A stretch of DNA of 64,000 nucleotides, taken from contig JACOEL010000003.1 in the NCBI GenBank assembly GCA_024998625.1, positions 1 to 64,000 on the forward strand, written 5' to 3'. Within the stretch, counting starts at the first letter, position 1, and each line of letters opens with the position of its first letter. Below are positions 1 to 64,000 of the stretch, in pieces. A model generated the notes under the pieces. That model made no database searches, was not told the origin of the DNA, and was given only the letters and a program-made list of their open reading frames with translations. This DNA is from Nitrospira sp. (GTDB lineage Bacteria; Nitrospirota; Nitrospiria; Nitrospirales; Nitrospiraceae). The position numbers were made by a program, and so were the translations under genes.

Positions 1-2
1 CC

Positions 3-182
3 CGACGCAGAGGCGCCCAAACCAGCGGATCCCCCCTGGTGACCAGCCCAGGAACCGAGGTCCGCGTGGAAACGGGAATTAATCAGACCTTCCCTAAACG
101 ATACGCCGACTGGCTGATTGTCCAGGAGTCGAGCGGCAACAGGTCGGTGCGTAGGCGCGTGATACCTGGCCGGCACGGTTGA
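3..182 (+). CDS. C-terminal end of an unknown protein, cut by the window edge
   Basis: The third frame is open from the left edge to a TGA at 180-182, giving 59 residues. The other two forward frames stop at about 42 and 83. The translation is hydrophilic, with an Arg-rich tail ending RRRVIPGRHG and a segment PKRYADWLIVQESSGN that reads like real protein. No family is recognised. It may be chance openness in GC-rich DNA, so the call is weak; the bases before position 1 would decide it. Confidence 0.35.
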   Translation, partial: RRRGAQTSGSPLVTSPGTEVRVETGINQTFPKRYADWLIVQESSGNRSVRRRVIPGRHG

Positions 183-262
183 TTTCGGAAGTGGAACAGC
201 GTATCCATTGCCGGGCATTTTTACGGATCGAGTCCAGCTCACTCATCTTTTGAAAGGCACAT

Positions 263-583
263 GTGGAGCGTCGCGATAGTCCCCGCTATGAAATCGAAGT
301 GCCGCTTACGTTTTCGGGTCAGGCCATTGCCGGGAGCGGGTTGGTCACAAGTCTGTCCAATGAAGGTTGCCATGTCGTGAGCGAGGAGTCGCTCCCCGCA
401 CGGGCCTGTCTCTCCCTCCACGTCGAGTTGCCGGCTCCGTATGAGCCCATGACGGTCGAGGTCGCCGAGGTGCGCTGGACGAATGCCACAGGCTTTGGAC
501 TGGTATTTGTGCACGTGCACGACGAGGAGCATACCAGGCTTCAGCGCTTTATCGACTGGCTGAAGCGGACGCAGAACAATTAG
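263..583 (+). CDS. Small PilZ-domain protein with a weakened c-di-GMP signature
   Basis: This 106-residue protein is a single PilZ fold, the family that binds cyclic di-GMP and controls motility, surface polysaccharide or partner enzymes. The N-terminal RxxxR arm is present (R4 and R8 in ERRDSPR). The second signature, normally D/NxSxxG, reads SLSNEG at residues 30-35, so its first acidic/amide residue is Ser. Ligand affinity may therefore be altered. The start is GTG at 263, with GAAAGG five bases upstream; the overlapping ATG at 261 is in another frame. The stop overlaps the stop of the converging next gene. Fold assignment is good; any role is inference. Confidence 0.8.
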   Translation: MERRDSPRYEIEVPLTFSGQAIAGSGLVTSLSNEGCHVVSEESLPARACLSLHVELPAPYEPMTVEVAEVRWTNATGFGLVFVHVHDEEHTRLQRFIDWLKRTQNN

Positions 584-1545
584 TGCGTCCGGGGTCCGGT
601 AAGGGCCGGTGCCGTTCTAGCGGGGAAGCCGGGGATATCGACATGCACATCGACGTGGGTGTCGCTGGTTCCAGGTGGAAACGGAGGAAAGGGATGGGCG
701 TTGACGACGGCCAACACAGCCGCCTGATCGAGTTCCAGATCCCCCGAACTACGTTCGACTTCGATCAACTGAGCCTCGCCGTTGGCATACAGTCGAAATC
801 CGATGCCCGGCACCCTGCCGATCTCACTCCCGCGCCGAGTGGCCGCTCCATCCGGCATCCCTTTATGGATCAGGCCCTGCAACATCTTCCAATAGCCTTC
901 CTGCTGCGGCAGTCCGCCGTTCCCGACTAATTCCTCCTCTTCAACTCGCTCGTCCAGCAATGCCAGCGCAGCGGATTGGCGTCGAGGAGGCTCTGAACCA
1001 TGGGCTATCTGGTTGGCAAGATCCGCCCGAGCTGCCCGGTGATCGGCGTACCCCGGAATCGCAAGGGTGACGACGACGGTGCGGCGCACAAGGGCTTCCA
1101 CGTGTCCCCCCTGTCGGTGGCCGATGAGCACCTGAAGGGCGGTGGCTTTTAGAGGTGTGCCCATGGTGCCCGACAGCCGGCCGAGGTCGACGGTGGCGGA
1201 ATAGTGATGCTGGGAGTGATCGATTTCCAGCGGGACCACATAGGGTGCCGAGGACGGAGTTTCAAAGACGGCGACGAGTGTGTCCCCTCGAAGGACCGTT
1301 GGTTCCGGGACATGAATCGAGACCGTGAAACCTCGGTTGACCGGCAGGGAGCCGAACAGATTCTCGGCTGGCACTTCGATGCGCACATCCCGGGGAGTGA
1401 GCTGAGGCGACGTGCCGCTCCCGAATCCGGCGCCGGCCATCATGGGGAGCATGCCGCAGAGTGTAGTGAAGGTACACCACTGTCTCAATCCACGAAGCGG
1501 GACTCGTATAGCAGGAGCAGATAACAGGGGAGATGGCAGCGGCAT
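580..1545 (-). CDS. Exported or membrane-anchored protein with a TonB-C-like C-terminal domain
   Basis: The protein has 321 residues. Residues about 24-44 are hydrophobic and could be a signal or anchor segment. The middle is a beta-rich region of unknown type with a charged stretch (LLDERVEEEELV). The last 70 residues resemble the TonB/TolA C-terminal fold: a beta strand with a glycine turn (YANGEAQLIEVERSSG), then LDQAAVLAVV and a proline-rich PFPPFPPG end, the usual pattern of energy-transducing TonB-like proteins. No ExbB/ExbD or receptor gene is adjacent, so a role in uptake is not shown. The start could lie further in. It converges on the PilZ gene with overlapping stops. Confidence 0.6.
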   Translation of the reverse strand: MPLPSPLLSAPAIRVPLRGLRQWCTFTTLCGMLPMMAGAGFGSGTSPQLTPRDVRIEVPAENLFGSLPVNRGFTVSIHVPEPTVLRGDTLVAVFETPSSAPYVVPLEIDHSQHHYSATVDLGRLSGTMGTPLKATALQVLIGHRQGGHVEALVRRTVVVTLAIPGYADHRAARADLANQIAHGSEPPRRQSAALALLDERVEEEELVGNGGLPQQEGYWKMLQGLIHKGMPDGAATRRGSEIGRVPGIGFRLYANGEAQLIEVERSSGDLELDQAAVLAVVNAHPFPPFPPGTSDTHVDVHVDIPGFPARTAPALTGPRTH

Positions 1546-1708
1546 GGGTGCGCCTGTCCGGTGGTCGGGTGTGTCGTCCTTTCCATGAGTATCACGGGGC
1601 AGGCCGGGCGCCTACTCAATTGGCAGAACCGTCATGAGCCAGGGGAGAAGGTTGCGGTTGCAACGAGGATCAGGCAGGATGCCCCATGCTATTTGAACGG
1701 CCAAGGCG

Positions 1709-3238
<1,530 letters not shown>

Positions 3239-3269
3239 CCTGCAGTGCGAGTCAACCACGAGGTGGGAC

Positions 3270-3815
3270 ATGGGGCAGGAAGCGACGGACATCGCCACCT
3301 TGGCAGGAGGCTGTTTCTGGTGCCTTGAAGCAGTGTACGACCAGGTGAACGGGGTGCAGTCGGTCGAGTCGGGATATATCGGCGGGCAGGTGGATGCCCC
3401 CACGTACGAGCAGGTGTGTAGCGGGCGCACGGGGCACGCAGAGGCTGTGCGGATGACATTCGATCCGCGGCTGGTGACGTATCGTGATCTCTTGAACGTA
3501 TTTTTCGTGATTCATGATCCGACGACGCGCAATCGGCAGGGCAACGATATCGGCACGCAGTATCGATCCGGCATCTTTTATCATTCCCCGGAGCAGCAGC
3601 AGATTGCTCAGGAGGTGATTGCTGCCGTTACGCGGGAGCACGTCTATCCCAATCCGATTGTGACCGAAGTGGTGCCGGCGACTCAGTGGTACGAGGCCGA
3701 AGCCTATCACCAGGAATATTTTGCGCGGAATCCATTTGAGGGCTACTGCGCCTATGTCGTCGGGCCCAAAGTGGCCAAGTTTCGTCAGCGCTATGCGTCG
3801 TTGCTCAAGGCGTAA
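3270..3815 (+). CDS. msrA: Peptide-methionine (S)-S-oxide reductase
   Basis: It reduces methionine-S-sulfoxide in damaged proteins back to methionine. The catalytic GCFWC motif is close to the N-terminus, followed by VESGYIGG and later QYRSGIFYH and YHQEYF, all typical of MsrA. I chose ATG 3270, preceded by AGGTGG, giving 181 residues. An upstream in-frame start at 3201 would overlap the end of zwf and add an unconserved leader. It follows zwf by about 30 bases and is probably co-transcribed with it. MsrB is neither fused nor adjacent. Confidence 0.95.
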   Translation: MGQEATDIATLAGGCFWCLEAVYDQVNGVQSVESGYIGGQVDAPTYEQVCSGRTGHAEAVRMTFDPRLVTYRDLLNVFFVIHDPTTRNRQGNDIGTQYRSGIFYHSPEQQQIAQEVIAAVTREHVYPNPIVTEVVPATQWYEAEAYHQEYFARNPFEGYCAYVVGPKVAKFRQRYASLLKA

Positions 3816-3839
3816 CGTCGGATGAAGAGGGTTCTGTCG

Positions 3840-4277
3840 CTACGCAGGTTTGAACAGGCGCAGCAAGGCGTCCCGTATGTCCTGAAGGATGCTGGGTTGT
3901 TGAGTGATGTGGTGTCGTTTGATGAGGAGCTCCGCTTGCGGCGGGCAGAACGGCCACTCGGTGGTGCTTTTGCCTTGAACCTGGGCGATGATCACCTCGC
4001 CTGACTCATCTTCTGAGGGGGAATGCGTCACAATGAGCGGGTCTTTCGGATCGAGCATGCACGTCGCCTCGTAGCCGGCCTGCCGGTAGCGGTCGGGCTC
4101 GAAGAGCGGGACCTTGTGGGCTCCACTGGAGAAGACGGTATCACCTTCGCGAATCGGCCCTTCCGGCGCAAGGGAATACAGCAACATCGGGGTGAGGATG
4201 ATCACGCTGGCTGCGGCCGCGATCGACCACAGTGGAGGTTCGGCGCCAGGCCGACGGGATGGTGTGGGCCGCTTCAT
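3840..4277 (-). CDS. Unknown single-pass membrane protein
   Basis: The protein has 145 residues. A basic, proline-rich N-terminus is followed by one hydrophobic helix (SIAAAASVIILTPMLLYSLA, residues about 18-37), so it is probably anchored with the rest outside the cytosol. The soluble part has one Cys in TCMLDPKD, a second in FCPPQAEL, an acidic SPSEDESGE loop, and an ending in basic amphipathic residues. I recognise no family. It converges with msrA and diverges from the microprotein genes that follow. Confidence 0.65.
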   Translation of the reverse strand: MKRPTPSRRPGAEPPLWSIAAAASVIILTPMLLYSLAPEGPIREGDTVFSSGAHKVPLFEPDRYRQAGYEATCMLDPKDPLIVTHSPSEDESGEVIIAQVQGKSTTEWPFCPPQAELLIKRHHITQQPSILQDIRDALLRLFKPA

Positions 4278-4400
4278 GTCGCCGGATGTTCTCCTTGGAG
4301 GGGGACTTGCGTCCCTGTAGCTTGCTGATTCACACTCACGTCCCCGCGCACCTCGGTCATCTTACCCGATGCGACGGAGAAAGGCGCACCGCAACAGTCC

Positions 4401-4544
4401 ATGGTCTATTGTCCAATGTGTTCAGGTGAGGCCAGGCGAGTGACCCGTCATGGTTGGCGGGATTTTTTTATGCATCTGATCGGGTTCTATCCGTTTCGCT
4501 GCACCATTTGCGTCTACCGGTTTCGTCTCCGCCGTCGAACCTAA
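4401..4544 (+). CDS. 47-residue zinc-ribbon-like microprotein, copy 1
   Basis: A short reading frame (ATG 4401, TAA 4542-4544) encodes 47 residues with CPMC at 4-7 and CTIC at 34-37, a spacing suited to a four-cysteine metal site. Between them lie a basic stretch, an aromatic segment (DFFMHLIGFYPFRC) and then an Arg-rich tail. A second frame of identical length 217 bases downstream matches it without gaps at 24 of 47 residues, which is the main evidence that both are genes. No clear Shine-Dalgarno precedes the ATG. Function unknown; nucleic-acid binding or a membrane-surface role are both possible. Confidence 0.6.
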   Translation: MVYCPMCSGEARRVTRHGWRDFFMHLIGFYPFRCTICVYRFRLRRRT

Positions 4545-4761
4545 TCGGCCTGGGTTCGGCACACTTCCCTGCACGGCACGCCTGCCCCCTGATCGACCGA
4601 CTGAGATTGTGTCACGTTGAGACGACTGCCGCAGCCGAGTGACGACGGACACGTCGTGCAAACTAGACTTGCAGGGTCCTAGGTGATTTCAGTAGGATTA
4701 TTCCTCCCCGGCTCGGTAAGCCACAAAACCAGGCAGGGTGGTAAACAAGTGAGTGTGTGAT

Positions 4762-4905
4762 ATGTCGTATTGCGGCAAGTGTTCAGGGTATACGAAACGT
4801 TCCCGCCGCCAAGGGCTGTTGGATTTCTTCTTCTTCCTGATCGGGTACTATCCCTATCGCTGCCTGCGATGCGGTCGTCGAACCCATCTCCGCCAGCGTG
4901 TCTGA
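4762..4905 (+). CDS. 47-residue zinc-ribbon-like microprotein, copy 2
   Basis: ATG 4762 to TGA 4903-4905 encodes 47 residues with CGKC at 4-7 and CLRC at 34-37. The middle is DFFFFLIGYYPYRC and the ends are basic (KRSRRQG; HLRQRV). It is a gapless paralogue of the preceding microprotein (51% identity), with both CxxC pairs, the DFF..LIG.YP.RC core and the R/L/R tail conserved. The upstream AAGTGAG gives a weak ribosome site. Conservation of cysteines and aromatics, with drift elsewhere, looks like selection on protein. Role unknown. Confidence 0.65.
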   Translation: MSYCGKCSGYTKRSRRQGLLDFFFFLIGYYPYRCLRCGRRTHLRQRV

Positions 4906-4944
4906 CGACCCGCGTCGTCCCGACGCCCGGATCTGCCCATCCCG

Positions 4945-5820
4945 TTAGAGCACATCATCCTCGCAGTCGCCTGCGGACGGCTCAGCTGGCTGTTCTTTCG
5001 CTTTGAGGGCGGCAAAGTCGAACAAGGTGCGATCCAACAGCAGTGAGGGGGCGATGTTTCCCAGCGCGGCGAACATGCTGTCGTTGGAACCGGGGAACCG
5101 TTGATCCCAGTCCTGCAGGAGGGTCTTGACCTGTTTTCGTTTGAGATCCTCCTGTGAGCCGCAGAGGTCACAGGGGATAATCGGAAACTGGAGCAAGGCG
5201 GCATATCGGGCTAGATCGGCTTCTTTCACATAGGCCAGGGGGCGGATCACCACATGGCGGCCGCTCTTGGAGCGCAGCTTGGGTGGCATGGCCTTCATCT
5301 TGCCGGTGAACAACAGATTCAGGAGCAGCGTTTCCAGAATGTCATCGCGGTGATGGCCCAGGGCCATCTTGGTGGCACCCAGTTCCGTAGCCAGCCGGTA
5401 GAGATGGCCGCGCCGGAGGCGCGAGCAGAGTGAGCAGGTGGTCTGGCCTTCGGGGATGAGGCGTTTGACGACGGAGTAGGTATCGCGCGTTTCGATATGG
5501 AAGGGCACGCCGCGCCTGGTCAGGTACTCTGGAAGGATATGGGCGGGGAACCCCGGTTGCTTCTGATCCAGGTTGACGGCAATGATGTCGAAATGGATTG
5601 GCGCACGGCTGCGGATCGACAACAGAATCTCCAGGAGCCCGTAACTGTCTTTTCCGCCGGAAAGGCACACCATGACCTTGTCGCCCTGCTCGATCATGCG
5701 GTAGTCGGCGATGGCTTGTCCCACCAGGCGACAAAGGCGAGTTTGCACACGTTCGATCTCGTCGGAGGGCCGGGTCGGCGGTGCGGTGCTTGAGGATGGC
5801 GGAGTGGTGGTGCTCTGCAT
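4945..5820 (-). CDS. ttcA: tRNA 2-thiocytidine(32) synthetase
   Basis: TtcA thiolates cytidine 32 of certain tRNAs, using ATP and an iron-sulfur cluster. The 291-residue protein has the PP-loop ATP-binding motif SGGKDS at about residues 54-59. The two cysteine pairs, CSLC and CDLC, supply the cluster ligands. [16 protein letters not shown] in the middle is the family's typical helix. The N-terminus has a short Ser/Thr/Pro-rich extension. The C-terminus after about residue 255 is acidic and variable. It diverges from the phosphatase gene downstream. Confidence 0.93.
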
Positions 5821-5897
5821 GGCCTGGCATTGTAGCGCAACCGAGGCCGTAATTGGGATGGCCGGGCACAGGGGCAGTCAGACTGACAGGTGGGGCG

Positions 5898-6365
5898 ATG
5901 ACGTCGATTCTGTTCGTATGCTCGGGCAATATTTTTAGAAGCCTCGTGGCCGAATATGCGTTGAAGGCTCATCTCGGTCCGCGGGACAGGTACCTGATCG
6001 GATCGGCCGGGATCGAAGCATCGCCGCAGGAGATTCACCCCGAGGTCCTGGCGGGCCTTCTTGAGAAGGGGGTCGATCCGTCACGCCATCGCCAACGGAA
6101 GCTGACCCGCGACTTGATCGAGGCAACCGACGTCGTTATTGCCATGGGCCGGAACCATCAGGCATGGATTCGCGGGGAATTCGGGCGGGAGGTCCCTCTC
6201 TTCAATCACGTATGTTACGGCATCGATCAGTCGATTCTGGATATTCATGAGATCATCCCCGACTGGCGGGATCGGCCGGATCGGTCGCGTGATTATCTGC
6301 GTTTCGTCATTGACCACATCTGGGACGGAGTGCCCCATTTGCTCGATCGTGTGCCCGCCTTGTAA
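5898..6365 (+). CDS. Low-molecular-weight protein-tyrosine-phosphatase family protein
   Basis: The 155-residue protein begins MTSILFVCSGNIFRS, carrying the family's catalytic Cx5RS loop with Cys8 and Arg14. Such enzymes dephosphorylate phosphotyrosine; relatives act as arsenate reductases or protein-arginine phosphatases. Near the C-terminus, IIPDWRDRPD provides a candidate general acid, although the usual DP dipeptide is not clean. I chose ATG 5898, preceded by AGGTGGGG; an upstream in-frame start at 5853 lacks such a site and adds unconserved residues. No tyrosine-kinase or arsenic gene is nearby, so the substrate is unknown. Confidence 0.85.
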   Translation: MTSILFVCSGNIFRSLVAEYALKAHLGPRDRYLIGSAGIEASPQEIHPEVLAGLLEKGVDPSRHRQRKLTRDLIEATDVVIAMGRNHQAWIRGEFGREVPLFNHVCYGIDQSILDIHEIIPDWRDRPDRSRDYLRFVIDHIWDGVPHLLDRVPAL

Positions 6366-6545
6366 TCCGTATCCGGCATTCCCTCTAGTCCCCAAAGCCA
6401 TGGTTGGCTTGTTGCTCACTGTCCGCGGGTTTTCCCTGAGTGGTCCATCGTTCGTCGAGGGGGACTCCCCTGCATAATTTCCATGAGCTGCTATAGTTGA
6501 AACAGAACAAAACGGCGCCGAACGGGGCTTTTTGGTGGTTGAACG

Positions 6546-7607
6546 ATGGGGCGGACAAAGAATCATCGCGGACAAGGCATCGGCGCGACCGATCCGGTTC
6601 CGGTTTGGGCGGAGTGGACCGACGAACAGCTCCTCGATTTGCGCATGTGCGATCTGGACCTGCGCTTGGAAGGGACGTTCTATCAAGAGCCCATCGCGCA
6701 GCTCTCTCGTGAGTTGGAGACGCGCAGTCTCGCATTCCGGCCACACTTCTGGATCTCTGACGAATGGTTCACGCCGGACGGCGTGCCCGGCATTGCCGTG
6801 CCGTTTTATCTTGCGCATCCCCGGCTGGCAAAACTGGAAGCGAGTCAGATGTTGGAAGTGGAAGGCGGCACCAGAGACTGGTGCATGCGGATCCTCCGGC
6901 ACGAAGCCGGCCATGCCATCGAAAACGCCTACTTGCTCCGTCGTCGTCGTCGTCGCCAGAAACTTTTCGGACGTTCGTCCCAGCCCTACCCCGAGTATTA
7001 CACGCCGCGCCCCTACAGCCGGAGTTTCGTGCGCCACCTGGATGTCTGGTATGCCCAGAGCCATCCGGATGAAGACTTCGCTGAAACCTTTGCCGTGTGG
7101 CTCGATCCGCAGTCTCTCTGGAAGGAGCGGTACCGAGGCTGGCCGGTGATGAAGAAGCTGGATTTCATGGATCGACTCATGGGCGAGTTGGCGGGTACGA
7201 CACCGGTCGTCACCGGGCGGCAACTGCTGGATCCGCTCCCGCGCATCTATAAGACGCTGCGCGATCATTACGAGGAGAAGCGGAAGCACTACGGGATCGG
7301 GCGCGCGCCGTCGTACGATACGGATTTGAAGAAGCTGTTTTCCGATGGGCCGGCGCATGCCAAAAATCCCAGCGCCGCCGAGTTTCTCCGTCGTACGAGG
7401 AAAGAAATCCGTCGCCGCGTCGCTGAATGGACCGGCGAATATCAGTACACCATCGATCAGGTGTTAGAAGGCATGATCGAACGATGTCAGGCGTCGAAAT
7501 TACACCTGACCCAGCACAAAGAGCAGGCCAAGCTGGATTTTGCAATTCTCCTGACGGTGCAGACCATGAACTATCTGCACAGCGGCCGGCACAAGGTGGC
7601 ACTATGA
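6546..7607 (+). CDS. Putative zinc metallopeptidase, coupled to an ATP-grasp gene
   Basis: The protein has 353 residues with a gluzincin-type active site: HEAGH at residues 119-123 and a likely third ligand in DEDFAETFA, Glu180. No signal peptide is visible, so it is probably cytosolic. Directly after the HEAGH helix is a run of six arginines encoded by a CGT repeat. The C-terminal 120 residues are helical and basic (TRKEIRRRVAEW). The stop overlaps the start of the ATP-grasp gene (ATGA), so the two are translationally coupled and likely act on one substrate (inference). It may belong to the broad putative zinc-binding metallopeptidase group; the substrate is unknown. Confidence 0.75.
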   Translation: MGRTKNHRGQGIGATDPVPVWAEWTDEQLLDLRMCDLDLRLEGTFYQEPIAQLSRELETRSLAFRPHFWISDEWFTPDGVPGIAVPFYLAHPRLAKLEASQMLEVEGGTRDWCMRILRHEAGHAIENAYLLRRRRRRQKLFGRSSQPYPEYYTPRPYSRSFVRHLDVWYAQSHPDEDFAETFAVWLDPQSLWKERYRGWPVMKKLDFMDRLMGELAGTTPVVTGRQLLDPLPRIYKTLRDHYEEKRKHYGIGRAPSYDTDLKKLFSDGPAHAKNPSAAEFLRRTRKEIRRRVAEWTGEYQYTIDQVLEGMIERCQASKLHLTQHKEQAKLDFAILLTVQTMNYLHSGRHKVAL

Positions 7608-8626
7608 GACGATTGCGCGTGCTTGTGTTGATGCACAAGGATCTTGTGCCCCCCGACCAACTCAACGGACAGGATCTTGAAGGGGCGGCCTGGAAGACCG
7701 AGTACGATGTCGTCTCCACGCTCCGGAAACTTGGTCACGAGGTGCAGCCGCTCGGGGTCAAGAGCGATCTGGAAGTGATTCGTGCGGCCGTCGAGGATTG
7801 GAAGCCCCACATTGCCTTCAATTTGTTGGAGGAGTTCGACGGGCGGGCGGTCTACGACCAGAACGTGGTGTCCTATCTCGAGTTGATGCGCATCCCCTAC
7901 ACCGGCTGTAATCCACGCGGCCTCATGCTGGCGCGCGACAAGGCGCTGGCGAAGCAGGTGATGTCGTACCATCGTATTCCGTACCCGGAGTTCATGGTCG
8001 TGCCCCTGCATCGCATGGTGCGGCGACCCAAATACCTGCCCTTCCCATTGATTGTGAAGTCGATCAGCGAAGAGGCTTCACTCGGAATTTCGCAGGCCTC
8101 GATCGTCGATGACGATGAAAAGCTGCGGGAACGGGTGGCGTTCATCCACGACAATGTCGGCACCGGAGCCCTCATCGAGCGGTACATCGAAGGACGCGAG
8201 CTCTATGTCGGGGTGATGGGGAATGCGCACCTGCAAGTGTTCCCGGTCTGGGAACTCGTAATGGACAAGATGCCTGAGGAGGCTCGCCGCATCGCGACGG
8301 AGCGGGTGAAGTGGAGCCGCAAGTACCAGGACAAGTACGGCATCTGCTCATGCGAAGCGAGGAACCTTCCGGACGGAGTCGTTGGCCATATCCAGCATCT
8401 GGCCAAGCGCGTCTATCGCGCCTTAGGGCTGAGTGGCTACGCCCGCATCGATATGCGAATGGACAAGGACGGCAACGTCTACGTGCTCGAAGCCAATCCC
8501 AATCCTCAGATCGCCAGCGGCGAAGACTTCGCCGACTCGGCCGAAAAAGCCGACCTCGCCTACAAAGACCTCCTGCAGGAATTGTTGCATGTGGGGTTGC
8601 GGTGGCGCCCCGCCCAAGCCGCCTAG
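7604..8626 (+). CDS. ATP-grasp ligase related to D-alanine-D-alanine ligase
   Basis: The 340-residue protein has the three-part ATP-grasp layout. An N-terminal Rossmann-like part has DWKPHIAFNLLEEFDG. The central ATP-binding part has PFPLIVKSISEEASLGIS and a GALIERYIEGRELYVGV strand pair. The C-terminal metal-binding part reads YARIDMRMDKDGNVYVLEANPNP, with the usual Asp/Glu/Asn ligands. Such enzymes join a carboxylate to an amine through an acyl-phosphate. A true Ddl is not excluded, but coupling by ATGA overlap to a metallopeptidase and the absence of mur genes favour a peptide- or amino-acid-ligating side pathway (inference). ATG 7604 is chosen for the overlap. Confidence 0.85.
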   Translation: MRRLRVLVLMHKDLVPPDQLNGQDLEGAAWKTEYDVVSTLRKLGHEVQPLGVKSDLEVIRAAVEDWKPHIAFNLLEEFDGRAVYDQNVVSYLELMRIPYTGCNPRGLMLARDKALAKQVMSYHRIPYPEFMVVPLHRMVRRPKYLPFPLIVKSISEEASLGISQASIVDDDEKLRERVAFIHDNVGTGALIERYIEGRELYVGVMGNAHLQVFPVWELVMDKMPEEARRIATERVKWSRKYQDKYGICSCEARNLPDGVVGHIQHLAKRVYRALGLSGYARIDMRMDKDGNVYVLEANPNPQIASGEDFADSAEKADLAYKDLLQELLHVGLRWRPAQAA

Positions 8627-8627
8627 C

Positions 8628-8748
8628 GGATGTTGAAACGGGCTCGTGGCTTCGCTCCCGCTTCGCTCAGACCCTCAACGTACTGCGCTCAAGTACGCCT
8701 CGGGCCTTCACTTGCTGCGGCCTTGCCGCAAGACCCGTTTGAACATCC
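8628..8748. repeat. Intergenic palindromic repeat, copy A
   Basis: The 121-bp element starts GGATGTTGAAACGGG and ends with its near-perfect complement CCCGTTTGAACATCC. A second nested palindrome centres on AACGTACTGCGCTCAAGTACG. Its core (TCGCTTCGCTCAGACCCTC and CTTGCTGCGGCCTTGC) recurs at 48702-48820, and a degenerate version follows at 8769. It starts two bases after the ATP-grasp stop codon. The 3' position and strong fold suit an RNA-stabilising or terminating element, or a REP-like mobile palindrome. Confidence 0.8.
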
Positions 8749-8768
8749 GAGGGAATGTTAGAGCAGAG

Positions 8769-8852
8769 TTTGAGCGGGGTTCTCGTTTCTCTCAACACTG
8801 GATGTACTTCGACAGTGTGCCTCAACGTATCATTCACTGCGGCCTTACTATG
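8769..8852. repeat. Degenerate palindromic repeat, copy D
   Basis: Immediately after copy A, a diverged relative can be followed: GTTCTCGTTTCTCTCAA, a hairpin-like GATGTACTTCGACAGTGTG, then CTCAACGTATCATTCACTG and CGGCCTTA. These pieces keep the order of the 48702-48820 element, but the outer arms are gone. Its end touches the stop codon of the convergent outer-membrane gene at 8848. Confidence 0.5.
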
Positions 8853-9399
8853 GCCCCCAGCGGATGCCGAAGAGGAGCGCCACGCTGGTGTTGTCGTTCG
8901 GGACGGGTGGCGAAAGGGTGATGTGGTGCAGGTTGACCATGAGGGTGGTCGAGAAGGCGATTTTGGGGCCGACCTGATATTCCAGCGACATGCCCAGGGG
9001 AATGAAATGACTCGTGTCGTTGCGATCGACTTTGGTGGGGCCGCTGCCTCGGTTGAGGTCCGCGTGGAGAATGCCTAGTCCCGCGAACGGCACCAGATTG
9101 AATCCGCTATTCAGGCGAAGATGATACTTCGCGACTCCCGCGATGCCGATCTGTGTCAGGTCTCCGATCGGCGTGAAAAGCGCCATCCCGCCGAACGAAA
9201 AATTCTGATCCATGTAGTAATCGAGTCCGAAGCCGAGCGCGAAGGTGGTGTCGTTGGTGGTGCCGCTCCAGAGGCCGAGATCGGTGCTGAAGCCCCAGCG
9301 TGGCTCCTGCACCTCTGCTGCTGTGGTCGGTGCAGCCCAGAGAATGCCGAGGAAAGTGAAGCCGATGAACAGCGCTCGAACAGGTCGCATAGGTGCCAT
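8848..9399 (-). CDS. Outer-membrane beta-barrel protein
   Basis: The 183-residue product starts with a signal peptide (MAPMRPVRALFIGFTFLGILW, cleavage probably after TTAA at about residue 27). Then come alternating strands rich in aromatic and glycine residues, such as FALGFGLDYYM, FVNLHH-type strands and a final VALLFGIRWGP. This is the pattern of small 8-stranded barrels of the OmpW/OmpA-barrel type. ATG 9399 is preceded by GGAGAACC and gives a normal signal peptide; a GTG at 9414 would add five residues. No gene around it suggests a ligand. Confidence 0.7.
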   Translation of the reverse strand: MAPMRPVRALFIGFTFLGILWAAPTTAAEVQEPRWGFSTDLGLWSGTTNDTTFALGFGLDYYMDQNFSFGGMALFTPIGDLTQIGIAGVAKYHLRLNSGFNLVPFAGLGILHADLNRGSGPTKVDRNDTSHFIPLGMSLEYQVGPKIAFSTTLMVNLHHITLSPPVPNDNTSVALLFGIRWGP

Positions 9400-9544
9400 G
9401 GTTCTCCATCTCACGGTGATGGGGTTCTATGTAGCATAGGCCTTCCCGGCGGACAAGCAATCGACGCCGTGTGGTGATTTCCCGTCCAGGGTTGTCAACG
9501 CGCGCGGGCTTCCAGTATGCTTGATTCCCTTCGGGAGGAGGACT

Positions 9545-10039
9545 ATGCCAAAAGGAGCGATGACGCCGGCCGAAGTGGCCGACGCCTTGTACAAATTGAT
9601 TCCACGCCGGGTTTCCGTTGAGCTGTTGAGCGAATATGGCATCGAGGGCCAGGAAGAGCATGAGGAAACGATGACGCGGGAGCTCCTCTCGTTCACGCTC
9701 TACTGGGTTCATGCGGCCGTCAATGCGCACATTCCACGGAAGTACCGCGAGGTATTGTTCCAGCGGGTGCTGGAATTGATTCAGCAGGATTGGGCCGCGA
9801 CGTTCAAGCTCGAGTCGGTGAAGTGGAAGGACTATCTGATCGAAATGGAAGAACGGCGCGCGCTCTATGCGCCGGTGGGGGATTACGAAGGCGGCGCCAT
9901 CGCCGCCTCCGAGGAAATCTCAGATCTGCTCGAAAATCAGGGCCTCATTCAGCCGGAGGATCGGCCGAAGTTGCTCGTGCTCCTGCCTGATCTGGTGCCT
10001 CTGGATAAGTACCAGGAGTTGCTGAGCCAGTGCGTGTAG
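9545..10039 (+). CDS. Unknown soluble protein
   Basis: The 164-residue, mostly helical and acidic protein has no signal peptide, membrane segment or cysteine-rich motif. It begins MPKGAMTPAEVADALYKLIP and ends with a leucine-rich helix (KLLVLLPDLVPLDKYQELL). The ATG is preceded by a strong GGGAGGAGG. I recognise no family. It stands alone between the divergent outer-membrane gene and the convergent gpmA. Confidence 0.7.
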   Translation: MPKGAMTPAEVADALYKLIPRRVSVELLSEYGIEGQEEHEETMTRELLSFTLYWVHAAVNAHIPRKYREVLFQRVLELIQQDWAATFKLESVKWKDYLIEMEERRALYAPVGDYEGGAIAASEEISDLLENQGLIQPEDRPKLLVLLPDLVPLDKYQELLSQCV

Positions 10040-10060
10040 GCTGCCGGCCGCGCCTTCTGG

Positions 10061-10666
10061 TTAGAGATACCGGTGTGACAGTACCTTTCCGTTGTTGTCG
10101 AGCTCATAGAGCAGCGGGGCTCCGGTTGGAATGTTGAGTTCCAGGACCTGCTCCCGGGTCAGCTGCTCGAGCTGCATCACCAGCGCGCGCAGGCTGTTTC
10201 CATGGGCGGCGATGAGGATCGTTTCTCCTTTGAGCACGTAGGGCTTGATGCGGCTGTCGTAATAGGGGAGCACCCGCTCCGCTGTGTCTTTCAAGCTTTC
10301 TCCGCCCGGTGGCCGGACATCGTAACTCCGCCGCCAGATTTTCACCTGCTCATCTCCGAACTTCTTGGCGGTCTCGGCCTTATTCAGCCCCTGAAGCTCT
10401 CCGTACATACGCTCGTTTAGCGCCTTGTCTTTTTCAATGGGAATGCCGGCCTGTCCGATCCCTTCGAGGACGAGGCGCAACGTTTCGTTGGCGCGGGCCA
10501 GCACGGACGAAAAGGCGCGATCGAATGTGAAACCCGCCAGTTTTTTTCCTGCCGCCTTCGCTTCTTCGATGCCTTTCGGGGAGAGGGGGACATCGACCCA
10601 GCCGGTGAAACGGTTTTCCAGATTCCACTGCGACTCGCCATGACGAATGAGAACCAGTTTGCTCAT
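10061..10666 (-). CDS. gpmA: 2,3-bisphosphoglycerate-dependent phosphoglycerate mutase
   Basis: It interconverts 3- and 2-phosphoglycerate in glycolysis and gluconeogenesis. The catalytic [10 protein letters not shown] is at residues 5-14, followed by [20 protein letters not shown] and the second histidine in [10 protein letters not shown]. At 201 residues it is shorter than the E. coli type (about 250), like the compact GpmA of several phyla. The start at 10666 is preceded by GGAGACGAGG; the frame stays open upstream but without conservation. A sigma70-like promoter is visible at 10713-10741. Confidence 0.94.
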
Positions 10667-10712
10667 CGTGCCTCGTCTCCTTGTCCGAAAGGATGGAACG
10701 GTTTCGTGACAG

Positions 10713-10741
10713 GTTATGCGATTTCCCCTTCGCCCTGTCAA
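10713..10741 (-). promoter_or_regulatory. Likely sigma70 promoter of gpmA
   Basis: On the minus strand TTGACA (10741-10736) is followed after 17 bases by CATAAC (10718-10713, four of six matches). This lies about 47 bases before the gpmA start. The TGACAGG/CCTGTCA flanks also form an inverted repeat around the spacer, which could be an operator. Confidence 0.5.
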
Positions 10742-10848
10742 GCGGGATGAGCCCATTTATGCCTGCCGTGGCTTCGTGGTGGTGAGTTGCAATCACATCA
10801 GACAGCCAGTACCATGCCGCCGGTTTCTCCTCACGTCGGAGCGCATCG

Positions 10849-11679
10849 ATGACGGAACGTTCCCCCTCAGACTGGACCCCATTGCAGGAGTGGTGGCGCG
10901 CCATGGGACGGCGCCTGCAGGTCGAAGACCGGGTCGAGGCGTTTTTTCGGCGGGCACTCGGGGGCAGTCCGGCGCTGGCAGGCGTCGCGCAGGCCGGGGG
11001 AGAGGTTGAATACGTGCTCTTTGTGCTGGTGCGTTACTGGATTCCCGTTGTGTTGCCGCCGCCTGGTCGGGAACGGGCCTCCAAGGGCGATCCGGACTAC
11101 TGGCTCGAGTCCGAGCAGATTCTCAAAGCCGCCGCCGTTCGGTTGCGTGAGCTCAAGCCGTTGATTGAATTGCTGACGGCGGCCAATCCGTTGAGTACCG
11201 GAGGCCCTGACCACAGCCCGGCCCGCTCGCCGGTCGTCGAGGTGGAGCTCGCCAACATGCTGCAGGGGATTGCCGAGTCGGCGGGGAGCTACGGAGGTCC
11301 GGATTACACGTCGGTCATCAAAACCTTCGACCCGGTTCCGCTGCGACAAACGCAGCCTTTCAAACATAACAAGAAGAACAGCGCCGAGCTCTGGGTGGTC
11401 TTCCTGCTCCGCGAACATTTCCGGAGCGTCGGTCTTGGCAAGGATCGCTACTGGCCGCTTGTGGCCGGGCTTTGCGCGGCAGCCGGCATTACCAATCCCA
11501 ACGGGCAGCCCTACGGCCCGGACGAGCTCAAGTCCTGGTGGCAAAAGAACTGGCCGCGCACCTACACGCAACTGGAGCAGACCCAGGCCGCGCCTGATCT
11601 GAGCGGAGCCGCCTACCAGCAGGATTTCGACTGGTTCGTGTCCTGGATCGAGTGGCAGCGGCAGCGTCTGTCCGAATAG
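10849..11679 (+). CDS. Unknown protein
   Basis: The 276-residue protein is rich in tryptophan and aromatic residues (EWWRAMGRR at the start; WFVSWIEWQRQR at the end). It has no signal peptide. The hydrophobic VEYVLFVLVRYWIPVVLPPP at about residues 53-72 could be a buried strand or a weak membrane segment. The middle contains LRELKPLIELLTAANPL, the end a KSWWQKNWPRTYTQLEQ helix. GGAG precedes the ATG. No family recognised. It is followed by an unrelated gene with different base composition. Confidence 0.6.
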   Translation: MTERSPSDWTPLQEWWRAMGRRLQVEDRVEAFFRRALGGSPALAGVAQAGGEVEYVLFVLVRYWIPVVLPPPGRERASKGDPDYWLESEQILKAAAVRLRELKPLIELLTAANPLSTGGPDHSPARSPVVEVELANMLQGIAESAGSYGGPDYTSVIKTFDPVPLRQTQPFKHNKKNSAELWVVFLLREHFRSVGLGKDRYWPLVAGLCAAAGITNPNGQPYGPDELKSWWQKNWPRTYTQLEQTQAAPDLSGAAYQQDFDWFVSWIEWQRQRLSE

Positions 11680-11744
11680 CGAAGGCCGGTGTTTCATGAG
11701 TCGAGCTGGAGGGTGGATTCCGCCCCGATGGTCTGGATTATGCA

Positions 11745-12212
11745 ATGGCTGTCTGGCAATTTCAAATCGAGTTAGTGCCGAAGGCGGTCGCAGAGGCGAA
11801 CTCGTTGCGTACAGGAATGGTTCTCACTGAGGAACAGCGAGAGTCCGTTGTGTGGTGGAGGGATCAGCGGCTACCCGTTACGCTGTTGCGCGATGTGGAA
11901 AAGATGCTTCCGTCTGGGAAGACATGGTCGAAGGATCTTGAAGTGCTTGGTAGCCTTGAGACGTCGTGTTTAACGATTTTGCGAGAGGGTGAGTCTCTTG
12001 TAGAAGTCCAATTCCGTTTTGACTTGAGGGAGACAACGATTGAGTTGCTGGAGACTGCAGTGCAGTTTTCACGCGATCTTCAGTGCTGGCTCATCAGTGA
12101 AGGCGGGAAGGTGATAGAGCCTGGTTTGTCGGCTTTGAAAGATGAAATCCGGGAATCCACTGCCTTTCAGTTTGTAAAAGATCCGTTGAGCTTCTTATCC
12201 CGCCTGAAATAG
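11745..12212 (+). CDS. Unknown protein with atypical base composition
   Basis: The 155-residue protein starts MAVWQFQIELVPKA and holds a WWRDQRLP segment, a KTWSKDLEVLGS loop and a C-terminal half that looks alpha/beta (VEVQFRFDLRETTIELLE; REGESLVEVQ). No signal or membrane segment. The gene is visibly richer in A+T than its neighbours, with TTG, GAA and GTT codons common, suggesting acquisition from elsewhere. The compact form resembles small immunity-type proteins, but that is only an impression; no toxin gene sits beside it. Confidence 0.6.
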   Translation: MAVWQFQIELVPKAVAEANSLRTGMVLTEEQRESVVWWRDQRLPVTLLRDVEKMLPSGKTWSKDLEVLGSLETSCLTILREGESLVEVQFRFDLRETTIELLETAVQFSRDLQCWLISEGGKVIEPGLSALKDEIRESTAFQFVKDPLSFLSRLK

Positions 12213-12274
12213 GCGCCTCAGATTTGTGACAGCTGTTGTCAGAAAGCTGGAGCCGACTTGTGAACGTTGTTTTG

Positions 12275-12916
12275 CTAGACGTGCGTGACGCTGGCGGGGT
12301 GGGGTTTGGCGGGAGGATTTTTAGACCCATCCGGCGGTCCGTCCTTGAACATGGCGACGACCAGGCCGATCTTCAGGACCAGGAGGCCGACGCCGACCCA
12401 CACGACGTACGGCTGCACGCCGCCTAATTCTCCCAACATCTGCTGTCTGGCTTCTCCGCCAGTGGCCCGTTCGCCTTTGATCTTGGCGAGCTGCTCTTTT
12501 GCGTGCCAGAAATAGATATAGTTGGCGCTGGCGCCTGCGATGACACGCCAGATGATATCGGCGGAGAGGTCCTGGGTGATATAGAACGCCATCGCCGGGC
12601 CGATGGCATAGATCAGCGCATAGACATACATCTTCCGGTAGAGAAACCAGAGGAAGGGTTCAAAGACGAAGGCTGGCCAGTGCCAGGTCAAGGCGAATTT
12701 GGGCCCGGACGGCCCGGTGAATTTCTTGAAGGTCTCCAGATAGCGGTCGGCATTGGGGCCGATGAAGGCTTTCCAGAGCTCTGCATCCGTCTGCGGCGAA
12801 GGTACCGAGTCCGCCGCCACTGTTTCCCGGCTTTCAACGGCGAAGGCGCCGCCGCATTGGTGGCAAAAGCGGGCCTCGTCCCGGTTTTCTTGTCGACATT
12901 GTGAACAGGATTTCAT
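12275..12916 (-). CDS. Zinc-ribbon membrane protein of the DUF2628 type
   Basis: The 213-residue protein begins with a four-cysteine zinc ribbon (CSQC at 4-7, CHQC at 18-21). After a linker comes the DUF2628 pattern, WHWPAFVFEPFLWFLYRKMY, and two or three membrane helices (YALIYAIGPAMAFYI; VVWVGVGLLVLKIGLVVAMF). The tail is Pro/Lys-rich. It should lie in the inner membrane with the ribbon in the cytosol. Function unknown for the family. A smaller zinc-ribbon membrane protein lies at 55962-56321. Confidence 0.75.
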   Translation of the reverse strand: MKSCSQCRQENRDEARFCHQCGGAFAVESRETVAADSVPSPQTDAELWKAFIGPNADRYLETFKKFTGPSGPKFALTWHWPAFVFEPFLWFLYRKMYVYALIYAIGPAMAFYITQDLSADIIWRVIAGASANYIYFWHAKEQLAKIKGERATGGEARQQMLGELGGVQPYVVWVGVGLLVLKIGLVVAMFKDGPPDGSKNPPAKPHPASVTHV

Positions 12917-13087
12917 ACGGTCACCTTATCCCATCCGCCATCTCTCCCCGTCAAGGGCGGCCCTCGCAAGCGGCAGGGTTCGAAGCAGACCGCTGGCCGC
13001 GCCAGGAGCCGCTGACGGGCGTTCGTTCGGTTGCTTTCACCTGTGCCCTATGGTAGCTTCGCCGACTCACGATGGGAGAGGTGTGCC

Positions 13088-14296
13088 ATGCCGACGGGTG
13101 AGTTACGTCTCAACGCCGAACAGTACTTGATGAACACCTACACGCGCCAGCCGATTTCGATCGTGCGGGGGCGTGGCTCGAAGGTCTACGACCTGGAAGG
13201 CCGGGAGTACATCGACTTTGTGGCCGGCATTGCGGTCAATCTCCTCGGTCATGGGCATCCGGACCTGGTACTGGCGGTTCAAAAGCAGGTGCAGCACCTG
13301 ATTCACACGTCGAACCTCTATTATACCGAGCCGCAGGTGCGCCTTGCTCAGACCCTGGTCGAACATTCGTTTGCGCAGAAAGTCTTTTTTTGTAACAGCG
13401 GCGCGGAAGCGAATGAAGCGGCGATTAAGTTGGCCCGAAAGTATTCGTATGACAAGTACGGGGCCGACCGCTACGAGATCGTCACGATGAAGAATTCTTT
13501 TCACGGGCGCACCATGGCTACCTTGACCGCCACCGGTCAGGAGAAGGTGCAGCATGGATTCGCCCCGCTCATGCCGGGGTTTTCGTATGTGACGTTCAAC
13601 GATCTCTCGGAAGTCGAGCGCGCCATCACCCCGAAAACCGCCGCCGTCATGTTGGAGCCCATTCAGGCCGAAGGCGGAGTGCATGTGGCCGATCGGGGCT
13701 ATATGCAGGGCTTGCGCGATCTCTGCCGGGAGCGCGATGTGCTGCTGATTTTCGATGAAGTGCAAACCGGCATGGGCCGAACGGGCACGCTCTTTTGCTA
13801 CGAGCAGTTCGGTATGCAGCCGGACATCATGACCCTGGCGAAGGGGCTGGGCGGTGGTGTCCCGATCGGGGCCTGTTTGGCGACGGAAGCTGTGGCGCAT
13901 GCCTTTTCTCCTGGAACTCATGCCTCGACCTTTGGCGGCAATCCCCTGGCCTGTGCGGCCGGGTTGGCTGTATTGCGAGTCCTGTTGGACGGGAAAATTC
14001 TGGACCAGGGACGGCGTATGGGCGAGACGTTGGCCAAAGGGTTGGCCGTGCTGAAGGACCGGCATCGTTGCGTAAAGGAAGTGCGCGGCCTTGGTCTGCT
14101 CCAGGGCATGGAATTGGAGATCGACGGGAAGGCGGTTGTTGCCGATTGTCTGGCCCGCGGATTGTTGATCAACTGCACCGGCGATCGGGTTCTGCGCTTT
14201 GTTCCCCCACTCATCATCACGGAGCGCGAGATCGATCGCTTGCTGGTCGCGCTTGCGCAGGTGTTGAGTCAGCGAACTACATCAAGCCACCATTAA
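13088..14296 (+). CDS. argD: Acetylornithine aminotransferase
   Basis: This PLP enzyme converts N-acetylglutamate semialdehyde to N-acetylornithine and can double as the succinyl-DAP aminotransferase. The 402-residue product has the class-III signatures: FCNSGAEANEAAIK, SFHGRTMATL, IFDEVQTGMGRTG and the PLP lysine in TLAKGLGGGVPIGA, followed by GNPLACAAG. ATG 13088 is preceded by GGGAGAGG; the frame extends upstream to 13031 without a ribosome site. It opens a six-enzyme arginine/lysine gene run on the same strand. argB, argC and argJ are not in the window. Confidence 0.95.
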   Translation: MPTGELRLNAEQYLMNTYTRQPISIVRGRGSKVYDLEGREYIDFVAGIAVNLLGHGHPDLVLAVQKQVQHLIHTSNLYYTEPQVRLAQTLVEHSFAQKVFFCNSGAEANEAAIKLARKYSYDKYGADRYEIVTMKNSFHGRTMATLTATGQEKVQHGFAPLMPGFSYVTFNDLSEVERAITPKTAAVMLEPIQAEGGVHVADRGYMQGLRDLCRERDVLLIFDEVQTGMGRTGTLFCYEQFGMQPDIMTLAKGLGGGVPIGACLATEAVAHAFSPGTHASTFGGNPLACAAGLAVLRVLLDGKILDQGRRMGETLAKGLAVLKDRHRCVKEVRGLGLLQGMELEIDGKAVVADCLARGLLINCTGDRVLRFVPPLIITEREIDRLLVALAQVLSQRTTSSHH

Positions 14297-14312
14297 TCCT
14301 GTAGGGGCGCGT

Positions 14313-15293
14313 ATGTCGCGGCGTCCGCATCGGTCATCCTCCCGGGCCGGTCTCGGGAAAGATTTTCTGGAACTGCTCTCGATCCCCGTCGCAGAGCTCA
14401 CGGGGTTGTTGCGCCTGGCTGCGCAGCTGAAGGTGAAGCAGCGTCGCGGGGTGTCTCATCCTCTGCTGCAGGGCCGCATGTTGGGCCTATTATTTCAGAA
14501 GCCTTCGACCCGGACGCGGGTGTCGTTCGAGGCAGGGATGAATCAGCTCGGTGGCCAGGCGATGGTGTTGCCGATGGGCGATATCCAGTTGTCGCGTGGC
14601 GAGAGTGTCGCCGATACGGCGCATGTCCTGTCTCGGTATCTGGACGCAATTGTCCTGCGCACCTTTGACCACGGGATTGCCGAAGAATGGGCCCGCGAGG
14701 CGAGTATTCCCGTCATCAACGGGCTGACCGATTTGAATCACCCCTGCCAGGCCCTGTCCGACCTGTTGACTATCCAGGAAAAGAAGCGGCGGCTGAAAGG
14801 CATCAAGATCGCGTATGTCGGCGACGGCAACAACGTGACGAATTCTCTGATCGAGGCGGCGGCGAAGATGGGGATGACGATCGCCGTCGGTTGCCCGCCC
14901 GGCTATCAGCCGGACCGGGGCATTGTGGATCGAGCCCGGGAGGAAGCCCGGCAGACCGGTGCGGTGATTGAAATCGGCGCCGATCCGTTGGTGGCCGTGA
15001 AAGATGCGGATGTGGTGTATACCGACGTCTGGATCAGCATGGGGCAAGAGCGGGAGCAGGCCAAGCGTCTCAAGACCCTGGCTCCCTATCAGCTCAATGC
15101 GCGACTACTGAAATGCGCGAAGCCGGATGCGCTGGTCATGCATTGTCTGCCGGCCCATCGCGGCGAGGAAATCAGTGCCGAGGTGCTGGATGGACCGCAG
15201 TCGGTGGTATTCGATCAAGCCGAGAACCGATTGCACATGCAGAAGGCCATTCTAGTCAGGCTCCTCGGAAAGAAACCTGCACGGAGTACGTAA
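14313..15293 (+). CDS. argF: Ornithine carbamoyltransferase
   Basis: It joins carbamoyl phosphate to ornithine to give citrulline. The 326-residue protein has the carbamoyl-phosphate site STRTRVSFE at about residue 65, HPCQALSDLLT for ornithine/carbamoyl binding, and the catalytic HCLPAHRGEE near the C-terminus. The first 15-20 residues are a basic, Ser/Arg-rich extension. It follows argD by 16 bases and precedes argG by 15, so one transcript is likely. Confidence 0.96.
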   Translation: MSRRPHRSSSRAGLGKDFLELLSIPVAELTGLLRLAAQLKVKQRRGVSHPLLQGRMLGLLFQKPSTRTRVSFEAGMNQLGGQAMVLPMGDIQLSRGESVADTAHVLSRYLDAIVLRTFDHGIAEEWAREASIPVINGLTDLNHPCQALSDLLTIQEKKRRLKGIKIAYVGDGNNVTNSLIEAAAKMGMTIAVGCPPGYQPDRGIVDRAREEARQTGAVIEIGADPLVAVKDADVVYTDVWISMGQEREQAKRLKTLAPYQLNARLLKCAKPDALVMHCLPAHRGEEISAEVLDGPQSVVFDQAENRLHMQKAILVRLLGKKPARST

Positions 15294-15308
15294 GTGAAAG
15301 GGAGTCGT

Positions 15309-16526
15309 ATGAGCCGGTCATCGTACAAGAAAGTGGTATTGGCCTATTCGGGGGGCCTGGACACGTCGGTAATTCTGAAGTGGCTGGAAGAGGTCTATGG
15401 CTGCGAAGTCATCGCGTTTTGCGCCGACTTGGGGCAGGGCGAGGATCTGAAGGCCATCAAAAAGAAGGCGCAGTCCCTGGGCGTGAAAAAGGTCTACGTG
15501 GAGGATCTCCGCGAGGTGTTCGTGAAGGACCATGTGTTCCCCATGTTGCGCGGGAATGCGATCTATGAAGGTAGCTACCTGCTGGGCACGTCGATCGCTC
15601 GTCCGCTGATCGCGCGGCGCCAAATTGAAATTGCGGCCGATGAAGGCGCCGAGGCGGTCTGTCACGGCGCGACCGGCAAGGGTAACGATCAGGTCCGTTT
15701 CGAGTTGACCTACATGGCGCTGCATCCGCAGATCAAGATCATTGCGCCCTGGCGTGAATGGACCATGCGCTCGCGTCGTGAGTTGATCGAGTATGCGGAA
15801 AAGCACGGCATTCCGGTCACGGCCACGAAGGCGAAACCCTACAGCATGGACATGAACCTGTTTCACACGAGTTATGAGGGCGGCATTCTGGAGGATCCCT
15901 GGAAGGCCCCGCCCGAAGAGATCTTCGTGATGTCGGTCTCGCCGGAGCGGGCGCCGAACAAGGCCCGGGAAGTCGAGATCGAGTATGTGGCGGGTAACCC
16001 GGTGGCGGTGGACGGCAAGAAGATGAGCCCGGCCTCCTTGCTGGCCCATCTCAATAAATTGGGCGGTGAGCATGGTGTCGGTCGTGTCGATCTGGTCGAA
16101 AACCGCTATGTCGGGATGAAATCGCGCGGAGTGTACGAAACGCCCGGCGGCACGATTTTGCATGCGGCCCATCGAGGCCTGGAGTCACTCACGATGGACC
16201 GGGAAGTGCTGCATCTGCGGGATAGTCTGATCCCCCGCTATGCCGAGCTCATTTACTACGGATACTGGTATGCTCCGGAGCGGGAAATGCTCCAGGTGGC
16301 GCTCGATGAAGCCCAGCGGGATGTCACGGGCACCGTTCGAGTGAAGCTCTACAAAGGGAGCTGCACGGTGGTGGGGCGGAAATCTCCGCGCTCGCTCTAT
16401 CGGCTGGACATGGCGACGTTCGAAGAAGACGACGTGTATCGCCAGAAGGATGCGGAAGGGTTTATTCGTCTGAACGCGCTCCGGTTGGCGATTCGGGCCC
16501 AGCGCAAGAAGAGGTCGACGCGGTAA
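15309..16526 (+). CDS. argG: Argininosuccinate synthase
   Basis: It condenses citrulline and aspartate with ATP hydrolysis to AMP. The 405-residue protein has the PP-loop AYSGGLDTS at residues 12-20, [15 protein letters not shown] in the middle, and the citrulline/aspartate region [12 protein letters not shown] 15309 follows GGGAGTCGT; an in-frame ATG at 15294 lies directly after the argF stop and is less likely. The stop overlaps the argH start (TAATG). Confidence 0.96.
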
Positions 16527-17980
16527 TGGCGAAGTCCCAATCTGCCGGAGCGCGTGCCCGCAAATCTGTCACTGTTTCGCAACGGTCCCGTCGTGCCTTG
16601 CCCAAGGGCAAGGCCTGGGGTGGCCGGTTTGCCGAACAAACCGACCGGCTGGTGGAGCAGTTCACCTCCTCCCTGGCCTGCGATCAGCGGCTCTATCCCT
16701 ATGACATTCAAGGCAGCATCGCCCATTGCAGGACGCTCGAACGCGCGGGGGTGCTCACCGCCCGTGAGTCGGCGCAGCTCGTACGGGGACTGCAATTCGT
16801 CAAGGTGGAGTTGGATGGCGGGCGGTTTCCCTTCTCACCGCAGGACGAAGATATCCATATGGCGATCGAGCGCCGGCTGACTGAGTTGATCGGCCCGTTG
16901 GGTGGAAAGCTGCACACGGGTCGAAGCCGCAACGATCAGGTGGCACTGGATCTGCGTCTATTTTTGCGCGATGTGCTTTCGACGTTGATGGGTCAATTGC
17001 AGGAATTCCGCCGAGTCCTCGTGGGGCAGGCCCGGGCGCACCTGGATGTCGTCATGCCCGGGTATACACATTTGCAGCGTGCTCAGCCGGTGCTGCTGGC
17101 GCATCATTTCCTGGCCTATGTAGAAATGTTCGACCGGGACCGGGGTCGGCTTCACGACTGTCGGCAACGGCTTAATGTGATGCCGCTGGGGTCGGGGGCG
17201 TTGGCGGGATCGAACTACCCGGTCGACCGTCGGTATACAGCGGCACTGCTGGAATTCCCGGCGGTGACCCAGAATAGCCTCGACGCCGTCTCGGATCGTG
17301 ATGCGGTGGTGGAGACACTCAGTGCCTTGTCGCTGATCATGATGCACCTCTCACGCTTGAGCGACGAATTGATTCTCTGGGCGTCGCAGGAATTTCGTTA
17401 CGTGGATTTGCCCGATACCTTCTGCACCGGCAGCAGCATGATGCCGCAAAAGAAGAATCCGGACGTGCCGGAGTTGGTGCGTGGGAAAACGGGTCGTGTC
17501 TATGGGCACTTGATGGGTACTCTGACGCTGCTCAAGGGATTGCCCCTGAGTTACAATCGTGACCTTCAGGAAGATAAAGAAGCGTTGTTCGACGCCGTGG
17601 ATACGACGGGGCAATCGCTGGCGCTTTGCACGGAGTTGATCCGGAGGCTGGTCGTCAATAAGGCCGTCCTGGCCGAAGCGGCCGAAGGTGGCGGGATGCT
17701 GGCGACGGAGCTGGCTGATTACCTTGTGACGAGAGGGGTCCCGTTCCGGGAGGCCCATTCCATTACCGGCCAGATTGTGCGATTCTCGCTCGAGCAGCAT
17801 CGGCCCCTTCAGCAGTTGACCTTGAAAGACTTGCGAGGCTTCTCCGCCCATTTTGGTGAGGACGTCCTGAGTTGCCTCACCGTGCGGGGCGCCATCGATC
17901 GGAAGGGTCAGATCGGCGGCACGGCAAGACGGCGTGTGGAGGCGCGCATCAAGGAGCTTGAGAAGGCGTTGAAGGGATGA
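16526..17980 (+). CDS. argH: Argininosuccinate lyase
   Basis: It cleaves argininosuccinate to arginine and fumarate. The 484 residues contain the fumarase/aspartase-superfamily signature GSSMMPQKKNPD, with HTGRSRNDQVALDLR and GYTHLQRAQPVLLAHH. A basic leader of about 28 residues (Ser/Arg/Lys-rich) precedes the conserved KAWGGRF; it could be an unusual extension, or translation could start inside. Start and stop overlap both neighbours (TAATG with argG, ATGA with the lipoprotein gene), so translation is coupled. Confidence 0.96.
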   Translation: MAKSQSAGARARKSVTVSQRSRRALPKGKAWGGRFAEQTDRLVEQFTSSLACDQRLYPYDIQGSIAHCRTLERAGVLTARESAQLVRGLQFVKVELDGGRFPFSPQDEDIHMAIERRLTELIGPLGGKLHTGRSRNDQVALDLRLFLRDVLSTLMGQLQEFRRVLVGQARAHLDVVMPGYTHLQRAQPVLLAHHFLAYVEMFDRDRGRLHDCRQRLNVMPLGSGALAGSNYPVDRRYTAALLEFPAVTQNSLDAVSDRDAVVETLSALSLIMMHLSRLSDELILWASQEFRYVDLPDTFCTGSSMMPQKKNPDVPELVRGKTGRVYGHLMGTLTLLKGLPLSYNRDLQEDKEALFDAVDTTGQSLALCTELIRRLVVNKAVLAEAAEGGGMLATELADYLVTRGVPFREAHSITGQIVRFSLEQHRPLQQLTLKDLRGFSAHFGEDVLSCLTVRGAIDRKGQIGGTARRRVEARIKELEKALKG

Positions 17981-18279
17981 GGCTCGTCAGGGCATGTGGC
18001 CCAGGAGTCAGTGGTGGTGCCGTCGGTGCAATGTGGATTGTTGTAGGGCTGGGCGGGTGCGGGGTATTGGGTGCGCCGATCCCCCCTGAAGACGTCGGCG
18101 TCGCGCCGGTGATTGAGCGGCAGTTGAGACGTGAAGGGCTGTTAGCCCCAGGCGCGAGCGTGTGGGGATCTGCTTCAAGGCCTAGCGCGCCGAGTGCCGT
18201 GACCGTTGAAGAAGCCCCGATTCCTCCGGACCCCGACCCGTTGCCGACTCCGCCGCTAAGGACGATGGGCACGCGATAG
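17977..18279 (+). CDS. Small proline-rich lipoprotein, LptM/YifL-like
   Basis: The 100-residue product has a hydrophobic N-terminal helix ending VVGLGGCG, which works as a lipobox with the Cys at about residue 28. The mature part begins CGVLGAPIPPEDVGV and becomes Pro/Ser-rich. A short lipoprotein starting CG..G...PP and placed directly before lysA is the arrangement of LptM (YifL), which assists LptD maturation in proteobacteria. That identity is inferred from position and motif and is not certain. The start overlaps the argH stop by ATGA. Confidence 0.6.
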   Translation: MRLVRACGPGVSGGAVGAMWIVVGLGGCGVLGAPIPPEDVGVAPVIERQLRREGLLAPGASVWGSASRPSAPSAVTVEEAPIPPDPDPLPTPPLRTMGTR

Positions 18280-18353
18280 ACGCGACTCTAGGTTGTGGCC
18301 ATTGGACGAATTCTCCAAGGTAGGTATAGAATTGTTGATTGAGGATGACCACC

Positions 18354-19616
18354 ATGAATGACTTTCAGTATCGGGAAGGTGAACTCTATTGCGAGGGTGT
18401 ACCGCTCTCGCGCATTGCGAAAGAGGTCGGGACTCCTTGTTATGTGTATAGCCACCACACGCTTGTTCGGCACTTCCGCGTCTACGATAGTGCCTTTCAG
18501 AACATTCCTCACATTGTCGCCTTTGCCATGAAGGCCAATTCCAATTTGGCGGTGCTTCGTCTTATGGCCAAGGAAGGGAGTGGCGTCGATATCGTCTCCG
18601 GAGGAGAACTATTTCGTGCGCTGAAGGCAGGGGTGACTCCCGGGAAGATCGTGTTCGCCGGAGTCGGGAAGAAGCCGGAGGAAATCCGCGACGCCTTGAA
18701 GGCGGATATCCTCATGTTCAATGTGGAATCTTCTGCGGAGCTGCAGGCCATCAATGACGTCGCGGCGTCCATGGGCGTCAAGGCGCGCGTGGCGTTGCGT
18801 ATCAATCCCGACATCGATCCGAAAACCCATCCCTATATTTCCACGGGCTTGAAGAAGAGCAAGTTCGGGATTGCTGCAGATCGTGCCATCCAGGAATTCA
18901 AGGCAGCCGCAGTGTTCAGCCACATCGAAGTGGTGGGTTTACACGCACATATCGGGTCGCAATTGACGCAAGTCGCCCCCTTCGTCGAGTCGCTGAAGAA
19001 AGTGTTGGCGATGGTGCAGACCCTGGCCGAGCAGGGAATTCCTATTCGTTATCTGAATATCGGCGGCGGTCTGGGGATTACGTATTCCGACGAAACCCCT
19101 CCGGAACCGAAAGATTTGGCGGCGGCGATTTTTCCGCTGGTGCGTGACCTGAAGTGTGTCCTGATCATGGAACCTGGTCGTGTGATCGTCGGGAATGCCG
19201 GCGTGTTGCTCACGAAGGTGTTGTATACGAAGGACGGCGAAACTAAACGGTTCCTGATTGTGGATGCGGCGATGAACGACCTGATTCGTCCCAGCCTATA
19301 TGATGCACATCACGATATCCGTCCGGTGTATGAAAATGTGGCGCGTGGCGCGAAGGAGACCGTCGATGTGGTCGGGCCAGTATGTGAATCCGGTGATTTC
19401 CTGGCCAAGGACCGTGTTGTACCGCAAATGAATGCTGGTGATCTCATGGCCGTGATGAGTGCGGGCGCCTATGGGTTCGTCATGTCGTCGAATTACAATT
19501 CGCGACCTCGTGTGCCGGAGGTGCTGGTTCATGAAGGGCAGATCCACGTCATTCGCGCGCGGGAGAGTTACGACGACTTGGTGCACGGCGAGCAGATACC
19601 GGCGTTTCTTTCCTAG
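18354..19616 (+). CDS. lysA: Diaminopimelate decarboxylase
   Basis: It decarboxylates meso-diaminopimelate to lysine, the last step of the pathway. The 420-residue fold-III PLP enzyme has the Schiff-base lysine in FAMKANSN, HAHIGSQ, NIGGGLGI, EPGRVIVGNAG, and the active-site Cys of the other subunit in VCESGDF. I chose ATG 18354 because GAGG lies nine bases upstream; in-frame TTG 18339 and ATG 18345 are alternatives. dapA and dapB follow. Confidence 0.96.
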   Translation: MNDFQYREGELYCEGVPLSRIAKEVGTPCYVYSHHTLVRHFRVYDSAFQNIPHIVAFAMKANSNLAVLRLMAKEGSGVDIVSGGELFRALKAGVTPGKIVFAGVGKKPEEIRDALKADILMFNVESSAELQAINDVAASMGVKARVALRINPDIDPKTHPYISTGLKKSKFGIAADRAIQEFKAAAVFSHIEVVGLHAHIGSQLTQVAPFVESLKKVLAMVQTLAEQGIPIRYLNIGGGLGITYSDETPPEPKDLAAAIFPLVRDLKCVLIMEPGRVIVGNAGVLLTKVLYTKDGETKRFLIVDAAMNDLIRPSLYDAHHDIRPVYENVARGAKETVDVVGPVCESGDFLAKDRVVPQMNAGDLMAVMSAGAYGFVMSSNYNSRPRVPEVLVHEGQIHVIRARESYDDLVHGEQIPAFLS

Positions 19617-19652
19617 GTCTCAGTAATAACTGTCTTCCTTATGGAGCCTCCC

Positions 19653-20525
19653 ATGTTCGCAGGATCTCTTGTCGCCATTGTGACGCCGTTTAAAAACGGT
19701 CAGCTCGATGAAAAGTGCCTCGGGGACCTCATCGAATGGCAGATCACCAGCGGTACGCAAGGGATTGTCCCCTGCGGTACGACTGGCGAGTCTGCCACGT
19801 TGACACATGCCGAACACGATCGTGTGGTGGCGTTTACGGTTGACGTTGCCAGGCGACGAGTCCCGGTGATTGCGGGAACGGGATCAAATAGCACTCAGGA
19901 AGCGATTGCTCTGACCAAGCACGCGAAAGCGGCGGGGGCCGATGGCGCACTGCTGATCACGCCCTATTACAATAAGCCGACGCAGGAAGGACTATTTCTG
20001 CACTACAAGGCGGTCGCGGAGGCAGTCGATTTGCCCCTTGTTCTCTATAATATTCCCGGGCGAACCGGCGTAAATATGATGCCAAGCACTGTCTCACGAT
20101 TGACAGCGTGCCCAACGATTGTTGCCATTAAAGAAGGAAGCGGCTCGGTTCAGCAGGCATCCGAAATCATACAGCTTTGCGGGGAGCGTCTGACCGTGCT
20201 GGCGGGAGATGATGCATTGACCCTGCCGATGATGGCCGTGGGTGGCAAGGGAGTGATCACGGTGACGGCCAATCTGGTACCCGGTGATATGGCCGAGTTG
20301 GTCAATGCATTTTTAGCCGGTCGAGTTGATGATGCGCGGGCGATGCATTATCGGCTCTATCCGCTGTTTACGGCCCTCTTTTATGAAACCAACCCCATTC
20401 CTGTAAAAGAAGCGTTGCATATGATGGGCAAGATCGACCGCGAGATGCGGTTGCCGCTATGTCAAATGGGAACCGACAATAGAGAAAAACTTCGGCATGT
20501 GATGAAAGAGGCCGGGCTGGTGTAG
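19653..20525 (+). CDS. dapA: 4-hydroxy-tetrahydrodipicolinate synthase
   Basis: It condenses pyruvate with aspartate semialdehyde, the committed step to diaminopimelate and lysine. The 290-residue TIM barrel has GTTGESATL, YYNKPTQEG, the catalytic Tyr in YNIPGRTG and the Schiff-base Lys in IKEGSGS. ATG 19653 is preceded by GGAG; an upstream ATG at 19641 is less favoured. It sits between lysA and dapB with gaps of about 35 and 30 bases. Confidence 0.96.
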   Translation: MFAGSLVAIVTPFKNGQLDEKCLGDLIEWQITSGTQGIVPCGTTGESATLTHAEHDRVVAFTVDVARRRVPVIAGTGSNSTQEAIALTKHAKAAGADGALLITPYYNKPTQEGLFLHYKAVAEAVDLPLVLYNIPGRTGVNMMPSTVSRLTACPTIVAIKEGSGSVQQASEIIQLCGERLTVLAGDDALTLPMMAVGGKGVITVTANLVPGDMAELVNAFLAGRVDDARAMHYRLYPLFTALFYETNPIPVKEALHMMGKIDREMRLPLCQMGTDNREKLRHVMKEAGLV

Positions 20526-20554
20526 TCGGTCTGCTGCTGGTAAAGGTTGTTGCC

Positions 20555-21358
20555 ATGATCAAGGTTGTTATTACTGGTGCGGCGGGACGAATGGGTTCTC
20601 GCCTCGTGTCCTTGGTAAAGGATTCTGCATTCTTGACCCTTGCAGGAGCTGTGGAGGGCAAGGGGCATCATGCGGTGGGCGAAGACTCCGGCGAAGTGGC
20701 TGGTTGTGGACGAACAGGCGTGCCGATTGTCGACGATCTTTCCAGTGTGATGGAGCGTGGGGAAGTCGTGGTAGATTTCACAACGCCTGCGGCCACACTT
20801 GGGCATTTGAAGATTGTGGCTCAACATCGACGTGGCATTGTGGTAGGGACAACCGGGTTTTCATCGTCAGAGTTGGATGAGCTCCGAAGTGTGAGCAAGC
20901 AAATCCCTTGCGTGTTTTCCCCCAATATGAGTGTGGGGGTTAATGTGATTTACAAGGTGATCGCCGAAATGGCCAAGACTCTCGGGGAGGACTACGATAT
21001 TGAAGTGATCGAAGCCCACCACCGCCTGAAGAAGGATGCTCCGAGTGGTACAGCGCTCAAAATGGCGGAGGTTCTGGCTCGCGCAGTCAATCGAGACCTT
21101 GGTCAAGTCGGCGTCTACGCGCGAAAAGGACTAATAGGTGAGCGGAAGAGGGGCGAAATCGGAATTCAGACTATTCGAGCCGGAGACATCGTCGGAGACC
21201 ATACCGTGATGTTTGGAACGATGGGCGAACGAATTGAGCTCACTCATCGTGCGAGTAGCCGGGACACTTTCGCCAGAGGGGCCCTCCGTGCCGCCCGTTG
21301 GGTTGTGAAGCAGCCACCCGGTCTCTATGACATGCTGGATGTATTGAGCCTCAAGTAA
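20555..21358 (+). CDS. dapB: 4-hydroxy-tetrahydrodipicolinate reductase
   Basis: It reduces the DapA product with NAD(P)H to tetrahydrodipicolinate. The 267-residue protein has the GAAGRMGSRL nucleotide-binding motif at residues 7-16, the GTTGF turn, and the catalytic EAHHRLKKDAPSGTAL. This is the last gene of the run. Its product feeds DapL, encoded at 33350-34525 on the opposite strand. Confidence 0.96.
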   Translation: MIKVVITGAAGRMGSRLVSLVKDSAFLTLAGAVEGKGHHAVGEDSGEVAGCGRTGVPIVDDLSSVMERGEVVVDFTTPAATLGHLKIVAQHRRGIVVGTTGFSSSELDELRSVSKQIPCVFSPNMSVGVNVIYKVIAEMAKTLGEDYDIEVIEAHHRLKKDAPSGTALKMAEVLARAVNRDLGQVGVYARKGLIGERKRGEIGIQTIRAGDIVGDHTVMFGTMGERIELTHRASSRDTFARGALRAARWVVKQPPGLYDMLDVLSLK

Positions 21359-21639
21359 CAAATCCCCCCGAGGCCGCCTTTTTTATTCCAAGACGCCTGG
21401 AATGATTTTGTGCTCCTGATATGAGAATGCGTTCGTCGCCGGGATCACTTCCTGACCATGTAAAAGCTGGGCAGACCTGGCAGTTAGCTCAACACATTGG
21501 CTAGTAGGATGAAGAAGAGGATTGCTCGGCGATGAGAGGCATCAAGTCCGGAGTGGACAAAAGGCCCGAGGAAGTTGGAGTGAACCACCTTCGGCTCAAC
21601 GCACGTGAGCGTCCTGTGAAGGATTATTGTTGCGACGGG
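21359..21639. other. Intergenic stretch after dapB with a weak hairpin
   Basis: No convincing gene is seen. After the dapB stop there is a T6 run at 21379-21384, then an ATTCCA/TGGAAT inverted repeat (21385-21390 and 21398-21403, 7-base loop) followed by GATTTTG. This could weakly end the arg-lys transcript. The rest is lower in G+C than the flanks and shows only short frames. Confidence 0.35.
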
Positions 21640-21828
21640 TTAATGTCGTGACGTGATCGGTCTCGGTTCTGCGTCAGCTGCTTTTCGTCGGCCACAGTTA
21701 AGGCACGCAAGGACTGTGATCGCCAAGCCAGCATTCAGGTCAACCGCCCGTTCAGGCAACATTGTTCCGCGGCATTTGTCACATTTATGCATTCCTGGCT
21801 TATAACATTGCGCTGTATGATAAACCAT
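21640..21828 (-). CDS. Small four-cysteine zinc-ribbon protein
   Basis: The frame gives up to 62 residues; translation may start at the internal Met (21792), giving 50. It carries CDKC and CLNC pairs about 27 residues apart, the second followed by GRRKAADAE. The layout matches short zinc-ribbon proteins. An AGGA directly abuts the internal ATG, too close for a normal ribosome site, so the longer form is possible. Stand-alone; function unknown. Confidence 0.5.
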   Translation of the reverse strand: MVYHTAQCYKPGMHKCDKCRGTMLPERAVDLNAGLAITVLACLNCGRRKAADAEPRPITSRH

Positions 21829-22017
21829 CCATCTGAAGTACTGTATAGGTATGGGAAAAGGCCCCTCATAGACACAAAAGCATCTGGGCCATTTGGTCCT
21901 AAGATTGCCCCTTACGGGATTGTTCCATGCTAGTAAGATGGCGAGGTAGGGTTCGTCACTGTTTTCACGCCATCGATGATGGCCTAATATTTAGTGGCGT
22001 TGGTGGGATGCACTACT

Positions 22018-22278
22018 ATGTATAGATTATTGCTGGTTTCTGGTTTGCTGGTGCTCCTCTACTATCTGCTTCGCAGGGCAATTAAAAAAATCAAAGAGAA
22101 TGGCGGGGCGGTGAGCCTTCAAGAAGAGCAGGCGGCTGGAAATCAAATGATTCAAGACCCGGTGTGCCGCGTGTTCATTCCTCGTGGCAATGCGGTGAGA
22201 GAGGAGATTGGAGGGCAGACCTATTATTTCTGTAGTCGCAGTTGCGCCGATGCGTTTCAGAAGCAACTTTCTAGTTAG
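22018..22278 (+). CDS. Membrane-anchored YHS-domain protein
   Basis: The 86-residue protein begins with one membrane helix (MYRLLLVSGLLVLLYYLL) and a basic stop-transfer segment. Residues about 47-85 form a YHS/TRASH-like metal-binding motif: DPVCRVFIPRGNAV, then QTYYFCSRSCADAFQ, with three cysteines. Such domains are linked to copper or other metal handling. ATG 22018 is chosen because the helix begins there. Its end overlaps the end of the lipoprotein gene on the other strand by four bases. Confidence 0.75.
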   Translation: MYRLLLVSGLLVLLYYLLRRAIKKIKENGGAVSLQEEQAAGNQMIQDPVCRVFIPRGNAVREEIGGQTYYFCSRSCADAFQKQLSS

Positions 22279-22577
22279 CAGCCCGAATAGCTAGAGTCCG
22301 AGACCAATTCGTCCTTACTGAAAAACAAAATCAACTGGCATTCGTTTGCCTTAAAGTTAAATAGCGGTGGACCTGCCTTCCCTCCCGCAATTCGATTGTA
22401 GGTCCACTTCTCTCCACCGAAGAATCGGGACGTCTTGGCATCTGGAGCGCCCAATTCCTTTTCAATCCACGCACGATCTTTCCCCTGATAACGAGTAAGC
22501 GAGGCATCGAGGTAAGGATTGTGACTACAGGCTCCGGCCAGGAGGGCGATCGCTAGAAGCCAGGCTGATTTGCGCAT
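22275..22577 (-). CDS. Small lipoprotein
   Basis: From ATG 22577 the product has 100 residues with a clear lipoprotein signal (MRKSAWLLAIALLAGAC, Cys at 17). The mature part has GKDRAWIEKELGAPDA and KWTYNR, which recalls the small alpha/beta modules of the SmpA/BamE type, a family often carrying the helix-then-GxP turn. That likeness is only suggestive. A GTG- or ATG-led extension to 22607 lacks support. Confidence 0.65.
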   Translation of the reverse strand: MRKSAWLLAIALLAGACSHNPYLDASLTRYQGKDRAWIEKELGAPDAKTSRFFGGEKWTYNRIAGGKAGPPLFNFKANECQLILFFSKDELVSDSSYSGC

Positions 22578-22695
22578 ACAGGTTGTCCTCCTGAATCCTG
22601 GGTGCAAAGCGCGACATTGGTGCTCATTGCAGAAAAAATCTTAGCGTTCACCATTCTCATCTGTCAAACAAGTCTAGCACGACCGCCCTGACTTA

Positions 22696-22724
22696 TTGCC
22701 TTGGTATCGCGTTGCTTCTACAAT
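22696..22724 (+). promoter_or_regulatory. Likely sigma70 promoter of the transaldolase gene
   Basis: TTGCCT (22696-22701) and TACAAT (22719-22724) are 17 bases apart, with four and five of six consensus matches. The transcript would start near 22731, about 45 bases before the transaldolase start. Confidence 0.5.
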
Positions 22725-22775
22725 AACTTGAGGGACGGTGGGTTCGAATGCTCAGAGCGAGGAAAGGATCTTCAA

Positions 22776-23423
22776 ATGCAAATCTATCTTGATACGGCCA
22801 ATGTGAAGGAAATCCAAGAGGGTGCCAACCTGGGCCTTATTGACGGTGTAACAACCAATCCTTCGCTTGTTGCCAAGGAAGGGCGTAGTTTCAAAGAGAT
22901 GCTTCTCGAAATCTGTAAGATGGTCGATGGTCCGATCAGCGCAGAGGTGGTTGGTGTCGAATCCGAGGGCATGATCAAAGAAGGGCGAGATCTGGCCAAG
23001 GTTCACAAGAATATCGTCGTGAAGGTGCCCCTCATCCCGGAAGGTCTTCGGGCCACAAAGAAGCTTGCGGCAGAGGGGATTCGTGTGAATGTCACCTTGT
23101 GCTTCTCACCGACGCAGGCCTTGCTGGCCGCGAAGGCGGGCGCGTGGTGTGTCTCGCCATTCATCGGTCGTCTCGACGACGTGAGTTCGGATGGAATGGC
23201 CCTGATTCGCCAGATCGTCACGATTTATAAGAATTACGATTATAAAACGCAGGTCCTCGTCGCGAGCGTTCGCCATCCGCAACACGTGGTCGAAGCAGCG
23301 TTGGCCGGGGGGCACATTTGCACGATGCCTTACGCCGTGTTTCAGCAGCTTGTGAAGCATCCGCTGACTGACATTGGGCTGAAAAAATTTCTGGCCGATT
23401 GGGATGCGATGGGAAAGAAATAG
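22776..23423 (+). CDS. tal: Transaldolase / fructose-6-phosphate aldolase family protein
   Basis: The 215-residue protein is the short single-domain transaldolase (subfamily 3B). It starts [12 protein letters not shown] and has GVTTNPSL, the Schiff-base lysine in [17 protein letters not shown], and SPFIGRLDD. It moves dihydroxyacetone units in the non-oxidative pentose-phosphate pathway, or acts as a fructose-6-phosphate aldolase; sequence alone does not separate the two. With zwf in the same window it contributes to pentose metabolism. ATG 22776 is chosen because conservation starts there. Confidence 0.9.
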
Positions 23424-23436
23424 ACTTTCGAAGCGG

Positions 23437-24135
23437 CTAATCGCTCAATGGTGCTTCGGCGAGTTTCTGCTGGGCCTTGAGAAAAACGCGGTGGAACATG
23501 GGGCGAGTCAACTTGCCGGTGAACGTGTTTTGCTGGCTGGGGTGGTATGAGCCGATCAAGGTCACACCCCAAGGCAAATCGTAGACGACCTCGTGCCCGA
23601 ACAGAGGGAGCGGACTGGGCGGGGCTAGTCCCAATTCACGGCTCGCCTTGAGATAGTGATCGAATGCAATCTTGCCCAAGGTGACGACTACACGCATTTG
23701 CTTCAATAGCCGTAGTTCGCGCAGGACAAATGGCCGGCAGGCCGCAAACTCATCAGGCGCCGGCTTGTTTGCCGGAGGCGCGCACCGGACGGTCGCGCCG
23801 ATATAGCAGTCGGTGAGAGTGAGGCCGTCATTCGCATGGATGGATGTTGCCTGGTTGGCGAACCCGAACCGGTGCAACGCTTCGTATAGCCAATCCCCGC
23901 TACGGTCTCCGGTAAATACGCGTCCGGTTCGGTTTCCCCCATGCGCTGCGGGCGCGAGGCCCAAAATGTAGAGCTTGGCGTTGGAATCTCCGAATCCAGG
24001 GACCGGCTTCCCCCAATAGGACCAGTCTCGGAACTGGCGTCGTTTATCTCTGGCCACCGCTTCTCGGTAGGCAACCAGCCGGGGGCAGCGCGTGCAGGCG
24101 ACGATGTCGTTATTGAGGATGGAGAGTGCGGACAT
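23437..24135 (-). CDS. Uracil-DNA glycosylase, family 5 (UdgB-like)
   Basis: The enzyme removes uracil or other deaminated bases from DNA. The 232-residue protein has the family-5 active-site segment GLAPAAHGGNRTGRVFTGD near residue 60, which lacks the catalytic Asp of other families. The N-terminal CTRC and later Cys residues (TDCYIGATVRC, AACRPF) are placed as iron-sulfur ligands. The last motif is GSYHPSQQNTF. It converges on the transaldolase gene with a 13-base gap. Confidence 0.87.
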   Translation of the reverse strand: MSALSILNNDIVACTRCPRLVAYREAVARDKRRQFRDWSYWGKPVPGFGDSNAKLYILGLAPAAHGGNRTGRVFTGDRSGDWLYEALHRFGFANQATSIHANDGLTLTDCYIGATVRCAPPANKPAPDEFAACRPFVLRELRLLKQMRVVVTLGKIAFDHYLKASRELGLAPPSPLPLFGHEVVYDLPWGVTLIGSYHPSQQNTFTGKLTRPMFHRVFLKAQQKLAEAPLSD

Positions 24136-24230
24136 TAAGCGGGAAGTGTACCAAAACCATGAGTTGCTTGTCCCCCGATGAGCTTGTTGCTAGCATGGGC
24201 CATCAGTCGTGACGAAAGGATATCAGGGGC

Positions 24231-25310
24231 ATGTGGAACAAAGCGCGGGGTGTTCAGGCATTTCTAGCGTGCGGCACAATGCTGTTCGGACTGTCGCTCG
24301 CCATACCGGTTCTCTCGGCGGAATCGAATTCTGCCGTATCGGCCGGCGCTAAGGCAGAGGAGAACCGGAATGCCCAGGAGTCTGATCAGGTGCCGGTCGC
24401 GCCGCCAGGCGAGTCGGAGTTGGTGCCCGAGCTTGAAGATCGACTGGTCATCCTCCCCGAAATCAAACGGGAGGGAGAGCGCTTCTTCCTCAGCTCCTTC
24501 AAGCTGCCCGATAAGCTGACATTCGCCGGGCAAGCGATTCCGTTGGATAACTGGCAGGTACGCGAGCGGATCGAATACGAATTCTATCAGTTCCTAGAGG
24601 ATCAAGGTGAAAGCATCATTCTGGCGAAACGGACAGGGCGATGTTTTGCGCCGGCTGAGAAACAGCTGGCTGAGGCCGGATTGCCGGATGACTTGAAATA
24701 TATGTTGCTGGTCGAGAGCAAGTGTATCGCGGCCGCCTATTCGCGGGCCAAGGCATCAGGTCCCTGGCAGTTCATTAATTCCACAGGTCGACGGTATAAA
24801 CTCCATAACGAACGCTGGCTGGATGAACGCCGCAATCTCGAAATGTCCACCGAAGCCGCCATCAAGTATCTACGGTATCTGCGGGACCTGTATCAGGGAG
24901 ATTGGTTTTTGGCGATGGCGTCCTACAACGCCGGTGAAGACCGCGTACGGAAATTGATCAAAGAACAGAAGATCAATGACTACTGGCGCATGCACGGTCC
25001 ACGAGAGACCATGCGATATGTGGCGCGCATCATTGCGGCGAAAGAAATCTATTCCCAGCCGGAGAAGTATCTTGGTCTGACCAAGAAGGATTTGTATCCT
25101 CCGCTTGAAACAGAAACAGTGACGGTTACGATCAAGGAGCCGCAACGCCGCCTCACGGCGATCGCCGAGGAATATGGAACCTATTTTCTTGAATTGAAGA
25201 TGTTGAATCCGGAATTCACGAAGGACTACTTGCCAAAGGGCACCTACCAGGTTAAGGTGCCGCGACAGACCTGTCCGAATCGTTGTTTCAAGCAAGACAA
25301 ACTCCCATAG
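24231..25310 (+). CDS. Lytic transglycosylase, MltD/SLT type
   Basis: The 359-residue protein has a signal sequence (residues about 1-30), a low-complexity Ala/Glu linker, and an SLT catalytic domain. The catalytic Glu is in LLVESKC, followed by ASGPWQFI, then MASYNAGEDRV. It cuts the glycan strands of peptidoglycan in the periplasm. The C-terminal 60 residues (TVTVTIKEP; LTAIAEEYGTYFLELKMLNP) resemble a degenerate LysM-like module. The glycerate-kinase gene follows after five bases. Confidence 0.88.
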   Translation: MWNKARGVQAFLACGTMLFGLSLAIPVLSAESNSAVSAGAKAEENRNAQESDQVPVAPPGESELVPELEDRLVILPEIKREGERFFLSSFKLPDKLTFAGQAIPLDNWQVRERIEYEFYQFLEDQGESIILAKRTGRCFAPAEKQLAEAGLPDDLKYMLLVESKCIAAAYSRAKASGPWQFINSTGRRYKLHNERWLDERRNLEMSTEAAIKYLRYLRDLYQGDWFLAMASYNAGEDRVRKLIKEQKINDYWRMHGPRETMRYVARIIAAKEIYSQPEKYLGLTKKDLYPPLETETVTVTIKEPQRRLTAIAEEYGTYFLELKMLNPEFTKDYLPKGTYQVKVPRQTCPNRCFKQDKLP

Positions 25311-25315
25311 TCCCC

Positions 25316-26656
25316 ATGATACAAGTCGGAGTCTCGCAGCCCAGGGCACGAGCCCTTTTTGCAACACTGTTTCGTGCGGGACTGCAGGCCGTCGACCCCT
25401 ACGAGTCGGTGTGCCGTCAGATCCGCTTCCGGCGCGGGCAACTCACCATCGGTTCGCAGCGCTATCCTCTTTCACAACATCAGCGACTTGTGGTGGTCGG
25501 GGCTGGGAAGGCGTCGGGTCGCATGGCTCAGGCGTTGGAGCGGCAGCTGGGAGCGAGGATCGACACCGGACTGGTCGTGGTGAAATACGGACATGGTGTC
25601 CCGACGAAAAAGATTCGTATCCTGGAAGCCGGGCATCCGGTTCCGGATGAGGCGGGGCTCCGGGCCAGCCATGCGATGATGACATTGATCGGGACGCTGA
25701 AATCGGACGACCTGCTGATTGTCCTCTTGTCCGGTGGTGCCTCGAGTCTCCTTCCCTCCCCCGCTGCAGGAATCACCCTCAAGGACAAGCAGCTGACGAC
25801 CAAGTTGTTGTTGCGGTCCGGGGCGACCATTCAAGAAATGAACACGGTTCGCAAGCACTTGTCTTGCGTAAAAGGCGGGCAGCTTGCTGCAGCGACCTCC
25901 GCGCGTGTGACGAGTGTGATCCTCTCGGATGTGATCGGGAACGATCTTGGTACGATCGGGTCTGGTCCCACCGCGCCTGACCCCACAACATTTCGGGACG
26001 CCTGGCGGATACTGGAGCAATACGAGGTTGCCAGAAAAGTTCCGGCATCGGTACGTCGACGCCTGGAGGCGGGCATGGAGAAGACCCTGCCCGAAACTCC
26101 AAAAGCCGGCGCCGTACTCTTTCGCCGTGTGGACAATCTGCTCATTGGAGACAATCAAGCGGCTGTCGATGCCGTCGTGAAGGCCGCGAAGGGGAAGCGG
26201 CTACAGACGATTGTCCTTTCCACTACCGTTACCGGGGAAGCTCGCGAACTCGCTAAGTTTTTCGGTGCGATAGCTCGGGAGATTGCGGCACATGGTCGCC
26301 CTTTGGCTCGTCCCTGTTGTGTCATCGTCGGTGGGGAGCCCACGGTGACGATTCGAGGGCAGGGAAAGGGCGGGCGAGCCCAGGAGTTCGCCTTGGCGGC
26401 GGCATTGGAGATTGCCGGGTTGCCTGATGTATGGGTGGCAGGGTTTGCTACTGACGGCACAGACGGACCGACGTCCGTCGCAGGCGCCGTGGTAGACGGG
26501 GAAACGGTTGCGCGGGCTCGGCGCGCCAAGCTGGACCTGCTCAGCGCACTTCAGGATAACGATGCCTATCCGTGCTTCAAGAAACTCCGTGCTCATATTG
26601 TGACTGGTCCGACCGGAACCAATGTGAACGATCTTTACCTCCTCCTCGCACTCTAG
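25316..26656 (+). CDS. Glycerate 2-kinase of the MOFRL family
   Basis: It phosphorylates glycerate to 2-phosphoglycerate. The 446-residue protein shows the GckA/TtuD pattern: VVVGAGKASGRMAQALE, the LLSGGASSLLPSP loop, NTVRKHLSCVKGG, SDVIGNDLGTIGSGPTAPD, and the MOFRL domain at the end with GGEPTVTIRGQGKGGRAQE and FATDGTDGPT. ATG 25316 is chosen since the preceding residues from 25283 overlap the transglycosylase. The PEP-utilising gene begins 15 bases on, so the 2-phosphoglycerate made here could enter PEP metabolism (inference). Confidence 0.92.
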   Translation: MIQVGVSQPRARALFATLFRAGLQAVDPYESVCRQIRFRRGQLTIGSQRYPLSQHQRLVVVGAGKASGRMAQALERQLGARIDTGLVVVKYGHGVPTKKIRILEAGHPVPDEAGLRASHAMMTLIGTLKSDDLLIVLLSGGASSLLPSPAAGITLKDKQLTTKLLLRSGATIQEMNTVRKHLSCVKGGQLAAATSARVTSVILSDVIGNDLGTIGSGPTAPDPTTFRDAWRILEQYEVARKVPASVRRRLEAGMEKTLPETPKAGAVLFRRVDNLLIGDNQAAVDAVVKAAKGKRLQTIVLSTTVTGEARELAKFFGAIAREIAAHGRPLARPCCVIVGGEPTVTIRGQGKGGRAQEFALAAALEIAGLPDVWVAGFATDGTDGPTSVAGAVVDGETVARARRAKLDLLSALQDNDAYPCFKKLRAHIVTGPTGTNVNDLYLLLAL

Positions 26657-26671
26657 CTAGTATCCCCCTCT

Positions 26672-29302
26672 ATGGCTGATCCGTTCATTCTCTCGCTGGA
26701 TGAGAGCAGTGCGCTCTATCTTGTCGGCGGCAAGACTGCGGGCCTGGCGAAGGTACTCTCTGCCGGCCTACCGGTGCCGAAGGGGCTGTGCGTGACGACC
26801 GCAGTCTATCAACAGAGCCTGGATCGGGCCGGGGTTGATGCGCCGGCGATATGGACGAAACTGCCCGACTTGTCTGTGGAGCAACGGGCACAGGAGCTGG
26901 CACGAATTCAGCAGCTCTTGCTGGATCAGCCTTGGCCGACAGGGTTCCCGGACGATCTGGAAACGCAACTCACAGGACTGGGCGGCGATTCCTCGACCAG
27001 GTGGGCCGTCCGGTCCTCCGCCACGAATGAGGATGCTGGGGATATGAGCGCCGCCGGTCTGTACCGCACGACCCTAGGAGTGCCCATGACGGCTGTGCTG
27101 CAATCCATCCGTGCCTGCTGGGTTTCGTTATGGGACGAGCGGGTGGTTCAGTATCTGTGTCACTCAGGCGCCGACCGGCCTTGTCCCGCCATGGCAGTCG
27201 TCATTCAACCCATGCTGAGCGCACAGGCTGCCGGTGTCGCATACTCTATTCACCCCATCACGGGTCGAACCTCTCAGGTGTCGATCAATGCCGTGCCAGG
27301 ATTGGCCTCCTCCTTGGTCAATGGAGAGGTGACGCCGGATGAGTATGTGGTGGAGGTCTACGATGACGATCATCGACCGTTCCGCGTACGACGACGCATG
27401 CTGGCTGAGAAACGGAAGAAGCTGACCGCCACCATTGAAGGTGTGCGGGAAGAGTCGATTCCCGAACCGGAACAACGGCAGTCTTGCCTGGTAGACGAGC
27501 AGCTGTTCGAGCTGGCACGGATGTCGAAGCGCATTGAAGTCGCGCTTCATCAACCGGTCGATCTCGAATGGGTGTGGGAGGTGGGGCGACTCTGGATCGT
27601 GCAGGCCCGTCCGATTACCGCCATTCGGCCGTGGCCCTCGCTGACCAATGACGAATGCGAATGGACGCGGGCCAATTTCAAAGAAACCCTGCCGGAATTG
27701 CCCAGCCCGTTAGGGCTGTCGTTTCTCGAGCGATTCATGGAGGCCTACATCGTCACTCCCTATCGCCGACTTGGTTGCATGGTTCCCGAAGGGCTCTCAT
27801 CGGTTCGGGTGCTCCATGGACGTCCCTATCTCAACGTCACGCTATTTTACACCTTGATCATGCAGCTTCATGGGAATCCGGCGTTCTTAACCGAACAGAT
27901 GGGCGGGGAACCCGTGATGTTTACCCCGTCGGTGCGGCCTCTCGGGGCACTTGCGCTTGTTCGTGCCGGAGTCGGCATGATGCGAGAATGGCGTAAGGCT
28001 GCGAAGCAGGGGCCGAAGAATTTTTCTGCTATGAAAGCCATGGCGGAACGCTACCACTACGATCGCATCCAAAATCTGTCGGTACAGGAATTGGCTGCAA
28101 CCCTCGACGGCATAGGGCAGTGGCTCGACGATCATGAGGTGACTTTCGCAATCGCGGGTGGAGTGGCACAGAGTCTTCAGGCTATGGGGACGGTGCTTCC
28201 GGGCTGGCTTGGTTCAGACTGGCGAGAGCTGCTCAATGGGGCATTGCAGGGGCAGGGGACCGTCATCAGTGCCACCCAAATTGTTCGGCTGGCTGAGCTT
28301 GTCGTGGCTGTACCGCAAGAAGAAACGGTTCGACAATGGTTTGTCTCGGAGGAGTGGACAGCGCGTGGTTATCGGGACGCGCTTCAGGGGACGGAGTTCT
28401 TGCGTCGGTTTGACCGGTACTTAGCCGAGTATGGGCATCGTGCAGTCGGAGAGTCCGACATCATGTCTCCACGGATTGCAGATCAGCCAGATGCCGTGCT
28501 GGCCCTGTTGCGGGCGCAGGTGCGCGCCGGTGTGACGGCACTACCCCAAGAAATGCTTTCCCGTCAGGCTCAGCGACGCAAGCAGGCGCTCAGTGAGATC
28601 GCCAGGCGATTTGGGTGGCGGCGCCATCGTTGGCTCGTGTTCCGTTGGTGGTATCGGAGGCTCAATCGCTTCTGTGCCTTGCGAGAGGAGAATCGCCATC
28701 ATCTGATGTATTACTCCACAGCGGCCCGCCATCTGTTGCTTCGGCTCGGTGAACGAATGGTGGAACGCGGAAGCCTCGCCGTGCGGGAAGATGTGTTTTA
28801 TCTCACGCTGGATGAACGCATCGCACTGATTGATGGTGCGAGTCGTGATTGGCAGGGCCTCGTGCGTCGGCGGCGGGAGGAACGGCTACAGCATGAGGCC
28901 ATGGAGGTTCCCGATACCATTCGGGATTGGGAGGCGGTCGTCGAGGAGGGGGCGCAGTCAAGCAATCAGGGGCAGGGAGGCGTGTTACGGGGTATCGCCA
29001 TCAGTGCCGGGGTTGCCCAAGGACCGGTCCGGCTTGTTCGATCGACGGCGGACTGGGCACGGGTGCGGATGGGAGACATCCTCGTTGTTCCGGTGATCGA
29101 TCCGGGCATGGCTCCTTTATTCGGAGTGGCGGCCGGTCTCATCGCCGAAATGGGAGGGACCCTCTCGCATGGGGCGATCATCGCTCGCGAATACGGCCTT
29201 CCTGTCCTGGTCAATGTGCCCTATGCCACCAATCTGTTGCGCGAAAATGAACAGGTCGAAATCGCAAGTTCCACAGGCCTCATCAGTCGGTTGGTCTCTT
29301 GA
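26672..29302 (+). CDS. PEP-utilising phosphotransferase, PEP-synthase/rifampicin-phosphotransferase-like
   Basis: The 876 residues have an N-terminal ATP-grasp PPDK_N domain (VGGKTAGLAKVL; WAVRSSATNEDAGDMSAAG) and a C-terminal swivelling domain with the phospho-histidine in GGTLSHGAIIAREYGLPV. Between them, about residues 320-780 do not show the PEP/pyruvate TIM-barrel motifs. The domain plan is therefore that of rifampicin phosphotransferase and its relatives rather than true PpsA. The acceptor is unknown. It follows glycerate kinase by 15 bases, so a metabolite phosphotransferase is equally possible. Confidence 0.8.
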   Translation: MADPFILSLDESSALYLVGGKTAGLAKVLSAGLPVPKGLCVTTAVYQQSLDRAGVDAPAIWTKLPDLSVEQRAQELARIQQLLLDQPWPTGFPDDLETQLTGLGGDSSTRWAVRSSATNEDAGDMSAAGLYRTTLGVPMTAVLQSIRACWVSLWDERVVQYLCHSGADRPCPAMAVVIQPMLSAQAAGVAYSIHPITGRTSQVSINAVPGLASSLVNGEVTPDEYVVEVYDDDHRPFRVRRRMLAEKRKKLTATIEGVREESIPEPEQRQSCLVDEQLFELARMSKRIEVALHQPVDLEWVWEVGRLWIVQARPITAIRPWPSLTNDECEWTRANFKETLPELPSPLGLSFLERFMEAYIVTPYRRLGCMVPEGLSSVRVLHGRPYLNVTLFYTLIMQLHGNPAFLTEQMGGEPVMFTPSVRPLGALALVRAGVGMMREWRKAAKQGPKNFSAMKAMAERYHYDRIQNLSVQELAATLDGIGQWLDDHEVTFAIAGGVAQSLQAMGTVLPGWLGSDWRELLNGALQGQGTVISATQIVRLAELVVAVPQEETVRQWFVSEEWTARGYRDALQGTEFLRRFDRYLAEYGHRAVGESDIMSPRIADQPDAVLALLRAQVRAGVTALPQEMLSRQAQRRKQALSEIARRFGWRRHRWLVFRWWYRRLNRFCALREENRHHLMYYSTAARHLLLRLGERMVERGSLAVREDVFYLTLDERIALIDGASRDWQGLVRRRREERLQHEAMEVPDTIRDWEAVVEEGAQSSNQGQGGVLRGIAISAGVAQGPVRLVRSTADWARVRMGDILVVPVIDPGMAPLFGVAAGLIAEMGGTLSHGAIIAREYGLPVLVNVPYATNLLRENEQVEIASSTGLISRLVS

Positions 29303-29397
29303 CGTTTCTCCTGGATTCTCGTACCCTCTACGCGATTTCCCTACAACAGTGAGGTGAATGGATTTCCAGTCAGTCGGTGTATTCGTAGGGAAGCGTC

Positions 29398-30813
29398 ATG
29401 ATCGACCTCAGTTCCCCAACGTTTTTGGTCGGTACCGCCGTTGGTCTCGTCGTGGGCGTTCTGGTGACCGGATGGTGGGCCACCGTTCGTGTCCAATCAC
29501 GCTACCATGCACGGTTGCTTGAAAGCGGAGAGCGCGCGCAGCGCGCCGATGCTTTGGCGGCGTCGCTTCAGCAGCGAGTGGATGATCAACAGTCCGAGAT
29601 GGGGCAGTTGCGGGACGCGCTCGCCGAGTCGCAGCAGGGCCGGACTAAAGCCGAAACCCGCATGGAAGAGGTCGCCCGCAATTTGGAGGATCAGAAGTCG
29701 TTGCTGGCGCAGGCGAGGCAAGAACTGCACGAATCTTTCGATGCCTTATCTGGCCAGGCGCTCAAGCAAAATAATGAGGCGTTCTTGAGCCTCGCGCGCA
29801 CCTCGTTTGCGGCCTTGCAGGCGGAGGCCAGGGGCGAGTTATCCCAGCGGCAGCAAGCCATCGGCGAACTGGTTAAGCCCCTGGAGGAATCGCTCCAGCG
29901 ATATCAAGAACAACTGCAGCAGGCTGAACAGGTTCGGCAGCGGGAATATGGAAGCCTCGACCAGCAGTTGAGATTCATGGCCGAATCGCACCAACGGCTC
30001 CAACAGGAAACCGGCAATCTGGTGAAGGCCTTGCGGGCACCGTCCGTGCGTGGGCGATGGGGCGAGATGACGCTACGTCGCGTCGCTGAACTGGCGGGCA
30101 TGGTCGCCCATTGCGACTTTGTGGAGCAGGATACGATCGGGTCTTTGGAAGGGCTTATCCGTCCAGACATGGTCGTGTACCTGCCGGGTGGCAGGCAGAT
30201 TGTGGTGGATGCCAAAACCGTACTAGCCGCCTACCTCGATGCGTATGAGGCAGAGGATGACCAGCAGCGTCAAGGGCATCTGCTCCGCCATGCCGGTCAG
30301 GTGCGGGCTAGGATGGGTGCGCTCAGTCTCAAGGCCTACTGGACGCAGTTCGGACAGACGCCTGAATTCGTCGTCCTTTTTCTGCCGGGGGAGCAGTTTC
30401 TCGGGGCAGCATTGGAGCAGGATCCGACGCTGATCGAAGATGGGTTTTCGCAAGGGGTGGTGCTCGCGACGCCGACGACGCTGATGGCGCTCTTGCGCGC
30501 CGTGGCCTATGGCTGGAAGCAGGAACAGTTGAACGAACATGCCGAGCAGGCGGGACGGCTCGGGAAAGAACTGTACGAGCGGATGGCCGTCCTTACCGAT
30601 CACCTCAACGAGATCGGACAGGCGCTCGGGAAAAGCGTGGGGGCCTACAATAAGGCGGTCGGATCGTTGGAGTCTCGCGTGCTGCCGGCAGCTAGAAAAT
30701 TCAAAGAGCTCGGGATATCATCAGACAAAGACATTGCGTTGCTGGAAGCCTCCGGCATCGAACCAAGGGCAGGTGTTGCATTTGCGCCAGAGAGCAGAAG
30801 GACGTTAGGATGA
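29398..30813 (+). CDS. rmuC: DNA recombination protein RmuC
   Basis: RmuC limits inversions at short repeats and is thought to act on DNA ends. The 471-residue protein has an N-terminal membrane helix (residues about 8-25), a long coiled coil (about 40-210), then the nuclease-like core with [32 protein letters not shown] and the hallmark [18 protein letters not shown]. The stop overlaps the next start by ATGA. Confidence 0.93.
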
Positions 30814-31238
30814 TGGATCCACAGGCGATGGTGGAAGAGTTTCACCGCAAGTTCGATATTGCCGTCAGCGACCGGCCCTCTCTTCCGGAAGAAGCGACCC
30901 GGCAACTTCGGGTGCGGCTCATTCAGGAAGAGTTTGAAGAACTGCAAGAGGCCATGGTCGCCCAGGATCTCCCCGGAGTGGCGAAGGAGCTGGCGGATCT
31001 GTTGTATGTCGTCTACGGCACGGCCGTGTCCTATGGATTGGATATGGATCCGGTGTTTCGCGAAGTGCACCGGTCGAACTTGAGCAAAGTCGGAGGGTAC
31101 AAGCGAGCCGATGGCAAGTGGGTCAAACCACCGACCTATTCTCCGGCCCAGGTGGAACCGCTGCTTACGGCGCAATCGTCCGGGAGTTCGGCGGGCAGAT
31201 TGCACGTGGACAGAAGAATGCAGGAGTCAGAGTCGTAG
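30810..31238 (+). CDS. MazG-like nucleotide pyrophosphohydrolase
   Basis: The 142-residue, all-alpha protein has the metal-binding ExxE12-28ExxD pattern of the MazG/PRA-PH superfamily: [10 protein letters not shown], then [30 protein letters not shown] near residue 88 matches the HisE-like branch that hydrolyses NTPs or related pyrophosphates. The C-terminal 35 residues are variable and Ser/Arg-rich. Start ATG 30810 overlaps the rmuC stop; ATG 30813 is an alternative. No his genes are adjacent, so a house-cleaning role is more likely. Confidence 0.82.
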
Positions 31239-31239
31239 C

Positions 31240-31749
31240 ATGAAAGAGCTGTATTGTCCGGCGTGCGGCACGCCCTGTGTCAGAGTGATATCCGGGACGA
31301 ATCTGATGGAGAAGACACTGAACCGCTTGTCCATCTTTCAAGTTCGTTGTCAGCTCTGCACGGCTCGCTTCCAGGCCCGCCGACCGGGTAGTCGGCAGAC
31401 CTCCCAAGAGTTCGACCGACGTGAGTACCGACGGCTGCGGGCGAATTTCGCCGCGTCGCTGATCCTGGACCAGCCGGCGGTCGGGGGGGTGATCACCGAT
31501 ATCTCAATGGGTGGCTGTACGTTGCTAGCATCCTCCTCGCTCCCGCGGGGTACCTTCGTGAAGCTGGTCGTGCATGCGCCTGCCGGTCAGCCCGAGATCA
31601 AAGTCGATGCCGCCATGATTTGCTCCATCCAACCGTTGTCAATCGGGGTGAAGTTCTTGGAGTTTGAGCCTGATGACAAGCAGCGCATGGGTCAGCTGGT
31701 GCTCGAGCTCCTCGCGCATCAACAAGCGCCTCCCCGCGTCAGCGCGTAA
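31240..31749 (+). CDS. PilZ protein with an N-terminal zinc ribbon
   Basis: The 169 residues begin with a four-cysteine ribbon (CPAC at about 6-9, CQLC at about 37-40). A PilZ domain follows. RREYRRLR supplies the RxxxR arm and DISMGG the D/NxSxxG loop, so cyclic di-GMP binding is expected. The ribbon could bind DNA, RNA or a partner. It starts one base after the MazG-like stop. Compared with the first PilZ protein in the window (263-583), the ligand motif here is intact. Confidence 0.85.
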   Translation: MKELYCPACGTPCVRVISGTNLMEKTLNRLSIFQVRCQLCTARFQARRPGSRQTSQEFDRREYRRLRANFAASLILDQPAVGGVITDISMGGCTLLASSSLPRGTFVKLVVHAPAGQPEIKVDAAMICSIQPLSIGVKFLEFEPDDKQRMGQLVLELLAHQQAPPRVSA

Positions 31750-31833
31750 CAATCACACGGTTCAATTTCGTGGCATTCGCGTGACTGCCGTGTCCTCCCG
31801 GCGTCGGCCGCGATGGCGCGTGAATCTTCGATG

Positions 31834-32691
31834 TCAGGGCCTGCGGCGGAATGACGTCAGCTCATTGTCGAGGAGACGTACCGTCCCGATGCGGATGGCT
31901 CCGAGTAGGACAGCCTGGCGATTGAGCAGAAAAAGCGGCTCGAGAGTCGCAGGATCACAGACTGCAAGGTACTCCACAGTGGCGAGAGGCTCAGTCGCGA
32001 CCACGCGTAGCATGTGTCGCTGGATACGCGCTCCATTTCGTTCTCCGGCACGAATCGCCGCTACGCCGGCCTGGAGTGCGCGAGAGAGCACAGGCGCCGC
32101 CTGCCGCTCTGAACTCGATAGATAGACATTGCGTGAACTGAGTGCCAGCCCGTCGGCCTCCCGCACGGTGGGATGGACAATCGGAAGCCCGGGCAAGTTG
32201 AGATCCTTCACGAGTTGTTGCACCAGCGCGGCTTGCTGATAGTCTTTTTGACCGAACCACGTCTTGTCCGGCTGAACCAGGGACAGCAACTTGGTGACGA
32301 CTGTCGCCACGCCTTGAAAATGGTGCGGTCGCGCTTCCCCTTCCCATCGTCGGGCTATCCCCGGGACCGTCACAACCGTTTGAGCGCCGGCCGGATACAT
32401 CGTCTTGACAGTGGGGGTGAAGATGACATCCACACCTTCCTTTCGGCAAAGTGCCTCATCGAGTCGAAGCTGGCGTGGATATTTCGAAAGGTCTTCCGTC
32501 GGCCCGAATTGTGTCGGGTTTACAAAGATGCTCACCACAACGGCGTCGCAGGCCAGTCGGGCGGCACGGATCAAGGCGCGGTGCCCTTCGTGTAGTGCTC
32601 CCATCGTCGGCACAAACCCGATCGTGACGCCTTCGCGATGGAGTCCTCGGCTCCAGTCGGCCATGGCCTGCGTCGTGCGAATGATCTTCAC
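31834..32691 (-). CDS. panC: Pantothenate synthetase
   Basis: It joins pantoate and beta-alanine with ATP to make pantothenate for coenzyme A. The 285-residue protein has the family hallmarks VPTMGALHEGHRALI, VNPTQFG and FGQKDYQQAALVQQLV, then SSRNVYLSSSER. It overlaps the folK stop by ATGA, so the two vitamin genes are translationally coupled. panB and panD are not in the window. Confidence 0.96.
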   Translation of the reverse strand: MKIIRTTQAMADWSRGLHREGVTIGFVPTMGALHEGHRALIRAARLACDAVVVSIFVNPTQFGPTEDLSKYPRQLRLDEALCRKEGVDVIFTPTVKTMYPAGAQTVVTVPGIARRWEGEARPHHFQGVATVVTKLLSLVQPDKTWFGQKDYQQAALVQQLVKDLNLPGLPIVHPTVREADGLALSSRNVYLSSSERQAAPVLSRALQAGVAAIRAGERNGARIQRHMLRVVATEPLATVEYLAVCDPATLEPLFLLNRQAVLLGAIRIGTVRLLDNELTSFRRRP

Positions 32692-33251
32692 GCCCGTGGC
32701 CCTGCTGTCGGGGGTGGGCTGCAGGCAGGGCGTGATCCATAACGGGAGTTCGGTTGGGGGTCGAGCAGGCGAACGATCGATGGATCAGTGAGTTGCGATA
32801 AGAGATGACGCAGGCTTTGTCCGAGCAGCGGATGTCGTCGATCGGGATCCAGTTCGACCAGCGGGGTGAGCACAAATCGTCGTTGGTGCAGGCGGGGATG
32901 CGGGACGGTTAGGGTCGGTTCGGAGAAAATGCAGTCATCATACAACAGTACGTCGAGATCCAGGGTGCGAGGCCCCTTGCGGTTGTCTTGATCGCGTCCC
33001 AGCGCCCGCTCGATCTCACGGCAGATTTCCAACAGACTCTTCGGGGCGATGTTCGTCTCGATCTGCACTACACCGTTGAGGAACCAGGATGGACCGGGGG
33101 CTGCCCCGTCCTCGATCGGTTCGGTTTCGTAGAGCGATGACACCGCCTCCAGCCGTGAATGCGGGAGCAGGCCAAGCAGCGTCACGGCCCGATCACAAAA
33201 GTCGATCCGGTTTCCCAGGTTAGAACCGAAACCGATGAATGCAGTAGCCAC
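32688..33251 (-). CDS. folK: 2-amino-4-hydroxy-6-hydroxymethyldihydropteridine pyrophosphokinase
   Basis: It transfers pyrophosphate to the pterin in folate synthesis. The 187-residue protein begins ATAFIGFGSNLGNR and has the signature GPRTLDLDVLLYDD plus PHPRLHQRRFVLTPL. The last 30 residues are Pro/Arg-rich and atypical. Overlap with panC indicates joint translation; pairing folK with panC is common in bacterial genomes. Confidence 0.95.
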   Translation of the reverse strand: MATAFIGFGSNLGNRIDFCDRAVTLLGLLPHSRLEAVSSLYETEPIEDGAAPGPSWFLNGVVQIETNIAPKSLLEICREIERALGRDQDNRKGPRTLDLDVLLYDDCIFSEPTLTVPHPRLHQRRFVLTPLVELDPDRRHPLLGQSLRHLLSQLTDPSIVRLLDPQPNSRYGSRPACSPPPTAGPRA

Positions 33252-33349
33252 GGAGCCTCGTCACCGGCCGATCGTCACCCGTCATGCGAGTATGAGGAGG
33301 CTTGCCGGCCCACGACCTCTCGCTTGACGCGTGACGAATGACGTCTGTT

Positions 33350-34525
33350 TCAGAATTCGGCTTTCTTGATTCGCTCGACTGCTTCAGCCAGTCGTTCCTT
33401 CGTTGTGCACACCGTCATGCGAATGTAGCCTTCGCCCGGGGCACCGAACCCGTTCCCCGGCGTCGTGACGATACCGGCCTTCTCTAGGAGATGGGCCGTG
33501 AAGGAGGCGGAGGTATAGCCTTTGGGAACCGTCACCCAAATGTAAAAGGCGGCTGGAGGCGGATCGACTTCCAGGCCGAGTTTTTTCAGCCCCGGCACGA
33601 GGGTGTCGCGTCGTTCCTGATAAATTTTTCGCAGTCCATCGGTGACCGAATCATCCAGCCCGAGCGCGGTGATTCCCGCTGCTTGGACGGCCTCGAATAC
33701 ACCTGAGTCCAACTGGCTTTTCACGCGGCCGAGTCCGGCCAAGACGTTCTTGTTACCGACGGCGAATCCGATCCGCCAACCGGTCATGTTATAGGTCTTG
33801 GAAAGCGAGTGGAATTCCACACCCACGTCCTTCGCCCCGTCCACTTCGAGAAAACTCGCCGGACGACGGCCGTCGTAGTAAATCTCCGAGTAGGCCGCAT
33901 CGTGACAGACGATCACCTGGTTCTCCTGGGCAAATTCCACCACGCGCTTGAAGTAGTCCTTGCTCATGATGACCGAGGTGGGATTATTCGGCGAATTCAG
34001 CCACATCAGCTTCGCTTTCTTCGCCACATCTTTCGGGATCGCGTTGAGGTCAGGTAGGAAGCCGTTGGCCTTTGTCAGCGGCATGAGGTGGGAGACGCCG
34101 CCGCAAAAACTCGTTCCCACCGGATAGACCGGGTACCCCGGGCTGGGCACGAGGACGATGTCTCCCGGATCGATAAACGCCAGATGGACGTGACCGATGC
34201 CTTCCTTCGATCCGATCAGGGTCAGCACTTCATCCGCGGGATCGAGCGCCACATTGAAGCGCCGCTTGTACCAATCCGCGACGGCCTTACGAAACGACAG
34301 CATGCCTTCATAAGAGGGATATTGGTGATGCTTCGGATTTTTGGCGGCTTGGGCCAGGCTGTCGATGATCGGCGTGGGTGTGGGGAGGTCGGGATCACCG
34401 ATACCAAGGTTGATGATATCGACCCCCCGCGCGAGTGCCTCCTGTTTCATCTTGTCGATGGCGGCGAACAAGTAAGGAGGCAGCGTCTTAATGCGGGTTG
34501 CGACTTCGATCGGGAAACCGGCCAT
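33350..34525 (-). CDS. dapL: LL-diaminopimelate aminotransferase
   Basis: DapL converts tetrahydrodipicolinate directly to LL-diaminopimelate with glutamate as donor, replacing the acylated DapD/C/E route. The 391-residue class-I PLP aminotransferase has GIGDPDLPTP, YPSYEGMLSFR, SPNNPTSV and the PLP lysine in SLSKTYNMTGWRIG. The family is close to aspartate aminotransferases, but the strong DapL-type N-terminus and the dapA/dapB operon 12 kb away support the call. dapF is not in the window. Confidence 0.9.
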   Translation of the reverse strand: MAGFPIEVATRIKTLPPYLFAAIDKMKQEALARGVDIINLGIGDPDLPTPTPIIDSLAQAAKNPKHHQYPSYEGMLSFRKAVADWYKRRFNVALDPADEVLTLIGSKEGIGHVHLAFIDPGDIVLVPSPGYPVYPVGTSFCGGVSHLMPLTKANGFLPDLNAIPKDVAKKAKLMWLNSPNNPTSVIMSKDYFKRVVEFAQENQVIVCHDAAYSEIYYDGRRPASFLEVDGAKDVGVEFHSLSKTYNMTGWRIGFAVGNKNVLAGLGRVKSQLDSGVFEAVQAAGITALGLDDSVTDGLRKIYQERRDTLVPGLKKLGLEVDPPPAAFYIWVTVPKGYTSASFTAHLLEKAGIVTTPGNGFGAPGEGYIRMTVCTTKERLAEAVERIKKAEF

Positions 34526-34717
34526 GCGTGAGGACTCCTTTGTTGACCTGAGCGTCAGCGCTCAGCTGTGTGCAATCGGTGAGCGGCTGCTCGCCCTCAA
34601 CCCGGGATCAATAAGAGGCTAGGGTACCGCAGGATCACTCCGGCAATCAACGGAGTGGTGCAGGGCGAGGAATGCGGCTCCGCCTTGCCATATCTTGTTA
34701 GGCCAGAGGCGGCCCGG

Positions 34718-34746
34718 TTGACAGGCGAGGGGGCTCTCAGTACAGT
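34718..34746 (+). promoter_or_regulatory. Strong sigma70-type promoter before the DUF1499 gene
   Basis: TTGACA (34718-34723, perfect) and TACAGT (34741-34746, four of six) are separated by exactly 17 bases. Transcription would begin near 34753, about 53 bases before the DUF1499 gene. The rest of the intergenic stretch 34526-34805 has no gene that I can support. Confidence 0.6.
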
Positions 34747-34805
34747 TTTATCGACCATTCTCCGGTGGCTCTGAGATTAGATGGTTTGAGATTGTTAATT
34801 GCCCG

Positions 34806-35165
34806 ATGATGAAATCACTCCAGCCCTGCCCATCCAGTCCAAATTGTGTGTCGACTCAGGCCTCTGATCAAGGCCATGGCATCGTGCCGTATCGATACCA
34901 GAAAACTCTGGCAGGGGCCAAAGAGGCGCTCAAAGCCATTGTGGCCAAGCTGCCCCGTGTGACACTGGTTGAAGAGGACGAGGGCTACCTCCACTACGAA
35001 TTTACAAGCCTGCTGATTCGATTCGTGGACGATGTCGAATTTGTTTTTGATGACGAAACGAAGACGATCCATTTTCGGTCGGCTTCCCGGACCGGCTATA
35101 GTGATCTTGGTGTCAATCGACGGCGGATGGAGGAGATTCGAGCGTTCACTGAAGGCAGGCTGTAG
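34806..35165 (+). CDS. DUF1499 family protein
   Basis: The 119-residue protein begins with the family pattern CPSSPNCVST, then VPYRY, a LPRVTLVEEDEGYLHYEFTS core, RFVDDVEFVFD and the closing FRSASRTGYSDLGVNRRR. Family members are often secreted or lipid-linked, but this one shows no signal peptide. Function of the family is unknown. ATG 34806 or 34809 could be used; neither has a clear Shine-Dalgarno. Confidence 0.85.
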   Translation: MMKSLQPCPSSPNCVSTQASDQGHGIVPYRYQKTLAGAKEALKAIVAKLPRVTLVEEDEGYLHYEFTSLLIRFVDDVEFVFDDETKTIHFRSASRTGYSDLGVNRRRMEEIRAFTEGRL

Positions 35166-35335
35166 TGAAAAACATGACAGCGTTGAATAGGATGCAAGAG
35201 CTTCCGGATTGACGCCGCAGCTGATGATGGGTGCCGTCTGGGGACTCGGAGTAATTTGGGGTTGAATTGCTCCTCTTAAGTCGTCACTATAGAATTCGAT
35301 CAAGCCAAAGTGGGTGGGAGCCTGGATCGTTGAAC

Positions 35336-35881
35336 ATGACCATTCGAAATCGTGCCATGCTGAAGCAGTCTTCCCGCTTTGCGTTGATCCTTTTTCTTGC
35401 GTTGTCGAGTGCCTGTGTCTCCGTGCAGGTGGATCCCTTGACCAGCAAGGCGTTCGAGCCTCGACCTGGAAGCGAGGAAGTGACGACGTTACAGCGCGAG
35501 CCTCATCATGGACATGTGCAGATCGCCCGCATCATTGCGACCAGTGAGTATGCCAGCGAAGACGCGTTGCGTGATCGGATTCTCGCCCGGGCAAAAGAGT
35601 TAGGGGCCGATGCCGTTGTCCTGGGAGACGCGGACGTGCGGCGCCTCGCAGATCGGGGCCCGACATTTCAATCGACTATGGGCACGGGGGTCCCGGTAGG
35701 GACGTCCGGCAATTCGTATCGCAGCGGCTATTGGAATCCGTTTCGAATGGATGCGTGGAGTTTTACGCAGGGAGCCGGTGGTGGGCAGGGCTGGATGCTC
35801 CACATGTCCGGGTTAGCGATTCGGTATGTCTCTGCCGACGAACTGCGTGCCGCTCCGAACCCTGTCCCCTCTGCACCGTAG
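35336..35881 (+). CDS. Lipoprotein of unknown function
   Basis: The product has a lipoprotein signal peptide: hydrophobic helix FALILFLALSSAC with the lipobox Cys. The mature part starts VSVQVDPLTSKAFEPRP and contains EDALRDRILARAKELGADAVVLGD, like the short alpha/beta YbjQ/DUF4156-type lipoproteins. A Gly/Ser/Trp-rich segment follows (SYRSGYWNPFRMDAWS). I prefer ATG 35336; ATG 35357 also keeps the signal. Role unknown. Confidence 0.65.
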   Translation: MTIRNRAMLKQSSRFALILFLALSSACVSVQVDPLTSKAFEPRPGSEEVTTLQREPHHGHVQIARIIATSEYASEDALRDRILARAKELGADAVVLGDADVRRLADRGPTFQSTMGTGVPVGTSGNSYRSGYWNPFRMDAWSFTQGAGGGQGWMLHMSGLAIRYVSADELRAAPNPVPSAP

Positions 35882-36256
35882 CCGATCGTTCCCTCTTGCA
35901 CGAGACCGGACCCAACCCTGTATCCCCCTCATTCAGAAGCATTTGGTATAGTTGAGTCTCGAGGTATTGCCTGCAATTGAGGTGATGAAGTTTTCCTGAT
36001 GGGCGTCCTGCGGCTCTCGCCTGTTCGACGTCGGCGCCGGAATTCAGCGATCCATGCAGGCTGGGTCCTCAGAGGTGCATAACAATTCGAATTTCTTGAC
36101 CAAATCGGAAAATTTTGACATAAACGATCACAGTCGGTTCGAGTTAGAACCAACTGTGATGTGGCTGTTAGGCTCGCCTGTGTTGAGTCGCGGGGGGCCG
36201 GTCGTTCGGTACGATGGCCGTCGATGTGAGGGAGCACGAGGAGTGACGAAGCTACT
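35882..36256. other. Intergenic region upstream of the polysaccharide exporter
   Basis: The 375 bases contain no reading frame that looks like a real protein; the two frames over 70 codons overlap each other on opposite strands and lack family features. The region has an A+T-rich part around 36080-36125, a TTGACA at 36115-36120 and the inverted repeat at 36127-36160. It probably holds the promoter and control site of the exporter genes. Confidence 0.5.
36127..36160. promoter_or_regulatory. 34-bp inverted repeat, possible operator or hairpin
   Basis: The arms ATCACAGTCGGTTC (36127-36140) and GAACCAACTGTGAT (36147-36160) are complementary at 13 of 14 positions around a 6-base loop. They begin seven bases after a TTGACA (36115-36120) and end 96 bases before the ABC permease. 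No T-run follows, so an operator for a dimeric regulator or an mRNA leader hairpin is more likely than a terminator. Confidence 0.5.
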
Positions 36257-37114
36257 ATGTCTGCGTTAACTATCGACCAGAGGCCTTCGCCGACCTTACC
36301 GCACGTGCGTATCCAACCTGCCCGCGGACTATTAGATTTGGATCTGGGCGCGCTCTGGCAGTATCGCGAGCTGATTTATATTCTCGTCTGGCGTGATGTG
36401 ACGGTGCGGTACAAGCAGACCCTGCTGGGAGTCGCCTGGGCGATGTTTCAGCCGGTCGCGACCATGCTCATTTTTACGGTTGTATTCAGTGTCATGGGGA
36501 AAATTCCATCCGATGGATTTCCCTACCCCGTGTTCCTCTATGCAGGCCTGTTGCCGTGGTTCTATGTGTCTCAGGCGTTGAGCAGGGGAGGAACCAGTTT
36601 AGTGGGAGAAGCCCCGCTCATCAGCAAAGTGTATTTCCCACGTCTGATTCTGCCCCTTTCATCGACCATCGCGCCACTGGTCGATCTGGTTCTGGCATTT
36701 GTCGCGTTTCTCGGCCTCATGGCCTGGTTTGGAATCATCCCGACCTGGCGCATTCTGTCCTTGCCGCTTTTCGGCATGCTGGCCGCCACGATTACGCTGG
36801 CCGCCGGGCTCTGGATCTCTGCGCTGTATGTGAAGTACCGGGACGTCGGGCATATCCTGCCGATGTTCATTCAGCTGTGGATGTTCGTATCGCCCATCCT
36901 CTACCCCGTGAGCAAGGTGCCGGAGTCCTGGCGAGCGCTCTATGCGATGAATCCGGTCGTGAGTGTGGTCGAAGGATTTCGCTGGGCACTTATCCCCGGG
37001 TTTCATGTCGATTTTATGATGTTCTTACCAAGTCTGGCTGTGGTGTTCGTCGTCTTTGCCGGCGGCCTCATCTATTTCCGCTCCATGGAACGAACGTTTG
37101 CGGACGTGATTTGA
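36257..37114 (+). CDS. ABC-2 type polysaccharide-export permease (Wzm-like)
   Basis: The 285-residue inner-membrane protein has six hydrophobic helices and the family opening RELIYILVWRDVTVRYKQTLLG, plus YAGLLPWFYVSQAL and MFVSPILYPVSKVPESW. It forms the channel that moves lipid-linked polysaccharide (O-antigen, teichoic-type or capsule) across the inner membrane. The partner ATPase starts on the next base. No glycan-synthesis genes are in the window, so the substrate is unknown. Confidence 0.9.
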   Translation: MSALTIDQRPSPTLPHVRIQPARGLLDLDLGALWQYRELIYILVWRDVTVRYKQTLLGVAWAMFQPVATMLIFTVVFSVMGKIPSDGFPYPVFLYAGLLPWFYVSQALSRGGTSLVGEAPLISKVYFPRLILPLSSTIAPLVDLVLAFVAFLGLMAWFGIIPTWRILSLPLFGMLAATITLAAGLWISALYVKYRDVGHILPMFIQLWMFVSPILYPVSKVPESWRALYAMNPVVSVVEGFRWALIPGFHVDFMMFLPSLAVVFVVFAGGLIYFRSMERTFADVI

Positions 37115-38416
37115 ATGAGTGATATTGCCATCAAAGCAGACTGTCTGTCGAAGCATTACCGGCTCGGCACCGCAAGTCGTCAGCATAATACCCTTCGGGA
37201 TCATCTGATGCATCGCCTCCGAGGCCTGACCCGATGGGGTGGTGGTCGGCCGGAGTCGAACCCTTCATTCTGGGCGCTCAAGGATATCTCGTTCGAGGTT
37301 AAGCGAGGTGAAGTGCTGGGAATCGTCGGGCACAACGGCGCGGGGAAGAGTACTTTGCTCAAGATCCTTTCCCGGATCACTCAGCCGACGACGGGAACGG
37401 CGGATATTTACGGACGCGTCAGTTCGTTGCTTGAAGTGGGAACGGGGTTTCATTCCGAGTTGAGCGGTCGAGAAAACATCTACCTGAATGCGGCGATGTT
37501 AGGTATGCGACGAGAGGAAGTGCGGCGTAAGTTCGACGAGATCGTCGCCTTCTCGGGGGTGGAGCAATTCATCGATACCCCGGTCAAGCGTTATTCAAGC
37601 GGGATGTACGTGCGGCTGGCATTCGCTGTTGCTGCACATCTCGAGCCGGAGATTCTGATCGTGGACGAGGTGCTGGCCGTCGGCGACGCCAGTTTTCAGC
37701 AAAAGTGCCTCGGGAAAATGGAAGAGGTGAGCCGAAGCGGCAGGACGGTGCTGATCGTCAGCCACAACATGACCGTAATCGAAGGGTTGTGCGAACGCGC
37801 GATTCTTCTCGAGAAGGGGCGTGTCGCAAAGATCGGCAACACGCACGAGGTCGTGGAGGGCTATGCCGATGCCATTCGGGGTCTGGCGGGAACGGAGATA
37901 GAGGCGCGCCATGACCGGGAGGGGCTCGGCGAGATCCTGCTCACCAGGATCGACGTGATGGATCGCGACAAGCATCCGGTCGCGGCGGCGATCACGGGTC
38001 GAGATGTGGTGATTCGGATGCACTACCGTTGTGCGGCGGGCAAAGAATTTAAGAATTGCCGCGTCAGCATTTCCGTAAATGGACGGAAGGGGCAAGACCT
38101 GTTCGTCTTGTCCACCGACATCGTCGATCCGAAGCCCTTGACCTTGCATGGTGAAGGGTATGTTGATTTTATTCTGCCTGAATTGCCGCTCACCGGTGGC
38201 GCGTATTTCTTCCAATCCTATATCGAGTCGAACGGCCATGCCCAGGACTGGATCAAGAATGTGGCGCCCTTTTCCGTGCTGGACGCCGATTACTATGGCA
38301 CAGGCAAGCTGTGCCCGCCGGGCTGGGAAGCCAACGGGGTTCTAGTGCGCTATCGATGGGAGGCCGGAGAGGCACGTTCGACTGACGTATTGCCGGTCCA
38401 TGCCCGCGCGAGTTGA
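37115..38416 (+). CDS. Polysaccharide-export ATPase with C-terminal glycan-binding domain (Wzt-like)
   Basis: The 433-residue protein has an ABC ATPase domain in residues about 1-245: Walker A GHNGAGKST near 71-79, signature YSSGMYVRLAFA near 158, Walker B ILIVDEVLAVGD near 180. After that comes a beta-sandwich (VVIRMHYRCAAGKEFKNC; GAYFFQSYIESNG) typical of Wzt proteins that recognise the end of the finished glycan. It partners the permease encoded directly before it. The presence of this domain suggests chain-end-recognised export, as for O9a-type O-antigens. Confidence 0.92.
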   Translation: MSDIAIKADCLSKHYRLGTASRQHNTLRDHLMHRLRGLTRWGGGRPESNPSFWALKDISFEVKRGEVLGIVGHNGAGKSTLLKILSRITQPTTGTADIYGRVSSLLEVGTGFHSELSGRENIYLNAAMLGMRREEVRRKFDEIVAFSGVEQFIDTPVKRYSSGMYVRLAFAVAAHLEPEILIVDEVLAVGDASFQQKCLGKMEEVSRSGRTVLIVSHNMTVIEGLCERAILLEKGRVAKIGNTHEVVEGYADAIRGLAGTEIEARHDREGLGEILLTRIDVMDRDKHPVAAAITGRDVVIRMHYRCAAGKEFKNCRVSISVNGRKGQDLFVLSTDIVDPKPLTLHGEGYVDFILPELPLTGGAYFFQSYIESNGHAQDWIKNVAPFSVLDADYYGTGKLCPPGWEANGVLVRYRWEAGEARSTDVLPVHARAS

Positions 38417-38568
38417 TCGTCTCACGCCCCCGGTTCGCTCTCCCAACTCGATTGATCCCCCTTCCGCACACCGTCTCTGTCGATAAATCAGTAATCACTC
38501 CGCAATGGGCCAAGAGTGCGTTACGATTTGCCATCTACGACCGGATGGCGATCGACTGAGGCGTACGC

Positions 38569-38772
38569 ATGGGTTCCGGGCTTGAAGATGGACAGCAGGC
38601 ACAGCTAGAGCTGGCCGGCTTGAGGCGCACGCTGAAATGGACGAATATCCAGCGGGAACAATTGTTGGATCGTCTTGATCTGCTGCGCCTCGACAATCAG
38701 CGTCTCCAGGAACGCGTGGATGAGTTGGAGCGTCAGTTGGCCGAGTTCAAGCAACAACAAGCTCTCTTCTAG
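38569..38772 (+). CDS. Small coiled-coil protein
   Basis: The 67-residue protein is one continuous helix with heptad leucines (LDRLDLLRLDNQRLQERVDE, then LERQLAEF) and high charge. Such short proteins can act as dimerising adaptors, like SlyX or ZapB, but no family is recognised. Upstream ACTGAGG gives a fair ribosome site. It stands alone after the exporter genes. Confidence 0.55.
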   Translation: MGSGLEDGQQAQLELAGLRRTLKWTNIQREQLLDRLDLLRLDNQRLQERVDELERQLAEFKQQQALF

Positions 38773-38901
38773 CGACCGCACGTCGTCGTCTCCCCTCCCT
38801 GTCTCCTCTTCTTCACGCGCTCATCGACGGCTCCGGCATGATAAGGTGGAAAGAGTGTGGCGGTCGGATAATGCCCATGGAGGAAAGGCCTTGGAATAGT
38901 C

Positions 38902-39708
38902 ATGACCCATTCGATCAAGACGGTGGAGGATCTGCATTGGTTTCTGGCGCGCACGGCGGGGTTTCGCGGCGGACACATTACCGATGTGCATCTGTCCAAG
39001 CGCCGGATCTTCGACGAAGCCTCAGGTCGCGAGGTGATGGCTGGGAGTATGGCGATGGTGGTCGTGCGGTATCACGTGCAGAGCGTTCTACGTGTCGCCA
39101 AACTTACCATGCTGGGCGTCACCGACCTTTCCCTTTTTGAGCAAGACGGCTGCGACTGTTCGCCTCTGGGGGCGATTCAGGTGGAGATGAGCGAGGGGAA
39201 ATTACGCTTCTGGTTCGATCCCGAGGGGAATCTTTATGTGGTCTGCGAGGAAGCGACGCTGGAGGAAGTCTCGTTGCCGGCCAGTGAATCCGACATGGGT
39301 GGCGAGATTGGGCAGTGGACGTTTCAGGCCGATTCCGGTGAGGCCCCTACGGTGGAATGGCTGCTTGCCCGGCTGGATCAGGCGGGTGTGCCCTGTATCT
39401 GGAAGGCAGCGACGCGTCGGCAAGGTCGGCACAGTCCGATGTGTTGGGAAGGAGAGCTAGCCATGGCTGCCGGCACGGCGGCCATGGCTACAGTGGCGCT
39501 CCGCGTGGAGGCGTATGGGCCTATAGATGGAGCCGGATTCGGACTTCGCTTGCAGACACGTGACGCTGCCGGTCGTGTAGGTGGTCGACTGCTAAGCCTG
39601 GTGACCGACCTGGTCACGCAACGGTATCACGGGACGTGCCTCGTAGGGCAGACATTTCTCTCACATGAGGGATGGGCGAATTGGAACTCATTCAGGCCCG
39701 CACATTAG
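38902..39708 (+). CDS. Unknown protein
   Basis: The 268-residue soluble protein has no signal peptide. It appears alpha/beta with a repeated layout: FRGGHITDVHLSKRRIFDEA early and a second half starting PTVEWLLARLDQAGVPCIW. Cysteines occur as DGCDCSP and later singles. The part LRFWFDPEGNLYVVCEEATLEE looks like a beta meander. I recognise no family. AGGAAAGG lies about 14 bases upstream of the start. Confidence 0.65.
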   Translation: MTHSIKTVEDLHWFLARTAGFRGGHITDVHLSKRRIFDEASGREVMAGSMAMVVVRYHVQSVLRVAKLTMLGVTDLSLFEQDGCDCSPLGAIQVEMSEGKLRFWFDPEGNLYVVCEEATLEEVSLPASESDMGGEIGQWTFQADSGEAPTVEWLLARLDQAGVPCIWKAATRRQGRHSPMCWEGELAMAAGTAAMATVALRVEAYGPIDGAGFGLRLQTRDAAGRVGGRLLSLVTDLVTQRYHGTCLVGQTFLSHEGWANWNSFRPAH

Positions 39709-39741
39709 GCCAGTGGATGAAGTGGGGACCGAATCAGCCTG

Positions 39742-40434
39742 TTAGCTGTGATGTCCGTGCCTTCTGTTTCCGTTCCCATTCACACTCCCGTGTCCATTCA
39801 CGCTGCCGTTCTTTGCACCCTTCTGATTGACACATTCCACCAAGTGCCAGAACTTCATCGGGTTGACCTTTTCTTTGCGGGCGACGTGGAGGCTGGTCCC
39901 TTCGAGTACGGTGTTCAACGAGAGGTCGGTTCGGAAGCCGATATGCTTGCAGAGGGGGGAGATCACTTTTTCCACGGCCGCGATCAATTTGTTGCCGTTA
40001 CTGAAGTGGTTCAGCATGATGATGCGTCCGCCCGGCTTGCAGACGCGAATCATTTCGTTCACGACTTTGCGGTAATCCGGTACGGCAGTCACGACATAGG
40101 CGGCCATCACGGTATCGAAGCTGTCGTCGGCAAAGTCCATTTTTCCGGCGTCCATCAACATCAGCCGCACATGGTCAAGATGATAGTGGGACTGGCGCTG
40201 TCTGGCCTTCGCCAGCATCCCTGAGGAGAGATCGATGCCGATGATTTCGCAATTCTTCGGGTAGTACTCCAGCGCGATTCCGGTTCCCACGCCGACTTCC
40301 AAAATTTTCTCCTCCGGTCGGATTCTGAGATTGCGCACGCAGGCTTCCCGCGACTCGTGGAAGATTTTTCCAAAAATATGATCGTAGACGCCGGAATAAC
40401 TGGTGTACACTCGCTCGACTTTGGCGATATCCAT
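39742..40434 (-). CDS. SAM-dependent methyltransferase, PmtA-like
   Basis: The 230-residue class-I methyltransferase begins YTSYSGVYDHIFGKIFHESR and has the SAM motif ILEVGVGTGIALEYYP, then GIDLSSGMLAKAR and CKPGGRIIMLNHF. These match bacterial phosphatidylethanolamine N-methyltransferases of the rhizobial Pmt type, which make phosphatidylcholine; ubiquinone/menaquinone-type methyltransferases are the main alternative. The C-terminus is a short low-complexity tail of Asn-Gly repeats (GSVNGHGSVNGNGN), which looks like a disordered add-on. Confidence 0.8.
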   Translation of the reverse strand: MDIAKVERVYTSYSGVYDHIFGKIFHESREACVRNLRIRPEEKILEVGVGTGIALEYYPKNCEIIGIDLSSGMLAKARQRQSHYHLDHVRLMLMDAGKMDFADDSFDTVMAAYVVTAVPDYRKVVNEMIRVCKPGGRIIMLNHFSNGNKLIAAVEKVISPLCKHIGFRTDLSLNTVLEGTSLHVARKEKVNPMKFWHLVECVNQKGAKNGSVNGHGSVNGNGNRRHGHHS

Positions 40435-40688
40435 CGTCCCTCCGCAAAATCACGCCTCTCCGCCCGCACACTCTGCAGTGCAGAAGCGACGGCGATGAGA
40501 AGTGTGGCGTGGAAAAATCTATGAAGGCGGGACTGCAATCCGGATGACTCGTCCTCACCCGCCGGACAAGAACGGGCTTAATGTAGCCAAAGCACTCATG
40601 GGGAGTCAACTGGTTCCTCTGGTTTTTGAACGTTCCTGCATCTCGCCCGGGCTTGATTCTCCGTAAAGCCCTGTGGGAAGTTTCCTCT

Positions 40689-41309
40689 ATGATTCTGGCC
40701 GGTGCGTTTGCCATCGTGTTGTTTGTCGGGTTGATCGTCGGTGACTGGATGTACTTTGCCCGTCTCTCGTCCGATGCCAGCCGTTACGGGTATGGGATCG
40801 GGCGGCTGCAGGATCAGTTTGCCGCGCTCACTGTCCCTCAGCTGTTGCGCCCGTTCGACCAGAACGGGTTTTTGAGTCTGCCCCACGGCGTCGCGCGGGT
40901 CTTTCCGGAGGCAAACCGGATGGTCATCAGGCCGACCCATCGCCTCTTCTCCCTGCGGTTCCGCACGGCCTGGCCGTTGAAGGGCTCCATCGAATGGGCG
41001 CCGGAACCCGAGGGACTGAAGATGGTGTGCACGAAGCGGGTGCCCTGGTCGTCTTCGATTCTCACGTTCCTCTGGTTCAGCCTTGTGGGGTTCGGGACGC
41101 TCGGGTTCGTGATGACCTATCTCCTCGAAGGCGGGCTCGATTCACTGGGGGGTGTACTGCTGGGCATCGGTGTCACGGGGGTGGGAATGATCGTGGTCGC
41201 TTTTGGCCTGCTGACGATTACGGTGGCCTATCGCATCGAAAATACGAGGCTGATGCAGGTCTATACGGAGCTTCGTGACGTGGCGTTGAAAAGCGAAGGG
41301 GTTGCCTAG
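40689..41309 (+). CDS. Membrane protein of unknown function
   Basis: From ATG 40689 the product has 206 residues with an N-terminal helix (ILAGAFAIVLFVGLIVGDW), a soluble region with RLQDQFAALTVPQLLRP and PTHRLFSLRFRTAWPL, and two further helices near the C-terminus (SILTFLWFSLVGFGTLGFVM; GVLLGIGVTGVGMIVVAFGLL). A TTG start at 40626 would add 21 residues; ATG has GGGAAG eight bases upstream. Family not recognised. It converges on and overlaps the next gene by four bases. Confidence 0.65.
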   Translation: MILAGAFAIVLFVGLIVGDWMYFARLSSDASRYGYGIGRLQDQFAALTVPQLLRPFDQNGFLSLPHGVARVFPEANRMVIRPTHRLFSLRFRTAWPLKGSIEWAPEPEGLKMVCTKRVPWSSSILTFLWFSLVGFGTLGFVMTYLLEGGLDSLGGVLLGIGVTGVGMIVVAFGLLTITVAYRIENTRLMQVYTELRDVALKSEGVA

Positions 41310-41662
41310 TTGATCTGACGATAGAGGCTGAGCAGGTGATCGAATTCCGACGGCAGGTTCAGCGTCGCTCCGGATCGTGCCAGGCCGGCGATGATCCCGC
41401 GATGTTTTGCGCTCAGGCCGGAGTCGACGAAGGCCTGTCGAAAGTGCATCCATCGCAACGACGAGTCTGTGGATACCTGTTGGAGTTCTTCAGGCGACAA
41501 GGTTTTGAGTCTGGCGGTCAGGGTTCCCAGTGCCTTCTCGACCGTGTCGTAGGGAGCGGCTAGCTTGAGCGTGCTGTAGAATGTGTGGAGATGCTCCCGG
41601 AATTCGTCCCGGAGCGATTCCACCGGGCCTGTTCCCTGCCGGTGGTCCTTTTGTGTGCCCAT
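41306..41662 (-). CDS. Unknown small helical protein
   Basis: The 118-residue protein appears all-alpha, with LRDEFREHLHTFYSTLKLA, EKALGTLTARLKTLSPEELQQ and HFRQAFVDSGLSA. There is no signal peptide, cysteine motif or membrane segment. I recognise no family. Its stop region overlaps the end of the preceding convergent gene. Confidence 0.6.
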   Translation of the reverse strand: MGTQKDHRQGTGPVESLRDEFREHLHTFYSTLKLAAPYDTVEKALGTLTARLKTLSPEELQQVSTDSSLRWMHFRQAFVDSGLSAKHRGIIAGLARSGATLNLPSEFDHLLSLYRQIN

Positions 41663-41773
41663 GTCGGTACTCCTGTGCGCTGCCCTGCTTAAAGGCAGCT
41701 TACGGGAGGAACGCCGTGCGGCGCAACGCGTTTTCGTGCGGGGTATTCATTTTTCTTATGTATGGAGGTTGTA

Positions 41774-42265
41774 ATGCGTTATCGATCCGTGGTTGTCCTC
41801 ATCGGCGTGCTTGTGACCGGATTGACCGGTTGTTCATCCCATCACCACGGGAGTTATGGACATGGAAAGGGCGACTATTATTGGGGCAAGGCTTCTCAGG
41901 ATGTGAGCGGTCTGGTTGAAAAGCATGTCAAGAATCCGGAGACCGCGAAACAGGTCAATGCGGTGATGGGGGAGATGATCACGGAGATCAAGTCGGCACG
42001 GGAGCAGCATCGGCAGTCCCATCGCGCACTCTACGAGCTGAACGCCAACTATGCGGCGACGCCGGAAGAGTTTACGAAAATTCTCGACGAGTTGAACAAC
42101 AACCGGATGCGTTCGTCCGCACGGATGCTCAGCCTTCGCTTCAAGATGAAGTCGTTGCTGACAGCTGAGGAATGGTCGGCATTGTCCGATGAATTGAAAC
42201 GGTATGGCAGCCGGTACTACGGCAAGGGCGCAGAAGCTACGGCCCCTGCTGCCGCCCAACCCTAG
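41774..42265 (+). CDS. Spy/CpxP-like periplasmic lipoprotein
   Basis: The 163-residue product has a lipoprotein signal (VVVLIGVLVTGLTGC, lipobox Cys near 20), then a His/Gly-rich segment (SSHHHGSYGHGKGDYY) that could bind metal. The rest is a long helical region with SLRFKMKSLLTAEEWSALSDEL. The LTxxQ-like turn and the helix-loop-helix layout recall CpxP/Spy proteins or heavy-metal sensors of that fold. ATG 41774 is chosen because GGAGG is six bases upstream. Confidence 0.7.
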   Translation: MRYRSVVVLIGVLVTGLTGCSSHHHGSYGHGKGDYYWGKASQDVSGLVEKHVKNPETAKQVNAVMGEMITEIKSAREQHRQSHRALYELNANYAATPEEFTKILDELNNNRMRSSARMLSLRFKMKSLLTAEEWSALSDELKRYGSRYYGKGAEATAPAAAQP

Positions 42266-42281
42266 CAGGTAGAGTGGTCGA

Positions 42282-42890
42282 CTACAGAAGCGTTTCTAAG
42301 CCGGGGCGATGATTGAGGAACAGCAGCTGGGCTGCGGCCCCCGTCAGGTCCAGCCCGCTCACCGCCGCGTGATCGATGCGAGCCTGACGGATGATCGCCA
42401 GGTCGAGCTGCAGGTAGTGCGCGAGGATCGCCCGAATGACATCCCCGTGTGACACGATCACGACGGGAGTGTCGTGGACGGGGGCGAGGGCCTGTTCCAC
42501 TGCCGCCACCGCCCGCTGTTGCACCTCGCGCAGCGTTTCTCCGCCGGAAGGCCGGGCCCGGTCCGGGTGGGTGTACCACTCCCGCTTGGCCGGGTCGTCG
42601 GCGAATTCATGCCAATAGCGATTGATCCAACTCCCCACGCCGATCTCACTCAGTCCCGGAACCTGATGCAGCGGGATCTCCTGTGGTCCACGTAGAATCT
42701 CGGCGGTCTGCGCGGCCCGCAGCACCGGGCTGGTGTAGATGGCCGCGATCGGGGTACGAGACAGGATGCCGGCGCAGGTGCGAGCCTGTTCCTCGCCGGT
42801 CCGGTTGAGGGGAATCGGTTGGTCGCCCATTACCCGGCCGGATCGATTCCACTCGGTTTCTCCATGTCTGATGAGCAGGACGATCGGCAT
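42282..42890 (-). CDS. Histidine-phosphatase-superfamily protein
   Basis: The 202-residue protein begins MPIVLLIRHGETEWNRSGRV, the phosphohistidine motif of the RHG clade. TSPVLRAAQTAEILR and VSHGDVIRAILAHYL supply the other catalytic residues. Relatives include GpmB, alpha-ribazole phosphatase and phosphatases of small sugar phosphates; nothing here selects one. A true phosphoglycerate mutase is encoded elsewhere in the window (10061-10666). Confidence 0.9.
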   Translation of the reverse strand: MPIVLLIRHGETEWNRSGRVMGDQPIPLNRTGEEQARTCAGILSRTPIAAIYTSPVLRAAQTAEILRGPQEIPLHQVPGLSEIGVGSWINRYWHEFADDPAKREWYTHPDRARPSGGETLREVQQRAVAAVEQALAPVHDTPVVIVSHGDVIRAILAHYLQLDLAIIRQARIDHAAVSGLDLTGAAAQLLFLNHRPGLETLL

Positions 42891-42909
42891 CGGGAGATCT
42901 CGCCAACTC

Positions 42910-43959
42910 CTACGGCGCGGGCACCGCTGGCGTGTGACTGGTCAGGGGGATCGGGGTCCACTGTGCGCCGCCGTTGGTCGACCGATACAATCCGCTGCCA
43001 TTGGTTCCCAGATAGAGCAGTTGAGGATCGCTGGGACTCAGGCTGATCGTCCGCACATTCATGGTCGTCAGTCCCTGGTTGTGGGCCTGCCAGGTTTTCC
43101 CGCCATCGAGGGTCTTGAGAATACCCTCCGGGCCCCCGATGTACAAAATATTGGGATCGGTCGGATGCAGAGCCAGGGTGCTGATGAATTGATTGGCCAG
43201 GTTCTGGCCGATCTGTTCCCAGTAGTCGGCCCGGTTGGTGGATCGAAAGAGCCCCTTGGTAGTGGCGGCGTAGACGATGTCGGAATTACGCGGATCGACG
43301 GCCAGCATATTCACCCCGAGCGCCATGGCGGCGTTTAGCACATCGTCAGGAATGAGTCCGTTGTTTTTCTTCTGCCAGGTCGTGCCGCCGTCTTCACTGC
43401 GATAGGTACCACCTGTCGTCCCGGCGTACAACACGCGGGGGTGGTGATGATCCATGGTGATACAGGTGACGATATGCACTTCCTTCATGCCCGCCATCCG
43501 CTCCTCCCATTCCCGCCCTCCGTTTTTGCTGACAAAGGCGCCGACCGTCGTGGCGAGGTAGATCAGCTCGGTATTGTCGGGATGGAAGATGATTTCGTTC
43601 ACGAAGGACACATGCTCTTTGAGCCCGACATTGTGCGGGAGCCAATGCTGCCCGCCGTCCGGGCTCTTGTAGATGGCATCGCCCATTGTGCCCGCGTAGA
43701 CCGTTGCAGGGAGTTTCGGGTCGATCGCCAGGGTCGTCACGCGACGGGCCGTGAATGCCTGAAACTGCTCCCAGGTCGCGCCGCCGTCGCGGGTCTTGTG
43801 CACGGCTTCGTTCGTCGCGACATAGACAATGTTGGGGTTCGACGGATGGAGCGCGATCGAGACCACCGCGGCTTCGCGTGACCCGCAGGCGAGAAGGAAC
43901 AGGCCGACCAGGCAGACGGATGTTCTGAGCAGGGCGGCCATTCGAGTTCGTCGTGTCAT
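42910..43959 (-). CDS. Lipoprotein with Asp-box beta-propeller
   Basis: The product is about 349 residues with a lipoprotein signal (LVGLFLLAC). It then contains seven copies of a repeat built on the Asp-box S/TxDGGxxW: TRDGGATW, SPDGGQHW, SKNGGREW, SEDGGTTW, a degenerate STNRADYW, TLDGGKTW, and STNGGAQW. Each is preceded by a strand like NIVYVATN or TVYAGTM. This is a Vps10/sortilin/Ycf48-like propeller, probably periplasmic and protein-binding. Starts at 43959 or 43983 both fit; no strong ribosome site decides. Confidence 0.8.
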   Translation of the reverse strand: MTRRTRMAALLRTSVCLVGLFLLACGSREAAVVSIALHPSNPNIVYVATNEAVHKTRDGGATWEQFQAFTARRVTTLAIDPKLPATVYAGTMGDAIYKSPDGGQHWLPHNVGLKEHVSFVNEIIFHPDNTELIYLATTVGAFVSKNGGREWEERMAGMKEVHIVTCITMDHHHPRVLYAGTTGGTYRSEDGGTTWQKKNNGLIPDDVLNAAMALGVNMLAVDPRNSDIVYAATTKGLFRSTNRADYWEQIGQNLANQFISTLALHPTDPNILYIGGPEGILKTLDGGKTWQAHNQGLTTMNVRTISLSPSDPQLLYLGTNGSGLYRSTNGGAQWTPIPLTSHTPAVPAP

Positions 43960-44023
43960 CACAATGGGCGCAGACCTAATCATAGCGTGGCGATTGAGTC
44001 AAGGCACGATATCAGGTGAGTGG

Positions 44024-45163
44024 CTACAGTCGCTGGGTGAACCGCTCGGCGTATCCCGTCAGTTCGACATAGCCACGTCCCGTGACGGCTGTGCCGTGGG
44101 CTTGCCCAGTGGCGGACACGGCCCCTTCCCAGTAGGTCACGTGGGTGCTGCGCACGGTATTCAGTTCCTGGTCGGCGAGCAAGGATCGCACATCCAGATT
44201 GAGTCCCAGGCTGGGGGCGGTGATTCGCCAATGCTGCGGATACTGCGCCTTCGATCGCGGGCTTGTCCAATAGTCGAGCGGCTCAACGGTGAGGTCCCGG
44301 GCCGTGAGCGGCTGAGTTCGTCCATCGGCAAAGATCAAGGTGCCGTTGGAGACGGGGTCTGCCGATCCATCGGTCCGCCGCAGGGAATACCACATCAGTT
44401 CGGTCGAGTCGCTCAGCTGCAGGCTGAACCAGTCCCATCCCACCACATCCCGTCCCAGGTCGGCTGAGCCGAATTCATGATCCATCCAGCTGAGACCGAA
44501 GACGGAAAAGGTGTCCGCGCCGATTCGAATCTTCCCCTCGGTTGTCAGGTGGGTGAACGAATAATAGTGGGAGGCCTGCTCAGGTTGCGCGCCCTTGAGG
44601 CTGATGCCCTCCCGGCCGTGGAGCACGGGCGGCTTTCGCGGGGTGACCTGTAAATCGATCGCAAATGCATCGGTGGCGGCCTGGAGTCTCTGTCTGGACG
44701 ACGCGGGATCATCCATAGCGGCGGACCAACGATCGAGCCAGACATGCAGCCGATCCGGCTCCGCGCCGGCCTTTCCGAGACCCGCGCGACTGAGTTTATC
44801 GGCGAAGAGGAATCGGTTGCCTTCGAGGTCGGTGAGGGCGAAGTGGGCCAGATAGAGTTGTTCAATCGACCACTGCGAGGGTTGAGTCCGGACTTGATCC
44901 GGTGGAATGCCTCGTCTGAAAAAGGTGAGCTCAAATCCAAACTGCCGGCCTCCGGTGGCCGTGAGATGGCCGGTGTAATACCACCATTCAGTACGAAACC
45001 GCTCGTGGGCGCCATGGTCTTTAGGAAATTCATACCGGTAGCCAGCCTTGGCGCTGCCAAACGACGGTGCCTGGTCGTCCGTTGCCACAGAGTGCAGGAT
45101 GCCGGTCAGAAGCACGACCATCACCGCCAGGGCGGCGAACGCAGAATGGCGCACTGTGATCAC
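44024..45163 (-). CDS. CrtC/AttH-like lipocalin-domain protein
   Basis: The 379-residue protein has a signal sequence (AALAVMVVLLTGILHSVA) and two lipocalin-like beta domains. The motifs FRTEWWYYTGHLTATGGR, WMDHEFGS and VGWDWFSLQLSD are typical of the hydroxyneurosporene-synthase/AttH family (PF07143). In AttEFGH systems the H component is exported and accompanies an ABC transporter of the lipoprotein-exporter type. Here an ABC transporter of a different type lies some 900 bases away on the opposite strand, so a link is unproven. Confidence 0.85.
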   Translation of the reverse strand: MITVRHSAFAALAVMVVLLTGILHSVATDDQAPSFGSAKAGYRYEFPKDHGAHERFRTEWWYYTGHLTATGGRQFGFELTFFRRGIPPDQVRTQPSQWSIEQLYLAHFALTDLEGNRFLFADKLSRAGLGKAGAEPDRLHVWLDRWSAAMDDPASSRQRLQAATDAFAIDLQVTPRKPPVLHGREGISLKGAQPEQASHYYSFTHLTTEGKIRIGADTFSVFGLSWMDHEFGSADLGRDVVGWDWFSLQLSDSTELMWYSLRRTDGSADPVSNGTLIFADGRTQPLTARDLTVEPLDYWTSPRSKAQYPQHWRITAPSLGLNLDVRSLLADQELNTVRSTHVTYWEGAVSATGQAHGTAVTGRGYVELTGYAERFTQRL

Positions 45164-45342
45164 GTCCGACTCACTCGCTGTCGCCTGTGCTCGGTGAGGA
45201 GGGGCGACCTATGATGCGGTGGCGTATTTTGATGAGCGACCGACGGAACGCCAGTATTCATGAGGGTTTTGTGCGGGTCTTTTCCGTAACTGCCTCGGCT
45301 GACAGCGTTGACAATTTTGCAAAGCATCAGCTATCGTGAGCC

Positions 45343-46032
45343 ATGTTTCTTGAGCCCGAACGTGACCAGTCGAGCCGGGAGTTATCGGGAAAGGCGCAGC
45401 CGTTTCCGGTGCCGGAGCGCATTCCGTTGTTTCCCCTTCCCAACGTCGTCTTCTTTCCAAAAACCTATCTGCCGCTCCATGTCTTCGAACCGCGCTACCG
45501 TCAGATGGTAGCGGATGCGGCAGCGGGAGGGCAATGCATCGGGATGGCGTTGCTGAAAGAAGGGTGGGAAGAACAGTATGACGGGAATCCCCCGATTTTT
45601 TCGATCGGTTGCGTCGGACGGTTGGCCAGTATACAAGCCTTGCCGGACGGCCGCTCGAACATTCTCCTCCAAGGCATTGAGCGGTACGAAATACATGAAG
45701 AGTTTTATGACAAAAGTTATCGAGAAGCCCGGGTCACACTGAAGCCGCGGGACGGTGCTGTCTCGATGGAGCCGGCGCTCCGTCGCTATCTGACCGAGGT
45801 GCTCGGCGAATATCTCAAGGCCGATGAGGAAGCCTCGCCGCTGCACAGCCTGGTGCGGCCCGATGTGACCGACGAGGTGTTCGTGAATTCCCTCTCGACG
45901 TATCTTGACTGTACCCCGCTGGAGAAGCAGTTTTTGCTGGAAGCGGACCAAGTGCCGCAGCAGGCCCGTCGCCTCAGCGACCTCATCCAATTCAAGTTGG
46001 TGGAGCGGCGCGGTGCCGGAGGGTGGGGCTGA
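45343..46032 (+). CDS. Stand-alone LON substrate-binding-domain protein
   Basis: The 229 residues correspond to the N-terminal (LAN) domain of Lon protease without ATPase or peptidase domains. Typical motifs are PLFPLPNVVFFPKTYLPLHV, FEPRYRQMV, and GCVGRLASIQALPDGRSNI. Similar single-domain proteins occur in many bacteria, with uncharacterised function. The stop overlaps the ABC ATPase start by TGATG, suggesting coupling to the transporter. Confidence 0.9.
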   Translation: MFLEPERDQSSRELSGKAQPFPVPERIPLFPLPNVVFFPKTYLPLHVFEPRYRQMVADAAAGGQCIGMALLKEGWEEQYDGNPPIFSIGCVGRLASIQALPDGRSNILLQGIERYEIHEEFYDKSYREARVTLKPRDGAVSMEPALRRYLTEVLGEYLKADEEASPLHSLVRPDVTDEVFVNSLSTYLDCTPLEKQFLLEADQVPQQARRLSDLIQFKLVERRGAGGWG

Positions 46033-47003
46033 TGTCGCGGGCGGTCGCCATCGAGGTGTCGCATCTCGGGAAAACGTACGACAAGGTACGAGCCGTCGAT
46101 GATCTATCCTTTCAGGTCTATGCGGGAGAGATATTCGGTTTGCTTGGCCCGAACGGCGCCGGTAAGAGTACCACTCTCCGTATCCTGATCACGCTGCTCC
46201 ATCCCACATCCGGGTCGGCGACGATTCTCGGTATGGATTCGGTGAAGGAGGCCGACCGTGTCAGAAAGACGATCGGGTACGTGCCTCAGGAGCGGGCCAT
46301 CGATCGGTTCCTGACGGGGCGGGAACATCTCGAGTTGCTCGCCGATCTCTATCACCTGTCGCCTGAAGATGCATCCAGGCGTATCCCCCAATTATTGAAG
46401 CTGGTGGAATTAGAGCAGCAGGCCGATCGTCCGGCCAAGACCTATTCCGGCGGCATGAAACGGAAGTTGGATATTGCCTGCGGTCTCTTGCCCGATCCAA
46501 AGATCCTCTTTCTCGACGAGCCGACGCTCGGGTTGGATGTCCAAAGCCGGTTGCGCATCTGGGATCATGTCCGTGCCATGCGGGAGCGAGGCATTACCGT
46601 CGTCATGACCACCAACTATCTGGATGAGGCCGATCAGCTCTGTGACCGGATCGCCATCATCGACGGCGGGCGGATCAAGGCGCTGGGCGCTCCCAATGAG
46701 TTGAAAGTCGGGCTGGGTGGGGATTTGGTGTCGCTCACCGTGCGAGAACATGACCGTGTCGAGTTGCTTGCGGCGGCGGTGAAAAATCTCCCGGCCATTC
46801 GAGCCGTCACGACCACGCCCACCGGGCTGGATATTCGGGTCGATTCACCGGAGAAGGCGCTGCCCGCCATTCTCGACGCGGCGAACCGCCTGACATGTCA
46901 GCTTGAGTTCATCGACTATCACCGGCCCCGACTGGATGATGTGTTTATCGCCCATACGGGGCGGTCCATCAAGGACGACCAGCCGAAGGCGGAGAGTCCA
47001 TAA
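46032..47003 (+). CDS. ABC transporter ATP-binding protein, drug-resistance type
   Basis: The 323-residue ATPase has Walker A GPNGAGKST at about residue 40, signature YSGGMKRKLDIA near 137 and Walker B ILFLDEPTLGLD near 157. The C-terminal 90 residues match the DrrA-type extension (LAAAVKNLPAIRAV; PEKALPAILDAANRLTC; RPRLDDVFI). It pairs with the ABC-2 permease encoded next, probably exporting a hydrophobic compound. ATG 46032 is the overlap start. Confidence 0.93.
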   Translation: MSRAVAIEVSHLGKTYDKVRAVDDLSFQVYAGEIFGLLGPNGAGKSTTLRILITLLHPTSGSATILGMDSVKEADRVRKTIGYVPQERAIDRFLTGREHLELLADLYHLSPEDASRRIPQLLKLVELEQQADRPAKTYSGGMKRKLDIACGLLPDPKILFLDEPTLGLDVQSRLRIWDHVRAMRERGITVVMTTNYLDEADQLCDRIAIIDGGRIKALGAPNELKVGLGGDLVSLTVREHDRVELLAAAVKNLPAIRAVTTTPTGLDIRVDSPEKALPAILDAANRLTCQLEFIDYHRPRLDDVFIAHTGRSIKDDQPKAESP

Positions 47004-47032
47004 GGTTTGGTGAGGAGCGCTGTGAAGGGTCT

Positions 47033-47812
47033 ATGAAAGAATATTGGCAGGAAATCAGGGCGTTGACGATGCGCTGGGTGCGGCGGCTGAGCCGGGAAAA
47101 GTTCAGCATGCTTTTTACCCTGGTTCAGCCGATGCTGTTCTGGCTGATCTTCTTCGGCAATCTGTTCCAACGCGCCGCGGACATGCAGGTAACGCAGGCG
47201 TCGAGCTACATCAGCTTTCTGACCGCCGGGGTGATCGTCATGACGGTGTTGAACAACGGATTGGCCGGAGGGGTGGATCTGCTCTTCGATAAGGAGAACG
47301 GGTTTCTCGAACGGCTGATGTCCACACCGATTCACCGCACCTCGGTGATCCTGAGCCGTTTCATTTTTGTGATGACCATCACGTCGCTGCAAGTGTTGGT
47401 CATTCTTGGTGTGGCCTGGTTGTTCGGGGTGCAGCCGGTCACCGGGTTGTTGGGGGTGGCGACGATCTTGTTCATCGGCATGATGTTCGGTGTCGGGCTG
47501 ACGGCGATTTCCATGGCCATGGCCTTTTCAGTGAAAAGCCACGGCGATTTTTTCTCGGTCCTCGGCTTTCTCTCTCTGCCCATGATTTTCCTCAGTTCGG
47601 CCCTGGTGCCGCTCGCGGCGATGCCGGGCTGGATGGGTTTTCTCGCGCAGTTTAACCCCATGACCTGGGCGATTGATGCCGTGCGGCCGCTCATTTTGCA
47701 CGGATGGGCTGAAGCCTTGCCCCATGTCGTCATGGTCATCGGGGTGATGGTGCTGTTCGATGCGCTGTGCCTCTATGGCGGCGCGCGGGCTTTCCGGCGG
47801 GCGATCGGGTAA
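47033..47812 (+). CDS. ABC-2 type transporter permease
   Basis: The 259-residue protein has six hydrophobic helices and DrrB-family features: EKFSMLFTLVQPMLFWLIF, SSYISFLTAGVIVMTVLNN, LMSTPIHRTSVILSRFIF and LSLPMIFLSSALVPLAAMP. It forms the membrane part of the exporter with the preceding ATPase. Substrate unknown. Confidence 0.92.
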   Translation: MKEYWQEIRALTMRWVRRLSREKFSMLFTLVQPMLFWLIFFGNLFQRAADMQVTQASSYISFLTAGVIVMTVLNNGLAGGVDLLFDKENGFLERLMSTPIHRTSVILSRFIFVMTITSLQVLVILGVAWLFGVQPVTGLLGVATILFIGMMFGVGLTAISMAMAFSVKSHGDFFSVLGFLSLPMIFLSSALVPLAAMPGWMGFLAQFNPMTWAIDAVRPLILHGWAEALPHVVMVIGVMVLFDALCLYGGARAFRRAIG

Positions 47813-47838
47813 ATGCGATTGCGCAGCGGAGACCTTCC

Positions 47839-48699
47839 ATGTTCGTGAATGAAAGCCAAATCCGTGCGTTGATCCGACTCCTCGGTGATGAGGATGAACG
47901 GATCGTCAAGACGATCAGCGGGAAGCTCATCGATTTCGGCGACTCCGCCGTGCCGCTCTTGCAAGAAGCGGAGATCGAGCAACCGGAGATGGCCGATCGT
48001 ATCGTCACGGTGCTGGAGGAAATCCGTGGGACCAGGCTGGAGGAAGAGCTTCGTGATCTCATCGCCCTTCCTGAAGATCACATCGATCTTGAAACCGGGG
48101 CCTTCCTGTTGGCGCGGTATGCCTATCCGACCCTTGACGTCCAAAGCTATCAGCGGCAGTTGGATCGCATGGCCCAGGATGTCCGGGAACAGATCGGATC
48201 CCGGGTCTCGGGGGAGGAGACCGTCAAGGCGCTCAATCGTTACCTGTTCACGGAAGCGGGCTTTCGAGGAAACACCAAGAACTACTATGAGGTCGAAAAC
48301 AGTTATCTCAACTGTGTGATGGACCGCCGAACGGGAATCCCGATCAGTCTGTCGACCGTGTATCTGCTCATTGGAAAGCGGTTGCACCTGCCGGTGCAGG
48401 GGATCGGCATGCCGGGCCACTTCCTCGTCAAGTTCGACTCCGATCGGTATAAGATCTTCATCGATTGTTTCAACGGGGGCGCGCTGCTGACGGAAAAAAA
48501 CTGCGCCCGTTTCCTGACGGAGGCCGGCTACGGATTCGAAGACCGGTTTCTCCAGAAGAGTCCCACTCGCGCGATTCTCGCCCGCATGGTCAAGAATCTA
48601 CTCGCCATCTACAACAAGCTCGATGAGCCGCTGAAAAAGACCCGCCTGCCTCGCTTCATTGAAATATTGGGCTGTGAGCAACGGGAAGAAGGACTGTAG
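47839..48699 (+). CDS. Transglutaminase-like SirB1 family protein
   Basis: The 286-residue protein has a HEAT-like helical N-terminus (ESQIRALIRLLGDEDERIVK) and a Transglut_core2 domain with NYYEVENSYLNCVMDRRTG, IPISLSTVYLLIG and GIGMPGHFLVKF. The Cys and His positions of the fold are present (LNC; PGHF). The role of this family is not well defined. It sits last in the operon after a LON-domain protein and an ABC transporter. ATG 47839 is preceded by GCGGAG; the frame overlaps the permease upstream. Confidence 0.85.
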   Translation: MFVNESQIRALIRLLGDEDERIVKTISGKLIDFGDSAVPLLQEAEIEQPEMADRIVTVLEEIRGTRLEEELRDLIALPEDHIDLETGAFLLARYAYPTLDVQSYQRQLDRMAQDVREQIGSRVSGEETVKALNRYLFTEAGFRGNTKNYYEVENSYLNCVMDRRTGIPISLSTVYLLIGKRLHLPVQGIGMPGHFLVKFDSDRYKIFIDCFNGGALLTEKNCARFLTEAGYGFEDRFLQKSPTRAILARMVKNLLAIYNKLDEPLKKTRLPRFIEILGCEQREEGL

Positions 48700-48701
48700 C
48701 A

Positions 48702-48820
48702 GGACGCTGAAAAATCCCGCCTGCTGCGTTCTCGCTTCGTTCAGATCCTCAACGTACCGCAGAGGTACGCCTCAGCTCTTCACTCGCTGCGGCCTTGCTG
48801 GACGGGCTTTTTGAGCATCT
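48702..48820. repeat. Intergenic palindromic repeat, copy B
   Basis: The 119-bp element begins GGACGCTGAAAAATCCCG and ends with the matching CGGGCTTTTTGAGCATC. Inside is a smaller palindrome, AACGTACCGCAGAGGTACG. The core (TCGCTTCGTTCAGATCCTC; CTTCACTCGCTGCGGCCTTG) is shared with copy A at 8628, but the outer arms differ in sequence while staying self-complementary. It starts two bases after a stop codon, as copy A does. Confidence 0.8.
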
Positions 48821-48888
48821 TGCTCGTCTGCTCTCGCCAGCGTGCCTCTCTCTTTTGTGTTCTAGAACGTACCACCGACGGTTCCTGG

Positions 48889-49647
48889 CTACGCTTTGAG
48901 CTTGAGTAGATCCCGCGCCATCCGGATGTGTCCTGAGAAATAGTTTCCCGCCTGTGCGCAGACGTCATACCGTTCCGCAATCGGATAAAAATGGGACAGT
49001 ACAAGTTGGTGGATGCCGGCTTCCTGCGCGACGCGGCCGCAGAGCCCGGCGTGGAGGTGTCCTGCGCCTGGGCGGTTTTCCGGAAAGGAACAGTCCAGGA
49101 TGGCGAGATCTGCCTCGTGGCAGAGACGGACCAGGTTGTCGCAATAGAGGGAATCTCCCGAATAGGTCACGACATGGTCCTGGTATTCGATCCGGTAGCC
49201 TACGCAATGCAGTCGGGGCGCATGGGCCACGGTCCCGGGCTTGATGCGGGTGTCGCCGAGGCGGAAGCTGCGATCGGAGACCTCTCGAATCGTGACGCGA
49301 AACGGCGCGTGGTCGAAACTCGGAAATGTGGTCATCATTGCGCGCATTAGCGTGGCCGTGCCATGCGGACCGATCAGGGTCAACGGAGGTCTGGTGCCGC
49401 CTTGGTACTTGCAGAAGATGACGGCGTCAAAGAAGAAGGGAATAAAGTCCGCAAAGTGGTCGGCGTGGAAATGAGAAAACAAAATATGTGTAATCCGGTG
49501 CCGATCGACGCCGCTGGTGATCAAGTTACTGAGCGTGCGCGGGCCGAAGTCGAGCAGAAATGTCTGGTCGGTTTGAACCAGGTACCCGGCGGCGGCGCGT
49601 TTGGGGTGGATATTGGTCCCCGATCCCAGCACCGTGACCCGGATCAT
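48889..49647 (-). CDS. Metallo-beta-lactamase-fold hydrolase, RNase Z-like
   Basis: The 252-residue protein has the metal-binding HFHADH motif near residue 59 and later histidines and aspartates (YSGDSLYC; CSFPENRP; LSHFYP). The N-terminus VTVLGSGTNIHPKR is that of the RNase Z/phosphodiesterase branch. The substrate is not evident; tRNA 3' processing would need the longer RNase Z arm, which is not obvious here. It overlaps the MarR gene by ATGA, so both are made together. Confidence 0.88.
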   Translation of the reverse strand: MIRVTVLGSGTNIHPKRAAAGYLVQTDQTFLLDFGPRTLSNLITSGVDRHRITHILFSHFHADHFADFIPFFFDAVIFCKYQGGTRPPLTLIGPHGTATLMRAMMTTFPSFDHAPFRVTIREVSDRSFRLGDTRIKPGTVAHAPRLHCVGYRIEYQDHVVTYSGDSLYCDNLVRLCHEADLAILDCSFPENRPGAGHLHAGLCGRVAQEAGIHQLVLSHFYPIAERYDVCAQAGNYFSGHIRMARDLLKLKA

Positions 49648-50102
49648 GCCTTTGGCTTCTCCTGAAAGCTCCGGTGGAGGCGGCGGAGGAGCGTGCGCAA
49701 TTGCTCCGCCTCTGTGGCGGTGAGCGCCCGTTCGAAAAAGGGACGTAGAAAGGCGATGTGGGCCGCAAATGTTTTCTTGAACAGGCGGTCGCCTTTCTCG
49801 GTCAGGCAGATACGCGTACTTCGTCGGTCGTCGGCCACCGGCGTGCGTCGAATCAGTCCCTTATCCTCAAGGCGGTCCAGCACGCCGGTCAGCGTCCCCT
49901 TGGTCACCAGGGTGGCGGTGGAGAGCTCGGCGCAGGTCAGCCCTTTGGTATCGCCCAAAGTAGCAATCACGTCGAATTGCGAAGGGGTCAGCTTCAACGA
50001 ACGCACGTGACGGCTATCCATGCGCCAAAAGGCGAGGTAGGTTTCGACCAACGGGCGCAGGACTTTGAGGTGCGGGTCGTCTTTGAGGTCGGGTAATTCC
50101 AT
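49644..50102 (-). CDS. MarR-family transcription regulator
   Basis: The 152-residue winged-helix protein has LTPSQFDVIATLGDTKG, the recognition helix CAELSTATLVTKGTLTGVLDRLEDKGLI split across residues about 57-85, and a wing RTPVADDRRSTRICLTEKG, all typical of MarR repressors. It is translated with the metallo-hydrolase and may respond to a small ligand. The target promoter is not identifiable by eye. Confidence 0.9.
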   Translation of the reverse strand: MELPDLKDDPHLKVLRPLVETYLAFWRMDSRHVRSLKLTPSQFDVIATLGDTKGLTCAELSTATLVTKGTLTGVLDRLEDKGLIRRTPVADDRRSTRICLTEKGDRLFKKTFAAHIAFLRPFFERALTATEAEQLRTLLRRLHRSFQEKPKA

Positions 50103-50191
50103 CGCGCGCGCAGCCTAATCATCCCATCGGATGGCTGTCAAGAGTCGGCCCCCGAAGGTTGCGTTGACGCCGCACAGATCGTCCCCCTATC

Positions 50192-50836
50192 ATGTCGCCT
50201 GCCATGCCTCGTCACGCGCAATCCGGCCAAGCCAATCTGACCACGATTCTCTTCCTGCTGGGTCTTGTGGTATCCGGCGTCTGGGTATGGAAGCGTCTGT
50301 CGCCGGACCTGCAGGACCTCATCATCGACCAGGCGCTTCCCCTGGCCGCTCTGTCGCTTACGGTACTGGCGGCGGTGTGGATCCTCATTGGAAAGATCGT
50401 GAAACGCCGGCGACGGAACCAGCAACGGGCTCGGCTGATCAAGCTGTTCGAGAGCCAGACCTCCTCCGAAAAACGGCTCAAGCTGGCATTCGCGGTGATC
50501 GAGGTGAACGAATACAGGCGAGTGGGGCTCGAGTCGATCGCGTCGGAACTCCAGGAATTATTTGTGACGACCCTCAAGCGGGCGTTGGGAGACAAGCAAC
50601 ATCAGGTACGGGGAATGGCGGCAAGCCACCTGGGAGTAATCGGCGACGACGCGGCTGTGGCCCATCTCCTGGCGGCCTTGGAAGATGACCATGCCTATGT
50701 GCGATCCAGCGCGGCATTGGGCCTCGGTCGGTTGCGAGCCACGGCGGCCAAGGACAAGTTGGCCTATGTCAGCAAGGAAGACTGGGATCAAACGGTGCGG
50801 AGTCGGGCACGCGAGGCGTTGGAGCGTATCCGGTGA
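50192..50836 (+). CDS. Membrane-anchored HEAT-repeat protein
   Basis: The 214-residue protein has two hydrophobic helices at the N-terminus (TTILFLLGLVVSGVWVW; LPLAALSLTVLAAVWILIG), then basic residues. The C-terminal half is built of HEAT/PBS-lyase-type repeats (HQVRGMAASHLGVIGDDAAV; VRSSAALGLGRLRA). It probably scaffolds a partner at the inner membrane. The start at 50192 is not certain. Confidence 0.75.
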   Translation: MSPAMPRHAQSGQANLTTILFLLGLVVSGVWVWKRLSPDLQDLIIDQALPLAALSLTVLAAVWILIGKIVKRRRRNQQRARLIKLFESQTSSEKRLKLAFAVIEVNEYRRVGLESIASELQELFVTTLKRALGDKQHQVRGMAASHLGVIGDDAAVAHLLAALEDDHAYVRSSAALGLGRLRATAAKDKLAYVSKEDWDQTVRSRAREALERIR

Positions 50837-50872
50837 GAAGCCGCAGAGTGGGCGGGGCAGATGATCGAACGA

Positions 50873-51706
50873 TTACGCGGCCCATTCGAGCAGCACGATT
50901 TCAGGCGGGCAATTCAACCGCATGGGCATGACCGACCAGCCGATCCCACGGTTTACATAGAGCCGGTGGTTGCCTTTGGTATATATGCCGTTCGTTCGTC
51001 CATGGCAACCGGGGGGGAGCCAGAACGTGCGAATAGAGGGGATACGCCACTGGCCGGCATGGCTGTGTCCGCAGAGGGTCAAGTCCACGTGGTGGTCAGG
51101 CGCGAGCTGGTCCAGGATATTCGGCGCATGCGCCAGCACGAGGGTGAACCGTCCCGCTCGCGGTGAGGGAATGCAACGGAGATCCGCGCGGTGTAGCGAT
51201 GGATCGTCCAGCCCGACAATCGCCAGTTCACCTGTATCCATCGGCAGAAACGTGACCTGGTTGAGCAGCAGCGTAATCTTGCGCCGGTCGAAGTGCTCGG
51301 CGAATTCATCCACGTGGACACCACTGTAGTGGTCGTGATTGCCGAGCGTGACGAAGACCGGTGCGAGACGCCGGAGTTCCGTCAGGAAGCGAAGCATATG
51401 CGGCAGACCGTCGCGGACATTCAGAAGGTCGCCGGTGATAAAGATCCAATCCGGCCTGAGCTCGGCCACGGCGAGGACGAGCGCACGATGCCGAGGGCGG
51501 TAACGGTCAAGATGCAGATCGCTGAGATGCACGGCGCGCTGTCCCGCCAGCGGAGCATGGACGAGGGGGAGGCGAGTAATGGCCGGTGCGGACAGCCCGA
51601 TTTCGAGCCCCGGCATCACATTGAACAGATGATGAAAGGGGCGGCTCAGCCAGTGGCCGATCCAGACACGCGTCAGCTCCTGCCACCGCATCAAGGGGGA
51701 GATCAT
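50873..51706 (-). CDS. Metallophosphoesterase
   Basis: The 277-residue calcineurin-like phosphoesterase has the five blocks DLHLDRYRPRH, ITGDLLNVRDG, TLGNHDHYSG, LVLAHAPN and LCGHSHAGQWRIP. It is of the YkuE/YaeI type, some of which act on lipid A or peripheral phospholipids. The N-terminus has a weakly hydrophobic amphipathic segment that may touch the membrane. It overlaps the next gene by four bases. Confidence 0.9.
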   Translation of the reverse strand: MISPLMRWQELTRVWIGHWLSRPFHHLFNVMPGLEIGLSAPAITRLPLVHAPLAGQRAVHLSDLHLDRYRPRHRALVLAVAELRPDWIFITGDLLNVRDGLPHMLRFLTELRRLAPVFVTLGNHDHYSGVHVDEFAEHFDRRKITLLLNQVTFLPMDTGELAIVGLDDPSLHRADLRCIPSPRAGRFTLVLAHAPNILDQLAPDHHVDLTLCGHSHAGQWRIPSIRTFWLPPGCHGRTNGIYTKGNHRLYVNRGIGWSVMPMRLNCPPEIVLLEWAA

Positions 51707-52368
51707 TCCATCACTCGATTGAGATGGGCCTTGTCTGCAGTGGTGACGCGGTAGCCCTGGTCGTACAGTTTGCCCATGCCGGTCATGAGCGCTTCCATGC
51801 CCCGGCCTTCATGCAGGGAGTCGAAGCTGGAGGTGAGGGAACGCAGATGGGCATCCGTTCCAAGAGACGGTTCAGAGGCCAGGTTCAGGGCCGTGAGCAT
51901 GTCGTGCAGTTCGCGGGTGCTGTAGGTCGAATTATCGTCGCCGTCGCCCACCAGGGCGAACTCGTAAAAGGTCAGGCTGAGGGAGAGAAACGCCTGGGTG
52001 CGTTGGAAGTCGGCGCGAACGGCGTCGATCCCGCCTGGGTAACGTGTGCGGCAGTCGGAGCCTTCCTGCTCTGAAGAATCAGCGAAGATCCGTGGTGAAT
52101 TTGTCTGTCGGCTCCAGGCAATGTTCTGCACGGCAGGTGGGTCGGGTTTGTGTCGCTGCTGTTTATAGAACCAGGTCATGCATTGACTGGCCACGGCAAA
52201 GGCTTGCTTGTCGGTCTCAGTCTGGCGTTGGATGTGCTGGGTGAACCGGGCGAAGATATCGAGGCCGTTCAAGCGGGTTGCGGCCAGGGATGATGGCGCG
52301 AAGCCGGTCGTCATCGCGTAGCACAGTATCCAGACGGCCCAGTAGAGATGACTAAATCGGATCGACAT
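51703..52368 (-). CDS. Unknown periplasmic protein
   Basis: From ATG 52368 the product has 221 residues with a signal peptide (LYWAVWILCYAMTTGFA, cleavage near SLAA). The rest is polar and helical, with AFLSLSLTFYEFALVGDGDDN and HEGRGMEALMTGMGKLYDQGY. The frame is open upstream to 52425 but would place residues before the signal. I recognise no family. Coupled to the phosphoesterase by ATGA overlap. Confidence 0.65.
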   Translation of the reverse strand: MSIRFSHLYWAVWILCYAMTTGFAPSSLAATRLNGLDIFARFTQHIQRQTETDKQAFAVASQCMTWFYKQQRHKPDPPAVQNIAWSRQTNSPRIFADSSEQEGSDCRTRYPGGIDAVRADFQRTQAFLSLSLTFYEFALVGDGDDNSTYSTRELHDMLTALNLASEPSLGTDAHLRSLTSSFDSLHEGRGMEALMTGMGKLYDQGYRVTTADKAHLNRVME

Positions 52369-52489
52369 CGGAATCGTCTGCAGATAATTGCAGGAATCGT
52401 GAATGGTCTCGTTCGAGTATAACACGGGTCGTCACTGTGCCTACCCAAATGTCAGCAATGGTGCCCGATGAGGCACGAGAAGGAAACTT

Positions 52490-53542
52490 ATGCCGCCTCT
52501 GTCCTGGCTCGATGACACCGTGCCCTATTTGACGGCCTCGGTTCCCGCCCTCGGAGGCCGGGTCCGCAGTACTCCGGATGATTTTTGTGTGGAGGAACGA
52601 CCACTGTATCTGCCTTGCGGCGAAGGTGAGCATCTGTATATCCGGGTAAAAAAACGAGGGCTGTCCACACCGGATCTCGTCTTGCGACTTGCCTCCCAGC
52701 TCCACGTGAAAGCCCGGAGTATCGGAGTGGCCGGGCTGAAAGATGCGCAGGCGGTGACGATGCAGATGCTGTCATTGCAGGGAGTGAAGGCCGAAACCGT
52801 CGCAGCAGTCCCTACCGACGAGCGGTTGCTGACGCTGGAGGTGCTGGGGCGCCATCGCAACCGGCTTCGTAAGGGGCATCATGCGGGCAACCAGTTTCGC
52901 CTGGTGATCCGGGATGTCCGGGAGCGCAGCGAAGACGACCTGCAACAGTTGTTCGATGAACTCCTGCGGCGGGGCGTCCCCAACTATTTCGGCCCGCAAC
53001 GGCAAGGGCGATCGGGGATGAACTTTCAATTGGGTGCCGAGTTGCTCCAGGACGCGGCCCGCCGGAACAAGATGCCTCGCAATAAACGCATCTGGTTCAT
53101 GAATGCCTATCAGTCCCATGTGTTTAACCGCATCGTCGCCAAACGGATCGAGAGCATCGACCGGGTGTTTCTGGGCGATTGGGCGATGAAATCGGACAAC
53201 GGGGCCTGTTTTCCCGTGGAGCAGCCGGAGGTCGAGCAGCCACGTGCCGACCGATTTGAGATCAGTCCGACCGGACCACTCTTCGGCTCCCGCGCACCCT
53301 GGGCGACGGGAATCCCGGGTGACATTGAAGGGGCCGTGGCGGCTGAGCTGGGCACCACGCCGGAGCTCCTGTCGAAGGCCGGCGCCGAATGTGGATTCCG
53401 CGGCGAACGGCGAGCCCTGCGTGTCCGTCTCAACGAGTTGTCCTGGTCGCTGGAGGGCAATGTGTTGACCCTGTCCTTCTGGCTTCCTCCGGGTTCCTAC
53501 GCCACGAGCGTCTTGCGTGAAGTGGTGAAGAAAAGCGACTGA
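52490..53542 (+). CDS. truD: tRNA pseudouridine(13) synthase
   Basis: It isomerises uridine 13 in tRNA-Glu and some others. The 350-residue protein has the family's opening DFCVEERPLYLPCGEGEHLY and the catalytic Asp in GLKDAQA at about residue 82. NYFGPQRQGRSGMNFQLG is the other diagnostic block, with the TRUD-insertion region between. AGAAGGAAAC precedes the ATG. Confidence 0.95.
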   Translation: MPPLSWLDDTVPYLTASVPALGGRVRSTPDDFCVEERPLYLPCGEGEHLYIRVKKRGLSTPDLVLRLASQLHVKARSIGVAGLKDAQAVTMQMLSLQGVKAETVAAVPTDERLLTLEVLGRHRNRLRKGHHAGNQFRLVIRDVRERSEDDLQQLFDELLRRGVPNYFGPQRQGRSGMNFQLGAELLQDAARRNKMPRNKRIWFMNAYQSHVFNRIVAKRIESIDRVFLGDWAMKSDNGACFPVEQPEVEQPRADRFEISPTGPLFGSRAPWATGIPGDIEGAVAAELGTTPELLSKAGAECGFRGERRALRVRLNELSWSLEGNVLTLSFWLPPGSYATSVLREVVKKSD

Positions 53543-53649
53543 CCAACGGGCCTCATTCCTTCCAGTAGATGGTAGAATCTACAGAGTCAGGCATGTGCCA
53601 CCCGGACGCCTTCCGCTCCGGCGCCGGCACGAGTCGTGAGAGGTTCGTC

Positions 53650-54894
53650 ATGACCGCATCGCAAGAAACCGTTTTCCTGCAGGGCCACATTATCGATTCG
53701 TTGATTCTGGCCAAAGTTCTGGACACGATCCTGATGATGGGCGGTACCTTCGATCTGCAGGACGTCAAGATCGGTGCGACCAGGGAGGCCTCCTCCCAGG
53801 CGCGGATTGTGGTGCAAGCCCCGTCCGGCCGCCTGTTGGCCGAGATTCTCAGGGCCATCCAACCGCACGGTGCCGCCATTGAGCGGGAAGCGGACTGTCG
53901 TTTCGAGCCGGCACCGGCTCCGGGAGTGTTTCCTGAACAGTTCTATGCGACGACCCATTTACCGACCCAGATTCGTCTGGATGGCGAGTGGGTGGAGGTA
54001 GAGGGCATGGAAATGGACCTTGGCATTTGTGTCGATCCGGCCAAGGCCCACGCCAGGACTGTTCCCATGGGGAGGGTGACGGCCGGCGACTTGATCGTGA
54101 CCGGTCGGGAGGGAATCAGGGTCACACCCCTCGCTCGCCCGGTCGAGCGTGACGTATTCGGATTTATGGAGTCCGTGGTGTCGTCGGAGCGGCCGCATCA
54201 CCCTGTTATTGCCGACATTGCTCAGCGCATGCAGAAGTTGCGCGAATGGTACCGACAGGGGCGTGCCGGGGCCAAGGTGCTCTTTGCCGGTGGCCCGGCG
54301 ATCGTGCACGCCGGGGGGCGAGAGGCCCTGGCCTGGTTGATCGAGTCCGGGTACATACAGATCTTGTTCTGCGGCAATGCCTTGGCTGCGCACGATATGG
54401 AAGCCACGCTCTACGGCACGTCGCTCGGGTATGGGCTGACGGCCGGCCGTTCCGTGCCGCACGGGCATGAGCATCACCTGCGCACCATCAATCGCATTCG
54501 TACCATCGGCAGCATCGAGCAGGCGGTGCGGTCGGGCGTCATCACCGGCGGAATCATGGCCGCCTGCGTGCAATGCGATGTGAGGGTGGTGATAGCCGGC
54601 ACCATTCGCGACGATGGGCCGCTACCTGGGGTGCTGACGGACTCCATGGCGGCGCAGCAGGCCATGCGGGCGGAAATTCCCGGAGTCGGACTGGCGCTGT
54701 TGATCGCCTCCACACTTCATGCCATTGCCACTGGAAACCTGTTGCCGGCTACTGTGCCCACGGTCTGCGTCGATGTGAATCCGGCGGTGCCGACGAAATT
54801 GGCCGACCGCGGCAGTTTCCAAGCCGTCGGCCTGGTCATGGATGCCGCCTCCTTTCTCGCAGAGCTCGCGCGTGAACTCGGGTGGCGTCCATGA
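53650..54894 (+). CDS. Ornithine cyclodeaminase-type LOR/SDH domain protein (TIGR00300 family)
   Basis: The 414-residue protein matches the stand-alone LOR/SDH-domain family. In some cyanobacteria this module is the C-terminal half of AgrE, where it turns ornithine into proline and ammonia. Visible features are the DSLILAKVLDTILMMGG helix, EMDLGICVDP, and an NAD-binding region with VLFAGGPAIVHAGGREA and GITGGIM-type Gly-rich turns. ATG 53650 has AGAGG seven bases upstream. The stop overlaps the amidinotransferase start by ATGA. Joint function with that gene is inferred from the fused relatives. Confidence 0.82.
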   Translation: MTASQETVFLQGHIIDSLILAKVLDTILMMGGTFDLQDVKIGATREASSQARIVVQAPSGRLLAEILRAIQPHGAAIEREADCRFEPAPAPGVFPEQFYATTHLPTQIRLDGEWVEVEGMEMDLGICVDPAKAHARTVPMGRVTAGDLIVTGREGIRVTPLARPVERDVFGFMESVVSSERPHHPVIADIAQRMQKLREWYRQGRAGAKVLFAGGPAIVHAGGREALAWLIESGYIQILFCGNALAAHDMEATLYGTSLGYGLTAGRSVPHGHEHHLRTINRIRTIGSIEQAVRSGVITGGIMAACVQCDVRVVIAGTIRDDGPLPGVLTDSMAAQQAMRAEIPGVGLALLIASTLHAIATGNLLPATVPTVCVDVNPAVPTKLADRGSFQAVGLVMDAASFLAELARELGWRP

Positions 54895-55691
54895 GTCGCC
54901 TGCTCGTGTGCCCTCCCGATTATTTTCAGATCGATTACGAGATCAATCCCTGGATGCGACGGGAAAACGGTGTGGATCCGGCGCGTGCCGTCCGGCAATG
55001 GCAGGCGTTGATAACCGTGCTGGAGCAGGATGTCGGTGTCGGGATCGAGCGGATGCAGCCTGTTCAGGGGCTGCCGGATCTGGTGTTTACGGCCAATGCG
55101 GGAGTCGTCGTCGGTCGTCGCGCGGTGGTGAGCCGTTTTCGCTACTCGGAGCGGCAGCGGGAGGAAGCACACTTTTCGCGATGGTTCCGTGAGCGCGGAT
55201 ATGAAGTATTGACGCTCGACCCGTCCCTGTATTTCGAAGGCGCCGGCGACCTGTTGGGATTTCCGGACGCCTGGTTCGGCGGCTATCGCCAACGGTCTGA
55301 TATCCGCGCGTTCCCGAAGTTAAGCGAGATATTTGAGCGGGAAATCATTCCGCTTGAGTTGATCGACAGCCGGTTCTACCATCTGGATACCTGCCTTTGT
55401 CCGCTCAGCGGAGGTGACCTGCTCTATCTCCCCTCGGCCTTCGATTCCTACGGCCTGGCCGCCATTGCGGAACGGGTCACGGAAGATCGTCGGCTCGCGG
55501 TGCCTGAAGAGGAAGCGCTCAGATTTGCCTGTAATGCGGTCTGCGTCGGCAAACAGGTTGTGATCCCGGTTGGTTGCCCTTGCACGACGAAGCTCCTGGA
55601 AGAGCGAGGCTATCGCACCCATCCCGTCCAACTGGACGAATTCATGAAGTCGGGCGGCGCAGCCAAATGCCTGACTCTCGCTCTGGATTAA
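54891..55691 (+). CDS. Amidinotransferase-fold hydrolase, likely arginine dihydrolase (ArgZ/AgrE-like)
   Basis: The 266-residue protein has the guanidine-hydrolase fold. Asn19 (YEINPWM) and Asn69 (FTANAG) sit where arginine dihydrolases carry the two key Asn residues that deiminases and DDAH lack. His is in FYHLDTCL and the nucleophile Cys260 in GGAAKCLTL, near the C-terminus. The likely reaction is arginine to ornithine, two NH3 and CO2. Translation overlaps the cyclodeaminase-type gene before it, so arginine to proline plus ammonia is a plausible route. Dimethylarginine hydrolysis is the main alternative. The TAA stop is contributed by the arm of repeat C. Confidence 0.8.
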   Translation: MSRLLVCPPDYFQIDYEINPWMRRENGVDPARAVRQWQALITVLEQDVGVGIERMQPVQGLPDLVFTANAGVVVGRRAVVSRFRYSERQREEAHFSRWFRERGYEVLTLDPSLYFEGAGDLLGFPDAWFGGYRQRSDIRAFPKLSEIFEREIIPLELIDSRFYHLDTCLCPLSGGDLLYLPSAFDSYGLAAIAERVTEDRRLAVPEEEALRFACNAVCVGKQVVIPVGCPCTTKLLEERGYRTHPVQLDEFMKSGGAAKCLTLALD

Positions 55692-55868
55692 CCCGGATTA
55701 TTCATGAATGCCGTTGCGAGGCGTTCGAGACGGAAGCCCGCCGAGGCTGCTCGCACGCGAGGCCGACGCAGGCGTACTGGCAGTCCGTGGAGGAGGCCGA
55801 ACGAGAACAGCCTCGCCGGGCGAGAGGATCGGATGCCGGAGCAGGTATTCATGAATAGTCCGGGTTAA
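55688..55868. repeat. Long intergenic palindrome with 22-bp terminal inverted repeats, copy C
   Basis: The 181-bp element is bounded by TTAACCCGGATTATTCATGA at 55688 and its complement ending at 55868, matching at 21 of 22 positions. Further complementary blocks follow inward (GCCGAGGCTGCTCGC against its mate at about 55806-55820). The middle (GGCGTACTGGCAGTCC then GTGGAGG) resembles the reverse complement of the cores of copies A and B. The first arm overlaps the stop codon of the upstream gene. Confidence 0.75.
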
Positions 55869-55961
55869 AGCCGAACCGTCAACCGTCATTGGTCAAGGGG
55901 CAATGGTGACCGGAAGGATAGTCCGTTCACGGTGGGCGCGTGCCGTCCGACGATGGACCGG

Positions 55962-56321
55962 CTACCGTTTCTCTCGAAACAGGAACGACAAGTACAGGCC
56001 GGCAATGGCGGTCGTGGTGAGCTCAATCGTGAGCAACAGCCGGCTGACGATGGCATCCGGCTGCGGCGGGGCGAGGATGAAATGAAACCCGAGAAAGGCA
56101 GCCGGCTGTGAGGGTGGCGTTTCCCAGGGCGGCATGAGCAGGGAGACAATCAGGACCGTGACCATGCCATAGAGTATCTGGATGTTGAGTTGTTCTCTAG
56201 TCGACCCGGGAGGAGTCGGCGCCGTCTCACGGCTGGTACCCGATGCTACCTCCGCCCCACACTGAGTGCAGTAGCGATTGATTTCGGGCAGCGCACGTCC
56301 GCAGGCAGGACAGGGTTTCAT
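55962..56321 (-). CDS. Small zinc-ribbon membrane protein
   Basis: The 119-residue protein starts with CPAC and CTQC pairs (residues about 4-7 and 19-22), a Ser/Thr/Pro linker, and two membrane helices (LYGMVTVLIVSLLMPPW; LLLTIELTTTAIAGLYLSFLF). ATG 56321 is chosen because the ribbon starts there; the frame extends to 56450 without support. Related in layout, though not in detail, to the protein at 12275-12916. Function unknown. Confidence 0.7.
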   Translation of the reverse strand: MKPCPACGRALPEINRYCTQCGAEVASGTSRETAPTPPGSTREQLNIQILYGMVTVLIVSLLMPPWETPPSQPAAFLGFHFILAPPQPDAIVSRLLLTIELTTTAIAGLYLSFLFREKR

Positions 56322-56502
56322 GACAGTTGTTCCAGATGGAATCTGCAGCCTAACGCGACGGCGGCAGGATTTCCAGTGGCGAGATAAGGGATCGCTTCGT
56401 TGACAGTTTTCAAAGTCCCTTCCTATAATCCGCGTCCATGAAGTCTGCATTCTGCATTCCAGCTGCTGGCTCGCTCCGCCACGTCATGGTGGTGGAGCAG
56501 TG

Positions 56503-57528
56503 ATGGCGCAACCGGCCATCAAACATGTGGCAGTCATCGGCGCCGGGGCCTGGGGGACGGCGTTGGCCCGGCATCTGGCTGAAAAGCAGGTGCCCGTCTG
56601 TTTGTGGGCCCATGAGCCGGAAGTCGTCCAGGCGATCCAAACCCGGCGTGAAAACTCCGTGTATTTGCCTGGCGTGCTGCTTCCGCCGACCTTATCGGCA
56701 ACGAATGTGTTAGCCGATGCCATCGCTGGCGCTGATTGCCTGATTTTTGCGGTCCCCTCGCATGTGGCGAGAGCGGTGCTGAGCCGGATTGCAGGCATGC
56801 TGCCGCAGCCCATTCCGCTGATCAGTGCGACCAAGGGGATCGAAGAAGAGACGCTTGCGCTCGCCACGCAGGTCATGCATGCGGTGTTGCCTGCGCATAT
56901 GCAGGGGGCATTGTTGGTCTTGTCAGGGCCGAGTTTTGCCAGTGAGGTCAGCCGCGGGAAACCGACGGCGCTCTGTCTCGCCGGGCAGGATGCCGGCATG
57001 GTCAAGGCGATTCAGTCGCTGTTCATGACGCCGAACTTTCGCGTCTATGCGGACGATGACCTGATCGGCGTGCAGCTCGGCGGCGCCTTGAAAAACGTGA
57101 TGGCGCTGGCTGCCGGTGTCGTGGATGGGTTGGAACTCGGGCATAACGCCCGCGCCGCGCTCATTACCCGCGGCCTGGCTGAAATGATCAGGCTGGGTGT
57201 CACGATGGGCGCCGATCCACGGACCTTCTATGGCCTCTCAGGGGTCGGGGATCTCATTCTGACCTGCACCGGTCCCTTGAGCCGCAATCATTCGGTCGGG
57301 GTGCGGTTGGGTAAAGGCGAACGCTTGGAGGGGATTCTCGCGAGCATGCAGGCGGTGGCGGAAGGCGTGCGTACGGCGAAGGCGGCGCTGGGGCTCGCCC
57401 TGCGCTGTGGTGTGGATATGCCGATTGTGCAGGAAGTAAACGCGGTGCTCTTTGCCGGCAAGTCCTGTCGTCAGGCGGTCGGTGATCTCATGGAGCGCGA
57501 AGCCAAGGGGGAGAAGAGCCCGTCATGA
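56503..57528 (+). CDS. gpsA: Glycerol-3-phosphate dehydrogenase [NAD(P)+]
   Basis: It reduces dihydroxyacetone phosphate to sn-glycerol-3-phosphate for phospholipid synthesis. The 341-residue protein has GAGAWGTALARHLAEK, SATKGIEEETLALATQV, SGPSFASEV, the catalytic Lys in GGALKNVMALAAG, and GVGDLILTCTGPLSRN. GTGGAG lies seven bases before ATG 56503. The stop overlaps larB by ATGA. Confidence 0.96.
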   Translation: MAQPAIKHVAVIGAGAWGTALARHLAEKQVPVCLWAHEPEVVQAIQTRRENSVYLPGVLLPPTLSATNVLADAIAGADCLIFAVPSHVARAVLSRIAGMLPQPIPLISATKGIEEETLALATQVMHAVLPAHMQGALLVLSGPSFASEVSRGKPTALCLAGQDAGMVKAIQSLFMTPNFRVYADDDLIGVQLGGALKNVMALAAGVVDGLELGHNARAALITRGLAEMIRLGVTMGADPRTFYGLSGVGDLILTCTGPLSRNHSVGVRLGKGERLEGILASMQAVAEGVRTAKAALGLALRCGVDMPIVQEVNAVLFAGKSCRQAVGDLMEREAKGEKSPS

Positions 57529-58277
57529 ATCAGGACCAGCTCCAGGCGTTGCTCACAAAGGTTCAGCAGGGCGCTCTTGCGGTGCCGGATGCGCTTCACC
57601 GGTTACGCACCTTGCCCTATGAAAACTTGGGATTTGCCTCGCTCGATCACCATCGCGCCCTGCGCCAGGGGTTTCCGGAAGTCATTTTTTGCGAAGGCAA
57701 GACGGTATCACAGGTGGTTGCCATCGCGAAGACGCTCTTGCGGAAGAACAAGGCCTTGTTGGCAACGCGGGTGGAACCTTCGGTCGCGCGGGCGCTGCTG
57801 CGCGTGAGCAAACGGGCGGTCTACCATGAAGCGGCGCGGGTCGTCGCCATTGCGCCACCCAAGTTAGTGCGGCGGGGGGCCGTGTTGATCGTGACCGCCG
57901 GCACCGCCGATATTCCCGTGGCGGAGGAAGCGCGGGTGACGGCCGATATCATGGGGAGCAAGACCGACACGTTGTACGATGTAGGAGTGGCCGGCTTGCA
58001 TCGTCTGCTGGGGCAGCAGGAGCGCTTGCATGACGCCCGGGCGCTCGTCGTGGTGGCCGGCATGGATGGCGTGCTTCCGAGCGTCGTCGGCGGACTGGTT
58101 CGGCAACCGGTGATTGCGGTGCCGACGAGCCGGGGCTACGGGGCACACTTCGGCGGGTTGGCCGCCTTGTTGACCATGTTGAATTCCTGCGCGGCCGGAG
58201 TTGGAGTGATGAACATCGACAACGGCTTCGGAGCCGGTTGCCTCGCGCATCGAATCAACATGGTCGGGGAAGCATAG
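57525..58277 (+). CDS. larB: Pyridinium-3,5-biscarboxylic acid mononucleotide synthase LarB
   Basis: LarB carboxylates and hydrolyses nicotinic acid adenine dinucleotide, the first step of the nickel-pincer cofactor of lactate racemase and related enzymes. The 250-residue protein has the PurE-like C-terminal core: VVAGMDGVLPSVVGGLV, PTSRGYGAHFGG and NSCAAGVGVMNIDNGFGA with the conserved Cys. It is translationally coupled to gpsA. larC lies about 800 bases downstream past an unrelated gene; larA and larE are not in the window. Confidence 0.92.
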   Translation: MNQDQLQALLTKVQQGALAVPDALHRLRTLPYENLGFASLDHHRALRQGFPEVIFCEGKTVSQVVAIAKTLLRKNKALLATRVEPSVARALLRVSKRAVYHEAARVVAIAPPKLVRRGAVLIVTAGTADIPVAEEARVTADIMGSKTDTLYDVGVAGLHRLLGQQERLHDARALVVVAGMDGVLPSVVGGLVRQPVIAVPTSRGYGAHFGGLAALLTMLNSCAAGVGVMNIDNGFGAGCLAHRINMVGEA

Positions 58278-58283
58278 CGAAGT

Positions 58284-58313
58284 GCGCTGACCGGTAGAGT
58301 AACCGGTCGGCGT
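58284..58313. terminator. Hairpin between convergent genes
   Basis: GCGCTGACCGGT (58284-58295) and ACCGGTCGGCGT (58302-58313) form a 12-bp stem with two G-T pairs around a 6-base loop. It lies six bases after the larB stop and 16 before the stop of the convergent gene. No T-run follows on either strand, so it is a transcript-end hairpin or blocker rather than a classical terminator. Confidence 0.5.
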
Positions 58314-58328
58314 AGTGTGTTCGACGGC

Positions 58329-58901
58329 TCAGTTCTTCACGACAAACTTGCCGCGTTTGGGCCACGACAACATCTGCGTGCGTTGACCCTTCTCACCGTT
58401 GCTCAGTAATTTGACCCGCACTTCATATTCATAGGACCCGACCGGCACCTGTTGCTTGTTGTGGTCGAGCCCGTCCCAAACCAGATCCACCTGCACATGT
58501 TTCTGTGGTGTGTCACCGGCGGCGCTTGTGGTCGTTTGCGCATGTTCATTGACCTGCTGACGAATGGAAAGGAAGCGGAGCGACGTCATGGATGAGGAGA
58601 TGACCAGAGCGGACACCTCCAGCATCAATTGCTCATCGACTTCCTTGGGCAGTTGTACCGTCGCGATGAAATGAAAGGGCCCGTCCTGCGGGCGGTAGGG
58701 CATCGGCGCGGCTTGCAGCGAGACAATTTTCAGGTCCGGCTCCGGGCGCGGGACGATGCTTTTGCCTTTGGATTTGGCGGATGCATCCAGGGGCTGTCCT
58801 CCCAGCAGGAGCGCGGCGCTGAAGAGAAGCAGGAGACCGAGTCTTACGGCAGGCAATGCGCGAAGGACAATCGTAGAGCTGAATGGTGTGGGATTGATCA
58901 T
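58329..58901 (-). CDS. Unknown exported protein
   Basis: From ATG 58901 the 190-residue product has a signal peptide (LPAVRLGLLLLFSAALLLGG). A basic linker is followed by a beta-rich domain: FHFIATVQLPKEVDEQLMLE, VDLVWDGLDHNKQQV, GSYEYEVRVKLL. The VWDGxDxxxxxVPxGxY pattern is like the FlgD/FlgD-Ig type bacterial Ig folds. The frame is open to 58967. It separates larB from larC on the opposite strand. Confidence 0.65.
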   Translation of the reverse strand: MINPTPFSSTIVLRALPAVRLGLLLLFSAALLLGGQPLDASAKSKGKSIVPRPEPDLKIVSLQAAPMPYRPQDGPFHFIATVQLPKEVDEQLMLEVSALVISSSMTSLRFLSIRQQVNEHAQTTTSAAGDTPQKHVQVDLVWDGLDHNKQQVPVGSYEYEVRVKLLSNGEKGQRTQMLSWPKRGKFVVKN

Positions 58902-59070
58902 GGTGTTGAAGTCGCAGCGTGTGGGTCGGTGGTCCGATGGAATGCGTCTCTTGATTGGGGATAACACAGCATTGAAAGGCTGTCAATAAACGAGCGGAAT
59001 GATTGCTGTCTGGATGCGGCTCCGGTAAGATGCCGCTCGCTCGCGGTGGATAACGACGCGCAGGAGTGAC

Positions 59071-60279
59071 ATGGCCACACATCTTCATTTCGACTGTTTC
59101 TCCGGCATCAGCGGCGACATGACCTTGGGCGCGCTGGTCGATGCGGAATTGCCGTTTAAAGATCTCGTACGCGGCCTTGCCTCATTGCGGATCGAAGGGT
59201 TTCGTCTGACGCGGAAGCGGGTCGAACGCGGGGCGCTTACGGCGACCAAAGTCGATGTGCTGATCGAGAAGGGTTTTCGCGCGCCGTTAACGCTGGCGCA
59301 GATCAAACGGATTCTACTTAAGAGTAGCCTGCCGCCGGTGGTAAAGGAACGGAGTCAGGCCGTGTTCGATGTGCTGGCCGCCGCAGAGGGCAAGGCCCAT
59401 GGCGTCGAACCGTCGCATGTGCATTTCCATGAAGTCGGCGTGATCGATTCGTTTGTCGATGTGGTGGGCGGGGTCCTGGGACTCCATCTCCTGGGGGTGC
59501 AGCGTGTGACGGCCTCCGCGATCAATGTGGGATCGGGTACCCTCATGTCGGCACATGGATCCTTGCCGGTGCCGGGACCGGCCGTGGCTGCGCTGGCGGT
59601 CGGCCTGCCCGTTTATGCCGAGGGGCCGCAGCGGGAACTGGCGACTCCGACCGGGGTGGCCTTATTACGCACCCTGGCGACAGAATTCGGTCGCTTGCCT
59701 CCTATGCAGGTGCGCCGGGTGGGGTATGGGGCGGGAACAGCCGATCCTTCGCATTGGTCGAACGTATTACGTGTGTTCGTCGGTGAAGAACCGGCCGCCG
59801 CAGGTTCGGTGGAAACTATCGTTGAGCTTCAGACAAACATCGACGATTTGAATCCGCAGGTCTACGAGAGCGTCTTCGATCGGGTATTTGCTGCGGGAGC
59901 CGTGGATGCGACCTTGGCACCGGTCACCATGAAAAAGGGCCGGCCCGGGAATGTGCTCTCCGTGCTCGCTCCCCCGGAGAAGGTGGAAGCCGTGTTGGCG
60001 GTGTTGTTTGCCGACACGACGGCGCTCGGGGTCAGGACCCATGCGGTACAGCGACGGGTGTTGCCACGACGATTCGTGCCGGTACGGGTTCAGGGCCACG
60101 AGGTCTCCATCAAGGTGGCGGACTCCCGACCGGGTCGGAGCAAAGCCGCTCCGGAGTATGAGGATTGCAAACGGATTGCCGAACAGAGCGGACGTCCGGT
60201 GAAAGACATTTTGGAAGAGGCTATGCAGGCCTATCGGCGCACGGCAGGACGTGGGAATAAAGAAAAAGGGAGCAGGTGA
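59071..60279 (+). CDS. larC: Nickel insertion protein LarC
   Basis: LarC inserts nickel into the pincer cofactor using CTP. The 402-residue protein begins FDCFSGISGDMTLGALVDAE and has HVHFHEVGVIDSFVDVVG, PTGVALLRTL, and a C-terminal domain with LQTNIDDLNPQVYE and VTMKKGRPGNVLSVL, together spanning both LarC1 and LarC2. In Lactobacillus these halves are joined by a programmed frameshift; here they lie in one frame. ATG 59071 is preceded by CAGGAG. Confidence 0.93.
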   Translation: MATHLHFDCFSGISGDMTLGALVDAELPFKDLVRGLASLRIEGFRLTRKRVERGALTATKVDVLIEKGFRAPLTLAQIKRILLKSSLPPVVKERSQAVFDVLAAAEGKAHGVEPSHVHFHEVGVIDSFVDVVGGVLGLHLLGVQRVTASAINVGSGTLMSAHGSLPVPGPAVAALAVGLPVYAEGPQRELATPTGVALLRTLATEFGRLPPMQVRRVGYGAGTADPSHWSNVLRVFVGEEPAAAGSVETIVELQTNIDDLNPQVYESVFDRVFAAGAVDATLAPVTMKKGRPGNVLSVLAPPEKVEAVLAVLFADTTALGVRTHAVQRRVLPRRFVPVRVQGHEVSIKVADSRPGRSKAAPEYEDCKRIAEQSGRPVKDILEEAMQAYRRTAGRGNKEKGSR

Positions 60280-60337
60280 CCACAGAAGCTACTGCCGTTG
60301 TCTTCTTGTGTGAGGTATCTTCCTCGCGAGGCCTCCA

Positions 60338-61351
60338 GTGACGATCCTGTTCTATGTGGGATTGTTTGTGGCCTCGGTCGTCATCACCCTCGCCGGGTGC
60401 CACCTCTTTACGAACGGCATTGAATGGCTCGGCAAGCGCCTCAATATTTCTGAAGGCGCGGTCGGAAGTGTCTTCGCGGCGGTCGGGACGACCCTCCCGG
60501 AGACGTCGATTCCGATCATTGCGATCTTTTTCGGGGCCGGGCGAGAGCAGATGGAGGTCGGCCTAGGCGCCATTCTCGGGGCGCCGTTCATGCTCAGCAC
60601 GCTGGTCCTGCCGATGCTGGCGCTGTTGTTGTTGCTCTACGCCAAGCTCGGAAAACGGACGGCGACGTTCAAGCTCAATTATGGCGAAGTCCGCGTCGAT
60701 ATCAGCTTCTTCCTCATCAGTTATGCGCTGGCGTTGACCTGCGCGGTCATCCCCTCCAAGCTCTTTCATGTGGTTGTCGCGGTCGTGCTATTGGGCATGT
60801 ACGTCTATTACATGAAGCTCAAGTTCTCGGTCGAAGACGAAGAAGGTGAGGGGGGTGGTGAACTGGAGCCACTGTTGTTCGCCCGCCGGTCCTCCCGCCC
60901 GTCGTATCTGGTGATCGGCGCACAGGGAATCGTTGGTCTGTTGGGTCTGGTCGGTGGAGCCCATCTGTTCGTGACGGCCGCGAATGCCATTTCAGCGGAA
61001 CTGCAGGTCTCTCCCCTCATCCTCGCGTTGCTGATCGCTCCCCTGGCCACTGAGTTGCCGGAGATGTCGAACAGCTTTCTCTGGTTGTACCGGAAGAAGG
61101 ATCGGCTGGCGGTCGGAAATGTCACCGGGGCGATGGTGTTTCAGGGCTCGATTCCCGTCTCTGTCGGGTTGCTGGGCACCGAATGGACGCTGGGGACGAC
61201 GGCGCTGGCGACCATGGTGCTCGCGGTGATCGCCATGGGCTTCAGTCTACTGCAGGCAGTCTGGTCCGGGCATTGGCGGCCCTGGTTGCTCAGCGGTAGT
61301 GCGCTGCTGTACCTTGGATATACACTGTTCTTGTATGCACATGGCGCTTAA
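60338..61351 (+). CDS. Cation/calcium exchanger of the CaCA family
   Basis: The 337-residue membrane protein has about ten helices in two inverted halves. The ion-binding alpha repeats read GSVFAAVGTTLPETSIPI (near residue 43) and LILALLIAPLATELPEMS (near 228), with the G/S-T-x-x-P-E core. A long acidic loop (VEDEEGEGGGELEP) separates the halves. The start is GTG 60338. It is not known to carry nickel, although larB and larC are upstream. The end overlaps the pdxA start. Confidence 0.88.
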   Translation: MTILFYVGLFVASVVITLAGCHLFTNGIEWLGKRLNISEGAVGSVFAAVGTTLPETSIPIIAIFFGAGREQMEVGLGAILGAPFMLSTLVLPMLALLLLLYAKLGKRTATFKLNYGEVRVDISFFLISYALALTCAVIPSKLFHVVVAVVLLGMYVYYMKLKFSVEDEEGEGGGELEPLLFARRSSRPSYLVIGAQGIVGLLGLVGGAHLFVTAANAISAELQVSPLILALLIAPLATELPEMSNSFLWLYRKKDRLAVGNVTGAMVFQGSIPVSVGLLGTEWTLGTTALATMVLAVIAMGFSLLQAVWSGHWRPWLLSGSALLYLGYTLFLYAHGA

Positions 61352-62384
61352 CCGTACGACGAAAGCAGCGCGTCCTGTTCTGGGTCTCACGATGGGAGAT
61401 CCGGCCGGAATCGGACCGGAAGTCATTGCCAAGGCTCTGGCCGATAAGGCTCTAGCCCGACTCTGCACTCCCGTTGTCATCGGCTCCCGTCCGGTCATGG
61501 AGCGAACGATCGCCTGGTTGAAAGTGCCCTTGCAAGTGGTGGATTTCAATCCGTCGAATGGCCTGCGGTTGAAGGCCGGGCAGGTGGCCGTGGCGGACCC
61601 GCTGGAAAGTCCGTTGCCGAAATTTCGCATGGGTGCCGCCACCGCGGTGACCGGTGCAGCCTCCATCGCATTCATCAAGGAAGCGGTGACGCTGGCGCAG
61701 GCGGGGAGCCTGGGCGGGATCGTCACGGCCCCGATCAACAAAGAAGCCATGAACATGGCGGGTTTTCATTACCCGGGGCATACGGAACTGCTGGCAGATC
61801 TGACGAAGACCACAGAGTTCGGTATGATGATTGTCGGCGGGCCGCTCAAAATCATGTTCACGACCACCCATGTGGCGATCAATGCCCTGTCTCCGCTGCT
61901 GACGACGGAGCGGATCAGCAAGGCTATCCGCCTCGCGCATCTCGGGTTAACGAAATATTTCGGCATTGCGCGTCCCAGGATCGGCGTGGCGGCTTTGAAT
62001 CCGCATGCAGGAGAGCATGGTCTGTTCGGCAACGAGGAATCGACCAGCATCGCACCGGCCGTCAAGCTGGCCAGGGCGGCGGGTATCAAGGCCAGTGATC
62101 CGCTTCCGGCGGATACCCTGTTCGGGAAGGCCGCCCGGGGCGACTACGACGGCGTAGTGGCGATGTATCATGATCAGGGGCTCATTCCTCTGAAGCTGGT
62201 CGCATTCGGAACCTGCGTAAACCTGACCGTCGGGCTGCCGATTATCCGGACCTCAGTGGATCATGGAACGGCCTACGACATTGCCGGCAAAGGGGTGGCC
62301 GAGCATGGGAGTCTGTTGGAGGCCGTGAAGGTGGCGGCCCGCCTGGCTCAATTCTGGTCCCCGGTGACCAAAACGTCCCGATAG
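61341..62384 (+). CDS. pdxA: 4-hydroxythreonine-4-phosphate dehydrogenase
   Basis: It oxidises 4-phosphohydroxy-threonine in the DXP-dependent route to pyridoxal phosphate. The 347-residue protein has TMGDPAGIGPEVIAKAL near residue 17, TAPINKEAMNMAGF, PGHTELLADL and MYHDQGLIPLKLV, which hold the metal and substrate residues. Starts at 61335 and 61341 both overlap the exchanger stop; ATG 61341 is the tentative choice, with no clear ribosome site for either. Confidence 0.93.
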   Translation: MALNRTTKAARPVLGLTMGDPAGIGPEVIAKALADKALARLCTPVVIGSRPVMERTIAWLKVPLQVVDFNPSNGLRLKAGQVAVADPLESPLPKFRMGAATAVTGAASIAFIKEAVTLAQAGSLGGIVTAPINKEAMNMAGFHYPGHTELLADLTKTTEFGMMIVGGPLKIMFTTTHVAINALSPLLTTERISKAIRLAHLGLTKYFGIARPRIGVAALNPHAGEHGLFGNEESTSIAPAVKLARAAGIKASDPLPADTLFGKAARGDYDGVVAMYHDQGLIPLKLVAFGTCVNLTVGLPIIRTSVDHGTAYDIAGKGVAEHGSLLEAVKVAARLAQFWSPVTKTSR

Positions 62385-62404
62385 GAAAGAAGGGGAATAC
62401 GTTC

Positions 62405-62725
62405 ATGGCAGAAACAGAACTTTCCACGGCGACGATGATCGATCAGCTGGTGAAGGAATTGGATGCGATCGCGACAAGGACCATTCAGGACTTCAACACC
62501 ACCTTGGGCACTGAACGCATGGGGCAGTGGAAGATCCGCACGGTAGCCCTGCTCCAGCAGCATGCCGGACAGCATGCGGCCGATGAGTTGGCGCGCAAAA
62601 CTCCCGGCATGTCGTTCACCAACGATCTGATCGAAGAGTTCACCGACGAGGTGGAAAGTTATCGCTCCTACCTCGTGGCGCTCGCCAAACGCATTCGGGC
62701 CGCGGCCCCTCCGGCCGCCGGCTAG
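62405..62725 (+). CDS. Unknown small helical protein
   Basis: The 106-residue protein is helical and acidic (IDQLVKELDAIATRTIQDFN; LIEEFTDEVESYRSYLVAL) with no signal or cysteines. AGAAGGGG precedes the start. It sits between pdxA and rsmA with short gaps, so it belongs to the same transcript. No family recognised. Confidence 0.7.
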   Translation: MAETELSTATMIDQLVKELDAIATRTIQDFNTTLGTERMGQWKIRTVALLQQHAGQHAADELARKTPGMSFTNDLIEEFTDEVESYRSYLVALAKRIRAAAPPAAG

Positions 62726-62741
62726 CAGACGGCGCGAGATT

Positions 62742-63545
62742 ATGGCCACCTCGTTCCCGCCGGCCCTGAAACGGCTCGGTCAGAATTTTCTCATCGACCC
62801 GAACATTATCCGCAAGATCGTGTCCCTCGCGGCGCTTGGCCCGGAGGACTCTGTCTTGGAGATCGGACCGGGGCGGGGCGCCCTGACCGCCGGCTTGTGC
62901 GCCGAAGCGGGACGCGTCATTGCCGTAGAGATCGATCCACAGTTGCAGCCTCATCTGCAGGAGAGTCTGGGGCATTGCCGCAACCTGGATCTCCGGATCG
63001 GGGACGCGCTCGCTTTTCCGTTCGAGGCCTTGCCGCCGCGCACGGTGGTGGTGGCGAATCTTCCCTATTACGTCTCTACACCGATTCTCTTCGCGCTGCT
63101 CGATGCGCGTGCTCGTCTCGATCGTCTGGTGCTCATGCTGCAGACGGAAGTGGCGCTCAGACTGGCCGCCAAGCCGAATAGCGAGGACTACGGGGTGCTG
63201 TCGGTGTTGACCCAGGAGGCGGCCGAGGTGGAACTGGTCTTTCGTGTGTCTGCGAATTGTTTCCGTCCCCGTCCGACCGTCGAATCGGCGGTGGTGCATC
63301 TTCGGATCAAAACGCAGGAAGGGTTCGATCCGGTCCGGCACGAACGGTTCCGGCGGCTGGTGCGCGCGTCGTTCGCTCATCGCCGTAAAACGCTGGTGAA
63401 TTCCCTGCGGGATGAAGGCTATCCTCCCGAACAGATTGCACGGGCCATTGCGGAGGCCGGCGTGCCGCCGCAAGCCAGGGCCGAGATGCTCACGCTCGAC
63501 GACTACCGGACACTGGCGCGCGCATTCGATCGCGATTCGATCTGA
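62742..63545 (+). CDS. rsmA: 16S rRNA (adenine1518/1519-N6)-dimethyltransferase
   Basis: RsmA (KsgA) dimethylates two adjacent adenines in helix 45 of 16S rRNA. The 267-residue protein has LGQNFLIDPNIIRKIV, the SAM motif EIGPGRGALT, VEIDPQLQP and the catalytic NLPYYVSTPI, with a helical C-terminal domain. pdxA-rsmA adjacency is widespread in bacteria, with an extra small gene between them here. Confidence 0.96.
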   Translation: MATSFPPALKRLGQNFLIDPNIIRKIVSLAALGPEDSVLEIGPGRGALTAGLCAEAGRVIAVEIDPQLQPHLQESLGHCRNLDLRIGDALAFPFEALPPRTVVVANLPYYVSTPILFALLDARARLDRLVLMLQTEVALRLAAKPNSEDYGVLSVLTQEAAEVELVFRVSANCFRPRPTVESAVVHLRIKTQEGFDPVRHERFRRLVRASFAHRRKTLVNSLRDEGYPPEQIARAIAEAGVPPQARAEMLTLDDYRTLARAFDRDSI

Positions 63546-63608
63546 CTCCCGTCCCTGCGAACGTGAACGGGCGCGGCGTGATCGACTTGCGCAACATTCC
63601 CCGTTTGT

Positions 63609-63637
63609 TTGAAAAGGCGTTTTCCCTGTGCTACGAT
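63609..63637 (+). promoter_or_regulatory. Possible promoter directly before ftsK
   Basis: TTGAAA (63609-63614) and TACGAT (63632-63637) are 17 bases apart (about four of six matches each). The predicted start of transcription falls within a base or two of the ftsK ATG at 63645, and no Shine-Dalgarno is present. The transcript may be leaderless, or the real promoter lies further upstream. Confidence 0.35.
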
Positions 63638-63644
63638 CCGCCGC

Positions 63645-64000
63645 ATGGGTGTATCCACCACGGCAAAGCGCGGTGACGCCCGCTCAGCCCCTTCCCGTTC
63701 CTCTCATGTGAAGCGTGAAGTGATCGGGGTTCTCCTGATCGCAGCCGGTCTCTTGATCCTGCTCAGTCTGGTGTCGTTCGTTCCCGGCGACGCCAAGTCG
63801 ATGGCGGCATCCGGAGCAGCCGGCAATCAGCCCAAAAACATGATCGGGTCGGTGGGCGCGCTGTCGGCGGCCGCTTGTTTTTTCATGGTCGGCGGCGCCG
63901 CCTACCTCTTCCCCATTCTTCTCGGACTGCTCGGCGCGCGGTGCTTCACGCCGATCCCGCTCACCATGCGACTGCGAAACGCCGGCAGCGGTCTGGCGGC
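63645..64000 (+). CDS. ftsK: DNA translocase FtsK, N-terminal part (runs off the window)
   Basis: The visible 118 residues show a basic Ser/Lys-rich start, then hydrophobic helices: VIGVLLIAAGLLILLSLVSF and a second with AACFFMVGGAAYLFPILLGL. This is the 4-helix FtsK_4TM domain that anchors the chromosome pump at the division septum. VSFVPGDAKSM after the first helix is typical. The ATPase motor would lie beyond the window edge. Confidence 0.8.
   Translation, partial: MGVSTTAKRGDARSAPSRSSHVKREVIGVLLIAAGLLILLSLVSFVPGDAKSMAASGAAGNQPKNMIGSVGALSAAACFFMVGGAAYLFPILLGLLGARCFTPIPLTMRLRNAGSGLA

Follow-up and report, generated by a model that had tools for sequence, protein, structure and literature searches.

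Two overlapping genes of a Nitrospira-like bacterium very probably convert arginine to proline and ammonia, judging by sequence comparison, through a stand-alone homologue of the cyanobacterial arginine dihydrolase and an ornithine cyclodeaminase of the TIGR00300 type encoded directly upstream of it. In the reading that we favor with reasonable confidence, the two proteins form a split pair that would work like cyanobacterial ArgZ/AgrE, the cyclodeaminase would employ the nickel-pincer nucleotide (NPN) as cofactor, and the resulting proline would be passed via PutA to glutamate. The genes lie in a window of 64,000 nucleotides, by which we mean the whole stretch of Nitrospira sp. DNA analyzed here (contig JACOEL010000003.1, positions 1 to 64,000), and the features on which the argument draws are as follows:

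13031..17980, + strand: argD-argF-argG-argH, arginine biosynthesis, a separate cluster ~36 kb away (NCBIfam models, over cut-off)
53650..54894, + strand: ORF1, predicted ornithine cyclodeaminase, TIGR00300 / ArgZ-like C-terminal type, 414 aa (TIGR00300, Pfam and PDB matches)
54891..55691, + strand: ORF2, stand-alone arginine dihydrolase homologue, 266 aa (NF052232, PDB ArgZ entries, conserved residues)
56506..57528, + strand: gpsA, glycerol-3-phosphate dehydrogenase, a neighbor outside the pathway (NF000942, 427.9 bits)
57525..58277, + strand: larB, first enzyme of NPN synthesis (NF033503, 285.6 bits, cut-off 175)
59071..60279, + strand: larC, NPN-synthesis nickel insertase (TIGR00299, 191.5 bits, and NF052512, 136.1 bits, both over cut-off)

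ORF1 is a member of TIGR00300, which it matches over its full length (residues 7-410) with 453.7 bits against the NCBIfam cut-off of 410.8; three Pfam domains, Saccharop_dh_N, ArgZ-like_C_1st and ArgZ-like_C_2nd, extend across the whole protein, and its relatives in the PDB are 3c2q, 6lrf and 6juy. The family carries the title 'ornithine cyclodeaminase, nickel-pincer nucleotide-dependent' in NCBIfam release 20.0 (June 2026), and the protein is predicted to convert ornithine to proline and ammonia. As a stand-alone enzyme with a full-length match over the cut-off, ORF1 resembles the archaeal TIGR00300 proteins of Methanocaldococcus jannaschii and Haloferax volcanii (solved relative 3c2q), two organisms in which larB and larE are also matched, as they are in the window's genome. 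Unlike these, it is strictly paired with a dihydrolase and accompanied by both ProC and PutA, and is thus more likely to serve catabolism.

For ORF2 we claim likeness to ArgZ rather than proven membership of the equivalog family, since its 283.8 bits against the Arg_dihydro model NF052232 stay below the curated cut-off of 450, which is reached by no copy in the 295 Nitrospirota genomes surveyed. Among solved structures it comes closest to the ArgZ (Sll1336) entries 6jv0, 6juz and 6juy, with an E value of 1.9e-72 for 6jv0, and the first-pass annotation was right to point to asparagine at two key positions and a C-terminal cysteine: N19, N69 and C260 align with ArgZ Asn22, Asn71 and Cys264, and H164 is the equivalent of His168. 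At the position matching N69, 6juz differs from 6jv0 by an Asn-to-Ser change. Among 152 ORF2 relatives, which span the range from Nitrospirota to the fused cyanobacterial ArgZ and include some large contigs classed as viral, N19, D63, E116, H164, D166, N215 and C260 are invariant, and N69 is Asn in all but one, where it is Ser. We infer that ORF2 would work like ArgZ and cleave arginine to ornithine, CO2 and two NH3. The sequence matches to families and PDB entries are enough to fix the fold. Relatives of the dihydrolase also occur on IMG/VR contigs classed as viral (L068-L076), several of which are 145-459 kb long.

ORF2 belongs to the same guanidine-modifying superfamily as the dimethylarginine hydrolases (DDAHs) and arginine deiminases, with Cys-His-Glu catalysis, and its score against DDAH-Mtb NF045659 (233.7 bits, below the cut-off of 300) is just 50 bits under that for Arg_dihydro, both cut-offs being missed, so that a dimethylarginine hydrolase or a citrulline-forming deiminase has to be weighed against a dihydrolase. 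An Asp that holds the guanidinium group in deiminases, two positions after the catalytic His, is Lys in DDAHs (PMC11659421). In ORF2 it is Asp166, the last residue of an HLD motif (164-166) as found in deiminases, and not the Lys of DDAH. Against a deiminase, in turn, stands Asn69, which replaces an Asp: the position is presumably that of the second guanidinium-holding Asp of both deiminases and DDAHs, and is Asn in ArgZ too. With the full set of ArgZ catalytic residues in place and an ornithine-consuming enzyme as its strict partner, ORF2 is very unlikely to be either of the two.

The first-pass annotation had described separate frames that overlap by ATGA, with the cyclodeaminase first, and both ORFs are indeed found so, sharing the four bases at 54891-54894; the TIGR00300 and ArgZ-like domains of ORF1 and the proximity of ORF2 to ArgZ also bear out its view of the locus as a split counterpart of ArgZ/AgrE. 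The idea that the reversed order or the split is special to this genome finds no support, as separate genes with the cyclodeaminase first are the rule wherever a pair was seen outside Cyanobacteria. The survey of the pair across Nitrospirota that it had called for turned up 95 genomes, out of 295, with the pair in the same order; the cyclodeaminase is over the cut-off in 94 of them and lies in two pieces in G176, while a further genome, G187, holds a remnant. The dihydrolase is present in all 96 genomes with a cyclodeaminase or its remnant, such that the cyclodeaminase never occurs without it (95 of 95), and eight other genomes of the 295 have the dihydrolase and no cyclodeaminase; both genes are absent from 11 genomes of the two nearest families. 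Preservation of one order across 95 genomes is not a matter of chance, and the four-base overlap recurs in 36 of the 51 Nitrospirota loci read closely, a count in which some genomes figure twice.

The best 80 relatives in a wider collection belong to Planctomycetota, Verrucomicrobiota, Chloroflexota, Omnitrophota, Methylomirabilota, Nitrospinota, Myxococcota, Armatimonadota and other groups, a few being Nitrospirota: a cyclodeaminase lies upstream on the same strand in 47 and none is found within the locus in 33, with the opposite gene order and a fusion each seen in 0 of the 80. As the first-pass annotation had stated, the cyanobacterial form is a fusion with the dihydrolase first: all 31 matches in 88 Cyanobacteriota-group genomes sit in fused frames of 702-744 aa and the dihydrolase comes first in each of the 20 checked. 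Where a pair was seen, separate genes with the cyclodeaminase first are thus the usual arrangement, and the cyanobacterial fusion is the special case. In an unrooted quick tree supported by SH-aLRT only, the cyanobacterial cyclodeaminases form one long-branch clade that excludes all 65 split sequences. With the fused proteins in a single deep clade, this tree lends no support to the idea that a cyanobacterial fusion was recently transferred or split. Both modules are homologous to those of ArgZ/AgrE (Sll1336, Alr4995), with the same dihydrolase catalytic residues and cyclodeaminase domain make-up, but instead of the one polypeptide of the bifunctional ArgZ/AgrE model NF052231 the window has two ORFs, with the cyclodeaminase first and in a different deep clade.

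In the proposed route, Cys260 of ORF2 would attack the guanidinium group of arginine, aided by His164 and Glu116, and Asn19 and Asn69 would, by analogy with ArgZ, allow hydrolysis to reach ornithine, CO2 and two ammonia rather than citrulline. Through a hidden redox reaction with NPN made by LarB, LarE and LarC, ORF1 would turn the ornithine into proline and release one ammonia, for a predicted total of three ammonia between arginine and proline, and PutA would take the proline to glutamate. A path from arginine through proline to glutamate via AgrE and PutA is known from cyanobacteria (PMC8262935). ProC was found in 18 of 18 genomes tested, so that the pair is not needed for making proline, and a methanogen-like role in proline biosynthesis was set aside on these grounds. 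A PutA-sized protein of ~1000 aa with a proline dehydrogenase domain turned up in each of the 15 pair-bearing genomes tested, a set that includes G187 with its dihydrolase, and in one of the three tested that lack the pair; together with ProC, this makes the route look catabolic and directed towards glutamate.

The argD-argF-argG-argH genes that the first-pass annotation had placed in the same window are there, at 13031-17980, and their presence in the genome would allow an ornithine-ammonia cycle, formed with ArgF, ArgG and ArgH, to be the pair's main role, in which ammonia is spilled in preference to making proline. Several lineages have a dihydrolase with no cyclodeaminase nearby, and G187 has retained its dihydrolase after loss of the cyclodeaminase; it is in this genome that such a cycle is most plausible, and there it is a possibility. 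For the window's pair we consider it quite unlikely, as three observations favor a flow that continues to proline and glutamate: in Nitrospirota the two genes co-occur strictly, they often overlap, and PutA is found in the same genomes. An arginase-family protein was found as well and is probably an agmatinase; speA and speB occur in most Nitrospira, and a survey of organic nitrogen use in nitrifiers brings up arginine for polyamines only (PMC10753782).

Unmentioned in the first-pass annotation, larB and larC occupy, on the strand of the pair, the stretch 1.8-4.6 kb downstream of it, larB starting at 1.8 kb and larC at 3.4 kb; gpsA and a single minus-strand gene lie in between. The LarC1 and LarC2 parts are contained in one uninterrupted larC frame (59071-60279); in Lactobacillus larC is split into larC1 and larC2, which are joined by frameshifting. 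The larE gene of the same genome is found outside the window (G000:C17:84316-85083), and with larB, larC and larE all over their cut-offs the NPN synthesis set is complete. Relatives from the window's family share the arrangement of pair and lar genes (L056, L057, L058, L063, L066), and in the two sister-family loci read (L059, L060) larB is not near the pair. The cofactor synthesis genes are those of the larABCE system for lactate racemase LarA, but the nearby client is here the cyclodeaminase and not a LarA-like protein.

Across the 295 Nitrospirota genomes, larB and larE are both present in 95 of 95 with the cyclodeaminase. LarA was recognized by PF09861, which may miss distant LarA proteins, in just 24 of the 295 and was rejected as the sole reason for larB. 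Among genomes with neither LarA nor a protein of the GSU2086 family considered below, larB and larE accompany the cyclodeaminase in 12 of 12, as against seven of 45 genomes without a recognized client, 35 of which have neither gene (Fisher p 7e-8 for 12/12 versus 7/45, in a test that ignores relatedness and on a set in which some drafts are incomplete). Two genomes of genus g15 (G178, G257) keep larB and larE and have no match to the cyclodeaminase, LarA or GSU2086, which reflects either assembly gaps or a further client.

A single relative also ties the cyclodeaminase to the cofactor genes. In G187 (locus L049, G187:C54:28000-40000), truD, the dihydrolase, gpsA, the minus-strand gene, an antiporter gene and pdxA follow one another in the window's order, and three genes of the locus are gutted: the cyclodeaminase is reduced to its first ~20 and last ~70 codons, larB to its first ~25 and last ~10, and larC to its first few and last ~50. 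The dihydrolase is intact, with 73% identity to that of the window, as are gpsA and the other neighbors, and a genome-wide search of G187 found larB, larE and GSU2086 nowhere else. An artifact of a contig end was dismissed, the remnant lying inside a 53 kb contig between intact flanking genes; the case is one lineage, represented by one draft genome of ~140 contigs and 95% completeness. The cyclodeaminase and cofactor synthesis were thus lost together, and the dihydrolase, expected to do without NPN, stayed. The pattern of decay is itself unusual, with three genes that lost their middles and kept both ends among interleaved genes that remained whole.

Evidence that points both ways comes from nine of the 34 pair-bearing genomes reached via the wider collection in which an acceptable larB is absent, namely all six Verrucomicrobiota tested (L130, L135, L137, L146, L154, L155) and one each labeled Chloroflexi, Thermodesulfovibrionia and Armatimonadetes. 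In the latter three the absence may be due to incomplete genomes, and their cyclodeaminases have the standard residues except for Asn275 in the Chloroflexi one. The Verrucomicrobiota cyclodeaminases form one clade (unrooted tree), and most carry H220R, H248Y and H275N together with further changes at W114, S178, D322, N377, K383 and D386, sites that vary little or not at all where larB is present. H220 and H248 are retained in the basal L135, and all three histidines in the cyanobacterial fusions. As Asn275 is also found in the larB-bearing L091, H275 alone is not decisive, and the Verrucomicrobiota case as a whole amounts to one evolutionary event seen in draft genomes. Pairs without larB speak against a universal NPN dependence of TIGR00300, and the same pattern argues for H220, H248 and H275 as part of a cofactor site elsewhere; the Verrucomicrobiota protein is possibly a cofactor-free or altered enzyme. 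Assigning the larB-less cyclodeaminases to NF052526 instead was considered and discarded, TIGR00300 scoring higher in all.

These observations bear on whether the same enzyme pair could instead run with a cyclodeaminase that uses NAD+, with larB and larC as chance neighbors or in the service of GSU2086 or a LarA-like enzyme. The Verrucomicrobiota pairs without larB fit such a scheme, as do the LarA-like and GSU2086 proteins of the window's genome, which could themselves use NPN; AgrE was reportedly crystallized with NAD+, which is said to be present in its structures. The larB-less Verrucomicrobiota, however, are those substituted at H220, H248 and H275, and neither chance nor another client accounts well for larB and larE in all 12 genomes where the cyclodeaminase is the only recognized client or for the joint decay of cyclodeaminase, larB, larC and larE in G187. 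Since NCBIfam, too, names TIGR00300 as NPN-dependent, we regard an NAD+-only cyclodeaminase as unlikely and hold that ORF1 probably depends on NPN, on the combined grounds of co-occurrence, linkage, co-decay and the family name.

About 15% of genomes analyzed in an earlier study, many cyanobacteria among them, make NPN without LarA, and that study describes the protein using it there as still to be found (PMC11796402, mBio, December 2024). GSU2086 (NF052581), present in 234 of the 295 Nitrospirota genomes, is distantly related to the cyclodeaminase in its Rossmann part and has an HDxE motif in common with it (hhalign probability 93, E 3.5e-7). The family occurs in 136 of the 143 Nitrospirota genomes that contain larB and larE while lacking both the cyclodeaminase and LarA, which makes it a candidate second NPN enzyme; the copy in the window's genome lies outside the window (G000:C1:13311-14225, L064). 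We tentatively put forward, as a proposal with somewhat less than even chances, that the cyclodeaminase and GSU2086 belong to a class of NPN enzymes other than LarA, that H220, H248 and H275 form its nickel or cofactor site, and that the Verrucomicrobiota branch has lost the cofactor. If true, such a class would answer what uses NPN in makers of the cofactor that lack LarA.

The enzymes and their reactions are already known, and the NPN cofactor has already been named by NCBIfam; no paper in the literature searched links NPN to ornithine cyclodeaminase. What appears to be new is the linkage, the co-decay seen in one genome, the branch that lacks larB and has its histidines replaced, the wide spread of the split pair, and GSU2086 as a second candidate. 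Cofactor genes adjoining the enzyme, together with a relative in which both have decayed, make the connection between NPN and the cyclodeaminase directly testable, and the locus would link the breakdown of arginine in Nitrospira-like bacteria with nickel. The split arrangement spans many phyla.

Directly after the dihydrolase gene lies an inverted repeat (55691-55866), in which CCGGATTATTCATGAAT at 55693-55709 is followed by its inverted copy at 55847-55863; the repeat has no further copy within the window and may be a small mobile element or one that resembles a terminator.
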